Source of the DNA: Paramacrobiotus metropolitanus
Taxonomy: Eukaryota > Tardigrada > Eutardigrada > Parachela > Macrobiotidae
Direction of reading: 5' to 3'
DNA length: 64,000 nt
Assembly (NCBI RefSeq): GCF_019649055.1
Contig: NW_026570320.1
Location: 124,001-188,000 of the forward strand
Positions 1 through 64,000 of this stretch are shown piece by piece. The position numbers were made by a program, and so were the translations under genes. Each line of letters starts with the position of its first letter. Positions within the stretch are counted from its first letter, which is position 1. The notes under the pieces were generated by a model. It ran no database searches. It saw only the letters and a list, made by a program, of their open reading frames with translations, and had not been told where the DNA came from.

Positions 1-1943
1 GCGATTATGCTGGTTTCTACTTGTGTCGCTATTTATATACTAGTACCTGTAGGTATGGATCCATGTCGAATCATATTAGGTACTTTCAGTTCTGACTGCC
101 TTATGATAATGCAGCCCAACGGCCTGTGCGTCATGCTCCTATGTGTCATTCAGAGATAACGCAAGCGTTGTGCATTGGTTTCTTGCAACAGTCAATGCCC
201 ACTTTAAGGCAACACTGCCTAACGGTAAATCTAGTCTCGACTAGATTTTCCGTTGGGCATCGTTGACTTATCCATGCATGTGCGTGTTACATGTTACGGT
301 ACACGTTGTACACGGTGAGTGCAATGCAACTGCACTGCATTGCACGTTAATGCTGTTAATACTGTAAGTCTGTACTCTGTACTGTGTTATCGACGCTGTG
401 TAATAACAAATTTAGATTTAACATAATTACGAACGCAGAGGGATGCATATGCTACCGAGATGGCATTCATTACTAATTAGGTGGTAATTTCGCGCAATAA
501 TTATTAATTAATTAAACAATATTAAAGCTAACTAGATAGTCCTTCAAGACGGCAGTAATTAGCTTACCGATGTAATGGAGATAATTGGATATACAGTAAC
601 ATTTTGCGCTCTTTTTTTGCGTGTGCGATGTGAAGATGCATAAAGTACATGCACTCGGTTGTTTATCGACAGGTTGACTTTTAGTGTAAGTTCGGTCATT
701 CACTTATCGCGGCAGTGACAGTTGGTATGTTATCGCATTATTGGGTAGTTTTTTACGCGTCATTTGTTGTTACTCACAGCAGCTTGGCTTTCTGTAAGGC
801 TGACTTGCGATAAGCCAACAGAAATGAATTTGTATATTGTAACTTGTAAGTTTGTAACACAGGATAGGGAAAAACTGAGCTTGTAACTGAGGACAGACAG
901 AACGTTTACTGACAATAGAGAGAAATTTACTGTAAACTCAAGAGAGACAGAAATGCTGTAACTCAGGATGGGCAGAGATGCAGAGGCAGAGGTGGAGCAT
1001 CTATGTGAACAGTGAAAGAACGCACTGAATGTCATCGTCAGTTGATCCAAAGTTTCAAGCACTAGTTTTTCGTTTACCTTTCCATAAAACTTCCTAACCA
1101 ACATCTCAGAAGATAGAAAGAAAAATTTGACGCTTTTGATCTCTGATAAGTGTTTTTTTGTGGAACCAAGAAAGTTATGCTTGTTTTGGTTTCTCGTAGA
1201 CATAGCATAGGGTGCAAGCAACGCCTCCATCGGACGGACCTATGCTAAGTCTACGAAACCAAACAAAACTTTCTTGGTTCTCCATAAAACCTACTTTCAA
1301 AATATCAAAAAATTCTAAAATTTTATTCTCTATTCTGAAACATTAACTGGGAAGGTTCGTTAAAGTGACAACGAAAAACTGATGCTGCAAGTTTTGGAGA
1401 TAGTGGCAGTCGGAATCAGGTACCCAAAGTCGAGTAATACACGTATGCGCGTACGCGAGGTGGTTGCACTTGCCGCAGACTATTTCGCTAAAATAGCCGT
1501 CCAGCTTGCACTCAGGCAATCTTCCCAGTAAACAACTCCACAACAGAAGTTTTTTGCAGTTATTATGTAATAAAACCCGTCCTTCGGAACAGTCCCCACG
1601 GGGGACGCCCCGCTAGGGTTTCACAGTTGCCTGCACATTTACTTCCCGAGTGAGCAGAACGAGAAACCGTGGTGACCAAGGTTTTAACGCCGCGTGCCGG
1701 ATAAAATCTATTTTTTGGTTGCTTATCATCAGAAGGCGCAAAAGGTTCTTTAGCAGCGGCAATTTGGAAATATATTGTTGTTTTTGCGGTTCCAGTTAGT
1801 TTCGGCCACATTGACAGGCTCTCTTGCACATAGATCCTCGAAAGTCACTGGCAATAGTAGCCGCATTTGATTTGGCATCATTTTGAAATCCATCGTTGAC
1901 TTTTTCGGTGATATCTCTGGTGACTGTGCAACCTTTTCTCAAA
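1..1943. other. Gene-free upstream stretch
   Basis: No reading frame here shows recognisable protein character or a convincing exon chain. It holds a hairpin at 221-254, a fold-back repeat at 1161-1284 (listed separately) and generally AT-rich sequence. The frames of 60-150 codons on the minus strand between about 500 and 1990 are low-complexity or overlap the fold-back. The 5' UTR and promoter of the glycogenin gene probably lie in the last few hundred bases, but I see no clear core promoter motif. Confidence 0.5.
1161..1284. repeat. Fold-back (inverted) repeat, MITE-like
   Basis: The left arm at 1161-1211 (starts TGGAACCAAGAAAG) is an imperfect reverse complement of the right arm at 1239-1284 (ends CTTTCTTGGTTCTCCA). 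The spacer is about 27 bases. Arms of about 46-50 bases with a few mismatches and indels could form a long hairpin. No coding potential is seen. Similar but unrelated-sequence fold-backs lie at 8609-8752 and 42514-43093. Confidence 0.75.
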
Positions 1944-4516
1944 ATGAATTCAGGTAAGTTTGTTCTTGCCGCTTTGTAAATTGATTTCGGCACGGAAAGA
2001 CGCCAACAGGAACAGCCGAGCGCTTGATCCCGCGTTGGTAACGTGGTGGTGCGTTTGCCTCTGTTCCCTGTCGCATGTATTACGGGGCGGTAGTGGGTCG
2101 TTCATTGACACAGGGATTCAGTCATTGATCTGCTGTTGTTATGATTCCAGTTCCGGTTAGGGAAAAATCCAGAATTCAATGATTTTTTTGCAGGGCAAGC
2201 ATTTGTGACTTTGGCTACTAACGACTCGTACGGATTGGGCGCGCTTGTTCTTGGTCATTCTTTGCGCCGTACTGGGACGACTCGAAAATTGGCCATCCTC
2301 ATTACTCCAGACGTGTCGAACCATATGCGGTAAAATTTTAGAATTATCATTTTTTATAAACGACTATTATTCTAAATTGCCTTTGTCGTTTACGTGCATT
2401 GAACTTCGCGATAACATATACGTAAGCAATATACGGATTACGGACCATTAACGGTATGTAGTAACTAGCTGCTTCACTTTCTTGGGTAATTTCCTGTGGT
2501 TTAGTCTGTAGAGTCATAGACCATAGTTAATTTTAGTATTCCTAAAGGTTACTGACAAAGTTCGACGTCATCGACGTACTTAACTGAAGTTAGCTCTGGT
2601 GAATTTATGCTAGCCAGTATTAAAATTATCAGGATATCAGGGATGTCATTAGCCGCAATATTTCTTTCCAAGATTTCAAATTGTGCTGGTGAAAATTCCG
2701 GTTTTAAAATGGTGCAGTAACTGCAGTTCAATGTGGAAATAAAATTTAGTAATTACTTATATGTTGCGGCTTTTTCATGCTGCTTTGCGTAACGGATGTT
2801 TTATTATGAAGCCGATGTATTTTAAGAATTTGTACTGGTTTAATCTGCAGATTAGGCGGTGAAGAATTTCATGGTTACGGAATCTTTGTAAACCTGTCAG
2901 CGCGACTGTTTATGTGAACATAGTGTTTCGAGGTATATGTAAATGTCAGTGACATAATTTGTTGAGAATTTTGAGAATTTAATATAATTATTACTGTACC
3001 AGTGTGTCGTTTTGTCTACGTCGCTTTAATAGTTAATTTAATGGTGAATCGCATTGAAAGTAGATGGCTTCATTGTCAATATCGATCTTGTGCCGCATAC
3101 AATTCTTTTGCAGGAGTATGTTGCAGAAAGTTTATGACGTAATTCAAGAGGTCAATGTATTGGATTCAAAGGATGCAGCCAACTTGGCGCTGCTGGCTCG
3201 GCCGGAACTTGGTATCACTCTGACGAAACTCCATGCCTGGAATCTCACGCAATTTCAGGAAGCAGTATTCCTTGATGCGGACTGTTTGGTGAGCTTGAAT
3301 TAACCGACTGCTTTAATAATCGAGGGCTTCCAGAAAAGTTGAAAAGAGCAGTGGTGATTAGTATTTTTTTCATTAACAGGTGGTGCAGAATGTGGACGAT
3401 CTTTTTGACCACGAAGAATTATCCGCCGTGACCGATGTTGGCTGGCCGGATTGTTTTAATACTGGTGTTTTCGTCTTTCGTCCGAACACTAACACCTACA
3501 CTCAGCTTAATCAGTTCGCATTGGAAAAGGGATCATTTGACGGTAAATTATGTTCTTGCATAAGTAAAAACCCGCTTCCATGTGGTAGTGTTTTTGCGTA
3601 TCGATTTTGTTTGAAAATGTTGTTTCCAACAGGTGGGGATCAGGGTTTATTGAATCAATTTTTCCCGGACTGGAAACGACTATCTTATGTTTACAACGTG
3701 GCGGCCACGGCGATTGACTCGCATTCACCGGCATTTAGACAGTATGTTAAACAATTTTGGCATATTATATAATGTGTATTCGAGACTTACAGCTGATGAT
3801 AAGCTTTTTGACAGATATGGTGCAAATGTGAAGATTGTCCACTTTCTTGGAAGTACGAAACCATGGCATAGCACAAGCGCAGCAAGCGTGTATTTCTCAC
3901 CTGCTTTGGGAAATTTCTTGTCGCTGTGGTGGCAAACGTTCAATACGAGCGTCCGTGGTGGTCTGGAATTTGATTGGGTAAGTTTTAATGCAAGTGTTCG
4001 GAGCAGACGGACTGTCCAGATTCTGAAGCCGGGATTTATCATAACGGTGATATATGTTTTGTTTTCTGCAGTCCCCTCAGCTGTGTGTCACATCGGTGTG
4101 GCTTCGGTTTATCCCGTTGCATCTCACTGTAAGGCATTCTTTTTTTCCGTCTGGTGTTGTAATTATCCAATTTATCTATCCACAATTCTTTGGAATCTAA
4201 CGGAAGTCTGTTGATAATATTTTAGTTTGAAACAGATGCTTGAACAAACAGATGCTTGAACATTATCTCCAAGTTACAACAATCGTTTCTTAATTTCGCG
4301 ATAATGCAGTAACTTTTTTTAGTATTTGAGCACTGCAGGTGTGTTGTTCACGTAAAATTAATTTCGTTTCTAACAATCATTGCCGGCTGGTTACTGTTAA
4401 TTTTGCAGGCAGATGTATGCGTAGCTTACAAGCAAAAAACACAATCGGATTTTTTGTTCTTGCATGATGACTTACAGGTTGTTGCATTTTACATCGCTGC
4501 TGTTGTTGCGTTGTAG
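1944..4516 (+). CDS. GYG1: Glycogenin-like glucosyltransferase (GT8), priming tyrosine replaced
   Basis: Glycogenin starts glycogen by glucosylating itself from UDP-glucose. Eight exons add up to 921 nt (306 aa): 1944-1953, 2194-2329, 3114-3288, 3380-3542, 3633-3741, 3815-3977, 4072-4128 and 4409-4516. The N-terminus ([20 protein letters not shown]), the DxD metal site in VFLDADCLV, the [11 protein letters not shown] and GGDQG segments and HFLGSTKPW all match the family. In the segment [14 protein letters not shown], aligned with human NLSSISIYSYLPAF, the priming tyrosine (Tyr195 in human) is aspartate. The protein ends in a hydrophobic tail ([12 protein letters not shown]) instead of the usual glycogen-synthase-binding C-terminus, so the last two exons are less certain than the catalytic ones. 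The 784-base intron at 2330-3113 holds nothing I recognise. Confidence 0.88.
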
Positions 4517-4518
4517 GT

Positions 4519-4852
4519 ATGAAGAGTGTCAGCAAACGCTTTTTGGAGTTTCTTACGCGGCAGTCTATTCGTGCGGCCCAAGACCGACACCACAGCACCC
4601 GTTCAGCTTTTTTGATCGCCATCCTCCTGATGGTCTCGTGCATGCCGAGCAAGGCCAGCGCCGGATTAACTTGTGAAGGATGTATCCGCTTCACGTCAGA
4701 GGGGTGTGGGATGGGACGCTGCTGCAGCCTGCACACGTACTGAAGGTGTGCCTCCAAAATACTGTGCTTTGTTCATGTTGACGGGTGGACTTGGTTGTAC
4801 AGTTGTCGCCGGCGGATGTGTCGTCGTTTGTTCAAGGCCAGACTGACAATGA
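4519..4852 (+). CDS. Small cysteine-rich secreted protein, apparently frameshifted
   Basis: An ORF starts at ATG 4519, three bases after the putative glycogenin stop, and runs to 4743. It has a basic N-region, then a hydrophobic stretch (SAFLIAILLMVSC) with a likely signal cleavage near PSKASAG, then closely spaced cysteines. At about 4720 a second frame (+1 relative to the first) carries another cysteine-rich, glycine-rich segment that ends at the TGA at 4850-4852. The two halves look like one small disulfide-rich protein interrupted by a one-base difference. No splice pair joins them. I do not recognise the family. Whether this is a gene, a pseudogene or a sequencing error is open. Confidence 0.4.
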
Positions 4853-5456
4853 GCATTGTAATGATTAGAACATGTGAATTTTGACGGCTTTACTATTGCT
4901 TGCCTTTCCTCTTTAACATTCTGTGTTTTGTTTGGCTTATTGGAGTTAATTAAATTATAGTCTGAGATGCAGATTCTCGTTCGCGTAGATTCTTAGACTT
5001 ACCTATGCCACATTGAGATATTAGCTTATACTGTCGTTGACTCAGGTCGGTGTTATTAATATTACGATATTATTATATCGTTCTGGTCTTTCCGTCACTG
5101 ATGCGAGCTTCCTCGTGCCACCTTTGCTCCAGTGTCCCGTCTTGGCAGTTCTGAAAAACAATGTATTTTAGATTTGTTTACTTAAACATGCCCTGACTCG
5201 CATCGCAAAACTATACGTAATACGTAATACTTCAAACAGTGGGATTCATAGTACAGTACAGAAACTTGTCGAAATTTGTTACGTACTTCATGCATGCAAA
5301 AACGGTTTACTGCCCCTTCGCATTGTCAAATAAGGATATTTAATTGTTTTTCGATTAGAAAACGCATAAAGTATAACTAATTAGTCAGTGGTTCAGAATC
5401 AACTGTAACAAAAGAGGGAAAACACGTCAGTGAATTAGTTTTTACGGTGGTAATGA
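4853..5456. other. Intergenic, no gene seen
   Basis: AT-rich sequence without a supported exon on either strand. A short tandem TACGTAATACG motif lies near 5214-5230. Confidence 0.5.
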
Positions 5457-5840
5457 CTACAGCAGAAATGGCAGTCGGATCAAATGCAATTTTAGCTCAT
5501 GAGTAAAGCCGCTCTTTTGAGCTGTAGACACTTCCTTTTTTGTTGCGGGTGCCGGTTGATAGTGATATCTTGGTACGTCATCGCTCTCGTACGCGTCAAC
5601 GTTGCCGCTGATAACGGACGGGACAAACGATGTTTTGGGTGGGTAGTATGCTCCTGCCAAACATTCCAAAGGAGGTGCAGATCCGGAAGCGTAATGCGGT
5701 CTGTCCTCGTCCATAGCGCTGCGTGGATTCGCGTTAAGGATCTAACGTTAACGGCTTTGGCAAGATAATACCGAGGATCAGTACGTACTGGAATTGTCAG
5801 TCACGTAGCCGCCAAATAAAACCGCGATCGCAATGTACAT
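5457..5840 (-). CDS. Hypothetical small secreted Pro/Tyr/Ser-rich protein
   Basis: Two exons give 321 nt (106 aa). Exon 1 at 5840-5805 encodes a short signal-like start (MYIAIAVLFGGY). Exon 2 at 5741-5457 follows a TTAG acceptor and stays in phase. The mature part is polar and rich in Pro, Tyr, Ser and Asp, with segments such as HYASGSAPPLECLAGAYYPP and DVPRYHYQPAPATKK. Layout and composition resemble the paired secreted genes at 21368 and 24751, and TSFVPS is faintly like their SWFFP motif, but homology is not demonstrated. The overlapping plus-strand frame at 5499-5768 is a shadow. Confidence 0.4.
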
Positions 5841-6879
5841 AGAGTTTGCTGACTACAGAAGGATGTAGCTTATATAATATTATGGATACTTGTATTTAAA
5901 TCGCTTTTAAGTTTATCGCTTTTAAGTTTAGTTTAAGCAAGCTTACTAATGTTTACATCATTACAATATTTGTTTACCGGTAAGGTCACAAACATGGCAG
6001 CGTTTTATTACTAGCGCTCGGAGTCATATCGAAAATCGTAACACCTTCAAATTAAAATATGCTAAGTGATACTACGTTAGTGGAATCTGATGACCGAAGA
6101 CGTTAAATATGTATCACTTTTACACTGCCAATCTTAGCAGGACTTTAACGGTGTTAGCCTGTTTATATGCTCTTGTATGGATGTATCCGAGTTACTGCAA
6201 TTCGATACCCTACAAATCACTTCCTGCAAACACCTGAAATATTTTAGTCCCTTTTATTGGTAGCCTGATCCAGTATGAGAATGGGAATTCATGACGTTAT
6301 GGGCGTGTGGCTGGCTTGCTCATGACCAGCGGAAGTCGTGAGTTGCGTTGACTGGAGCTGCACATCCGAAACGCATCTTTTGCACTTCATGGCTTTGAGC
6401 CGCATACATCACACAAACCCATTAGAAGAACAAACTAACTACATCTTTAACAATGCATCGCAAAGCTTTCTAACGTGTTTTCGGGCTTACAAGGAGTACT
6501 TACTGTTCTGCTGTCGCAAAATCGGCGTTAACGACAGACGAAGCGCATCGACACTCACTAAATACGTTAATATCATGTGATCATGATATAACTTTTAATT
6601 ATAACCGAATCCGCAGCACTGTAGGGTTATTCGCATTTGGAATTTTACCTTGTCATATTAAATATTCTAATTTTAACGCTAGCATTATTAGCCCACGTAA
6701 CGCATCATATCTCGGATACATAGAGACAATACAGCCATACGATTCCTTGGAGCTAAAGTACTCTTTGGATGTACTTATGTTTAATAAATAAATTGAACAT
6801 AGCAGTCAAGTGCATGGTTACAGTCGTGTGCTGCTGCGCAGTACATCCATGTTACTGCGATCTTACCGGTTAATGCTAC
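5841..6879. other. Intergenic, no gene seen
   Basis: No exon with homology on either strand. The plus-strand frame at 6338-6580 has no splice context or recognisable motif. Missing 3' parts of the neighbouring lipase pseudogene could not be found here. Confidence 0.45.
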
Positions 6880-9299
6880 TGTTTCCAGAAACTGTCCCCA
6901 ACCGGACACATTTTTCGTACTATAGACGTGTCGGCCGTGATCGCTTCGGCTTCCAATTAAATCAGGCCCGCTCCTGGTGCAATCCGTGTCAACGTTCTCC
7001 CCAGAAACCTCATTGCCGGTGTGTTAAATCTGCTGGCTACGGCCAAACCGGGACTTAAGAGTATTACACCGTCAAAGAGATTCGGATTCTGGGATTCTGA
7101 ATCGCTGTGCCGACTGCTATCACTCCACCCTACAAGGAAGAGTTGAATAAGCATTGCTTTCTGTTTTTCAACACATTAATTAGTGAATTATAAATATACT
7201 TGTCTAATGATACAAGGTACATACGTCCCTGATATGTAGTAAAGGATTTAAACAGGGCGAATTACTTAATGAAACAGGATACTCCAAACAATGTTTACTA
7301 CTTCGTAGAAGCGCTCAAAATTGAATTATGTAATAATTTTAACGTGTGTCGAATACCTTATAGCTATAATTGCCTTGAATAATGTAAATGCAATACAAAT
7401 ACAGAGTACATATGTATGTTTTGGGTCAGTGCATCGAATACTATGCTTTGCTAATCAAAAATTACCATGGAATGGCCAACGATAGGAATGTCCTTCAATT
7501 TGGCTTTCACGGAAGCTGCATGGCATTCGACGTCTTTGACATAATGCAAAGAATAACAATAATATATACAATAAAGTTCTAAAATTTCTGATACCGGAAA
7601 CCCCCACACAGCAGGACATAAAAGATCGAATTAACATTAACCAGACGTTGTGTTTAATGCAGCTCTCACCTGGCTCACGTTGTCGATTTGTGCTCGTTCT
7701 CCTCCACTTCTTCCAAAACCGACTGAAAAAGTTTTATCACGAAATGAAGAAATATGAACCAATAGAATGTGACAAGCGCAGCACCCTAAGAAGTTTGTCT
7801 ATCCCTAATAAGGGTACAATTATCCAGAGAACCAAAATATTGCAAATATAAAAGTTTCAGAATTAAAATTATTCGAATAAATTAATGGATTCGATAGAAC
7901 TGTACAGAAACAAGGTGTATAAGGAAGACATGGTTTACCATGGTCGTGTCCAAACGCAAGAAAATTAGCGTCCAGAAGCCGCTTGACTAGCCGGTCATAG
8001 GTCACCAAATACAGGTCTGTACTCCCCAAATCCATGGCTAATGAATACCATAGCTCTGTAACAGAAAGACAAATCGAGATGTAAAAATTAAACAAAACTG
8101 CAATGTAATATGAAAACTTGATTTGCACCTTTGTAGTAACAACTGTGTATACCACGTCTTAATTAACAGCACCGATGTCAAAAAAATGCCCAGATTAAGG
8201 AGTACCTCAACGATAACGAGACTTGTACTGGTAGTACTTATGCTACAGTTATTCCGATAAAAGTGTCATCATCCATCGACGGGATGCCGCTTCAGTGACT
8301 TTCATCGATAAATATTGAACTTGCGTCATAAATCGAGCTAGGACTAGGTCACATATAGGATGAACCGAATAACCACACATTTTTGATGCAGCATCGTCGT
8401 ATTATATTTTCTGCCTTTAATTGGCTAAAACACGCTGCATGTTTAAAAAAATTAAGTGCGTGTACGTGTTAAGTACTTTCAACAGAATGATCACGAGAAC
8501 CTCGTCTGGATCGAAAAGAGAAAAGCCTATGTGAAACTTTTGTGATGGTGGCCGTTCTAGGATAGCATAACACAAAACAGCGCGCCGTAAATTACAGGTA
8601 CAGCTACGAGTACCCCAGTAAAACAACTTGCAAAAAAAACGTTAGTTAAACGTTACGAGACGGCTAAAATTGACACACATCCGTTCACCTAACGGTAGTT
8701 ACACGTTAAACTAACGTTTTTCCTACAAGCTGTTTTACTCGGGGTACGCAAGGTTGCTTCATTCTAACTAAACATAAAATCCATCATCATAAATTACGGT
8801 ATCGTTATTACTATAAATTAAAAGTTAAACAAATCCAACATGAAGTAGAGACACTGCACCGCCGAAATAGATCAACATTTGTTTCCAGTACTTTCAAATG
8901 CATATTTCTGCAAAGGCGACAACGCGGACTTTCCAGCGTTTTTTTGCAGTTAAGTTAATTTCCCGCATCTTTCGAACCTGCCACACAATAATTTACCAGT
9001 AAATAGCAGATAAGTGCTGCAATCTGCAAATATTCGTTCATTTTCACAAACTCGAATTTAACCTAATAAATGTTAATTACAGGTATTTACCAAACGTACC
9101 TAGGAAGCTGCTCTTTGTTTGGATACCAATAGGAACAGAATAGCTCGTGTCCTGTGCAGCTTCTGATTTTCGCTTCCCTCGTAACATTGGCGCACATTTT
9201 GGCTGGAAAACTGCGCAAGTTTGGCGAAAAATTCTGTTTTTTTTTATCTAAGTCAAAACTTCCGCCAAGCGGGGGTTGATTCACATCGTTTAGCACATT
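6880..9299 (-). pseudogene. MGLL: Monoacylglycerol lipase (MGLL-like) pseudogene
   Basis: Remnants of a serine-hydrolase lipase that cleaves monoacylglycerols. Exon remnants in order: 9299-9100 (TGHELFCSYWYPNKEQLPR, like the N-terminal strand), 8055-7939 (FISHGFGEY, the oxyanion HG region, then DANFLAFGHDH), 7722-7670 (VGFGRSGGERAQI), about 7543-7476 (IPIVGHSM, the nucleophile-serine motif) and 7129-6957 (FDGVILLSPGLAVA). Lesions: a 10-base insertion at 8000-8009 shifts the frame; an exact 8-base tandem duplication at 7084-7099 shifts it again; an in-frame TAA sits at 6957-6959, after which similar sequence continues for a short way; and the fourth exon lacks an AG at the expected acceptor. 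The exons with the catalytic Asp and His are not found. Best read as a decayed gene copy. Confidence 0.85.
8609..8752. repeat. Fold-back (inverted) repeat inside lipase pseudogene
   Basis: The left arm from about 8609 (GTACCCCAGTAAAACAAC...) and the right arm ending at about 8748 (...GCTGTTTTACTCGGGGTAC) are imperfect reverse complements over about 45-50 bases. They include a shared AAAACGTTAGTTTAACG-type core next to the spacer. The element lies in an intron of the decayed lipase gene and is a candidate fold-back or MITE insertion. Confidence 0.7.
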
Positions 9300-10090
9300 C
9301 TGTAAAAATAATTACCCTGTATTCATCCACCCACGGAGGGTATACAAATGTATACTACCGCTGCAGTGAAAAATTGCTGCAATAGTCTAACCTCGTTGGT
9401 AATGCGTCACTACAAAATTTACGGTTAACCTGTGATTGAAGGGTTCCACATGAGATTCAGTGCTGCAGAATGAGCAAATGCGCTCTTGGTCGAGTACGCG
9501 GATGTGCAACTTCGTCAGCCGGCATGCGTTTGTCTTTTCCATTTGTCGCAAATATTAGAACGCAATCACTTTATATCACCGTTTCAGCCATGTACACATG
9601 AATCAATCCAATTTATTGGTGACACATATCACGGTTTATGTTTACACAGTAAAGCCGCACTTTATAAAGTTGCATTCTATCGTGTACTTATGTACAGTAT
9701 AACTGCCAATAGGCAAATATGAACATTTTAAAGTGAATGAGTGTACGACGCAACACGCGAGTACCGCCCCACTGGAAATCCCAGGTAAGATTATTACATT
9801 TTATGCGTTTTTGTATGAACTCGTATCTATAAAGAATAAAGGTAATCTCTTTTAATCCTTTAAACGACACCGTTTACCGAATGCAAAACGGTAATTTAAA
9901 AGCTATAAATTTAAATAACACAGTAGTAGTACTAGGGTAGTATTACTTGTATATATGCCAGTACAGTCAGTGTGTAGAACCACAACCGCCCGCAATAAAC
10001 ACATTAAATTTATGCATTAATTGACAAAAAAAGCTCGAAAACCTGCGACAAAACTTTGCACATTAAACTGACCTTTGCCACTTCTGTAGC
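9300..10090. other. Intergenic, no gene seen
   Basis: No supported exon. Exon 1 of the lipase pseudogene (signal or start codon) would be expected here on the minus strand but is not recognisable. The frame at 9486-9722 has no motif or splice context. Confidence 0.45.
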
Positions 10091-11552
10091 CTACATTACA
10101 CCGCAGCATTCGTCAAAACAATCGTCGCACACTTGACGTATTTGGTTGCAATAATTTTGGCAACCACACAGCTTGCAGTTGCTGGATGCATATAAATCCG
10201 GATCGCTAAGAGTTGCGTCACATACTCGGCGAACTTTCCGCTGTACTTCGGAAAGCCGCTCGTAGTACTGTAGTGTTTTCTTCTCCGGTTTCAAAAGCTT
10301 GAAAATATCGTCCAGTAGAATAAGGTTGTAGCCATAGCGGTTAAGCGCCGCTATAACATCCTCAGTGGTTTCCGTTAGATCAATAAGGTTATCGTGTAAC
10401 AACCGTTGCAGAATGTCGTCCGCGTTGTCCAGCGATGTCCACTGCGAAGCACGTTGCACTATCGAGCTCCAAAACGCCGCTCGACATAACGAGTCACTGT
10501 TACTGACTAGGTGCAAACGTTCCGTTGCCTCCAAATGCATGAGAAAGAACGTTTCCAGATTTACATCTATATATAACACAAGAAAAATAATGTATTTGCG
10601 ATTACGGCTATTTTTGCGGTATTTTTCCAAGAATAACTGTACAACGTCAAATACCATACCAGCGAGCATGCAGTACTATGCTTACTGGTCATTTTACCTG
10701 ACGCTCGTGCAACTTTGCTCAGGTCTTTTTTGCAGCATGTTTCTTTGTCACGAAGTTGCTGGAGAATTTCCTGCGCTGAATGATTACTCATGATTCCATT
10801 TTTTGCGTAATGAGTAATATTAAAAATTTCCCGGCAAATTTCCCAATCGGGCCGTACTTGTGCGTAATCGGCCGTTAAAACCAGTAAAGATCCCAGATGA
10901 CGGACCGGTCGCTTGAGCGACTCGGCTCGGGACTCCAACGCCGCGGCGGACGGACGCCGACAGGCCGGCCGATTGACCGAGGCGCAGCTGCTTTGTGTGC
11001 CATGCAGCTGTCGCGCTTCCTCGCGTTCCCGGTAGAAATAGCAGTTTTTCTCTGGATATTGGGCAGTTCTCCTAAAGTACTGACCACGCTCTCCGCTTGG
11101 CTGCTTTCTGCTTCATCACGGTCATCCGACGGCAGCGCCGGTGATTGTTGCACTGCATCGTGATCGCCGGCATTCGGGCTATCGTCTTCATCAAAAGAGG
11201 CAATATTGACAAGTCCAGGAAAATCGGGATTGCAGAACAGCTCAAACATTTGAAATTCTGGTATTCGTTCGTACGAAATATCGATCGTAATTGACTCCAC
11301 CGAAGGTGTTTTCGGTGTGGACCACGAAGACGTTTTGGACAATACGGTTTTGGCTTTGCGAACGCCTGTATACCCAGATCCAGGAAGACTGGAAGGATAT
11401 GGGCGGTAAGGCTCAGACACTGCGCGCCGTGCGGCAGTTTTAGTTGGGATTCGAACACGGTCTGCTTCATTTGCCGAATTGGTTGAAGTTAGACACTGGA
11501 TGGTTTCGTCGTTGGGATCGTTATTAGTATTACTAACAATATCACTGGCCAT
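10091..11552 (-). CDS. Unknown protein: acidic/Ser-rich N-part, VHS-like helices, Cys-rich C-tail
   Basis: I do not recognise this gene. The ATG at 11552 opens a Ser/Pro/Asp-rich frame. A second frame, entered after a TTAG acceptor at 11071, continues to a GTAAAA donor at 10698. It encodes helical sequence (DWEICREIF... AQEILQQLRDK). The last exon at 10566-10091 follows a TATAG acceptor in phase (VNLETFFLMHLEATERL ...) and ends in eight clustered cysteines (CKLCGCQNYC ... CDDCFDECCG). The spacing of the helical part is reminiscent of a VHS/ENTH domain, but this is a weak impression. How the first frame joins the second is unresolved: no good donor lies just upstream. The choices are an intron starting near 11280, a frameshift, or a different start. 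Confidence 0.5.
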
Positions 11553-13490
11553 ATTTTAATCGCAGCGCACACATATATGAAATTTTACTGACCTTTGAAG
11601 ATTAAGCATGAGCCAAAGTAAAATAAATAAGTCATGAGGTCACGCGCTGACTTTAAAGGTGAAACAAAAATACTAATAGATGCAACAACGTGTATTTGTG
11701 TCGAAGCAAATTAATTCAAGCAATCCTGATTCCTGAAGTGAAGCATGGATGCGTATATGGACGCGGTTCTTGTACGGACCATAATAATTATGGTCCTTAA
11801 ATGCGTAGTGTTTGCGGACAATATTTTGATTTATTATCGTAAAGCGAGATACAGTAGAATTAAAGGGATGTCAGTGTAGAACTAGTACTAATCCAACCGG
11901 CAGTTTTATCCATAAAGCTCTCGCTACAGAAGCAAATTAGGATAACTTCCGCCGTACCGTGGTTTGTCTTGCGTTCGCCTCTGAAAACCATAAACATTCC
12001 CTTCCTGATTCTCTGACTGTGTGGAGAGCAACTCGGCGACAAGAGCATGTACATATGCATCAGGTAATATTATTCATGATACCGGTTAAAAATAACAGCT
12101 ACTGTATTGTGTTAAATCACAAGTTGCAATCGAAAACTTCCTCAATCGGGAAGGGAGAGACTAACTAAGTTGAAATAATAAATCGGTGTGAATTCAGTTT
12201 TTTTTATACTAAAGAGTGCATACCAATTTGTATTTTTTGGCGAACGACCTCACCGGTCAGCACCAAGGTACAAAGCGTAAATAATGCAGTTATTTCAGGC
12301 CCAGTTCTAAAAACAGACTAGTGAGTGTAGTCTGTAGTTATGCTGTTTTTATTTCCCGTATCATCAGGTACGTTAGCATGTTCGCTGAAAATTTCAAATT
12401 TTTTTCTGAAAATATGTCGTCGGTGTTTTGAATTTTTATTGTGAATTTTACAATTAGTCAAATTCTTAATTCATGCATTCGCAGTAGTGTTTTCAGGTAC
12501 GATAATGCTAGTGTTAGCAGTATTCACTCGTCAATACTTTGCTCTATCAAATTAGATATATACAGATAGGCGCTATTATAGTAAATAAAAAAATTAAGAT
12601 TCGTAATAATTTAAATAATCGAATGACACCACAGTTTTCATAAGATTAATCATACATCAGTCTTCTATTACCATATTATTATATTAATTAACCAGAAATA
12701 TATCTATGAAATCGAAACTTACAATTAGGTTTGTTAGTAATGGCGCCAGGCCAAACTGCTGTACCATTGAACAATCATGAATCATAAGCTTCGTGATAAT
12801 TGTTTTAGGCTAGCAGCACTCAACAAGACGGCCGTTGCCGAAGTTCCGGCAAGCAGTTGGCGAATTGCTTAGTATCGTGACGTTTAATTTGCTGTACTAC
12901 TATACAACGGTGCAGCAGTGCAGCTTTATTTACTGTTAGTTGGAGTGGGAAATTCTTCCACACTTGCAGATTTATAAACATATTAATTTTTGACCTGGCT
13001 CACCTGTTGAACTGGTACGGATATCATTTCTAGAAATTGTACTGTCTTCAAGCTGAGTATTCGTAAATAAAAGCGTAACCACGGATGCGAAACAATTTGC
13101 GATGTCAGAGTACAAATTAAAATTTTGTTCGCATAGAAAAAGTGAGGCCAAACACCTCATGATACCTCGATCAATCCTCGTGTACAGAACAGTATATAAC
13201 AGACCTCTAGTAATTTCCGTACTCGGCGAATATCAAAACATAATCAATCCAGTCAAGCGTGATGTAATTCAGGAGATGGCACAATATAAGACAAAGCGCA
13301 AAAACCCAAGACAGTTAAATATTGTTCACAGTGTAATATCAATATCGACAAACTGAACGGCATGTTTTAGATTTACCAGCCATTTTTCATTTTCGTTACC
13401 ATAAGACATTTTTTGGTAACATTTCGGATTTGCTTAAAACCCGAATAATAATTGAATAAAAGTTATTTTTATAGCATTTTTGTTGCTGCA
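11553..13490. other. Intergenic, no confident gene
   Basis: At 11940-12063 (+) an open stretch ends in CATCAG followed by GTAATA and could be a single exon, but no partner exon is found. The frame at 13102-13356 (+) shows no family resemblance. Otherwise AT-rich. Confidence 0.4.
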
Positions 13491-15061
13491 ATGGGACCAT
13501 CTGTTCTGCTTCGCTTTTCGGCTGGACTGCTCTTATTGTCACAATTGTCAGGTACAAATACAATACGTAGTTCTTTACACAGTTTTATCACGAGTGACTT
13601 CACGCGTGTCTCTGTAATTCTGTATTTCTTCGATATAAATGCGATTTTGTACTTACCATTAGATATAAATGCTCTATACATCGCAAAATTAGAGCTGCAT
13701 GCAGATACAGAAGTCCTAAATACGATATCACGTTATGTTTGTGACCTTATGTCGCATACAGTTATACTGTACTGCAGCACGCATTAGGTATTTCTGTAAT
13801 TTTAAAATCTTTTACTTTTCCAGATTTTGTCGAGGCCAAACGATGGGAGACATACAAAAGCTTATGGCCGGGAGCCGTAATACCTTATCAGACTTCGAAA
13901 TCAGTTCGTAAGTGTATCATAGCATTAAAAAATTTAATAGTACAAGTAATTAGTTAATAGATTTAGACATCATCAGTTGTAAATAATGCCTAATTGAAAA
14001 CAGCACTTAACCTACACTCTTATTACAGTCCTTGCTTGTTGTGATGTTTCAGAGTTCACTGATTCCAAAGGTGAACTTCAAGGGGCAATGGACGAAATTC
14101 ATAGCAACACATGCATCAGATTTGTTCCGCGAACCAACGAAGAAGACTTTGTACAAATTTCAGCTGGATTAGAGTAAGTCTACACCAGTTAATATTAAAA
14201 ATGTTGAAATTAACCAACAAAAAGGACCGATATATATAGTTATAGGACGACCTTGCAATCTAACCAGTCCAAAAGCTAAATTAAAAAACTTTTATATATA
14301 CGAGTACATTGTATACATTCACAGCCTTTAAATTAAGTACAGGCCGGCTGCAAGCAACATTATGTGTGCCATATGGATGTGCGCGATCGAATCAAAACAC
14401 CTAAATATTATTGTGTTCTCATAATTATGCGTGTAATATCAATTAAAAAAATCTCATTGTCAGTTGCCATACCCCTATTGGAAAAAAAGGAAAAGAACAG
14501 GTGCTAGTTGTGCAAATTCCTTTTTGCTTGGAAAGGCGCAAACTTCTTCGGCAGCTACTTCGCGTTTTGGGACTTCCGAATGAACAATCACGCCCGGATC
14601 GCGATCAGTACATTACTATCAACCTGAGCAATGTTGCTGTTTGTAAGTATAACAATTGTTTAAAGTGCTCCTACTGGACATAATATTACCGCAATCTAAG
14701 ATTAATGTAAAAGCTGTAAGCATCGTAAAACCAAAATTTAGGTGGACGAACACAAAACAGTCAGTAATAATTCGATTCGCCCAAACTGTTTCAATTAACG
14801 GCGCGTAGTCATGGGCTGTACTTGTAATTCTTTAATCTAGTGGACGCTCCAATTTTTGCTAAACTGAATGCTACGGAGTTGGACTTGCCGCTGGATGATT
14901 TGCCGTACGACTACAATTCTATTATGCATGCCGACGCTGAGTACAAAGCACTGAACAATACCATCCCCACAATTATTCCTCTGGAAAATGGTGTGACGGT
15001 GGGAAAGGCTACCGGGCTTTCCTCTGTCGATATTATGAAACTGAACCTGCTTTACTGTTAA
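13491..15061 (+). CDS. Astacin-family protein, catalytically inactive
   Basis: Astacins are secreted zinc metalloproteases. Five exons give 666 nt (221 aa): 13491-13551 (signal peptide, LLRFSAGLLLLSQLSG), 13824-13907 (RWETYKSLWPGAVIPYQ), 14053-14173 (TCIRFVPRTNEEDFVQI), 14464-14642 and 14841-15061. The family layout is intact, including conserved cysteines, EQSRPDRDQYITI, YDYNSIMHA and the C-terminal LNLLYC. The active-site stretch, normally HExxHxxGxxHE, reads RQLLRVLGLPNE: all three zinc-binding histidines and the catalytic glutamate are replaced. The Met-turn SIMH remains, but the following tyrosine is alanine. There is no prodomain and no C-terminal EGF or CUB domain. The frame is open throughout, so this looks like a secreted pseudoenzyme rather than a decayed gene. 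Confidence 0.88.
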
Positions 15062-15255
15062 ACGTTCCATGACGGTGACATTATAACCGCTTAGTTTGCT
15101 GCTGATGTTATATTAACATTGTTTTGTATTTGATGCAAACGATTTTTTATTTGATCATGCATGTGGGAGTTTCGCACATTAATTTAACATTGGTGTAGCT
15201 TTGTGCCTAGGACATAATCTGATAATTACTGACAATAATTGCATAATGCGTAGAA

Positions 15256-15304
15256 AATGCGTAGAAAATATAACAATAATTTATTGTTATATTTTCTACG
15301 CATT
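15256..15304. repeat. Perfect 23-base-pair inverted repeat
   Basis: The left arm 15256-15278 (starts AATGCGTAGAAAATATAAC) and right arm 15282-15304 are exact reverse complements with a loop of three bases. AATGCGTAGAA is also repeated directly just before the left arm. The element lies about 200 bases downstream of the astacin stop. Its role is unknown. Confidence 0.85.
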
Positions 15305-15948
15305 CTGTACTGGCATATTGTACTGCAGCGATACCGGAAGCACTGCCCACGACTTGAACAAATTAAAGGTCACAGTGATACTGCATCATATTAGCTGAAA
15401 AACCGATCGGTTGAATTTTTTAAAGTACTCAAGTACCACTACATATTATAGGCTGAATTTCTGAAAAGTGTTGTAAAAGATAACCAGTTTACCGGTATTC
15501 TGTAAAATTTGACAGTTGTATACCTTGCCCACAACGTTCTTCCATAGAAAGAACGTTTTCTATGGTTCTTCAAGAAAAATTATCATCGGTGCCATTTCTA
15601 GAAAATTCCATGCACGCGGTGGAATTTCCACCTATCCTTCGAATTTTAAATTATTGCAACAAAAGTTTTCAAAAAATTGGTTCAAGTTATGGTTATTCTA
15701 TGCCAACGTACACGTACGTACTGTATATGGGCAAATTAGCAGTGCGAGTCGGCCCCGGTGTCGGGCAGTCTGTCTCAGCTGACCGAAGTCCACAGAGTGC
15801 TTGCTCGTATCATGTAGTTCCGCAGTATAAAATCGTGACTGCAGGGACTGCTGTCGACGGCACGATAAGCTGATAGCCAGATAATTTTGGGGACAGTAAC
15901 TGCACAACTTTTCCGCGGTGAATTCGGAGCTCTACTTGCATAATAAAA
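15305..15948. other. Intergenic / ATIC 5' region
   Basis: Long frames around 15516-15873 carry no recognisable domain. The region presumably contains the ATIC promoter and 5' UTR. Confidence 0.4.
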
Positions 15949-18900
15949 ATGGCTAAGAAGGGTAAGAAAAGCTTGGGTAAAATCTGTTCTCAAAAATTCC
16001 ATGTGCATATGTTTCCACTGATTTCGGGTCTCTTTAGAAATTGCGTTATTGAGTGTTTGGGACAAGAACGGTCTGCTGGATCTGGCGCGCGGATTGCTGG
16101 AGGCGGGTTTCGAGTTGGTTGCCTCAGGAGGGACCTCCAAGTTTTTGCGCAGCCAGTCCCTTCCTGTCAGCGATGTAGCCGATATCACAGGTGCCCAGGA
16201 GATGCTCGATGGTCGGGTCAAAACACTGCATCCAGTGGTTAGTAAAGCTAATTAGGCAGGTAAAACATTGGTTGGTACCAGCACAGAAGATTGCATGTGC
16301 CGCACATGCTAGGTAGTAGGTATGCTGTACGCTGTGCTATCGGTATATCTGACTGCAATCTAAAAATATTGTCGTATTCCGTAGCAGGGTAATTTAGTAT
16401 TTTCAGTTTTATTGCCTTTTTTTATTGTTGTTATTAATTTTGGTGTTTAGTGGTATACATTCTGGACGGACTGGACCTGTAGTTCAGCTTAAAATAGCTT
16501 ATTTATGAGCTCATTAAGAAATTACCAGTAATACCTGCAAATATCAGCACTTTTAAAATGAGGCACTGATACAGGAATTTTTCTTTCTAGGTTCATGGGG
16601 GTATTCTTGCCCGCCCAACTGAAAAAGACGAAAGCGACTTGGCACAACAGAATATTCGTAAAATCCGCTTTGTGGTCTGCAATTTATATCCATTTGTGGA
16701 GACCGTTAAACGCACGAACAACGAGGCAGAGATAATCGAGAACATCGACATCGGTGGTGTGACTTTGCTGCGAGCTGCAGCGAAAAATCACACAAGAGTA
16801 ACGGTCCTGTCGGATCCCAGCGATTACAAGAAGTATAACTCTGAAATTTATTACAGTTATAGGAACTTCTTTTGGATTAAATGCCTAAAGTAGTTTCGGT
16901 TTTGTCACAATTACTTACTGCAAATGGGTTTTATTTCAGGGTTCTGAGTGAAATTCAAGGGAATAACATGAAAGATACCAGCCTTCCGACTCGTCAAGGT
17001 CTAGCATTGAAAGTAAGCTTTCTATCAATACTATCATACTCGTACACGACTCATGTGAACTCTGAATGTAAGGATTATTGTTAATGAAATTAAATGATGG
17101 ATATAAAATTAATGAAATAAAAACATAGACATTTTCTCTACCCCAACACACAAATAACTATTTATAGCAGAAAACTTGGGCCACAAATTAGTGATTTTTA
17201 TTCTGATGCATGATGAAATAGTTCCTTGCCTTCTGTCCTAATGTAAAATCGTAGCTTATCAGTGGCAGAGAAGATACCCTGAAATGTCAAATAATGGCCA
17301 ACTTTTTTAGGCATTTACAATGACTGCTGATTATGATGCCGCAATTTCCGACTTTTTCCGCCGACGTTACAGCGCTGGTCAATCGCAACTGGCGATGCGT
17401 TATGGAATCAATCCGCATCAGGCACCAGCTCAGATTTACACCAAACATGGAAACCTTCCTGTTACGGGTATGAATAAAAGGAACTAACTGCATTACTGCA
17501 CACAGTCTGCTAAGTTTGTACCTAATTTTGGATAAGTGCTTTGCGGTGCTTGCACCACATCAGTGGTTCGTTTACCTAGCGTGCTGAAATGTACAGATAG
17601 GTATTTTTCAGCAAAGTTTATTCGTTAGCGGAATTAGTTTTTCTGTACATTAAGGCTGTCTGTAAAATACAGAGACAACGAAAACGTTTTCCTTTGTCCC
17701 TAGTGATTAACGGCTCACCGGGTTTTATCAACATGTGCGATGCTCTCAACGGGTGGCAGTTGGTGCGGGAATTAAAAGCGGCACTGCAGCTTCCGGCGGC
17801 GGCATCCTTTAAACACGTCAGCCCAGCGGGAGCGGCCGTCGGTGTGGCACTAACTCCGGAACAGGCGGAGCTGTGTCAAGTGGCGGATCTGTTGCCCAAG
17901 CTGACGCCGTTAGCCACGGCGTATGCGCGGGCGCGCGGTGCTGATCGGATGTCGTCCTTTGGGGATTTCATCGCTCTGTCCGATGTGTGCGACGAAGCAA
18001 CAGCGCACATTATATCCCGAGAAGTCTCTGATGGAGTGATTGCTCCGGGATATAGCGCGGAAGCTGAGAAAATATTGAAAAAGAAGAAGAATGGGGCCTA
18101 TTGCATGCTACAGGTAATTACTGCTGGAGTGCCTGCAACTCACGCATCACCGCGAGCATAATGGCGCTTGTCCTTTACGGTGCCGCATTCTTAGATTGAC
18201 CCCGCCTATGAGCCGGAGGAAATGGAGATTCGCACTCTGTTCGGCTTGCAAATGGAGCAAAAGCGGAATGACCGAGCTATCACCGCTGACCGTTTTAAGA
18301 ACACTGTGACCTCCAATAAAATGGTATCTTTACCTTGTTAATCTGACTCTGATGTTACCTGAATATTTTCTACAAATTAACATTGCTTCATGCAGCGTTT
18401 CTGCTTACAAAAATAGATCCCTATTTATTATGCGCTGTAGTTTGCATAGATGAAAAACTGCACCGAGAGTAATATTACTTCGTTCTAATAAAAATATTAT
18501 ATTAGAATGAGAATGCAAAAAAATTTGTCCAAAAACATGAAATATTTTGTGTATTTCTAGCTGGGAGAGGACGCACTGCGTGATCTTTTGGTGGCCACCA
18601 TCGCCGTTAAATACACGCAGTCGAATTCAGTATGCTTTGCTCGGGATGGACAAGTCGTTGGCATCGGTGCGGGACAGCAGTCGCGTATCCACTGTGTTCG
18701 AATTGCTGCGGCCAAAACCGAAAACTGGTGGCTGCGATTGCATCCACGCATCCTTGGTTTCCAGTTTAAGAAGGGAGTAAAACGAGCCGACATTGCGAAC
18801 GCTATCGATGCGTACGTACTGGACGTGGTGGACCAGGACATGCCGAAAGAGCAATTTGAAAGTCTCTTTGAAAATGTTCCGGCTCCTCTGACGCTGGTGA

Positions 18901-19745
18901 GGAAATGAATACCAAAATATGCAGAAAGAATTCGCGAATATTTAAACTGATTAGAAACAGGTGCCAGTTGATTTTGTACAGCTATGATCTACCGTATATT
19001 TTTCGATTGTCAAAGACTTAATGCATCTAATTGCTGCTCTTTGCTTTGTGAGTTATCCTGCATCACCCTCCAGTGATTGGATGTTTATTCATTCATTTTG
19101 TTATTAGTTCTATATTGAACAGTGCCATCTGTATCTGTTTTTGCGCTTTTTAGGAAGAACGAAGGGAATGGATTGCCAAACTCGACAAAGTTACGTTGAG
19201 TTCCGATGCTTTTTTCCCATTCCGTGACAGTATCGACAGGGCAGCAGCGGTATGGCAGTAAAAGTCTGTTAGATGAGACGTTTTAAGGCGGAATTACTTT
19301 TCGAGAGCGGCACGAAAACGTAAATTTGTTTTGCATGTAGCTCCATTTCGTGAGCAGTATTTTGTGTTGCTTTGAAGCACTTTTGGTAGATATAATAGCT
19401 ACCAGTAGAAGTGGAACTATAACAAAATATGATGTGCATTTATATATGCAAAATGTGCTGTACCTTTACGCATTTAGTTTGCATAAATTCGTGGAAATTA
19501 CCGATTTTCGTAACGCAGTTTTCTGCCTTCGAGTATTGTAAATTAATGTTTAGTTTATTAGTAATACTTAGAGGATTGTTAAAATGGTCTAAATGTCAGC
19601 ATTTTAACGGAATTTCCTTTAACAGAGCGGTGTGGAATACGTTACCAGTCCGGGAGGCTCCACACAGGACGATGCTGTTATAGAAGCCGCTAACCAGCAC
19701 AATATGGTGCTTATCCACACCGGACTGCGTCTGTTCCACCATTAG
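15949..19745 (+). CDS. ATIC: Bifunctional AICAR transformylase / IMP cyclohydrolase
   Basis: Catalyses the last two steps of de novo purine synthesis in the cytosol: formylation of AICAR from 10-formyl-THF, then ring closure to IMP. Ten exons give 1776 nt (591 aa; human 592): 15949-15961, 16038-16237, 16591-16832, 16940-17012, 17311-17467, 17704-18113, 18195-18323, 18561-18896, 19154-19249 and 19626-19745. The IMP cyclohydrolase half has [20 protein letters not shown] and ACNLYPFV-like [10 protein letters not shown]. The transformylase half has the catalytic Lys-His in [27 protein letters not shown] and [10 protein letters not shown]. It ends [11 protein letters not shown], as in vertebrates. 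All key motifs are intact. Confidence 0.97.
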
Positions 19746-19765
19746 TTGGTTCACAATAGTTACAC

Positions 19766-19838
19766 TGGACGACAAAAAGAAGTTGATGAGCCGCGACCGC
19801 ACACTGGCCGGTCGATTTCAACTTCTTTTCGTCGTCCA
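19766..19838 (+). repeat. Stem-loop just after the ATIC stop codon
   Basis: Arms at 19766-19786 (TGGACGACAAAAAGAAGTTGA) and 19818-19838 are reverse complements over 21 bases with one mismatch, separated by 31 bases. It begins 20 bases after the stop codon, so it is likely in the 3' UTR and could act as an RNA structure or be a remnant fold-back element. Confidence 0.75.
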
Positions 19839-20089
19839 TTGTATGTCTGAGTATGAATATGGTAGCATTGCAATTCAGGTTTATCTTTACTGTATCTTTA
19901 AGTTATAACAGTTGATAACAGTATTTGGAATACTTTATTTTTGGGATTTATCTTTGATAAGATGATTAAGCCAACGTTACCAGAAGTTTTTTAAGAATAA
20001 TTTTCATATTTGGTATTATTCTTTGCATGGGTGTGGTTTTGTACTGTCTCTCGGCTTTAAGTATTTGAACAATAAAATAACGGAGTGTT

Positions 20090-20590
20090 TGCAGCGCTGC
20101 TGCAATCGGGAATTCAATACTGCAGTTCCAGAAAGCAATTTCGTAATTTGACTTTTGTGGGCAAGGATCGGCAGTCCATTACGTGCTTAAGGGCGATATG
20201 CTGTTTGATAGCCCGAAAGAGCGATGTTACCATTGTTCCAACTTTCATGCCCAGCATTATTTTAAAGCTTTAACATTCTCTGGATAAACAGCCATTGAAT
20301 GGCTATCGCCTAACGGGTTTGTATACAGTTGTGCTCAATGAAGCTAGGCGTGAACCCTTCACGGCGGGTGATGACGTGAGTAGGATCGATTTGTTTCTGG
20401 AATCCCCATAGAAAACCGGCTCCCGGCCGGAAACGTTTAACGCTCTCATGTTTGATGAATTTGTATACCTAAATCGTCCTCGATATGGCCAATGTTGGCA
20501 GGAAAAATATTTCTTGAGGAAGAGGGAGCGAGAGAAAAAGATTAAATTTCCATCGATGAATTCTTCATAAAACATGTATATCGCCGATCG
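20090..20590 (+). pseudogene. Decayed coding-like segment, family unknown
   Basis: Protein-like sequence is split among frames. A stretch from about 20160 contains VHYVLKGDMLFDSPKERCYH and ends at a TAA near 20286. It continues, after a one-base frame change, as GYRLTGLYTVVLNEARREPF and RIDLFLES, then an in-frame TAG near 20409, then FNALMFDEFVYLNRPRYG and a basic tail. An upstream part is also cut by a TAA. The composition looks like real protein, and the shifts and stops suggest a pseudogene. I do not recognise the family. The frames starting at 20603 and 20832 may be further debris. Confidence 0.4.
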
Positions 20591-21367
20591 TGCGCACTAA
20601 CAATGGAATACGACTTTAGCGAATCGGACGGAACCGGCTCGATTACAGACTATGCCGTTCAGGGGATTCGAAATACAGGATGTAAAACCACCCAGGCAAA
20701 AATAATTTCTTTCCAGAAGCCGGAAATTAAAGCCACGAAGCGCCGTTTATTGCCCGCCTTAGATGAAACTGATAATTTAAGCAAAATGATTACACATTGT
20801 ACGGTTTTAATTCTGTAATATTACAGAGTATGTGCATTGTCACCGCTTTAGTCGATTTTGCCGGGCGCGATTTGCAACTTGCGTTAAACATAAATTTAGG
20901 CACGTTAATCTACAGATATCTCGTAGATTATGGAGACTGGAAGTAATTAATAGCGGTGCAGCGCATATTAAGTTCGGTACCTTAAAGAAAAAACGGAAAA
21001 TGCACTATAATCGAGGCTGCTAAATTTCCAAAAGAAAGCTCACTGGTATTACTGCATCGTCAGCATGTATGATTTTATTGGTTTCATGCACATGGTGATT
21101 TAGTACCTTATACAACCATATTTAGCACATCATCTGGTCCAGCCACGAACGTACACGTATACTAATACTTTAGTGATGTTTTAACACGAGTCCATCGTCA
21201 GTTATACAAAATTATACCGAAAGTCTAGGAAAATTTTATAAAAACTCGTAAAGCAGACATTCTATTAAATTATCTACGAAAATTAAGTATTTTATCAAGC
21301 AGAAGTTCCATAAGGCGTACCATGCAATATCACGAGCACGTGTATTGAAATACTCGTAATAATATGA

Positions 21368-23253
21368 TTACTGTCCCATAAGTCTGAAAAAGTTATACCG
21401 GGCCATTGGTGCCGCTAACGCATTCTGCAAAGCGGCGTCATTGTCGTTATCAATGAAGTCATCTCCTTTTGCAACACTCGTTGGACGACCTGTAAATGCA
21501 TACGCGTAAATAAATTTTGAATATAGTAACTGAAAAACAGGCGACACCTGCAATTTGCTATTTGTATAAAAATTCAGCCGGGACCATTTTCGCAAACTAC
21601 TTATGAGCCTATACAGGAGCACATTAGTTTAAATACCGAACAGTTAAATGGTTATTTGGTCAAGCGTTTTTGTGCAGTTAAAGTGTTTGTGTTTTGGGTA
21701 GCAAAAAATTCTTGTATTTGGTTTTGACGTATAGTGCATATTTTCATAAATTCAGTGTGATAAAGGTCTTATCAATCATTGTATTAATGCTCAATAAATA
21801 TAGTGTCACGTAGAGCGGAGAAGAGATGAAAAAGGCAATTTTGTAAATTGAAGATACACTGATCCGATATTGATCATTTGACCAAACAATCTTCTCCCTA
21901 AGGCATGAAAATAATGACGTGATGACAGCTGTTACTGAAATAACTGTAAGCTTTTGTGTGGTCCACTTGTGACTATTGTCAAGGATCTGTAAATGTAAAC
22001 GTAAGCGGAAACTGCTCGCGCAAACATTGCTGATTTACTTTGGTACCAAGCTTCAGGATCACAACTAATTCCAGTGCATAAACCCTTTCGATTAGTTCAG
22101 CTTAAGTGCTCGATTGGCCTTTATCAAACTTTAACCAGTATGGATCAAAGCTAATAAAAATTTTGTCTTGTTTCAACAAAGAAAACCAGAACCATACACA
22201 AAAAGCGTTTCTGGAATCGTGCGTTGTTTATGTGCGTAGAACATTTACTGTGAGTACAGTTAAATGGTAAAGGTCAACACACTCTCTGATCTAGCAAAAA
22301 GCTGTTGTGATAAGCTAGTCCAGCCGACAAACTGCGACGACCCGTTTAGTTAAATGAATGCATAATCTTGTTTGTATTCTAATAATAAATTGGCCTGATT
22401 ACCTAATAATTCACATTCCGGCTGATCTACGTCACTAGGTTGTTATTTTAAGCAAATCAAGCAATCAAACGCAAATTTTGCTGCCGGCACACTAAACGCG
22501 TGAACACGATTTAATTGTGGTCAAACGTACCGAGAAAGCGTCCAGGATGACCCATACGTTTCCAAGTGCCGACATTGCGCATATCGGCATCAGCATCAAA
22601 GCCGGCATCATCCATGGAACTGTCGCTGACCGGTACGAAGCGCCGTGACCCCGGAAAAAACCAGCTGGAAACGGGGACATACGGCACGACGGGCTTTTCC
22701 TTGGACACGGGGGGCTTTGCGGCGCCGGTTTCCGGTGTCAGTGGAGCTGGTTGGGAGGGACGATTGTAGTACATTCCGGGATGGGCAACGGCAGCTGCCT
22801 GGACCGCACAGTATACCACTGCCACCTGAATGGTATCAATAACAGATTGCACGACCGGTATTCTGTGCGTTGTGGCCAAACGAAATGATCAACCCAGCCC
22901 AGCTCATAAGCATAAACGCTTGTAATGACCTTGTGAATAGCAGCAATAATGCAAAGTTCTTGCATCCGAGTCCTGCGCTTACGATTTTTATTAATTTTAA
23001 AAAAGAGAAGATAAAATACATTATTTGGAAGAATTTTACCAATTTTCCTTACCATATCATGTTAGTACTTTTGTTATTGTAACCAGCACAGCATAACCTG
23101 TTTGGGCTCGAAATAATTGTGCAGCATAAATTACTGCATAAATTACTGTGTATATTACTACACAATAATTTCTGTACATGTACAAGCAAGTATTAGTTAG
23201 AAAACGAAGCTTACCACAATGGAGAGAAATATGGCGCACATGGTCGATGACAT
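21368..23253 (-). CDS. Secreted protein, SWFFP family, copy 1
   Basis: Three exons give 456 nt (151 aa): 23253-23215 (MSSTMCAIFLSIV), 22825-22531 and 21489-21368. Exons 1 and 2 together encode a hydrophobic signal peptide ending near AAAVA. The mature part starts HPGMYYNRPSQPAPL, is Pro-rich, then carries SSWFFPGSRR, an Asp-rich stretch (MDDAGFDADADM) and the C-terminus MARYNFFRLMGQ. It shares gene structure, the Tyr/Pro-rich N-part, an (S/N)SWFFP motif, a following MDAD-type motif and a Y-x-FFR-(L/M) C-terminus with the gene at 24751-25841. No known family is recognised. Possible roles as a secreted structural protein or peptide precursor are speculation. Confidence 0.62.
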
Positions 23254-24750
23254 CTTGCAAACTGGTAACGGGTACGTATACGAACTTGGTAAAGTATCTG
23301 CACTAATCAAGGATCAAAACAAGCAGATTAAATAGTGTAGCTACAGCAGAAAACAATGATAGATTCGGTATTCAAATTATGCGGTAATGTAAAATAACTG
23401 CGTGAGATTATAGTGAATCCTTCTTATATACTGAAATATCTTATCCGGAATCTAGCATTTAAATATTATGTGCGCTTACGATGCTGTAATTATCGTGTAC
23501 CCGCCTCTGGCACGTACCAATTCACGTTAAACATCAAAGGGAAAAAGGCGCCAGTTAGAACGTTTGTAAATGGAAGCTTTACCCATTCAAGGACCCACAT
23601 TGGCAATTCTCCCACTGGAAAGCTCCGCCTGTTACCGCCTTTTTAGTGTCCCATTTCGTACTCATGCCGTTCCCAATGATAATCGAGTACACGACGTTAA
23701 TTGATTCTTTTAGCCCTGTACCACGTTCTGCTGTGGACCTGTGGTGCTGATCGCTGCATTTGTTGTGATATATAGGAGGAGCCGTTGCTTCCTGTCGAAC
23801 CGGAAATAGCCGGCAGTACTACATCTCGCTACTAGACGATGCCAGCAACCACCCATTTCGAGGGCGCACAAATTCGACCATTGCCAGTCTTACATAAAAA
23901 ACTGATAATTATTATAAACAACATCAAATCGTATGCAGAGCACAAAACAACAAACTGCCTTTTCGGGACATCTATGTCAGTATAGATTAAAAGCACCGCA
24001 TAGATACTGTAGATACTCTGCATGTGTAAATGTGGTACTTGAAAACTCAATTTTCAAAGAACAGAGAAAATTTAGAGAGGCGTTGCAAGTCGTATAAGGT
24101 GTACAATGTACTTACATTACAATCCTGGAAACTGATTTCCCAATAATGGGTACTTTAGTGGGAGCGGCTATTTGCCCCCAAGGAAGGTCAGCATTTTTTA
24201 CAATCTTACGGGTTTTATTAACAGAAATGCGATAAAAACACTAACATATACGTTGGTGCCTTACGTAAGGCGCACTCGACTGTTTAATTAAATTTGGTTA
24301 CTTGCTGCTTTTCTTAAATTAAAATATTTTGTAACCACCGTTTTTATAAGCAACTAAGAACGAAAGCTTTATTATGCCAGTTTGTGCATGCACTGCATTG
24401 ATACAATCAATTTAATTTTTTTGTCTTTGTATACAAAACCAAAACATACGAATGATAGAAATCATAGAATGTAGAATGATGAATGTATTTGTATTGCAGT
24501 GCAACGCACATCATTGCACTGGGAAAGTACCCCATGCAATATGTCGTATAAGACTAATACTAGTGCCGTAAATTAGGGCACTTAATTTTACGTTTTTTAT
24601 TTTTTTGGAAATTCCTTTGCCTAGAAAACTGAATGCAAAATTAAGCCTACAAATTAGAGCAAAATCAGTCCTAAAGCATGCGAAATACGGTTTATGTAAG
24701 TACGATAAACACATTCTATAAGTCATTAAGCCAAAACTCTGTCTGGAACG
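23254..24750. other. Intergenic between the two SWFFP paralogues
   Basis: No supported exon. The frame at 23413-23646 (+) has no splice context or motif. It presumably contains the 3' UTR of copy 2 and the promoter of copy 1. Confidence 0.4.
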
Positions 24751-25841
24751 TCAAAAGAATGACATTCTAAAAAAGTCATATGGATATTCCACTTCCGGTG
24801 GAGGAAAATTTAGGGCCACATCGCTGTAATTCGTATCACTGCGAAATGTTCGAGCAGGTTTCGCAAACATGCCAGCGGTGGCCGTTCGAGGTTGTGGTCT
24901 GTACTGACTGTGAAGGTGACTCGGATTAATACCAAAATCTGCAAAACAAATAATAATTTTACAGTAATTTTCGTATCTGAAAGTTGTTATGAAAGATAAC
25001 TTGCTTAAAGAAACCTTTTTCTTTACTGATGTTATCTGTAGGCCGGTTGATAATATCGGCATCCATTCGGCTTTCCCGCGGTTTCCATGCGCTGTTCAGA
25101 TCAGGGAAAAACCAGCTGTTAGTAGGCGCTCTGAGAAACAGCGGGCTGATTTCCGGAACGACATCGGCTGAATCAACAGGGGCAATCGGTCTGTTAGCAT
25201 GCGTGTTAGTTAGTGCTGGAGGTGGACGCCTGTAAAATGCTCGCGGATCCCCAATCGCTGCGCCGTACACGAATCCCGGAAGGAAAGCGGTAATTTGCAA
25301 TATCATCTGTGGATCAACCAAAATATAGCTATAGACAAAATAAAATTTATTCGTTAGCGTCATAAGTTTCTACATATGTTTTTTTAGTGTGTTCATTGAA
25401 TGTCATACGGTAAGTTGTCACAGGTACATTTTTGCAATCTGCATAGCCAATATGCTTTTGCAAACGGTAAACAGATTGTCTATAATAGTTAATAATTTAA
25501 TCTGTTTTGCCTAATCCACAGAATTTTTTAAAGTATGTAACATTTATGCTATATATAAAGGTCGTCAGCTGGGAAACGCTCACTGACGGCTGCAAAACTG
25601 ATATTCCTATAAAGCCTGGAATTAAATAGCAGTAGCACAATAATACACAATTAAACATTTTTGTCGCCAGATTTAGCAGTAATCTGAATACATTCAAAGG
25701 GCACATTCAAGGTGAATATTGTAATAGTCGTCTACTTTGATCACGAAAAACGTATTAAACACCATGTATACGTACCAAGATAACAACAACACGGCAATCA
25801 CGTTTTGGTAGCATATTCGAATGAGCAGGAAAGAAATCCAT
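24751..25841 (-). CDS. Secreted protein, SWFFP family, copy 2
   Basis: Three exons give 534 nt (177 aa): 25841-25776, 25306-25027 and 24938-24751. Exon 1 (MDFFPAHSNMLPKRDCRVVVIL) and the start of exon 2 (ITAFLPGFVYGAAIG) form a hydrophobic leader. The mature part starts DPRAFYRRPPPALT, then TNSWFFPDLNSAW, SRMDADI and a C-terminal YPYDFFRMSFF. These match copy 1 in order and spacing. The phase pattern of the two introns (0, then 1) is the same in both copies. The second exon could also provide its own start codon (MILQIT). Confidence 0.6.
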
Positions 25842-27678
25842 TTCACAAAAAAGGTGTATAAAATAAAATGTTATACAGCTGCAGTGGCTCGATGCACCGT
25901 CACCTTTACCGTGCAGTTATTACCAAATGCCCGAAGCTGTACCACAGTTGCAAAACGAATATGCCTAGCTTAGAGCAGTTGTGCTTTTATATTTTGCTAA
26001 CAAATTATCGGCAAACATTCAGAAGTAATATGATTTTTATCCAACTGGATGCTAATGCATTGGTATTTTTATACACTTTAAGCTGTCTTCCTTGGGATCG
26101 CGCTCAAATTAAGGCAAGCCTTGTTATGCTCCGTGACACATGAAAGGGCACAATACAGTATGGAAATGGACCATGTAATACAATCAGGCAACTGCCAGTA
26201 CACTCTGCATGGTAGTGTTAATCCAAAAGTATCGACAGCAATCGGCATGCATTAACTCCGGAGTCAACAACAGTAAAGATCAATTTTCTTTGAATTCCTG
26301 CCAGTTGTCCCATAAGATGTGATAGTTAAGGAAGAATGCCTTGATGGATTCTTTAAACCACAACCATAAGAATAACACCAGTTAGAGGCATTGTGCAGCG
26401 TTTTCCTGCTGTTGACGCGCGCTGTACCTAGTTTTGCTAACCACCCATAGGAAATTCCTAACTTGCGTTTTTATACATAAATGGAGGAGGATCATGAGAT
26501 TGCTTTCATTTAAATGTTTTTGGTTTCCTAGTTAGGCTGGGATAAATTTCATTAGTACAATAGCGCATCACTAGTACTGAGCGCAGACTTGTAATGACGG
26601 GTGGTGGAGTTGGCGAATTGGTTACCAACTTACAATCATCCGAGTAATGACTTGGACGTCTCAAAACGTCCCCGAATACCGAGTAATGTTTATCAAGATC
26701 ACATGGTGTAGTGTCACTGCACCTCACTTACGTCCTCCCAAGTAATAGCTGCGATGTGGGAATAATTTTCACAGAAAACTCAGTGAAAGACTGAAGTTTA
26801 TTGAAGTCTACAAGTCCATGTAAATTTCGGAAGCAATCTGAATGGCGTATAATTTTGTTTTGTGGACGCACTTTTAAATAAATTTAGAGTCAATTATTTT
26901 ACTTTTTTGCATTTGTCTAAAATAAATAACAGGTTCGTTTTTGAAGTTTAGAAAAAAGATGTGCGAAGCAAATGAAAAATTCGGATTAATCGCGCATCCA
27001 TGCTTTTTGTGCGCGATGGCCGATGAATATTTCATCCAATTTTCGATGGCATAGCGTGTTCACTTCGACGATTAGCGCAAGATGAGCAAATTTGGTAGTT
27101 ACGAAAATCGCAACAATAATCGTCCATAACGGTTTAATTGTTAAATTATTGCGAACAATTATTCAATGTGAAAGGTTATTTCATCAGGTCCGCCAGCAGG
27201 TTCGCTTCAGTTCACGCAGTTGTCCTATCTAATTGCCGGAGTGATTGGACACACGCCTATTCTAAATTTAACATGACGGCAGCGGCATTGGTTTTTCTCA
27301 AAACTACCGCACCCTGCTGAAGCGCTCATGACAGGAGAAAATAGGTCTGGCTCCATCGATTTTGTCTGGCAATCACAACAAATCTTTTCTGATTTGCTCA
27401 GTGTACGCCCAGCAAATACCACAACCAAGCCGTAAAGAAAAGCAAAATGCTTTTGATTAGCTTCTGTTAGTTTTATGTTCTTTAATGCTTTTGCTTGGCA
27501 GTATGCACAAAGCTGCATACAATGGTGCCTGTGACTACAAAAGCATACCTTAAAGAAGCTGACCTATCGCATCTTCTGTGGTCGGCGTCACATATACTGT
27601 ATATTAAAAACACCAAGAGGAACAGATAAAAATGGAAAAAATACCAATCAAGTGTTGCGACCACCAACAATAAGCCCA
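25842..27678. other. Intergenic, only weak exon-like debris
   Basis: Near 27187-27275 (+) an AG-flanked open stretch encodes a hydrophobic run (LSYLIAGVIGHTPILNLT), followed in another frame by DGSGIGFSQNYRTLLKRS. This may be remains of a membrane-protein gene, but no further exon was found. The rest is AT-rich with no gene seen. Confidence 0.3.
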
Positions 27679-29315
27679 TTAAACTTCCTGGAGACTAGCG
27701 GCAGAAAGCAAATGCGCGTGTTTGGAGCGTACTCTTTGTTTTATCCATATCCAGTATGCCTTACGAATAACGTCATGCTTTTCTGCAAGATCCACACAGA
27801 TACTTTCTGCTCGATTCATTAAATGCTGTTTCTCATCCGGCATGCGCGCCTTATGTCCTTGGGAAATGTCTTCTTCGTACATATCAATCATGAAGGCCAA
27901 CAAGAACGGGGATCGCATATTTTGGTTAAAAAGATCTTCGCAGAAATCACAAATTTTGCCGTAGAACTGTGGCCACTGATCCCGTACCAGTCTGCAATTA
28001 ATTGTAAGTAAATTAAAATGTTTACCGGGATTTTCAGATCCATAACAAGTCTGTTAAAAAAAACCACACTAAAAGACATGGCTTGTCTTGAATACAAAAG
28101 ATATTTTAGTGCTGTACTGCAGAGAATGCCAATAAAACTTCAAAAAAATTGCGATTTCATTAATCAAAACAGTGAATATAACTGTATTTATGGTCAAACG
28201 CATAAGACAGCACAATACTCACATTAGAGCATGCAATATTATCGGAAATTTAAAACTCGACGAAATTTTTAACTCGCACAAGCAATACCGGTTTTCTGTT
28301 TACCCTCTTAGGAAACTCCACGGGCTTTCGTTATGCGACTGCTCCGAAATTCGTGCCAGCGTGAAACTGAAAATAAGAGCACACGTGAATTTGGCAGAAT
28401 ATTCAAAACACGGAAGAAAGCAATCATTCGTAGAAATTTAAACGCACTCAATTTCAGCAGTATTTCCTTCCAGCATGGATTTTTTTCCGCAGGATCTCGG
28501 AAGCTCATCCAGTACGAAAAATCTATGCATCCATGCGCTGTTGTTAAAGGGATCTTCGAAAATTAGCTTCTCCGTGAAGCTCAACTCCGAATGTTGTACA
28601 ATATCGAAATGGCGAAGGACACACTGCCGATGCTGCCAAGCGTGGTAGTTTTTGGCATCACGGCGCAGTATTTTCGCAGTGAAATCAAATTCTTCCGATG
28701 GGTCTTTTAACATTTCGACAACTTTTTGCCGATGATACCTAAGCAGTAAACACATCCGAAATAAAAATCAGAAAACTTTGTAAATCAGGAAAATTAAACT
28801 TCTCACCAAACTTGATAATTTTTAGGATTTTTTTCAATCACCCGTCCAATGTACTGCAACTCCGCACGAAGATCCGAGTGTAAATGTGTGAGCACTTTTC
28901 TCCTGTACATCCAAAGCGTATAATTGGCCGCATTCAATAATGCCGCATCCTCACACAACTGCAGCACTCGCGGGCTCATTTCCCCGGCGGCCATTACGGC
29001 ACGAAAATATCCAAAGACACTTTTGAACGTGTCCGTATAGGCAATGGGCATCACGGAGCCGGAGACCAGAGGCATCGGCGCAATATCCTGCCACTCCGGA
29101 CGCTTTTCGTACGGAACAAAGTCTGGCTCGGCATCGCTGTCATCGTCGGAGGGTGATGCGGATGAATCGTCTGCGGGCTTTGAATCATCGGGCAACTGTT
29201 TTAAACCTGCGGAATCATCAGGTAAAGATGGCTTTGAACTTTTCACATCCTGCGCGGATACTTCAGAATATGATGGAGGTAGAGGAGGCTCTGGAGCGGA
29301 CGATCCTGGATCCAT
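27679..29315 (-). CDS. FNTA: Protein farnesyltransferase/geranylgeranyltransferase type I alpha subunit
   Basis: The shared alpha subunit of the CaaX prenyltransferases, which attach farnesyl or geranylgeranyl to C-terminal cysteines of proteins such as Ras and Rho. Four exons give 1176 nt (391 aa): 29315-28807, 28738-28448, 28366-28304 and 27991-27679. An N-terminal Pro/Ser/Asp-rich stretch of about 65 residues precedes the prenyltransferase helical repeats. These carry LNAANYTLWMYRRKVL, EKNPKNYQVW-YHRQKVVE, DAKNYHAWQHRQ, NNSAWMHRFFV and HNESPWSFLRG, each with the Trp-x-x-Arg pattern of the family. The C-terminus has SPFLLAFMIDMYEED and IRKAYWIWI as in the human protein. Confidence 0.95.
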
Positions 29316-30427
29316 CCTGTCGGTGGGGAGGTGTAGCGGGCACGTTATAGAAACCCTTTAAATCAATGCTAGAAACTGTTAAAACGTGTTGCAATATATC
29401 CAAATTTTACCTGAAATGCGGCGAAGTAAAAAGTACACAGGGTATTTTAACATTATTATGTGACATGTCACTGTCCATATCCAGTTATCCATTACCAGTT
29501 GGCAGCTGGTCTTACCAAATATGCAAACAGCAAATTATGAATACCAAGAGATCACAAGAAACTTACCTGGTCAGCACTGTTTGTGAAACTGCACGGAACG
29601 TCGGAACCCAATGTTCTATTGCTAGAGTCTAGACTTCTCACATTTCCAAATTAGTACATAATTAGGTTTACAACTTTACCATTAGTGAGTTTACTTGTGA
29701 GAGGGCTGAAAAATCATAAAATATGGCTGAAAGCCTGAAAAGTGAAATCTGATTCACGTTAATTTAAAACGTTTTCTAATCTTCGACAAATTGTGACATC
29801 GTCATTTGAGTCATTTCCACCACTACGTACGGGTAGTATAGAGTAAACGCTCACGTAAATGCTGTCCGTGGGGATACCAGCTTTCTGTTTGCCCTTTCAG
29901 CACACAAAAATTTTGGGCACCCAGTGCACCGTAGACTCTATGGTATAAGGAAAACTGTTCAGATAATCAGCGGTTCAGACTTCGGGGTTGGAACTTAGAA
30001 TGTTACAGTATAGGTATTTTGGGAACATAAAATACAGTAGAATAATAAATTAATTATTAATGCGTTTTCTCAGTTTTCTGTTCAAATTTTGGTAAGCATA
30101 CTCACACACTCCGACCGATCAAGGACGTACTTACTGTAGTGGTCAGCAAATAGCACAAAAAAGCGGATATTTTTGTGTACAGTGTACACTAACCAGCGTG
30201 TAGGCATAACTTAATTAAGTTATTGACTGACAAACAGCTAATACAGTACAAATGTGAATGATTTAAAAGCAAATCGCTATTGCATTCTGAAATTAACGCT
30301 TGCAAGGTGCAATAATTTTACACGATCTGTCTGTAGATACTGTATCTACAAATTTATATCAACCTTCGCCAATGCTGTTAAAAATACGTCATTTATTAAA
30401 ACATAAAATCAAGACTCCCTCATCCAT
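29316..30427. other. Intergenic, no gene seen
   Basis: Lies between the FNTA start and the SSR2 stop. It likely holds the FNTA promoter and SSR2 3' UTR. No reading frame of note; a short GTGTACAGTGTACAC palindrome occurs near 30174-30188. Confidence 0.5.
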
Positions 30428-31003
30428 TTAGAGCTTCTTATTCAAAACAGTTTTAGAAACATCATATCGACTCTTGCTACGATACCACAACAGATACGGG
30501 ATGCCCACAGTAGGAATTGTCATAATCAAGAACGTAATCCAGTCAGCATAGTGCGGCGCGAACTGACGATTAAATTGGTTGATTTCCCAGATTTGTCCTT
30601 CGCCCGGAGCGGACGTGTAGCCGACGACCAGTGAAGCATCCTGACTTTCTCCACTCTTGTACTGTATGCGTGCCGAAGTGAAATTGAAGCTCATGTAGTG
30701 CTTAGGCTGCAGAATGATGACGTGCGATACGTTTTGCGATGGCGGAATGCGATCCCAGTGAGCCTTGGGGAATCCGCTAACCACATCGAATAATTCCTTG
30801 TCGAAGTTCTCCTCAATCAAATGCACATCGTACGCCACTGATTCACCGATGTTGTACAAATTGTATTCCACTATCAGGTCCTTTCGCTGCACTAGATACT
30901 GATTCAAAATGCGTTTGGCAGCGAGGATACGAGCCGCACCGGGTTCTTGAGCAGAAACGACGCTTATGAGGATCACTCCAACGAGAAGCCTTAGCGAACG
31001 CAT
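30428..31003 (-). CDS. SSR2: Translocon-associated protein subunit beta (signal sequence receptor 2)
   Basis: TRAP-beta is an ER membrane subunit that binds the Sec61 translocon. The coding exon from the ATG at 31003 gives 191 aa (human 183). It has a signal peptide (LRLLVGVILISVVSAQ), the lumenal beta-sandwich (DLIVEYNLYNIGESVAYDV, VSHVIILQPKHYMSFNFTSA with an N-glycosylation site) and a C-terminal membrane helix (WITFLIMTIPTVGIPYLLWY) with a short basic cytosolic tail. An AG acceptor (TACAG) lies about 7 bases upstream of the chosen ATG, suggesting a 5' UTR intron, so the in-frame extension upstream is probably not translated. Confidence 0.93.
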   Translation of the reverse strand: MRSLRLLVGVILISVVSAQEPGAARILAAKRILNQYLVQRKDLIVEYNLYNIGESVAYDVHLIEENFDKELFDVVSGFPKAHWDRIPPSQNVSHVIILQPKHYMSFNFTSARIQYKSGESQDASLVVGYTSAPGEGQIWEINQFNRQFAPHYADWITFLIMTIPTVGIPYLLWYRSKSRYDVSKTVLNKKL

Positions 31004-31742
31004 TTTCTTCCTGTACCAAAAAGAAAGCATCTTGTTAAAGAGAAACTTACAGGACAATTAGAATGCTTACCTCGAATAAACTCCGCAAAAAATCAAAAAT
31101 AAGTGCTTGCTCAAGATGCTTGGAAATCTCCAAATGAAATAAATTTTAATAGATTTGGAAGCGGCGACATCTAAACAAATGGGCGGAGCAAGCATAACTT
31201 CCACGTCCTCTCCAACTCACGGAGTTTGTACGAGCACCGGACAAGCAGCGTGTAGTCGCACACGCACTCTGTTGGTCCTGCCCCGTCAAACTGCCTACCG
31301 CCTACTTGAGGCGATTTCTAACAATTTTGGCTTCCGGAAGTAAAAGTTTTCGAAATCATAAGTGCAGTAGCACGTTTGGAAAATTTAAACAGACGATGAA
31401 ATTTAGGGATTCGATTTAGATCTAGAATTTGAAAGGCCAAAGGATTATTAAAGATGTGATTGTGGACTTTTCCGTTTATGACTCCCCGAAATCACGAAGC
31501 CGACTTTTGGCGTTCCTGTCACTTCCTAGCAGTCAGCTTAGTCGTCTCATCTGCCAGTCGTCTGGTTCGCTCTTGTCTTCTATAGGCTTCTGTAAGGTAA
31601 GACCGTAAGAGTGAGACAGGGATGCATTTGCATTAAAATTTCGAGACCGTAAAGCGATATGCGAGTATTACTAGGACAGTAGTAAAAAGTACCGTGACTA
31701 AATTGAAATATTTTAATATTATTATTAGCATCCACTGCCAGA
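31004..31742. other. Divergent promoter region between SSR2 and BRF1
   Basis: The SSR2 (minus) and BRF1 (plus) starts face away from each other over about 740 bases. The region must hold both promoters and 5' UTR exons. The frame at 31155-31343 shows no motif. Confidence 0.45.
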
Positions 31743-34157
31743 ATGGCGGAAGTGGCGGGGGATTCTGTTTGTCTGTATTGCTCATCAACGGATATTGAGA
31801 CAGACTACAGCAAGGGACAGTCGGTAAGTACTATCATAAGTAACTGCGTTTCTCAGTTTTACATGCTTGATCACATAGATGATTTTGAATGGTTTACATT
31901 TATTCTCCACGTTAAATCCTGAATTTTACGATTTAGACTTTGCTATCTTAACATCCGTAGAAACTAGACTGTGTCATTAGACTAGGATGGACGAAACCGA
32001 TGTGGACACAATACTTAGTATTTGCATTTTGACTTATAATGAATTTCCTGTGTTTAGTTTAGTGTTTACTAACTGTTTAAACGTGCTTAAAAATCGTTTT
32101 ACTTATCGACAATTTATTTTGCGATATAGTACTGGATTTTGTCTTTTAGTATTGCACCAATTGTGGCGCCTTTCAAGAGCAGGAACTGATAACCAACAGC
32201 CTTCAGTATGAAACCGGACCGTCGGGCCACAACACCCAAGCTGGGCGGACCGTCCGTTTGGACAGTATGTCCGCATCTCTTTCTGTTTGTGAATAGCGCT
32301 GCTAGTCCTGCAGAGTTTAATATTTTTTTTAATAGTGCCCTTACATGCGAATAGCTGTCGGAGTCGTTTGGGCGTAACTGTGAGAACAGTACAGTAATTT
32401 GGCCTATGATTTTGCTTTTTACTTTAATTCGTAAATATTTCTTTTCAGCCCAAGGATACCTTGGCCAAACGGGTAATCCTCTGAAAGGCGGAATTGCTCG
32501 TTCTTCCAAGGAGACGACGCTGCAACGCAACGAGGATCGCCTCCGTGGTTTGGGCAGTTTATCAAAATGCGATGCTGCAGTGTGTATGCATGCCTTCCGT
32601 ATCTATAGAATGGCGTACGATGCTGGCATGACACGCAAACGGTCCATTGACGTTCTGTTATCCGCTTGCCTGTACATTTCTTCCCGTCGGTGTAAAACCG
32701 GACATATGTTAGCGGATTTTGTGCCACACCTTCCCGGAGATATCTTCGATCTCGCCAAAACCGTCCGCTTCCTCGTAACTCGTCTGTGTATAGATGTCCC
32801 TATGCAGAACCCAGTGCATCAAGTGGAGAGATTCTGCAATGCACTGGTGGAGGACAAGGTTCTCGTCCAGAAGCTGGTTACGATGGCCCGCAAAATTGTT
32901 GAACGAATGCGCATGGACTGGATCGATGCCGGGCGTAAGCCAAGCGCAGTGGCAGCGGCGGCCGTGATCATCGCTTGCAGGGTGTACAATTACGAAGTGG
33001 ATCTCGAGACAGTCGCCAGTGTGGCGCAAGTTGCTGGTGTGACTATTCGTCGGCGGTTAATTGAGTTCGCCAGGACGCAGAGTGCCAGATACATGCCCAG
33101 TCAGTTCGGCACCCCAGAGATGGAAAATCTTCCACGGGCGCAGTATCATCCGGCCATATTCCAGGCCCGTAAAGGCAAGACAAGTGGCCCGGTACGTGGT
33201 GGTGCTTTCCTCATGTGCACAATCAAATTTGAATTGCGAAGTGCTAACATCGGCGGATGAATATTTTAGTGGATGGTGCAGGCTGCAGAGCGCAAAAAAT
33301 ACGCGCTCTGTTTGAGGCAGTTGTTAGCAGCGATTATCGATGGATTGAAGGATGAAAATAAATACAATGGTACGTCGGTCTGAAAAATTCACGCATCATT
33401 GCGTATTTAAACGGCATACTTGTGGATAAACATCTGTACCAGTAAGTACCTTCAAGATTTTAAAGATAGTGAATTTACAATTAAGTATTACGATAATACT
33501 CGATATAGGCATATTAAGTTTGTATTGAAGAAAATGTGTTGGCCGCAAATTTGTGTTAAATTAGGTACGCCCTAAATTTGCTTTGTTTGATTTTAATAAT
33601 TTCTTACGTCATATTTGTTATTTTTGTTTGGAAAGGTTTATGCCCACCATACAAAAGTATTTGTCAAGCGTTGTAGCGGAATTGTTGTAGATGAACAGTG
33701 GAGCGATCTCGGACACAGCTTGATTGTACTGAACACCACTTTAGAAATGGTGGAATCCCGGTGGAAACTGAGTTACGAGAAGAGTTTGTTCATTGCCACC
33801 AATCTTCGCCCAGCGATTACGGATGAAGAATATGAAACCGGTAAAGAGATTGTGTGTCACGAATACCTTCACTCCCTAATGTGCAACCAAGCCGAACAAA
33901 AAATTCGTTACTTATACCTTAACGAGAAGCATGGTGACTTGTTGACTAAACGAGCGGAAAAGAAGCGCGAAATGGAAAGCGAAGAAGCAACCGGCAAAAG
34001 CAAGCGTAGTACAAGAAGGAGAACTGGTAAGGCTGCTCATGGACCACGTCAAGGAGAACCTAAGCCCTCGGAGGTGGTGCAGACGTCCACCAAGGTTGAC
34101 TATGATAGGTTCAACGACTATTTGAAAAATTTCGACGGAACCAATGATGACTTTTAA
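31743..34157 (+). CDS. BRF1: Transcription factor IIIB subunit BRF1
   Basis: A TFIIB-related factor that recruits RNA polymerase III to tRNA and 5S genes. Five exons: 31743-31823, 32150-32264, 32449-33191, 33270-33377 and 33636-34157 (about 522 aa; human BRF1 677). The N-terminal zinc ribbon has CLYC and YCTNC pairs. Two cyclin-fold repeats follow (IYRMAYDAGMTRKRSIDVLLSACLY; RMRMDWIDAGRKPSAVAAAAVIIACRVY). The C-terminal part has EQKIRYLYLNEKHGDLLTKR, like the conserved TBP-binding block II, and a late VDYDRFNDYLKNF block. The donor of exon 4 is weak: the in-phase site is GTCTGA at 33378, while a better-looking GTACGT at 33370 would break the frame. The protein is shorter than vertebrate BRF1 in the linker. 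Confidence 0.9.
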
Positions 34158-34877
34158 CTTGTCGCTGTTGCGGTTTGGCCTGGTCAGGTATAAATGGCGG
34201 TGAAGATTTCGGGGTTTATAATTATTTTATACATGTTCAGCGAAGGTTGACTTTTGTAGACGGATGGATGATATATCTCTTCGTATGTTTGTCTTTTTAT
34301 TCTGATGGACGCATAGACGGAACTCTGAAGCAAGTCCATTGACTTTTCGCACAGATGTTGTTTTATTCAGCATTTAGGTAATTTTGAAAGGCGTGATAGG
34401 TATCATGATTGCCATTTAACTAAATGAAATGGGCTTATATAAAACTGTAGCCAGAATAAATGATTCAACAGCTCGTTACAAGGCACGACAGCGGAGTGAT
34501 AGATGAGTTATCTTCATTTACTGTTTTTGTTCTTGATGTTAGTAATAACACTATCATTAAATTTCTTAAGGAAAGAGCAACAATTGTAAACCCATTTAAG
34601 AAACAAGAACAAATGCATCACCTCAGCATGTACCGTGCAGCTGGAATGATTTGCCTACCCCCAGCATTCATAGCCACTGTTTACATAAACATCGATTTCT
34701 ATTACGTTTTCAAAGGAAAACAAAAAACTGCTACAAAAGTCGGGCAACTTCTTGATTACTTGAGTGAACATTGTTAGAATCTTAGAGAGACATCTGGAAA
34801 ACTACGAAAGTTGAGTAAGGGAAATCAAACACATCAGCATTTCCAGACTTATGTTGCCTCCTTCTACCAGTTTGTCG
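34158..34877. other. Convergent 3' region of BRF1 and RAD51C
   Basis: The two genes end toward each other here. An ATG-started plus-strand frame at 34460-34777 (105 codons, ending LLDYLSEHC) is open but has no family resemblance; it may be chance or a small unknown gene. Confidence 0.35.
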
Positions 34878-36587
34878 TTAATCCAGTTCAACGCGTCCGC
34901 TGATGTCAAGGGCGGGCGTCTCTGGTTCACCTAAATCGGGTTCGGTTTCAGCATTTGCTAACTGTGACGACATGAATATCATTGTTGTATCACTGTCCGG
35001 CTCCGTATCCACCGTGGATGAGTTCCGCCTTTGGCTTAACTGAGTGAGCAGATCTTCAGACAGATCCCGAATCCCGCTATACTACAATTTGCATGCAAAT
35101 GCATATTTACCAGCTGCACAAATACGCCGTGAATAACATGTGGAAAATTACCGTGATCGTGTACGGAGCCATGTTTTCCGGTTGCGACGGCGATTTAAAT
35201 AGGAATGCCATACGCGACTCATTCTTCCAAAATAAATTCACACGCGTGCCACAGGAATGTCCCCAGCTGGTACCAAGCGCCGGTATTAGCTGACCTTCTT
35301 CCCCGGGATTTATACGCGTCGTCATCTGGTTGCTTACCACCACCTGTTAAAAAAAACAGAAAACCTTAAAAAAATACTATCTTTCCTAGATACCGAAAGC
35401 TGAATTCACACGTACAGCAACGCTCTTTTCCACTGCGATGTGGACGAGGGTCTGCATCAAACCATTGAGAATCCTCGAGCGCAGCGCAATATTCTCAAAA
35501 GCGTACCGGAAAGGGGCGGCAATACTGTCGATAATGATAAGTTTGATTCGCGTTTCCTCTTCGTTCAGCATCTGCTCGATCTGATGGACACTGGCTACTA
35601 CTTCAGCGAAATCATGGCATCGCACATAAAATATCCGCTTCAAAATGGTATCCACATCCAGTTTCAGACGACCATCTAAACATACACAAATACAACAGAA
35701 TGCAAAATTATAGGTTGCACCAGATTGTCCAAACAATTTACGTAGTTAAAAACTCATTCCATTCTGTAAGCAAACAACTTTGCAACACCAACCGTACAAG
35801 CGCAAAAACGCTTATTAAAAAACCACTATGTGACTCTGTCTAATTTTAAGTCTACCAGAAACTTTTATTAAAGCGACTGAAGTCTGAAGATTACTGCACG
35901 CGGCATGCTACACTATCACCAATCGTTTGTACACTGTACCAGTGTGTTCAGACAACTGTCCAATCATCCCCTCTGCAATATCCTTTATCCGCTCCAGGTA
36001 GAATCCGCCCTCCGTATCGATAAAAACGGCTTCTCCATGAATGCCTTGCAGATTCTCCGGAGTTTGCACGTTTACGCATAACTGCAGGCTAGTAAATGCC
36101 GTTAACAATCAAAACTTAATTCTCTCACTGACAGATGACAGCAATCTGAAACCAACCTCACCAAAGCTGTGTTTTGCCAACGCCAGGAACACCGCTAAAC
36201 TCCGTAATCCTGCCCAGCGCAATGCCACCACCCAGAATGGAATCCAATCTGGTTGAGCCCGTTGAAATGTAGCGAGCCGTCTGCTCGCGCCGCAACAGTT
36301 CGAACGCGGTGATTGGTCGGAAAACATCCAGAGCGGTTTGCCATGAATATCCGCGAACCTTCTCCACGAGGCGTTTGGCCTCCTCTTCCTTGATCTCGAG
36401 TTCTTCGAAACATAAGCAGCACTTTCGGACAACTATTCAATGGATATATCTAAAGTACGGTCTAACTACCTTGGCTCAATTTCTCAGCCTGGGAAGGTTG
36501 GAAACAGTCAAATTTGCTGAATCCAGCGCGGTATAGTTTCTTCCGTAGCGAGACTGGGACTGGCACTTGTGAAATGTCGCGATCCAT
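34878..36587 (-). CDS. RAD51C: RAD51 paralogue RAD51C
   Basis: A RecA-fold ATPase of the BCDX2 and CX3 complexes in homologous recombination. Six exons give 1230 nt (409 aa; human 376): 36587-36470, 36432-36162, 36088-35940, 35675-35416, 35343-35111 and 35076-34878. An N-terminal helical part is followed by [13 protein letters not shown], Walker [22 protein letters not shown], Walker [43 protein letters not shown] and FLFKSPSQ. The human order is kept and the core motifs are intact. The C-terminal extension after GIRDL is longer and acidic. Two introns are very small (37 and 34 bases); both are required by phase. Confidence 0.94.
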
Positions 36588-37731
36588 GGCGAAGCGCTGG
36601 AAACTTTTGATCAATGGACGAATAAATTTAAAAACAAATAGTTCTCCTCGTTGCTGCTACTAAAATTTTGCAGTCATACACAGTGCGCGTAGTGAAAAAT
36701 GAAAATCACATAATAAAATATTCATAACTCTGAAAATGTTTTATCTGGGCTGCCACTGCTGGAATGCATAGATTTAAAAAAAGCTAAGCCGCTTAAAACG
36801 ACTTTGCGAAATACGCTGATAACAGCCAGATGGTGGCGGTGAACACATCATCGTCGGTCTACGTTACTGCACAGCCGTACGGGTCACATTCCACAGCCTG
36901 GAAAACCGGCGCATCTGGCATATGCCGCAAAAACATTACTTAATTGTGCACATGAAGATTAAAATATAAATTAATAAGTAAATGTTTGTATGGACAAAAA
37001 TTAGTGCGAAGTGAGAACTTGCATGCCGAACCGGAAGCGCAGAGGCTGTAGCATAAGCTGCGTGTACTGCCTTGCAGTAATTTTACAGTTTTAGGTGAAT
37101 TTTGTTACTGTTGAATGTAAACTTAAGCTTGTTGTAATGTTTACAAAATTAATAACAATCATTTTAGGAGAATAAGTAGTAAGACGTGATCAGGATAAAC
37201 GTATAGTTTACAGTTAAACACGTATTTCACAAACTTTATACATTGAAACATTTGTCATTGCGTCTAAATAAATTAATTACACTACTGTAGTCGTTAGAAA
37301 AAAATTTGCAGTAGAACTCAAGAACGTATGTCATAAAGTGGAGCTGACAAATGATGCATCTGCTCTTGCATAATATGCTTGTAAATACTCCTATCTGTAC
37401 TGCAATAACAGACATGCTTATTGTACTATTGCATCTAACGCATTAATTCAAGTTTCAAATCATGATATTACATTAAATTGCTTTTATATATAGCTACGGA
37501 GCACTTACAATCACCGTTATAATAAACAGAATACAACAGAATTGTTCCATAACATGATAAATCAATAAACGGCATGTGCCGCAAACCAAGGTGCCAGAAA
37601 CCAACGTACAGCAAAAAATTCTCGAGCCTATTCAACACCAATTCACACCTAACCAGTTCAATTTGTGCAGCTCAACGTAATGACCAGTATCTTTGCAAAA
37701 TTAAAAAAAGAATTTTGCTTTTGCACTTTGT
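36588..37731. other. Intergenic, no gene seen
   Basis: AT-rich, with no supported exon on either strand. It probably includes the RAD51C promoter and the 3' UTR of the WAP-like gene. Confidence 0.5.
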
Positions 37732-38600
37732 TCAGTAATTGGTGTAATCGATGGAAGTCGTTCGCGGAAGATAACAGACTCGATCGCATCCGCGCAGGCA
37801 ACATGAATATCCTGGACCGTATTTCGTGCAGGAAGAGTTATCCACACAGTCACTGCGGCAAGGAACGGAGTTTTGTACTTGACCTTGTCTTGACGAACCG
37901 CGTGCTGCAGCGAACTGTTGGCTCTGCAGGGCCGTGGCCGGTACTTTGATTGTGAAAGTGTCAAAACATTTGGGAACTGAAAATTCAATCAGATACTGCA
38001 TACGTACGACGAAAGATATTAATAAAGGTAGCGATTTACCGGCAGGCAGAGCGGCTAACGGTTGTGCCGGGAGTAATCGACACTGGTATGTTTGGACCGT
38101 GGATGACCCCATCGGTACTTGGGTGCAGTATCTGCCAGGACCGCAATTAATGCTCTACATTTTAAAAAATTGTTTCTTTCAGAGATACTCTAGATAACTA
38201 TTTTTACAACGCTATTGCACGGCTTTAAAAATTAGGATCTTACCTGACATGGATCTCCACGCGGTATCAGTCCACGTAGTTGTAGGTTATCCAGCAATAC
38301 CGGCAACCGCACACTGTTATCTGCAAGGTGGACAACGCTGGAAATACCGTACCGACTACGGAAATATTGAACAGCTATAAACTCCAAAATAAATTTGAAC
38401 TATTAACCTAGTAACCTTGCGTTAATATCAGTAAACTCGCACGAACAAATGCTGATCTCGGCGACAGCGCAGAAAATTCAGAATACTCAAACTGTCTTAC
38501 TTATAGAACCAGTGTTTGTCGGCGATATTTGAGCGGAAACACTGGCACAGGCAAAGACGACTAGAATCCATGAAATCCGGAGCAGGCATTGTAACTCCAT
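37732..38600 (-). CDS. Secreted protein with C-terminal WAP-like cysteine motif
   Basis: Four exons give 591 nt (196 aa): 38600-38501, 38374-38244, 38154-38040 and 37976-37732. The start encodes a clear signal peptide (LLRISWILVVFACASVSAQ). The middle carries scattered cysteines (GDPCQ, INCGPGRYCTQ, TYQCRLL). The C-terminus has C-RSDCVDNSSC-x-GYSCCLRGCDRVC, resembling the spacing of a whey acidic protein four-disulfide core, a fold often found in protease inhibitors and antimicrobial secreted proteins. No more precise assignment is possible. The plus-strand frames over the same region are shadows. Confidence 0.7.
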
Positions 38601-39295
38601 TTTTGATACCGCTTTTCGTTTGTTTGTGCAGTTGCACAATTAGTTCCAGACGCTTGTCAAGTAAAGAAAATCAAAACCATGCATCAAATTAAAACAATGC
38701 ACAATAATGTCGCGATATTACAGAACTGGCACCTTATCGGTACGTTTTCATAAGTTTACTTAATATTTTTCACCTACTTATGAAAGATAATTCACTGAAT
38801 TCTCAAAGAAGAAAATAGCGGATTATTTACTTCTTGGGAAAGGATCTCAAAACCGAAACAGCACACGGAACCACTTGTTGCACGCATGCGACGTCCCGTG
38901 TTTATTTACCAATGACTGTTGCCAGATGTGGCAAAAGTGCCGACCCTAGGTCAATTTTAACATAATGCGACCTTAACAATTCCGAATCAGCAGAATATTT
39001 TGGAACCACTAATGCAATACCGCGTGCTACAGGCATACGAGCTATATAAAACCCAACTTTTGATTCAACTTAATTTCACATGTCGGAAGCACACAGGCAA
39101 AGCGTAATTATAGTTCGTCAGCACATATCACTCCCATCGGACCAAAGAAAAAGCTTAACTCAACAGACACCCCAAAGTGCACCCCAAGCACACCGATAAG
39201 AAGTAAAACCAAACCCCACAAATTTATGCCATAAAATTACAAAAAGACGCATGTAAAACCATAAAATCCGTAAATTCACCCAGAGGAACGTTCAA
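38601..39295. other. Intergenic, no gene seen
   Basis: No supported exon. It presumably contains the promoter of the WAP-like gene and the 3' UTR of the AGPAT5 gene. Confidence 0.5.
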
Positions 39296-41477
39296 TCATG
39301 CGACCTTCCTCAATCCCATGTACACCACCGTGAACAGCCCTCCAGCTAGCGTGGACGTAAAGTATATTTTCCTCCCAATATTTGTAGACCACAAGACTGC
39401 ATTCAAACCGGCGAAAAATAAAGTAGCTGGTAGGACTTCCGACCATGGTAATGAAATCGATTTAGATTCAGGCAACACTTCACCAGTCTCAAAATATGTC
39501 GTCATGAGGCTAAAACAAAAGCCACAGAAGGTGCAGAAAAAAATGAACAAAAGGCAAAAAATATTCTTTGTATCTGTGCGACCTTACCGGTCTTTTTCCT
39601 GAAACACAGAAGTCAGCCATTTCTGTATTCCAGTTTCATCAAAAGGAATCTCCTTTATATCAAAACGCTTGACGACAATATGCAATTTTTCGTCCGATCC
39701 ATGCATGTAATCTGCAGTTAGGCCTTCACAAATCAAGATTTCAAAGTCTGCCGCACACTAACAATAAGAGTAAAACATTACTTGTACATAAGAATACATT
39801 ACTTGTAAGTTGTAGATTATGCGCTGCAGGAACTACGTTGCAGCAAAAACAGTAGTTTATAACAAAGCAAAGCAAAAGAGATAGAACAAGCGGCATTTAA
39901 ATAAGATAATAACATTTACTTACTAACTGACGTACGAAAAACATTATTACCGTTCATTGTCGGAGCCAGGACACGGGCGACACCATTTCCGACCTGCCCT
40001 TGTCGTGTTTGCGAATACATGATTGTAACGTCATAAACAGCATTGAAATATGACCTTAAACTTTCAACAGACAACTGGAAAGCTTTCATCTTCGGAGTGA
40101 GAACATTCTTCAACGGCACTAGAGTAAAGCACCGGTTTGTTCGCTTGTAGGGCTGCTAATTTTGGCAAACGAGTACTCATCACGAAAAATCCGATAAAAT
40201 AATTTTTCCGGAGTATTTACCTTCTTCTTGGGTGGGGCTTCGAGAAGTAGTTGCGTTTTCGGAACTGCCAGGCTTAAAGCGTGTCCCTTCGGGGAAGATT
40301 ACTAGCCAAGTCTGCATAGAGAAAGAAACAGCGTAATTTCACTACTAATTTGGCTAAAGTAAAAAGAAATTTGAGGATATGAGAGTCAAACTCACGTTTT
40401 TTCGGGTTTTCGGAATCGATTCCAAATTTTTCTTCATGATATCGCTGTTGAATTTCCGACTCCGCCGCACATACACGCAGTTATGCTACAAATCACATAG
40501 AGAATCTCGCGGTTCCGAAAATCTAAAAGTACGCACACCACACAGTTCCTTCCAAACACCCACAAGCAGACGACGCGCTTCTTCTAAGCTCACCTGATGA
40601 AAATAGAATCCATACAGTGGAAGAAAGCGCAAACCATCCTTTAAAATATACCGCATATGTCCTAAACTTCCCTGTCGCACGGCTAACATGTCCGCAACAA
40701 TCCAGTCCACTGACGCAGCAACAGTACAAAAATTATTATACAAAAATATTAAGATCAGAATACAAAAGATTTGAAGACACAAAAGATTCGCATACAACAC
40801 AAAAGAAACAATACAAACGTTTTAATTAAATTTATTTGAATTTTGAATTAAACAAGTAAAATTATATTATTAAAATGCGACTTGATACTACTCAGATCAT
40901 TGAAATGCTTTTCTAATCATAATCTAACCCAAAATGACAGGGGCTCGTGGCTAATGATTCAGACACCGAATAAACGACAACATTTAAAAACGGACCTTGT
41001 TAATTACATAAAAGATAAAACAGATAAAATTTGCCTGCAATACTCCTGCGCGAGTGCCTACCTGTTGACTGGTGGTTTGAAATGTAGAGCGCACATTCTT
41101 TTTTGTTTAGAATTTCCTCCACATCCCCGTGGAAAACCACCTAACGCAATGAGAATTATGGCTCTCATAGACTGAGCAGCAAAACAATTCTGCAGTTTTG
41201 CACACACGCTTCAGGCCTTGTCAAGAATACTTCGATGATTATGATAAATTTAACTAACCTGAACCGGGGACAGTTTCTCGAAGAAGAACAACACAAGCTT
41301 CTGATAGCATCCCCATGAGAAATCATCAACCTGACCGTATACACGCGAGGGAAGCAGGATGCTGAGCACGCGGAATGGCATCCATGCAGCAAAAAAAGTT
41401 GGTGCAGTGGCGAGTAAGGCTGTAAAAGGAAGCAGCTCCGGCAGGGACTTTGCCGCCAGCAGTATTGACATGAGCAT
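39296..41477 (-). CDS. AGPAT5: 1-acyl-sn-glycerol-3-phosphate acyltransferase, AGPAT5 type
   Basis: Acylates lysophosphatidic acid to phosphatidic acid in ER or mitochondrial membranes. Eight exons give 1137 nt (378 aa; human 364): 41477-41259, 41140-41062, 40709-40594, 40485-40396, 40311-40221, 40118-39951, 39747-39588 and 39509-39296. An N-terminal membrane segment (LLPFTALLATAPTFFAAW) is followed by the catalytic HX4D motif NHQSTVDW (split by an intron), YILKDGLRFLPLYGFYF, VYVRRSRKFN, the glycerol-phosphate-binding FPEGTR, VLTPKMKAF and YDVTIMY. A C-terminal pair of membrane segments (LPATLFFAGLNAVLW; LAGGLFTVVYMGL) completes the AGPAT5 layout. I chose the ATG at 41477 to match the family's start; an in-frame upstream extension exists. 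Confidence 0.95.
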
Positions 41478-42513
41478 CGTGGAAACAAAACGCAGGTCCG
41501 TGTTATGGTTATAAAATGATCGAGCAATCACAGTGACTGCGGTGCGAAGACAGCGTTAGCAATGAATAAAATCACAAACTCTACAAAAAAACCTACTGCA
41601 TAAAAAATTATAAAAATAACAAAAGTCTAAAAATTTTCCAAAATATGTTCTTCCCGATCCTTTAGAAGTACAAGCATCTGCAGCAAAAGTGCAAAACCAA
41701 AACCCAAATAAGCAAACTTCGACGTGATTGGCATGCTCCTAGCGGGGTGGATTACTTAGCTGGACCCAAAGCAGCGCCTTTTCAGCGAATATTGCAAATG
41801 CAAGTTGTCATATTCCCGTAATTAATTTTCGGGTTTTTTCTTTCTTCAGTTGTGTAATTTATGTACAGTACTTCTTTCTTTTACGATATAGTTTCGGTAT
41901 ACTTACAATTTGTTTTACGGTTCTACTATCAGGTGCCGCAAAACTGTCAGTAAAATTACCAATCAAACATGCCATGTACAAGTGCTGAGACTGCTGACTA
42001 CTGCACGAGTGCACAATATTGACGGGAATGCGAAAACAAGCTGCCGTTTGAGTGCAAATTTCAAGTTGCAGCGTTAATTCAATATACGCCCAGCTTTTTC
42101 AAAGCAGCTTCAATTTTGTAGAAGCAGGAAATTCTACTTTAAAAAACCCTGTGCGTATGAGAAAATCCAAAGGAACCTGCACGGTAAAGCTGTAAATTCA
42201 AACGGCGATATTCGTAATTGCAAGACGATAGTAGGTGAGCAATGGCACAAACACAATCTGAATTTCGGACATGTTCGGCAACAACCCCCAGCGTCCCCCC
42301 ACACCCCAAAACGATGTTGCCAAAATTTTAAGTTTTTGGCAACATCACAAGCTGCTTTGCCAGAGCCATGCTGCCGAGCAAGACATGATTCCAAACGGGA
42401 CGAAAAAAGGCTAGCCAATCACAATCGTTCAGTGACGTCATCAATTTTTAATTTCCGCCGGCAGCATCAAAAACATTTATCGCCAGCAGCACGCCCTGAG
42501 TTTTCGCATTCGC
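41478..42513. other. Intergenic with a small hairpin
   Basis: No supported exon. A hairpin with 13-base arms (GATGTTGCCAAAA / TTTTGGCAACATC) lies at 42313-42346. The frames at 42134-42548 are low-confidence and overlap the palindrome's edge. Confidence 0.45.
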
Positions 42514-43093
42514 ATCATTATACTGTGCAGAAGTGGCGTCTTACTTGATTTTATTCGTGATTTTACAGCCATTGCACCATCTGTGGACCCTCCAGTTGTT
42601 AAGTGACAACGTAACAGAAGCACGCGTGCGGTGGCCCATGCCACAGCCTGTTTTAACGTAAATCTTTGAAAATTCATAACTTTGTTCATTCCTGCATTAA
42701 ATTTTTATGTATAGTCTTGAAAAATGCAGAATAATACACAGTATTAGGCAAAATAAATTCTTTTTTGTTTTTCTTTTAGGGTTATGCACTGTTAGCCTGT
42801 ACGGCTAGCATAGCCGCCTATGGAGGATTTGTCATAGGCGGCTATGTTAACTCGCAAGGGGCTCTAGTGCATTACCTGAAAAGAAACAGAGAATCATATA
42901 TTTTGTCTAATATATTCTGCATTTTTCAGATTATATAAAATTTAATGCGAGATAAACAAAGTTATGAATTCAATTACGTTAAACAACTGTGCATGGCTAC
43001 AAACATTATCGCTAACAACTGGAGAATCCAAATAATGCAATAAACAAAAATCACGAATAAAATGTAGACTTCTGCATAATAATTACACTGCAC
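42514..43093. repeat. Large imperfect palindrome with perfect hairpin core
   Basis: The centre is a perfect inverted repeat of 14 bases (42809-42822 CATAGCCGCCTATG and 42833-42846). Outward from it both arms keep matching for about 250-300 bases with indels. Examples: TTAACGTAA...AATTCATAACTTTGTT on the left at about 42653-42687 pairs with AACAAAGTTATGAATTC...TTACGTTAA at about 42956-42986; GCAGAATAA, CTCCAGTTGTTA and TTTTATTCGTGATTTT each recur inverted. The left arm is about 44 bases longer. Each arm holds a CTTTTAGG/CTTTTCAGG acceptor-like sequence before a TTATGCACT/TAATGCACT motif, so an exon-like unit may have been duplicated head to head. It could equally be a large fold-back transposon. 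Confidence 0.8.
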
Positions 43094-43414
43094 GCTCTTC
43101 AATGTATTGTAAGTACTGTGACATTTTATTGAATTCGTCCACAAAACAATTACATAAATGTCATTATGTCATCCACGATCCATCACTATCTCAGATTCAT
43201 CGAGATACCAACCAGCTTTCAACCGGATTCGCGCTAACAATTAACAACTTGCACGATGCTATTTTGAAGTCGGAGCCGGCAACAAGAAATAAAAATTCCA
43301 TAAAACACAGCAAACAACTCCGTAAAATACGATTAAAAAGCAAGCGTCGGCACACACAAAGGCACAACTGGAACAAAATATGTAATATCACAAAAAGCAC
43401 AGGCCATTTCGCCT

Positions 43415-44112
43415 TCAGTCTTTTAATTCCACAAGCTCGAAAGGCCGCACCGTATTTGCGTCCACTAAAACCTTTCCCTCAACAATCACAGCATCCGGGC
43501 CGCCTCGAATTTCAAATCTCCTACAAGACAAAGTCATTAGGTATTTCATTTGTTATGCGGCTTACAAAAAAAATTACACAGAATTAGTATACTGAAGTCG
43601 ATAAATACTCTAAATACTGTATCTTACGGTTACCTCATTTACCTGTGGCCAGATATCAACCATCCATGCGAAATTATGCAGCCTTTTGTTGCCCACTTCT
43701 TTACTTGTTCAATAATACCACTTGCAGCATAAGCGCCCGACACGACCATCAAGGAGGAACCAATGGTGTACACTTCCGCTCCCGCTGCCACAGCTGTCGC
43801 GATCCATGCTGGCGTCTCCAGTGCGGCCAGTCCCAGGACGCCCAAAGCTACTCCTCCCGCTGCAAGTGCTCCTGCCACTAACGTTAGTCCTCCCAAGGCG
43901 GCTGCGGTAATCGGTAGCACATTATCCCAGTCTGTATATCCGTTCTCGCCATTCCATAACCGAGCCCGGATGGATAAATGGACCATGCCAGTTTTACGAT
44001 GAAATGTTCCCTCCGAAGGTACAAAGTTGTCGTAATACAACGGAGAGATCTGCCATAAAGATATCACCAAAGGAACCTTGGTCTTGTTTGTTATGGATAT
44101 TTCGCCACCCAT
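43415..44112 (-). CDS. Unknown Gly/Ala-rich membrane or pore-like protein
   Basis: Two exons give 576 nt (191 aa): 44112-43643 and 43520-43415, joined in phase. The N-terminal part looks like a beta-rich domain (ISITNKTKVPLVISLWQISP, LYYDNFVPSEGTFHRKTG, VHLSIRARLWNGENGYTDWD). The middle is very hydrophobic and rich in Gly/Ala (VLPITAAALGGLTLVAGALA, then VALGVLGLAALETPAWIA and YTIGSSLMVVSGAYAASGI), enough for two or three membrane segments. The C-terminus is HGWLISGHRRFEIRGG and a short beta-like tail. There is no signal peptide. I cannot name the family. Proteins of this layout seem to me sporadic across eukaryotes, which is impression, not evidence. The 161-codon plus-strand frame at 43102-43587 is antisense to its second exon. 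Confidence 0.65.
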
Positions 44113-45406
44113 ACTGGCACAATCGCTCTGTACATGAGTTGTTACGGAACTCCGTTGTCAGTATAAAAAGTTGTAATCAGAAGTTACCAGTACTGTATAG
44201 TAGTTCGAGAATTATATGAGTACTTCTAGTGATCGCCAAGATCCAGAACATTTTTGCAGCTTCACCCATGCATCACAAATATGCGCGAACGACAAACAGT
44301 TTATAGTAAGTATACTGAGATTTTAGCTGTCATGACGGCCTCCATAACTCATCAGGCACACACACGATACGGATAACTGACGGTGACTATTACTGTACGA
44401 GTAATCGAGTAACTACTCCTACTGAAAATATATATTGAATTTTCGTAATTTCGAAAGTGGTTTCTACACCGGAAAGCCGTAAGTTGAAAAGATTCATAAC
44501 AACTGTAATAGATAAATATTTGTAAGTAAACCTTGCATAGATAAACATGAAACTGAAGCATGAAACATTTAAAAATTCTAATTTAAATTGTATCCTTACC
44601 GGCAGATTAATAAGGATACCGGCAGATTAATAATTATGTGGTTTATCCTATACTGCTTACCCCTGGTCAGTGCTTCCTATTGGAACATTTAAGGCAAATG
44701 TGGAAACGCAGCATCAGCTCTGGGAATGGCACTTGCTTCGGTCAATTTGGATAAGTTAGTGTTCTTTGTAATCCGGCCGCCTGTTTTCGGCTGCTTGTTA
44801 ATGCTATTAATGTGCTGTTCGCTATTTAAGGTTTGTTTATTTCGCATTATAGGGCAGCAGTCACTCATTAAAAATAAATGTTAACGACAATGCAGATAAA
44901 ATTATACGATTGAGAGTGCGATATTTCGTTATTTATGCCAGGATAGTATATCTGATCTTCCAGGATCCATCATCAAAATTACATATTTATATTTTGGCAT
45001 ACAGTCACACATCAGCAATACGCAATACTCGTACGTATATTTATATCTATATAGCGAGATAATGACCGTGCGCACGAAATACCGGATCACCGGATCCTGA
45101 GTGAAGTAAAATTCTATATAATATTTTGTTTTGAGTGTTAGGTTTAATGCCTAGACCAGATATTACTCAAGATTTCTTATGGTTTCAGTCACTTTCCGAT
45201 ATTTAAAACTCAAAAAATATTCAAAACAAAGTAGATCGAGAGACTTTAGTCCCAATTAAATGGATGTAAAAATAAATACATATATAGAATCAAAAAGCAA
45301 GTGAGTACATACAGCTATGAAACCCGGCACATAACACTGTATAAGTCCTAAACAACTGTCAGTGAAATGCCACACGTCAACATCGAGTAAAATGTCGATG
45401 GCGATA
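44113..45406. other. Intergenic, no gene seen
   Basis: AT-rich with no supported exon. A direct repeat of about 17 bases (ACCGGCAGATTAATAA) occurs twice in tandem at about 44599-44634. Confidence 0.5.
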
Positions 45407-48400
45407 TTACAGTTCAGATTTGGAAAGCACTCGTGCTTGTGAAACATGCTTGTCTAAAAATCTGTGAATTTCTTTGACGGACCAGTCCTTTCCGGAATAA
45501 CGGATCGGGGCGGTTTTGTTTTTCTCCGAGGCAAAATACAGTGTTGGGTATGTTCGTGGTCGGTAGCTGGCCGGCGGATCGTTCAAACTGGTATCCATGG
45601 CGAAGAATTCCGTGTTGGGATATTCACTTTTTTGAGCAATCTTCATCAAATTTTGCTCCAAGGTCTCGCAAATGGTGCACAGTGGATGACAGAAGCTAAT
45701 GACCACATCCTTGGGATTGCTAAGAACAAACTCTTTGAATGTGGCACCTTGTACTGCTTTAACGGCGTCGGTGTTCTCTTCGGCTGTCAGTGGCTTCTCA
45801 GACCGGCGGAATGGGACAAGCTTGCCTACAATTATAGGTAAAGACTTACCAAAAACCAGTCTTTTATAGGAACTATTACGTTAGTAGACAGTTTATTGCT
45901 ATATTCGGGTTATACGACTACATTACTTTTACGGAACGTATCCATATCTAAATGCTGTAGTTTATTGTGTGTACGCTTATCCTCAATTACAATTATTTTG
46001 GGAACCCATCTGCCACACAGTTTGTTGTCCTTTGCAAGTATCCTACTGTTCTTACCGGCTAGGTAGTCCTCGGCAAACTTCTTTATTTCGGCAGATGTGA
46101 TCCTGTCTTCTGTATGGAATGGATACATTTCTCCATCTGCACCAATAATTCCCAGGCGGAGCTCTTTTTCTTGGTCCAGATCGGTAAAACCAAATCGACT
46201 AAGTTCATCTTTGAATTCCTTGACATCCGACATAACAAAGGTCAACTTCTGAATTGGGTATTCGATAGCCACCTGCGCAATCCTGTGACGCACGAATAGC
46301 GTTTCTGTGTACAAAAATCAAGCTGGTTTAAAATCAGAAGCTTTTTCCAGAGTTGCAACGATATTTTATGTTTTTTTCTTTATAGATCGCGGCGGTAACT
46401 TCCCCCCATAAACATTTTCTCGCGATGTGAGTGAGGATGTACGAGCCACTCAAATGTATAACTAAACAGCTGCAGATTTTACCTTTTTCTGCAGACGTTG
46501 TGCTCCAGTCCACTTTAGTGTAGCTGATTAGTAGCGGCCGGCGATTGTACTGGAAGCCGTCTTTGTTCTTTTTTGTTCTGTGGCCAACCAATGGAACAGC
46601 TTTAAAGGCAATGAACGTAAGGAGTTCTTCCAGTGTTTTCAGATTCTGCAATGTTGCACTGGTGGTTAATTTCTCGACAGGATTGTCAAATCAGTGCATG
46701 TTTAATGTCAAATGGGATTTCGTACATTCTCTGCTATAGACACGTCCTTGGCTTTAATGAGTTCAGGATCCGAATCACGCTTAGGCAACATGACGCCAAT
46801 TCGCCACTGCTCATCCTCCACCTTATCTTTCCATCCAGGTGACGACATGAACTGACGAATCACGACGAAGTACAGTTCTCCTCGTAGCATGTTTGCTAAT
46901 ATAAAAACACAAACAATTTATCTAGTGCTGCAATTCTATACTATACTTAATACCCAAGTAAAGATTAGAAAGAACTTAATGATTCTCTAATAGTGACTTT
47001 ACCTTTACGTGCATAAGTACTTTCTCATTATGATGCCATTATATACAATTCAATTTACACGCGAGATGTCTACCCAGTACTTACCAACTTCAGTGAACAA
47101 TTGGAATTGTGGCAATCTCTCGTTTTCAAAATACCCGATAACTGTCGGCTTGTCTTGATGTTTGGACAAGAAACTTTCAACTTCTTGTGGAGTAAGACCT
47201 CGGACAAATGGCGGCTGCATCTGGCTCTGCAGATATTTGACCATCCCTGAAGCCGAGCCAAAACTAAAATTACTACCGGTACCCATATCTATATACAGTA
47301 CAGCGTATGTGCTTGCAGTGACACTCTGCAGGTGGATTTACCTTTTGCAACTTTTGGACCCTTGTATTCATACGCTCTGCCACGTCGGAAAATTTTAATC
47401 ACAGGTGGCACACCAAATTCGTTCCGCAGATCCTTTACATCGGCAACGTTGACCTTAAAAAACGTGTCCGTGCGATTTAAAGCAGCTGCGGCGTTTTCGA
47501 GCTCCATCAATACGCGGTAACTGGACAGTCTCCTACAAAAATGAGCGGCAAGGATTTAATTTTGTGAATACTGTAGTTACTTTCAGCATAATTCCACTGA
47601 ATGTGGAACTGTAATTATAAAGCTCAAGAAGCTCGTTTACTGGGCAAACCTACGTTGGAGAATACAACAGCAGCAAGGAGAAATCTTTTTTGGCAATTTT
47701 TTCGATGTCCTTTGGCAAGATTTCGGTTATGTGTTCCGGGAGATTTTGCGGTGGATACCAAATGGCTTCCTGGCGCTTGATGAGCTCTTTCACGATCGCG
47801 TCAGCTTTCCATGAGTGTTCAAAGTTGTAGGCCCGATTTTTATAGAAAAACATAAACTGCGGCTCATCGCCACGAATGTCCATCTTTTTGACAATTTCCG
47901 GGTGGGCAGAAACATCCATGCGACCGAGACAAATAGACGGATGTTCCTGCTGCAGCTGTTTGGCGGCTTTTTCGAATTGCAGCAAAACTTCCTCAAATTT
48001 TGGATCCCTAAAATTTTTAATTAATGAAGACTTGATATAAGCCACTTAAGCAACAGTGCAGTAGCGTTACAGACACCGCTCAACATTACCATGGAACTCC
48101 AAATAGAGCTAGCAGTATTTCGTGAGCTCCGACCATGTAGTAAAAGTTGTCTTTTGTCAAAAGAATCACGTCATGCTCGACTTGAACGTCGGTATCACCG
48201 AAATGTTTAGTGATAATTTCCGCATGGACAGGATTATGAAGATGGTCCGGATGATGATGCAGCACTTGGGCATATCCTGTGTAAAGAGCATTGAGAGTAC
48301 AATATAATTACCAGATATCCCCGCAGTTTGTCCCTTCCGGTAATTACGATTCGTAAGCCGGCCGGGAGACTTAAAACTTTGTCATCATTTTACTGGGGCA

Positions 48401-48723
48401 ATTTTCTCTCTACTTACTTGTTAGGAATACGTACGTTTAACATACATACAATAATATTGTATGCCAAAATAAGAAAAAAACAATTATTGTATACATATTT
48501 TTCGGGTGTATTTGTGCACCCGTAGAGTAGGTCATTAAAACTTTTACAACATCTGGTCAGTTACATATAAAAAAACAGCTAGATTATTTTAGTACGAACT
48601 GGAACTTTCGTTTTTCCAGATTTAGTAGCAAACATCTGCAGAAGGTTTTCTTACATGGCTTAAAAGATTATACAACTTACCGCACACTATAACGGCAAAA
48701 AAGACGAAAATCCTTAATATCAT
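45407..48723 (-). CDS. PDIA4-like protein disulfide isomerase paralogue A (one CxxC of three)
   Basis: An ER-lumenal protein with the ERp72 layout: three thioredoxin-fold catalytic-type domains (a0, a, a') and two b-type domains. Nine exons give 1980 nt (659 aa): 48723-48681 (signal, ILRIFVFFAVIVC), 48276-48090, 48007-47654, 47532-47342, 47288-47085, 46895-46726, 46645-46483, 46304-46056 and 45825-45407. A His-rich stretch (VLHHHPDHLHNPVHA) precedes domain a0. The expected CxxC sites read DPKF (after FGVPW) in a0 and RLSS (after YSPT) in a; only a' keeps CTIC (in FCHPLCTICETLEQ). The C-terminus is KSEL, a KDEL-type retrieval signal. It lies downstream of paralogues B and C in the same orientation. 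Confidence 0.9.
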
Positions 48724-50142
48724 GATGTTGGATAAATAATAGGATACCAAGAAGATCTAAGGTAAAATTTAGATCCGAGCTTAGCTGAAAAATCGTTCAA
48801 CGAAGGAATTTGAAATTGCTCTTAGAATCTAGCAAATACGTCTACGTGCAATGTTGCCGGCAACTGTTGTTACAGAAAGGCAAATGAACTTTGCGATAAT
48901 TTAGCCGACCATGACAGACAAGATTAAGTTGGATGAATTCGAATCCACCAAAGGTAAGTAAGAATTCCCTGAGGGTTAATTTAACGACTTGTGTGTGTTA
49001 AAATCCTTGGATTATAACCAGGATAGATCACAAGCATTCTACGTTAAAAAGCCTTAGCAATTTGGTAATTATTAACCTTTACACCAAAGTAAAGAAGCTT
49101 CGTTATAGAATATCACTGATGTGCAAGCTTATGAAAAGAAGTTCTCTCGATGTAAAAGACTTCCTATGATGTGGAATCACTTGATTTGTGTGGTGGTTCA
49201 TCATAAGGCTTCCGGCAAAATTGAAAGGTCGATCACCGAAGAGAACGTTTTAAAAATGATCACTTGGCCTTAAGCGGTTCACAGATATACAAAACATAAA
49301 GTGAAACTAAATTCTATTATTCTCCAGTTTTTACTTACATTGCAAGGTTAATTGATTGTAATGCAATGCAGACTGAATGAATTCTCGCTTTGAAAATGTA
49401 AGAGTAAATCCAAAAGGTAATGTTTTCACCGTTAACTGTGCGCTGCTATAACATACAGATACTACAGTAGAAGTATTAGAACTTGAGAAAATATCAAAAA
49501 TTCTGAACAGTCGGTGTTCGTCGAATTCACTGTGCACGCGGCACAATAATAACATTTTAGTGTGTAGTTTTGTCTTACGTTATGTAATTTGACGGAATCA
49601 GAATTTAAATAGACGTAATGACACAGTATATAAAAACTTGCAGACATGTGGTTTTTGAATGCAGCGCTGCATTCAAAAACCACACGTCTGCAGACGTGTG
49701 GAGTCACTTACACGCTGAGTATTTCGTCCTTTCTAAATTTACGGTACTTTTATAACCGTGATCAGGTATGCAGTTAAATGCCGGGCATAGCCATAGGTAC
49801 ATAATACGGTACTGCGGTAAAATCAAACTGATTTCGTGACAGCTACAAACACATTGAATCACGAGTAGCTGAGAACAGAAAAAAAGAATACAATTTGCTC
49901 CTACCAGTTTCTAACGTTTTTATTTTGAGCGGCACTATGTAGTTGCAGTCATTCGAAAGACAGATTCGTAATACATCGATCGCTCATGAAATGTATGCAA
50001 GAAAAATATATAAAGAACATTCGCATAGACGGCGATAACAAAATTAAGGGCCACGATAGAGTCAGCCCTCATTATTCGCTCAAGTCCATGTCCACCATAT
50101 AATATAACATTTTACATTTTTGGTTTCGAGTATTTTGAAATT
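48724..50142. other. Spacer between PDI paralogues A and B
   Basis: Contains a possible isolated plus-strand exon (ATG at 48911, MTDKIKLDEFESTK, then GTAAGT) with no partner found, and the nested palindrome at 49640-49700. Other frames lack motifs. Confidence 0.4.
49640..49700. repeat. Near-perfect nested palindromes
   Basis: Arms 49640-49665 (starts GCAGACATGTGGTTTTTGAA) and 49666-49691 are reverse complements over 26 bases with one mismatch and no loop (core GCAGCGCTGC). Overlapping its right end, 49681-49700 (CACACGTCTGCAGACGTGTG) is a second, perfect 20-base palindrome. Such sequences can extrude cruciforms. No protein-coding role is seen. Confidence 0.9.
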
Positions 50143-53100
50143 TTACAATTCGGTTTTTGGTTTGGATTTGTGCAGCTTTCCCAGTTCTTCGAACAGGAAA
50201 TGCCTCACCATGTGTTCTTCAAATAATTCCCCAGGATAATTAATCATATTGTCCTTGTTATCCTTTGGAATAAGAGCTATACTAGGATATGTCGACAAAG
50301 AAATGTCCGAAGGCAGATCATTGTTCGAGGCATCAATCTGCGCGAAGATGACATCCCGCCGCCGAAATTCCGGATCTTTAGCCAACGCCCGTAATGATTG
50401 CTCGGCTGTCCACCAGTTTCTGGACAACGGATGGTAAAAGAGCACTAAGGCGTGTGAATCGCTATGAAGGATTTTCGAGTTAAACGTATCGGAGGATAAT
50501 TCTAGCACATTCGGGTCATCTTGCTGCTTTGACTTGCTTCTGAAAAACGGCTTGACTTCTCCTGCAATTGATGAAACCGTGTCATACACGTTTAAATAAA
50601 ATATATTTACGAATATTTTAAAGAAACGTAGGTTGCCCTTGTACTGGTTACCGGCTTTGTATTGATTCACAAATTCGCTGATCATTTTCGAGCTCATGTG
50701 CGCAGTGTCCCATCGTGGATAATATTCACCGTCTTTGCCAAGGATTCCCACATGAATGTCGTATTTAGGATCGAGATTAAAACCGAAACGTTCCATTTCT
50801 TGAGTAAAATTATCAGAGTTGCAGATGGCGAATAAAGTATCCTTATGGTCTTTTGCGGCGTGGGCAACCTTATCACGGTAATACTCGGTATCTGCGTAAT
50901 ATGGAAACTAATTATTTTTGATAGCGCATCTGTAACAATTCCGGGCTGCAAAATTACGTTTAAAAAAAACAGTAAGCGGGGCATAAATCCTTGTAATACA
51001 TGTAACCCAAGTAATTAAATACAGTCTGAATCCAGCGAAATTGTATTTGTCCAATATTTACGCTCTGCGGCGCACAGAATCTACTGCAGCTACTGTAGGT
51101 TGCACAATTTGCAGTATACGGTAATTATACATACCTTTTTTTCCGGTTTTACTCCAGTCAATTTTTGCATAAGCAACCACAAGCGGACGCAGAGAATACA
51201 GACTTTTAGCATTTTCAAATGTTCTTTCTCCCGCTAACGGAGTTGTCTTCCAGCGAACGAAATCTTTTATCATTTCGTAACTTGCGTCTTCCTGAATGAA
51301 AAAAATTAAATTTTCTAGTCGAAAGGGAAAAGGCGTCAGAAAAGAAAGAATTTCAACATATACATTATGACATAACTAATTGTAAGTTAACCCACTTGAT
51401 GCAGAACCGCTTTTTTCTCGTCGTCGGGTGTGCGCCAACGCTTCGGTAAAATAACCGCCAGTGTCCAGCCCGGAGCTTGCACCGGTTCGTCCGTACTGCC
51501 TTTTTGGCTCACCATAGGTGTTGGCATCAAAATAAAATTATGCTCATCCCGGTAGTCTTGAGCTGAAACATTAAAATACCGTTTTTATCGAACGAGAATA
51601 AATCAGCAACAAAATTATTTCTTATATTATTCTCTAGTTGTAGCATACCGACATCTACAAAATCTTGAAATTTCGAAAGCGTTTTGGATGCAAAAAATCC
51701 AACAACCGTCGCACGTTCACCATGTTCCTTGAGAAATTTCTCCAGATCGTCCGGATGCGACATTTCAGTGTAGGGTTCCCGTGCATGCCAGGTTAAATAT
51801 TGAGTAATCCCTAAAAAGCAAAAAGTTTAATTAACTGTGCAGTTATCACACGAACCGGCAACAAAAACTGAAACTCATTCAAAAGAAGTTAATTGTTCCT
51901 ACGTACCTTCAGGGTTGACTTTTGGTCCACGATAATCGAATACTTTCCCTTTCCTGAACATTTTCAAAGCTGGAAGTTTGGTAATACCAAATCGTTGCAA
52001 TGTGTCTGGCTTATCCGTGGCATCGAATTTGTAATACCCAAATCTTTTGTCTTTTTTTATTTTATGAATGCCCAGCTCGAAACTGTACAGCAAACGTTCA
52101 CCTGCCGAAGATCTGAAAATGAATGAATTGTAATTAACACCTTATTGTACAATGTATAAATCTAATTTCTTCCTAAATCTGAGTGAATTTTGTAGTAAAC
52201 ATTGCCGTCTGATGCAGCAAGGAAAGGTACCCAAACAAATAATTTTCTAATTTCTTGGAACATCGCTGCTGGCATATTTCTACTACTTGGGCGTCATAAT
52301 CCATACTTACCCCGGCAAATAGAATATGACAAGAGAGAATTCCTTATGATTCGTGACCTTGTCGAAGTCCGGTTTGGAAAGGTTTTTGATAGGTATTTCG
52401 CCGTATGGTAACTGCGGCACTTCAAAATTCTTTTGTGAAAGCTTCTTAACCATAGCCGCTAAGGCTTTTGCATTGGGAAACTCATCCACATTGTAAGCGG
52501 CACCGCGGAAATACAGGATAAACTGCAGTTCGGGTGGCTGTACTTCCACAGCTCGAGCGGCGACCGGTTCCGCAGCCATATCGAGTTTGGCCAACATTGC
52601 GTCCTCGGTATTTGCAAGGACAAGTTTTGCCACGGTTTCAAAATTCTTGATTTTTGCCTGATATTTCGGATCCCTGTAAGTTTACGGTGGTAAGAGGTTA
52701 TAATTACCATCGGTAATTTACCGGCAATTCAAAATTAATTTGTCCAACATAATCACTAGTAAATAAGAAATGCGTAAATTAATTAATATTTACTGTTTAC
52801 ACTTTTACAGTACTTCACTTGATTACTTTTCTACTATGCATAATATTTTACAACTGACATAATTATTTAACATTGATGAGAAAGGTATAGTGAAACCCGG
52901 CTTAATATTTTAGGTTTATTGAGAAGCTGAGATCTATGCTCAATTTGTGCTCTTACCATGGAACATAGCACATAATCAGTAGTATATCGTTCCTCGAGAC
53001 CTCTTTTGCCAGAGTGTCGCCGGTTATAAGAGGCACGCCATTGTCCATCGAGGCCACGGCAACATTTGGACTCATAAGATCCAACTTGGTATAATCAACG

Positions 53101-53286
53101 TTATCAAAACGAGCGTTTTGGCACCCTGTAGAAATTTGCGGGTATGTAAATGAACAGAAGAAATTCTATAACAGTGAGATTCAAAATGTGATGAAATTCG
53201 ATAACTGAGGATTTGGTTTACTTACCATGTTTTTCTGCCAGTGTCAGTATTGTAAAACAAATTGACACAACTTGTTTTAATCCCAT
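50143..53286 (-). CDS. PDIA4-like protein disulfide isomerase paralogue B (no CxxC)
   Basis: Same domain plan and exon plan as paralogue A. Nine exons give 1944 nt (647 aa): 53286-53226, 53125-52957, 52673-52311, 52112-51907, 51810-51649, 51562-51396, 51291-51135, 50891-50652 and 50561-50143. Signal peptide MGLKQVVSICFTILTLAE. All three active-site positions are lost: DPKY (after CYVPW) in a0, SAGE (after FYLPGS) in a, and SRNW (in FYHPLSRNWWTAEQ) in a'. The fold markers remain, for example LKMFRKGKVFDYRGPK, TTPLAGERT and YYRDKVAHAA. The C-terminus is KTEL, a plausible retrieval signal. Thiol exchange through CxxC is not possible; a chaperone or scaffolding role is an inference. Confidence 0.9.
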
Positions 53287-53367
53287 TTCGTAGCAATTTA
53301 AAATTTTTATCTATGAATTTGAGATAGATATTGTACAGTAATTAAAGCGTACAAACAGTCTGAAAAG

Positions 53368-53592
53368 TCACCATACGGACGTCAACGCCAAACAGCTTTC
53401 ACTTTCGGATTTCCGGTCATAGACATCTTTCACGGCGTAAACCGCCCAGAGCCATGCCGGTACTAACAGTTCAAGATCAACGCTCGCCAACCTGTATGTT
53501 TTGCTCCAACTCCTTAACGACAATTTTACTAGGCCTTGCGGAAATCTTTTGACATCCCATGAGAAAGCAGTGCGAATGAAATTCGTCAATTT
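53368..53592 (-). CDS. Possible small protein exon between PDI paralogues B and C
   Basis: An exon-like open stretch follows a CTCAG acceptor at 53593. It encodes KLTNFIRTAFSWDVKRFPQG, a basic helix, a hydrophobic helix (LELLVPAWLWAVYAVKDVY), then a Ser/Glu-rich end and a stop at 53368. The plan (basic N-part, single membrane helix) is a little like small respiratory-complex subunits such as UQCRQ, but similarity is too weak to name it. No upstream exon was identified. Confidence 0.35.
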   Translation of the reverse strand, partial: KLTNFIRTAFSWDVKRFPQGLVKLSLRSWSKTYRLASVDLELLVPAWLWAVYAVKDVYDRKSESESCLALTSVW

Positions 53593-54054
53593 CTGAGCAT
53601 TATAAAAGTCTGACTGGTACTACAAGCACTGTATTGTAGTAGAAGTGTACTACTACTTGCAGTCTGCACTATTATTTCTGCATAAAGACTGACCATGTAT
53701 TAAATTATTATTTTTCGACAGCCTCTGTAGCATTATTTTGATTAAACTGTACTTACATAAATACTCGTACTGTAATTACTTATGGGCATTACCGCAAGAG
53801 CGTGCGTACTTATGGTAACGGAAGCACATTGATTAAACTTATTGCGATGGTGAGCATTCTTGTGAAGTTGTGCAGGTTCTGTTAATTTTAATCACAAAAT
53901 GTTGGTCACAACAAACAGATTTAAAAAGAAGATCTGAAACAAATATATTGGTAAAATCCAATCATGCAAAGCAGAGGATCCCAAAAAATGTTTTGCATGG
54001 CTTTTCCTCGAATACTCACACAAAGAAACAAAATTATAACACAACTTTAGCCAT

Positions 54055-56957
54055 CTAGAGTTCTGTTCGAACTTTGTGCTTATGAGCATTATTTTCAATA
54101 AATTCTTTCATTTTTTCTTTGGTGAAGATTCTTGTAGGATAGGGAACGGGGGGAAGGCTTTTATCATAGGAGACGAAATACATCATTGGATACGTGGTAT
54201 TCGTCGTAAAGCGAGCCGGTGCATCGTTCCCATAGGTGTCCATGGTGGCAAACACCACATGCGGATACTCCTTCTCTTCAGCAATATCGTGGAATGTGTT
54301 CATGGCTTTCTTGCAGGCTGGACAACTGGGACGGTGCATCAGGAGCAGAACTTCCTTGTCGTGCCGCAGTACCAGTTTACGGAACGTGGCACCGACAATC
54401 ACTTTGACCGCGTAGTCATCGCTGTCATCATGTGTGGGTGGAGACTGGGTGCGGTGGAAGGGTTTCAGTTTATCTAAAATGTCAAAATAACTACTGTATA
54501 TCCTCAAAAGAACCTATAACTTTAATTAAAATCCCAATATTTTTATAAAGCTTAATTGCCGTAATTGTTGGCACATTTAGTTCCACTCTGCTTGTCCTTA
54601 CTTTTTTGATAATTGCTGGCAAAATCGGTTAAGAGTTTCAAATTCATGATGTCCACCACCGGTCCAGCATAGTATTCACCATTCTTTCCAATTAACCCAA
54701 GCAGCACATCCTCTTTGTGCTGCTCCAGATTCATTCGCACAAGTTCATGCTTAAATTCATTTCTGTCAGAAATGCAGAATGTAAATTCGGGAAAGCCATG
54801 CACCATCTGAGAGATTTTGTCACGGTGGTACTGCGTATCTGAAAACACAATAATTCGCAGCCTTTTACCGGTATTGACCCAGGCATACATAACATGTACA
54901 GTACCAGTAATCGTAAGAATAAAGTACTCGTACATGGTGCATTTAACGTGTGATAGACCTGCTCACAAATGTACGATAGTACAACAGTTTTGAAATAAAA
55001 CAATTAGAATTCAAAATTTGATATTTCGTACGCAAGACAGGATAATGTCACAGTGACGGTCACACACCAATGGAAACCACATCGATACATCGCGCTTACC
55101 ATGTTCCCGTGCTTTACTCCAGTCCACGTTCATGTAACCAATAAGGAGCGGGCGATCGTTATACAGAGTGTCCTTGTTGCGCATCGTACGCTGTCCGACC
55201 AATGGTCGGCTTTTCTTCTTAATGAAATCCACAAGGTGTTCAAAGTATGGTTTCTGAAACGGAAGAGCGTTGTAGTCAAAACTTTTATGAAAGAAATCGT
55301 TCACAACACGATAAACCTCGTTGAAAATGTATTTTTCTTGTCGGCAGGAGAAACGTGGCGAAGTGGAGGGTATACGCTGATCTGCCAGTCTCCGGTCGGC
55401 GCTTTTGATTTGACGAACGCAAAATTCAGCTGATCGCGCAAATAATTAGCTGTTCGAAAAAGAAATCTTTAACTTTGAGAATCTTTAGTGTGAAATCACT
55501 CTATAAAATTAGGATTAGTCAGCAAAACCGGCCACATTACTGCACGGCAATAATGTTACCGCATATTCGGCTAAAAAAATTATTATGGGCTTTTGTGGCA
55601 TATAGAAAACGTCTTCCTTATTTACCAACGTCCAAAAAGACTTCCATATTTTCATGCTTGTCGGTATCAAAGACACCGAGGACCGCGCCTTTATTGGGAT
55701 AACTACGGATCCATCCTTCCGCTTCTTCGATGGATTTTAATTGCTTATACGGCGGTTGCATTTGGCGATTGATGTATTGCAATATGGCTAATATAACAAC
55801 GAAGCAAAATCAATACCGCAGAAGCAAATGTTGCGTAAAAATATTTCGTCTTATATACTACACCTACCGGGATACAGCTTTTCGCGGGAATTGAAACCGA
55901 ACACTTTGCCTTTCCGGAACACTTTCAGCGTGGGAACATCAGTGATTTCATATTCTGACGTCAAACTGGGAGCATCATCCAAATTCGTCTTGAAAAATCG
56001 GATTTTATCGGTAACTTTGTCAGTTAGATTGACTACAGCGGTTTCGTATTCCAGCAAAAGACGCACACAAGATGGACAGCTGCAACCAACATACAGTGTA
56101 CCGGTACTTGGGTAAATTCATCGACTACTTGATTATTGTTTAAAAGGCTTAATGAATATACGAGATATGTCGGTCGGTATTTCAATATAACACTTTAACT
56201 TATAGTAGCATGCCAAACAAAAGGATGCTGGATAAAGACAACCTTTAAAAAATTAAAAAGATGTTCCCGAAATTTTTCACTTTGTTGAAAATGTACTTAC
56301 TTTGCTCTATAGAAAGCCACAACAGCAAAATCCAGACCTTTAATCGTCTGCTGGAATTCGTGTTGGGTCAGCTCGGGCACAAGTTCCGGATGCGGCCGTG
56401 GTGGAAACCAAATGTGGCCAGCGTGCAAACGAAGACTCTCCAACAGAGCCGAATAGCTTTTAAAGTCCTCATAATTGTACGGTTTTCCTTGATGGAAGAA
56501 CAAGAACTGCGGCTCATCGCCACGGATATCTAATTGTTCGGCGATTTCCGGATGAAGCGACACATCCAATTTGCCCATCAACACTGACGGAAGTTCATCG
56601 TTGACTTTTTTCGTAACCTTTTCGTATTCCGGCAGCATGCTTCGGTATTGCGCGTTCCTAAATTATTAACACTTTTTGACTTTTTGTAAAGAATGTGCGA
56701 TATAAACACGACTGAAAGACCCTAAAAATTAGAGTTATGTGGTGGACGCTTGATTTTTCTCACCATGGCACATGGAACAGAACCAAACCGGTTTCGTGTC
56801 CTTGTATCAAATGGTGGAAGTTATCTTCTGTCATTACGTAAACCTCATTGTCCAACTTGATGTCCATCTTGGGATAGCTATCCTGACCCACATTATCCGA
56901 TTTGCTATGAACTATAAAAAAATAAAATAAAACACCACAAATACAAGGAAGCACCAT
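54055..56957 (-). CDS. PDIA4-like protein disulfide isomerase paralogue C (two CxxC of three)
   Basis: Third member of the tandem array. Eight exons give 1875 nt (624 aa): 56957-56764, 56657-56301, 56079-55868, 55787-55626, 55449-55310, 55253-55100, 54838-54602 and 54473-54055. The first exon merges the signal (LPCICGVLFYFFIVHS) and the N-terminal part that are two exons in A and B. Domain a0 has NAQY in place of CGHC (after FHVPW); domain a has CPSC; domain a' has CPAC (HRPSCPACKKAM). The end is RTEL, a weaker KDEL-like tetrapeptide. The donor after exon 5 is GTGTTG, which is unusual but is the only site preserving the phase-0 junction seen in A and B. It is the least eroded of the three copies. 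Confidence 0.9.
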
Positions 56958-57892
56958 GTGGAAGTACCTAAAAATGGAAAAACCAGGAGATATAGAAGCC
57001 ATCGTCCGAAATTAAAGGGAAGAGTCGGCTCCATTTTCTCGGCACAATTTATTTATCCCGGTTTATCTCAAGCCCCGTCGTGCCACTTCCTAACATGCGA
57101 TAATTGTAAGTTTACCATGCATGCTACCGCACCAAATAAGTAGCTAAGGGCAAAAAGGTCGCATCTTCAACTTCGAGATTCGGCTCGAGCTGCGGTGCCT
57201 TTAGGGTACAAACACGATGATACTGCACCATGGCAAGTCATACGAAAACTACTTACTCAAAGAGATTGCCTACACCGAAGCACAGCCAAAGAACAACCTT
57301 TAATTCACAACACTTGTAACTGTTGCTGATTATATAATGTACGAGCACTTCTATCCAACCTGTTGAATGTATGCTTATCAAAATCAGTTCTAACTCATTC
57401 TAAGCACAAATGGAATAATTAACGGCTTTAAAATTTCTTTCGCAAAAAATTTAATGATGCAATTAATCTGATCATTGTAAGTGTAACTTCATACTACAAT
57501 ATCATTGTCATTCGATCCATCATTGCCAGTACAAAATACCACGCAGAGAAAAATCACCGCATTTCGGCATTTGCCTGTTGTTTTTAATACGTAATTTTCA
57601 ACAGAATTGGGGAACGTAAAGAACTGCGTCAAATATTTTGCTTAAAGTGATTCATTCGCAGCATTAACAGTTTAGGTACACATGAGATTTCTGAACTTAA
57701 AATTTAAACAATGTGCAAAAACAGCTCAAACAAAGTGCAATAAAACCGCGCAAAACGAGCATACTGTACGGAGTAATACTGTTATAAAAACTTCTTATAA
57801 AGAATATGGAAGATATCCATATCACAGCAAAATGTAAGGACACATATGATAAGGAATTCAGGAAAGCCTGTCGCACGTTCCTTTATACCGCC
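56958..57892. other. Intergenic, no gene seen
   Basis: Holds the presumed promoter of PDI paralogue C and the 3' UTR of the SLC35D gene. No supported exon. Confidence 0.5.
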
Positions 57893-60071
57893 GATATTCC
57901 AGTGCACACACGAACTGCTTTTGTCTGCTTCCTTTCAGACTCGAAAAATACCACGTAGGAATATAGCAGGCTGGCAACCACGCTACAAATGAGAATCAGT
58001 TTGTGCGCGGTTCAGTAAATGTTTCAAGAACACGGGTACAGAAAGGTCTAACGCACAAAAAATTTTACCTGATATTCAATCCCAGAAAATTCCAAACATC
58101 AAAAATGTAATCTCCTCCAACATACATCCCAAAGTATACTGTCAAAATGTTCTAAATAACAAAAACAAGAATATTTACAGGATGCTTACTAAAGTAATAT
58201 TTAAGCCAAGCGCTGCAAACAAGACCGGCAACTGAAAGAACTTCAAGATTTTGATTTTTGCTAAAAAAAAACCCGCACTTGAAACCTGCCTTTAAAGCGC
58301 CAATTACTGTCGTTGTCAGAGCCGAATTATAATGGGTACACAATACGACTGAATAATTGATCACGAATCCCATAATGCAGGATATGCCAAAACGCAGAAA
58401 AAATCCCCAGTCTGTCCATTTCGCAAATTCCATTGCCTAAAAATGCTAAAATATTACCCACAATAATATCAAATTCTGAAAGCTTTTTAACTATTGAAAG
58501 CTTTTTTGGTACGACTTTAAAATTACTAATCCATAAAAGTATAGCAGAACGCAGTCCATACGGAGCTACGCGTAGGCTTTGTACCAAATTTTTCTGCTCT
58601 GACCTTAGACAGCTGGCCTGTCCCAGAAGTATACACTAGCGACGGGATCAACATGAGCGCGGAACTGTATAACATCAATCCATATTCCCCTAGTTCCTGC
58701 AAAGAAGCGTACTCAGTCTTTTCTTCGTTCGTTCTTTTTCACATAAACTGCAACGTTGTACCTTTGAATTGAGAATTTTCTTAATGCATATGGCATTAGC
58801 AGCCGTGAAAACATCGTTCATGAGGACGAAGAAATATCCCGTATAAGTGAACGACAAGTCATGCCTACATAAAATTTAATAAAACAATTAAGTAACAAAT
58901 AGCAAAACTACCTAAACGATATCTGTTTTTAATGTGAAAACAGGCTAGCTTTGTCGCTTTAGTATTAAATTCCATATACAGTATGTATTAACAATACTTA
59001 CGCAGCCGCCACAACGCTTCCCAGAATCATACCGTACACGGCAATCTGGACTGACCGCGATGGAATAACGCTAAAAAGAGAAAAATCAGTGCCAGTGCGC
59101 CACACCGAATGGATAATGGATAAGAAAAACTACCTATTCGAAAACTAAAGTATCCTCACCGCAGAAACCAGTATTCGGCAAACATCGTGAACAGGATGGA
59201 AAACCTTCGCAGCACTGTGAACATTGGCAGGCTGGGAAACAGCAACCAAATCGAAATATCAATATAACTACATAGAATAACTACACAGCCTCTAATACAA
59301 AATCGCAATACTCACCTGATCATTTTTGTGCCGCCAAGTCCAAAAAACAAATTACCGGCAAAAATTAACGACAGTGGAGCAACCTAAAATGTTCAACGGT
59401 AACGACAAAACTCCATGAAATCACCTCGAAGCACTGCTGTAAGCTGTTACCTTTCGAAAAACATGTGGGCTCGGGTTGGGAAAAAGCGCTGGTATAAAAG
59501 CTTTTGTAGTGCTTAAAACCACCACCGTGGTAACCATCTAAAAATAGTAATTTCGGTCAACTGCATACGAAGTAATCTGGTATGGCAGCAGCTGGCACAT
59601 TGTTCCGCATAAAATACTGTAAATGAAGATACTTATAATGAAATCCTCAAGAGTCCCAAATCGTACCGTCAAAAACGATGTTCTTTGGTTAATAAAAACG
59701 TTATACACAATATAAATCAAACTGTCTCACATCAAAGAGAGAGAGAGGAAATAAATTGCTGCATATTACGTTACATAACTTAATTCAACTATTTACTGAC
59801 TATTACTGATTTACAGACTATTACTACAGTCACCTGCGCAAATCCAAGCACTTCATACGATGGAAACCTGCTCAAGGCAACAAACCAAACAATTTATGAG
59901 CGTTTTCCTAAAAAACCATTCATCGAAATTTGCAACAGCGTACACATACCCATACGACGTCAAGACGCTCTTATTGATCGTCATAAGCAGGAGAGAGCAG
60001 ACAGCATACAATAATGCCGAACCGATTTTCCGCATCCAGTCGTGAAAGTGCATTTTCTCCAGGGATTCCAT
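57893..60071 (-). CDS. SLC35D1: Nucleotide-sugar transporter, SLC35D1/D2 type
   Basis: Golgi/ER antiporter family moving UDP-sugars (UDP-glucuronate, UDP-GalNAc, UDP-GlcNAc) into the lumen. About eleven small exons are seen in order: MRKIGSALLYAVCSLLLMTINKSVLTSYG, FPSYEVLGFAQ, MVTTVVVLSTTKAF, APLSLIFAGNLFFGLGGTKM, LPMFTVLRRFSILFTMFAEY, VIPSRSVQIAVYGMILGS, YTGYFFVLMNDVFTAANAI, ELGEYGLMLYSSALMLIPSL, EFAKWTDWGFFLRFGISCIM (then NSALTTTVIGALK), YFGMYVGGDYIFDVWNFLGL and VVASLLYSYVVFFESERKQT. These follow the human protein block by block, with about ten membrane helices. The intron at 58289-58152 has a GC donor (AAG/GCAGGT) with a normal AG acceptor. The start is the ATG at 60071; the longer upstream reading begins with TTG. 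Paralogue choice (D1 or D2) is not settled. Confidence 0.92.
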
Positions 60072-60991
60072 TGTGCCGTGATGTCCCAAAGCACAGCTTC
60101 CCGCCTGCTTGCCACATCAGCCGAGGCGCCAAAAGCATATCCTTCAAGTTATCACAATCCAAAGCATCGTCTAAACCAGGGCACTCATAAATAACTGCGC
60201 TGTCTAGACCCGCACGGATCCCAAGTTTTCAACGACTAAAACACACTGTTTTGAAAACAGTGCGGCAGTTCGAAGACGCAACATCTTCGGGAAAAACGAA
60301 CCTGGAACTAAACCAGGAACGTACAATAACAGACTAAGAACAGCCTTCTCTTACCTCGAAACTGTTTTTAGCCAAAGGCCAAATGATACGTATACATATC
60401 GGAACTCCAACTGCCTTTTACCAAGTACAAAGTAACAAAGACAGTGGTGAGCTACTCTAAAGTGAAGTACTTCGAAGCACTTATGTTCATGGTAAGTCTC
60501 TGATAAGGATTTTTCACGAACGACAACCAAAGATCACTCTCTTTGAGTCAAACCGGAGATATGCAGGAATAAACGCATATGCAAACTTAATGCATAAATT
60601 CTTGAGCTTTTCCACGAATTCAACAGAAAAAACAAATGTAACAAACAAAGGCAGAAAAAAAGCCCATATTATTAAACGACGAGCAGACGGGCAGTACTCA
60701 CCAGTCCGTCAGTCCAAAAATTTATGAATGAACGTACACATGCGTAGACGCAATTGTAGCCTGCCCCCGTCTGGCTGCCGACCGGAAACGTAGGCGGAAA
60801 CCAATTCTTTCGAAATAGCCAAAACTGTGCCAGTGCACCGACCATATGCATGGCTTTGCGGCCCTTGTTTTTGTGAGTTGTGCATTATTTTGAGATTTCT
60901 TTTTATGATTTATGCAATGGTTCCCGAGTTTTTCCAGGTTCCTATTCTAAGCAGGGCGCAATCCGAGGGAAACCGAGAAACGGCTGAAAAA
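60072..60991. other. 5' region of SLC35D, no other gene seen
   Basis: A small hairpin (CACTGTTTTGAAAACAGTG) lies at about 60244-60262. No supported exon. Confidence 0.45.
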
Positions 60992-61063
60992 GGCGCCGAT
61001 GGGGGAATCGAACCCCGGCTACGTCGTTAGATCCGCGTAGGCAGTACCGCTGCACCACGGCGC
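60992..61063 (-). tRNA. tRNA-like gene or tRNA pseudogene, identity unclear
   Basis: About 72 bases with a six-pair acceptor stem (GCGCCG / CGGCGC), an A-box-like TGGTGCAGCGG, D-stem GCAG/CTGC, a perfect B box (GGTTCGATTCC) in a GGGG/CCCC T-stem, and a TTTTT run immediately downstream as a Pol III terminator. The anticodon arm is irregular: the only good stem (CTACG/CGTAG) encloses about 12 bases instead of 7, and the variable loop is very short, so no anticodon can be read with confidence. It may be transcribed by Pol III but may not be a functional tRNA. Confidence 0.5.
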
Positions 61064-61405
61064 AATACGTTGAAATCCTTTGAAAGACTTTATCGCTGTA
61101 CGTGAGCCGCTTCTCCGCTCACACTATGCAGCGTGACAGTTAAGCTGTAAATCAACAGTCAAAATTTTTATGCAACTTGTCTCGCTGCATTTTTCCACTA
61201 ATTGTAGCACTCTATGTTCTGAGTTGTTTAAGGTTTTCGCTTTTCCGTCGTATCACTTGCGCGTGAGAAGAAAACACTGCACTTCCCATTCATTTCCTTT
61301 CGCGTTTTAGCGAGCTGCGCTGGGGACCATATTTTTGGACAACTACATGTATAACGGAAAAACGTGAACGGCTGTAGCCTGTAGAAGGGCTATTCACCCT
61401 CCCAA
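61064..61405. other. Short spacer / COMMD3 5' region
   Basis: Lies between the tRNA-like sequence and the COMMD3 start; no exon seen. Confidence 0.5.
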
Positions 61406-62568
61406 ATGGATGTCTTGCGATTATCAGAAGATCATCATGAGTGGCTAAAAGAACTATGTACACATGTGGAGAACGATTTTGTTCAACTCGTTGAAGATGT
61501 GGCTGGCAGTTTGCTGGATGCCAATTATAAAACGAACATCAATATGGAGGCATCTCCCACTTTGAAACGAGGCACTGCGGCCTTAGGAGCACTGTTGGTG
61601 GAAGCTAGCAAACGGGATTCTGCTCCGGACGCCGTAGCGTAAGTTAAAGTGTTTCATTGCATATTTTATTAAGACTGCGTTTCAATGTATTTTCTTCTGA
61701 CTGGCAAATTATTGGATAAATGCAAATTACATTTTATAGATTTCAACAGTCTTACGCGCAATGAACTGATTAAGTTTCAGCTTTCTAAACTTTCTTCGTT
61801 TGCAGACTGTATCTGCAAGCCATTGACATTCCGGAAAAACACTGCGCAGATATTGTTGAATCGTATCGAAAAAGAAAAATGGAACTGCGTCGCACTGGTT
61901 CATCAGTTGGATTCTCGTTTCCCCAGATTGTTGATGTTAATTGGCGGTTGGATTATGCCGTGACGGTATGTCATTTATCTGCAAAATGTTTTACTCATCT
62001 ACATAGCTGTTTTTTGGTTGTTGATGGGTTGGTTTATTTTTGGTCGCATTGTTTTCGTTTTATGTGAAAATGTTATCAGGCTACGGTAGATCCACAATCA
62101 GTCTCAAGTTCAAGGCTTGCATTTTTTGGCTCATAATTTTTAAATTTTTTTTTCAAGATATGTTGATTGTCAATTTACGTTTCCGCAACTGCAAAAGCCT
62201 CCTGTGCTGGTTTGTTGACGATTGGTACTTTTTATTCTTATCCTTTTTGTGGATAACGTTTGCAGAGCAAAAATATGTCACGGACTGCAGAGCCAGGTTA
62301 CAAAGTTTATTTCGAAACTATGTCAAAAGAACACGGATTGGATAGCATCAGTTTTGCCGCATCCGTGGAAGATTTACATGTATGTACATACATCCACAAG
62401 AATTTTGTGACAAGATGAATGGGATGTGTTGATGTTAAAGTTGGTGATCATCGGCGATAGAGCAGATTCGTGAAATATAAGGTTTGGATTGCTGTTCGTT
62501 TTCAGGAAATTGTTTGGAAACTGCGAGAAGCTGTAAAATCTGTGGAAAAACATGCCGGGGGATCCTAA
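61406..62568 (+). CDS. COMMD3: COMM domain-containing protein 3
   Basis: A subunit of the Commander/CCC complex that works with retriever in endosomal recycling. Four exons give 570 nt (189 aa; human 195): 61406-61638, 61806-61965, 62266-62379 and 62506-62568. A helical N-domain is followed by the COMM domain: FPQIVDVNWRLDYAVT matches human LPHITDVSWRLEYQIK. The next segment (SKNMSRTAEPGYKVYFETMS, then DSISFAASVEDLHEIVWKL) aligns without gaps to human residues up to LKDASKSLERATQL. No extra exon is needed in the 300-base intron at 61966-62265. Confidence 0.93.
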
Positions 62569-63477
62569 GAGTTTGTGTTTTGCACTTGATCGCGACCTTT
62601 TCTTGTGATTTAATGTGACTTACTAATTAATAAGAGTAGATTATTCTGTTCCTTTTAGACTGACACAATCTTACAATTACCTATAACGGCATTTGACGCT
62701 GATTTTCTAAAGCAAGCGTACATTTTCAGTTTTGCCCGCTGTCGTATTCTTAACCAAAACAAATGTTTTATCGTATTCAGTCCACGGTAGTGTGCTTTCT
62801 GAAATTTAACCTGATTTGAAGAAATCTTCAAATTTATCTTTTTGCTACTGCTTGTTTGTTTTGAAAAAAACAGTGGAGTATCCTCCATTCCATGTATATC
62901 TGTAGACTCTTGAATTACGTTTTGCTCAGTCCTAACCACTGCTTGTGATTCTTTCCAATTGATGAAAAAGACTGTAGTCTGCTTTATTACATCATCTGAA
63001 ATTTACTACATTATGTGATTAAACATTTATGAATCGTTTATTGAAACGGATTCTCACACAAAAGCCCAAGGAGGTTCATACAGCACAACAAAAACTCAAA
63101 TGAAATGAGAATATACGTACTACTAAACGCCAAACTAGAGATCCACATTAGAGAATAGGAAAGGTTCAATCACAAATATATAAGCGAAAACAATCATTTT
63201 GCACGGCACACAAACCATAACTCGAAAGTCTCACCCAACAAAAATCGCCCAGAATATCTCGTAAATACATGTACAATACATGTTATATATATTATATCAT
63301 ATATATATAATCAAACATTAAAAAAGCGCATACAGCAACGCTTGAAACGGCACATTGCACATTATTCAGGTAAACCGAAAACGAACAGAACACTCAAAAA
63401 TCAAAAACGAACCCCCCCCTCGGCACCATTAAACTCGTAACGAATAAATATAAACCAAACGGAATCATTTTTGGACC
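62569..63477. other. Intergenic, no confident gene
   Basis: A minus-strand frame at 62655-62939 follows a possible AGCAG acceptor but has no motif. An alternating AT run lies at about 63280-63312 and a C7 run at about 63411-63418. Confidence 0.4.
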
Positions 63478-63559
63478 TTAATAAAGTCTCCTCGGAAAAT
63501 GTCCACTGTCGAAGAATTCCGAGTGTTTGATAAAATCTGAGCCAAGACTTCCGGGGGCA
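63478..63559 (-). CDS. Possible terminal exon of an unidentified gene
   Basis: After a TTGTCTTTTAG acceptor, an open stretch encodes APGSLGSDFIKHSEFFDSGH and ends RRLY at a stop at 63478. Upstream exons would have to lie at higher coordinates on the minus strand, overlapping the next gene or beyond the window. No family is recognised. Confidence 0.3.
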
Positions 63560-63898
63560 TCTAAAAGACAAAAGGAAAAAATAAACATTTTACTGGGGTC
63601 GGTCGCTGGATCAAAAAATAAACAATACAGTCGCTGGATCACCAGAAATTTCACAGTGCTATTCTGATTTCTTGGAGAGTAAGGTATCAAGTATTGCGAC
63701 ATATTATACTCAAAATTCTTAGTTCGGAACTTCGGACTGTTCGGTTTAAGACATACATGCACGAAAACTAGCGTTGGTGTTATTGTTGACGATGAGTTAT
63801 TTTTAAAGAGCTTATGATTTTGGATAGTCATGCTTTTTCCTAACTTTTTTAGTGTACAGCAGCGGTAATTAGTCAAACAATAGACTTGTTTTGTTAGC

Positions 63899-63985
63899 AT
63901 GCAGCCCCGCTTCGGTGATAAGAAACCTGAAACTGTTTTGGAAGAAAAATTGAAATGTAGAACATGGTCGAAACTTCCGGATAAG
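63899..63985 (+). CDS. First exon of an unidentified gene, cut by window end
   Basis: ATG at 63899 opens 29 codons (MQPRFGDKKPETVLEEKLKC, then RTWSKLPDK) followed by a GTATCA donor. The rest lies beyond the window. Charged, no signal peptide, family not recognised. Confidence 0.45.
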
Positions 63986-64000
63986 GTATCACATACCTGA

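Follow-up and report, generated by a model that had tools for sequence, protein, structure and literature searches.

PDIA4 (ERp72) is usually seen as a multi-site oxidoreductase, and the three tandem PDIA4-like genes described here, from the desiccation-tolerant tardigrade Paramacrobiotus metropolitanus, raise the question of what such a protein becomes when its CxxC active sites are lost. They offer a natural experiment on which functions of PDIA4 depend on catalysis and which on its binding frame alone. We analysed a window of 64,000 nucleotides, in which all three genes lie on the minus strand. The genome is that of Paramacrobiotus sp. TYO/metropolitanus, as a published primer pair has exact matches at both of its gene ends, spaced by 3.65 kb.

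Three diverged tandem genes with PDIA4 architecture

Gene models were predicted from splicing and domain matches. Gene A (45407..48723) encodes 654 aa in nine exons (48723-48681, 48276-48090, 48007-47654, 47532-47342, 47246-47085, 46895-46726, 46672-46483, 46304-46056 and 45825-45407), and gene B (50143..53286) encodes 647 aa, also in nine exons (53286-53226, 53125-52957, 52673-52311, 52112-51907, 51810-51649, 51562-51396, 51291-51135, 50891-50652 and 50561-50143). Gene C (54055..57002) has eight exons (57002-56764, 56657-56301, 56079-55868, 55787-55626, 55449-55310, 55253-55100, 54838-54602 and 54473-54055) and encodes 639 aa from its first Met at 57002, or 624 aa if translation begins with the Met at 56957; the latter had been given as the start by a first-pass annotation, and is in frame but is the second Met. 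All three predicted models are uninterrupted frames after in-silico splicing at GT-AG sites, with the positions of a 53 bp intron in A and a 56 bp intron in C, near the b-b' boundary, set by homology and reading frame. The proteins are 29-36% identical (A-B 30%, A-C 36%, B-C 29%) and have intron positions in common, and hence the long open frames are not due to chance. A truncated fourth copy with a premature stop and without the first Met is present on another contig.

The Pfam domains Thioredoxin and Thioredoxin_6 were matched in A, B and C, and PDB chains of PDIA4 were matched in all three genes in the order a0-a (3idv), b-b' (3ec3) and a' (2dj3), with the a domain of A covered via PDIA3 matches (query 189-639). 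By eye, the N-termini are hydrophobic and signal-peptide-like, and none of the three has an acidic N-terminal stretch as in PDIA4; A is His-rich near its N-terminus. The spliced translations end in the ER-retrieval-like tails KSEL in A (45410..45421), KTEL in B (50146..50157), which is identical to the tail of the PDIA3 of this genome, and the variant RTEL in C (54058..54069). The first-pass description of three tandem genes with full ERp72-like architecture, open frames and ER-retrieval-like tails is thus borne out.

The b-b' regions scored higher against the PDIA4 structure 3ec3 than against the PDIA3 structure 2h8l in all three genes (71.5 vs 33.7 bits for C, with b-b' as the query, 71.5 vs 41.7 for B and 52.8 vs 35.5 for A), which together with the domain order agrees with the PDIA4-type reading proposed earlier. 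With entire proteins compared, PDIA3 was the top single PDB match for each of A, B and C, in a listing where PDIA4 occurs as fragments only. When PDIA4 was the query, the PDIA3 and PDIA1 of this genome scored far above A, B and C. In general, PDIA3 is not known to have an a0 domain. In a seven-row b-b' tree, A, B and C formed a clade with 99/99 support, while the joining of this clade with PDIA4 was neither supported nor rejected (p-AU 0.39). Since A, B and C form a single clade and all lack the a0 site, the simplest history is that this site was probably lost before the duplications, as had been suggested from the first reading of the sequence.

Loss of active sites and of the residues around them

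The nine expected active sites were read from the spliced translations. In A, the a0 site reads DPKF (47995..48006) and the a site RLSS (47520..47531), both having lost CxxC, while the a' site CTIC (45668..45679) keeps it but has Ser in place of the Glu, Leu in place of the Trp and Glu in place of the Lys. All three sites of B are lost, with DPKY in a0 (52661..52672), SSAG in a (52100..52111) and SRNW in a' (50413..50424). In C the a0 site is lost (NAQY, 56645..56656), whereas CPSC in the a domain (56067..56078) keeps CxxC without the Glu, Trp and Lys, and CPAC in a' (54313..54324) keeps both CxxC and the following Lys, without the Glu and Trp. Hence CxxC is lost at six of nine sites (3/3 in B, 2/3 in A and 1/3 in C) and kept at A a', C a and C a', exactly the three counted in the first-pass annotation, and CGHC is found at none. 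Eight of the nine motifs were also spelled correctly there; the exception is the a site of B, given as SAGE, which is SSAG, as the register is set by an intron one base 5' of the site, at a position that all three genes share. The earlier statement that B is without a redox site stands, as it contains no CxxC and its only cysteines are residues 10 (in the signal peptide), 22, 73 and 452. The redox-dead a' domain of B is nevertheless predicted to adopt a thioredoxin fold (pLDDT 83), and the top PDB match of this model is 2dj3, the third thioredoxin domain of PDIA4. Alternative splicing gave no sign of restoring CxxC in the six a0/a introns, where we scanned the in-frame AG acceptors and all three forward frames: no acceptor restores a lost site, and the sole intronic C-x-x-C (CLAC, in the a intron of C) lies behind stops.

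Across the nine domains the buried Glu is absent from 9/9, the following Lys from 8/9 and the preceding Trp from 6/9. PMC5835755, on human PDI, describes the Lys-Glu pairs beside the sites as enabling proton transfer, and reports that activity at pH 7.4 falls to 21-36% when both sites have their flanking Lys replaced. All three surviving sites are without the buried Glu and the Trp that normally precedes the motif, and their inner dipeptides (TI, PS and PA) are unusual, so that their redox activity may be weak in every case. The graded redox ability suggested earlier considered the number of CxxC motifs alone, and is not supported in that form, given the loss of these neighbouring residues. 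The same loss makes it unlikely, if still worth weighing, that the family represents redox specialisation, with C (CPSC, CPAC) and A (CTIC) being true thiol-disulfide enzymes of altered redox potential acting on particular substrates and B their non-catalytic partner, even though cysteine pairs are intact at 3/9 sites (two of three in C), the site-facing Pro loops (VPT, TYP) remain in the CxxC-bearing domains when inspected by eye, and the flanking Lys is retained at C a'.

Inverted domain conservation and purifying selection

Comparison of domains also argues against redox specialisation, as a and a' have lost their place as the most conserved ones. Among active proteins (three pairs, between human PDIA3, tardigrade PDIA3 and tardigrade PDIA1) identity was 0.57-0.72 in a, 0.51-0.66 in a' and 0.21-0.46 in b', whereas among the three A/B/C pairs it was 0.29-0.31 in a, 0.27-0.37 in a' and 0.36-0.43 in b'. 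Conservation is inverted, with a and a' on top in active PDIs and b' on top in A, B and C, although b' is high in relative rather than absolute terms, since it stays below that of the PDIA3 orthologues (0.46).

For exons 1-2 of gene C, a segmental copy allowed selection to be measured. Counted from the second Met, the 183 codons compared carry 20 synonymous and 7 nonsynonymous differences, giving a dN/dS of 0.086 (bootstrap 0.03-0.19), or 0.144 (0.06-0.30) from the first Met. A copy evolving neutrally since duplication would be expected to show approximately 41 nonsynonymous changes. The dead a0 region of gene C, which holds the NAQY site, is under purifying selection, and the value near 1 that the first-pass annotation had named as contrary evidence was not obtained for these exons. 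Synonymous sites among A, B and C are saturated (pS 0.72-0.77), so that no dN/dS is obtainable between them and the copies must be old.

These data make it very improbable that the locus is a decaying cluster, in which the ancestral function was lost, selection relaxed, and the frames are open by chance or because the loss is recent. The copies do differ in which sites they have lost, the truncated fourth copy could be read as a further step of decay, and codon bias is weak, with a GC3 of 0.43-0.48 in A, B and C versus 0.57 in PDIA1 and 0.66 in the partial PDIA3 model; yet the three copies, though old, all retain intact frames, splice sites and tails, and dN/dS in exons 1-2 of C is low. The weak codon bias would also fit low or restricted expression. 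In the 769-1,500 bp upstream of A, B and C no perfect ERSE or UPRE was present, only single short core matches.

PDI genes elsewhere in the assembly

Searching the assembly for the Pfam domain Thioredoxin yielded 35 matches (E ≤ 0.001); with PDIA4 a0-a-b-b' as the query there were 29 (E ≤ 0.01), and 44 candidates were scored. A, B and C were used as queries as well. The loci read, on contigs C34, C8, C80, C106, C39 and C6, were named by eye as PDIA1, PDIA3, P5-like and PDIA1-like. The canonical CGHC-bearing PDIA4 that the first-pass annotation proposed to look for was not found in the assembly, in which gaps are possible, and in these searches three neighbouring thioredoxin matches occurred only at A, B and C. 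The PDIA3 (ERp57) of this genome, on contig C8, shares with them a splice acceptor one base 5' of the a-domain site, but differs in having CGHC in both a-type domains, next to its KTEL tail; its model is partial and lacks the first exon.

A probable, largely non-catalytic family derived from PDIA4

Taken together, we consider it reasonably likely that A, B and C are an ER-resident, largely non-catalytic family of client-binding or scaffold proteins derived from PDIA4. The three tandem copies, as the only PDIA4-type genes found in this tardigrade, would post-date the probable loss of the a0 site, and would have turned from thiol oxidoreductases into ER-lumenal proteins in which all five thioredoxin-type domains appear still recognisable. 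The signal peptide would direct ER entry and the KSEL, KTEL and RTEL tails return, the activity retained would be binding of clients or partners via b' together with b, and redox chemistry would be absent from B and, with one CxxC pair in A and two in C, at most slow or limited to mixed disulfides. We infer all of this, from residence in the ER and the binding of clients to weak redox chemistry and an a0 loss that preceded duplication, from the features described above.

PDIA1 is a subunit of both collagen prolyl 4-hydroxylase and MTP, and each copy could likewise be fixed as a structural subunit in one specific secreted or ER enzyme complex rather than act as a general chaperone. Three diverged copies with architecture kept and chemistry lost would suit such a role, and the PDB matches listed for the a' domain of B include PDI within both PDIA1-containing complexes (7zsc, 6i7s); a general client binder fits the same data, and we regard dedicated subunits as rather improbable.

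As a kind of protein, the client-binding family has precedents: inactive PDI-family proteins (pseudo-PDIs), in which the PDI fold is kept and catalytic cysteines are lost, are already known, and A, B and C, with the fold modelled for B a', add a variant. PDILT is of PDIA1-type a-b-b'-a' ancestry. PMC3500226 describes it as neither oxidising nor reducing disulfides; like A, B and C it has the architecture of a PDI and an ER tail, but active sites that are non-classical (SKQS and SKKC). It has two a-type domains and is reported to be testis-limited, whereas the tardigrade proteins have five domains including the extra a0, a PDIA4-type b-b' and three copies. ERp27 (273 aa), which binds PDIA3 without a CxxC, and ERp29 (261 aa), non-catalytic according to a figure legend in the same source, are also ER proteins of the PDI family, but are short and not five-domain copies of PDIA4 (PMC3500226). 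PDIA4 itself (human, rat and C. elegans C14B9.2) shares with A, B and C the a0-a-b-b'-a' order, signal peptide and K-x-E-L type tail, and in 3/3 genes b-b' lies nearer its structure than that of PDIA3. Cone snail csPDI, like A, B and C, is a case of PDI specialisation within one lineage (PMC6275033). The csPDIs keep their catalytic sites and speed toxin folding, and A, B and C differ in having lost sites. Human PDIA4 has three CGHC sites (PMC3500226), whereas A, B and C have zero to two CxxC, none of them CGHC, lack the acidic N-terminal stretch and occur as three tandem copies. Among the matches listed in searches for tardigrade PDI, PDIA4 or ERp72 and for inactive or pseudo-PDIs, none concerned A, B or C; the word 'disulfide' is absent from the main text of PMC11191345, and the portion of PMC2835947 on the Milnesium proteome names only PDI-2 and PDI-3.

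A wider scenario, which we offer tentatively and think doubtful as a whole, is that a PDI class was wholly converted, giving a lineage without catalytic ERp72 and with three ER holdases or scaffolds on a five-domain frame. Selection would then have shifted from the a domains to b', and the fixed a0 motif W-[DN]-x-x-[FY] would now serve a different kind of binding, perhaps to shield secretory proteins while the animal dries or to help form cuticle or eggshell. Desiccation tolerance is the theme of PMC8277472, and raises the question of how ER proteins are protected in such a host. As a simple quantitative marker, the excess of b' over a and a' conservation could help in spotting other pseudo-PDIs.

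Gene models and active sites

The window contains three tandem PDIA4 (ERp72)-like genes on the minus strand, A (48723-45407, 654 aa), B (53286-50143, 647 aa) and C (57002-54055, 639 aa), with 768 bp between the coding parts of C and B and 1,419 bp between those of B and A. The triplet proposed in the first-pass annotation is real: GT-AG splicing gives a single open frame for each gene, and six of the nine expected CxxC sites have been lost. Short introns of 53 bp (A) and 56 bp (C) near the b-b' boundary were placed by frame and homology, the intron at the matching place in B being 104 bp. The proteins share 30% (A-B), 36% (A-C) and 29% (B-C) identity. The array is adjoined by a 172-aa open frame (43639-44157, minus strand), and about 14 kb away lies an ORF (30428-31057, minus strand) whose translation, judged by eye, resembles SSR2, the beta subunit of the ER's translocon-associated protein.

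In the order a0, a and a', the active sites read DPKF, RLSS and CTIC in A, DPKY, SSAG and SRNW in B, and NAQY, CPSC and CPAC in C. In all three genes the a0 and a introns stop a single base short of the site (acceptors at 48007, 47532, 52673, 52112, 56657 and 56079), and so does the intron at the equivalent place before the a-domain CGHC of this genome's PDIA3 (position ~2831 of L002, the stretch holding that gene); the first complete codon after each of these introns is thus the first of the site. The register is therefore fixed by the DNA, and of the nine sites originally called eight stand, while the a site of B is SSAG rather than SAGE. All five reference domains used as yardstick (two of PDIA4 in 3idv, two of this genome's PDIA1 and one of its PDIA3) read E-F-Y-A-P-W-C-G-H-C-K. 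The Glu, which appears from the alignment to correspond to the buried catalytic Glu47 of human PDI, is replaced in all nine A/B/C domains, the Lys after the site in eight, and the Trp in six, being retained in the three a0 domains. Judged from these replacements, the three surviving CxxC sites are not ordinary PDI sites. PMC5835755 describes Lys-Glu pairs adjoining PDI sites as a means of proton transfer, and reports that human PDI with both flanking Lys replaced retains 21-36% of wild-type activity at pH 7.4.

Relationship to PDIA4

All three genes have Pfam Thioredoxin and Thioredoxin_6 matches, and PDB sequence matches place pieces of PDIA4 in order along each protein, 3idv (a0-a), 3ec3 (b-b') and 2dj3 (a'), with coverage of the a domain of A coming from PDIA3 matches. 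Human PDIA4 likewise has five domains, of which three are a-type, and ends in K-E-E-L (PMC3500226). For the a' domain of B, where SRNW replaces CxxC, a thioredoxin fold is predicted (mean pLDDT 83, three-sequence alignment; the one domain modelled), and the top PDB match of this domain is 2dj3, the third thioredoxin domain of PDIA4. The b-b' region lacks an active site, and its score against PDIA4 exceeds that against PDIA3 in all three genes. The best single PDB chain for each whole protein is PDIA3, PDIA4 being present in that list only as pieces.

The genome is that of Paramacrobiotus sp. TYO, called P. metropolitanus in later work (PMC11191345). The gene-specific portion of the published TPS-TPP-2 forward primer matches it exactly once, against no match for the same string reversed, and the reverse primer has an exact match 3.65 kb downstream, the frames between resembling trehalose-phosphate synthase by eye. 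Searching the draft assembly (169.8 Mb, 533 contigs; loci read on contigs C34, C8, C80, C106, C39 and C6) with four proteins and a Pfam model gave no canonical PDIA4, A, B and C being the sole loci with three neighbouring thioredoxin matches, although its lack in a draft is not proof. Besides A, B, C and a truncated copy of C, the matches comprised PDIA1, PDIA3, one PDIA1-like and two P5-like genes (labels by eye) and smaller single matches. With the PDIA4 query, the scores of PDIA3 and PDIA1 greatly exceeded those of A, B and C (best E 3e-44 vs 3e-6). This ranking counts against a simple reading; a score dominated by CGHC-type domains would produce it, but so would A/B/C being no more than distant relatives. 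For comparison, PMC3415087 gives C14B9.2 as a probable PDIA4 orthologue in C. elegans and counts only 8 PDIs in Drosophila. The two P5/PDIA6-like genes lie in L004 (contig C106) and L006 (contig C6); that on C106 has the sites CSHC and CQYC, and its two thioredoxin domains are separated by a long, charged stretch of low complexity. In the PDIA1-like gene (L005, contig C39, 1777-3683) the first thioredoxin domain carries CGHC and the last CGAC, a further active-site change among the PDI-family genes of this genome.

In a seven-row tree based on b-b' only, A, B and C form one clade (99/99), inside which A goes with C (67/65). The clade may join either the PDIA4 or the PDIA3 side in this tree (p-AU 0.39 for PDIA4). 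A grouping of A and C with PDIA4 to the exclusion of B was rejected in the same tree (p-AU 0.0003). Given one clade and no a0 cysteines in any copy, loss of the a0 cysteines before the duplications, as the first-pass annotation had supposed, would be the simplest history. The alike a0 replacements (DPKF, DPKY, NAQY) are consistent with such early loss, although four positions prove little.

Conservation and selection

Domain identities were compared with those of three catalytic pairs drawn from human PDIA3, tardigrade PDIA3 and tardigrade PDIA1, using bounds set by hand and counting a from the site onward, because the PDIA3 model is without its first exon. The pairs of each set share sequences and are thus not independent, with catalytic identities of 0.57-0.72 in a, 0.51-0.66 in a' and 0.21-0.46 in b', whereas b' ranks top in all three A/B/C pairs (A-B 0.38, A-C 0.43, B-C 0.36), above a (0.29-0.31), a' (0.27-0.37) and b (0.24-0.32). 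A separate three-row A/B/C alignment including a0 (0.27-0.39) again placed b' top in each pair (0.36-0.46). This conservation is relative, the former A/B/C values for b' being below the 0.46 between the two PDIA3 sequences. Such a shift to b' is consistent with loss of catalysis and retention of binding, and the best reading of these sequences is that A, B and C form a family derived from PDIA4, probably resident in the ER and for the most part non-catalytic, that binds clients or acts as a scaffold. Inactive members of the PDI family are already known in PDILT and ERp27; the unusual feature of A/B/C is their five-domain PDIA4 type, present as three old copies in an animal with no canonical PDIA4 found.

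Synonymous change among A, B and C is saturated (pS 0.72-0.77), but a dN/dS estimate was obtained for exons 1-2 of C against the fourth, truncated copy on contig C80, which comprises these exons with a premature TAG and a changed first Met. From the second Met (183 codons) there are 20 synonymous and 7 nonsynonymous differences (dN/dS 0.086, bootstrap 0.03-0.19), and from the first Met (198 codons) 21 and 12 (0.144, 0.06-0.30). A copy evolving neutrally since duplication would be expected to gather ~41 nonsynonymous changes on its branch; the few seen suggest that this region, mainly the cysteine-free a0, was under constraint in both lines during most of the time since then. The duplicated segment (L003, from C80, 2-4509 vs window 60504-56306) is ~4 kb long, 82-94% identical by piece, and includes part of a neighbouring gene, by eye nucleotide-sugar-transporter-like. 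It carries a local inversion of ~260 bp, and identity stops within ~5 bp of the end of exon 2, adjoining guanylate-cyclase-like sequence (label by eye).
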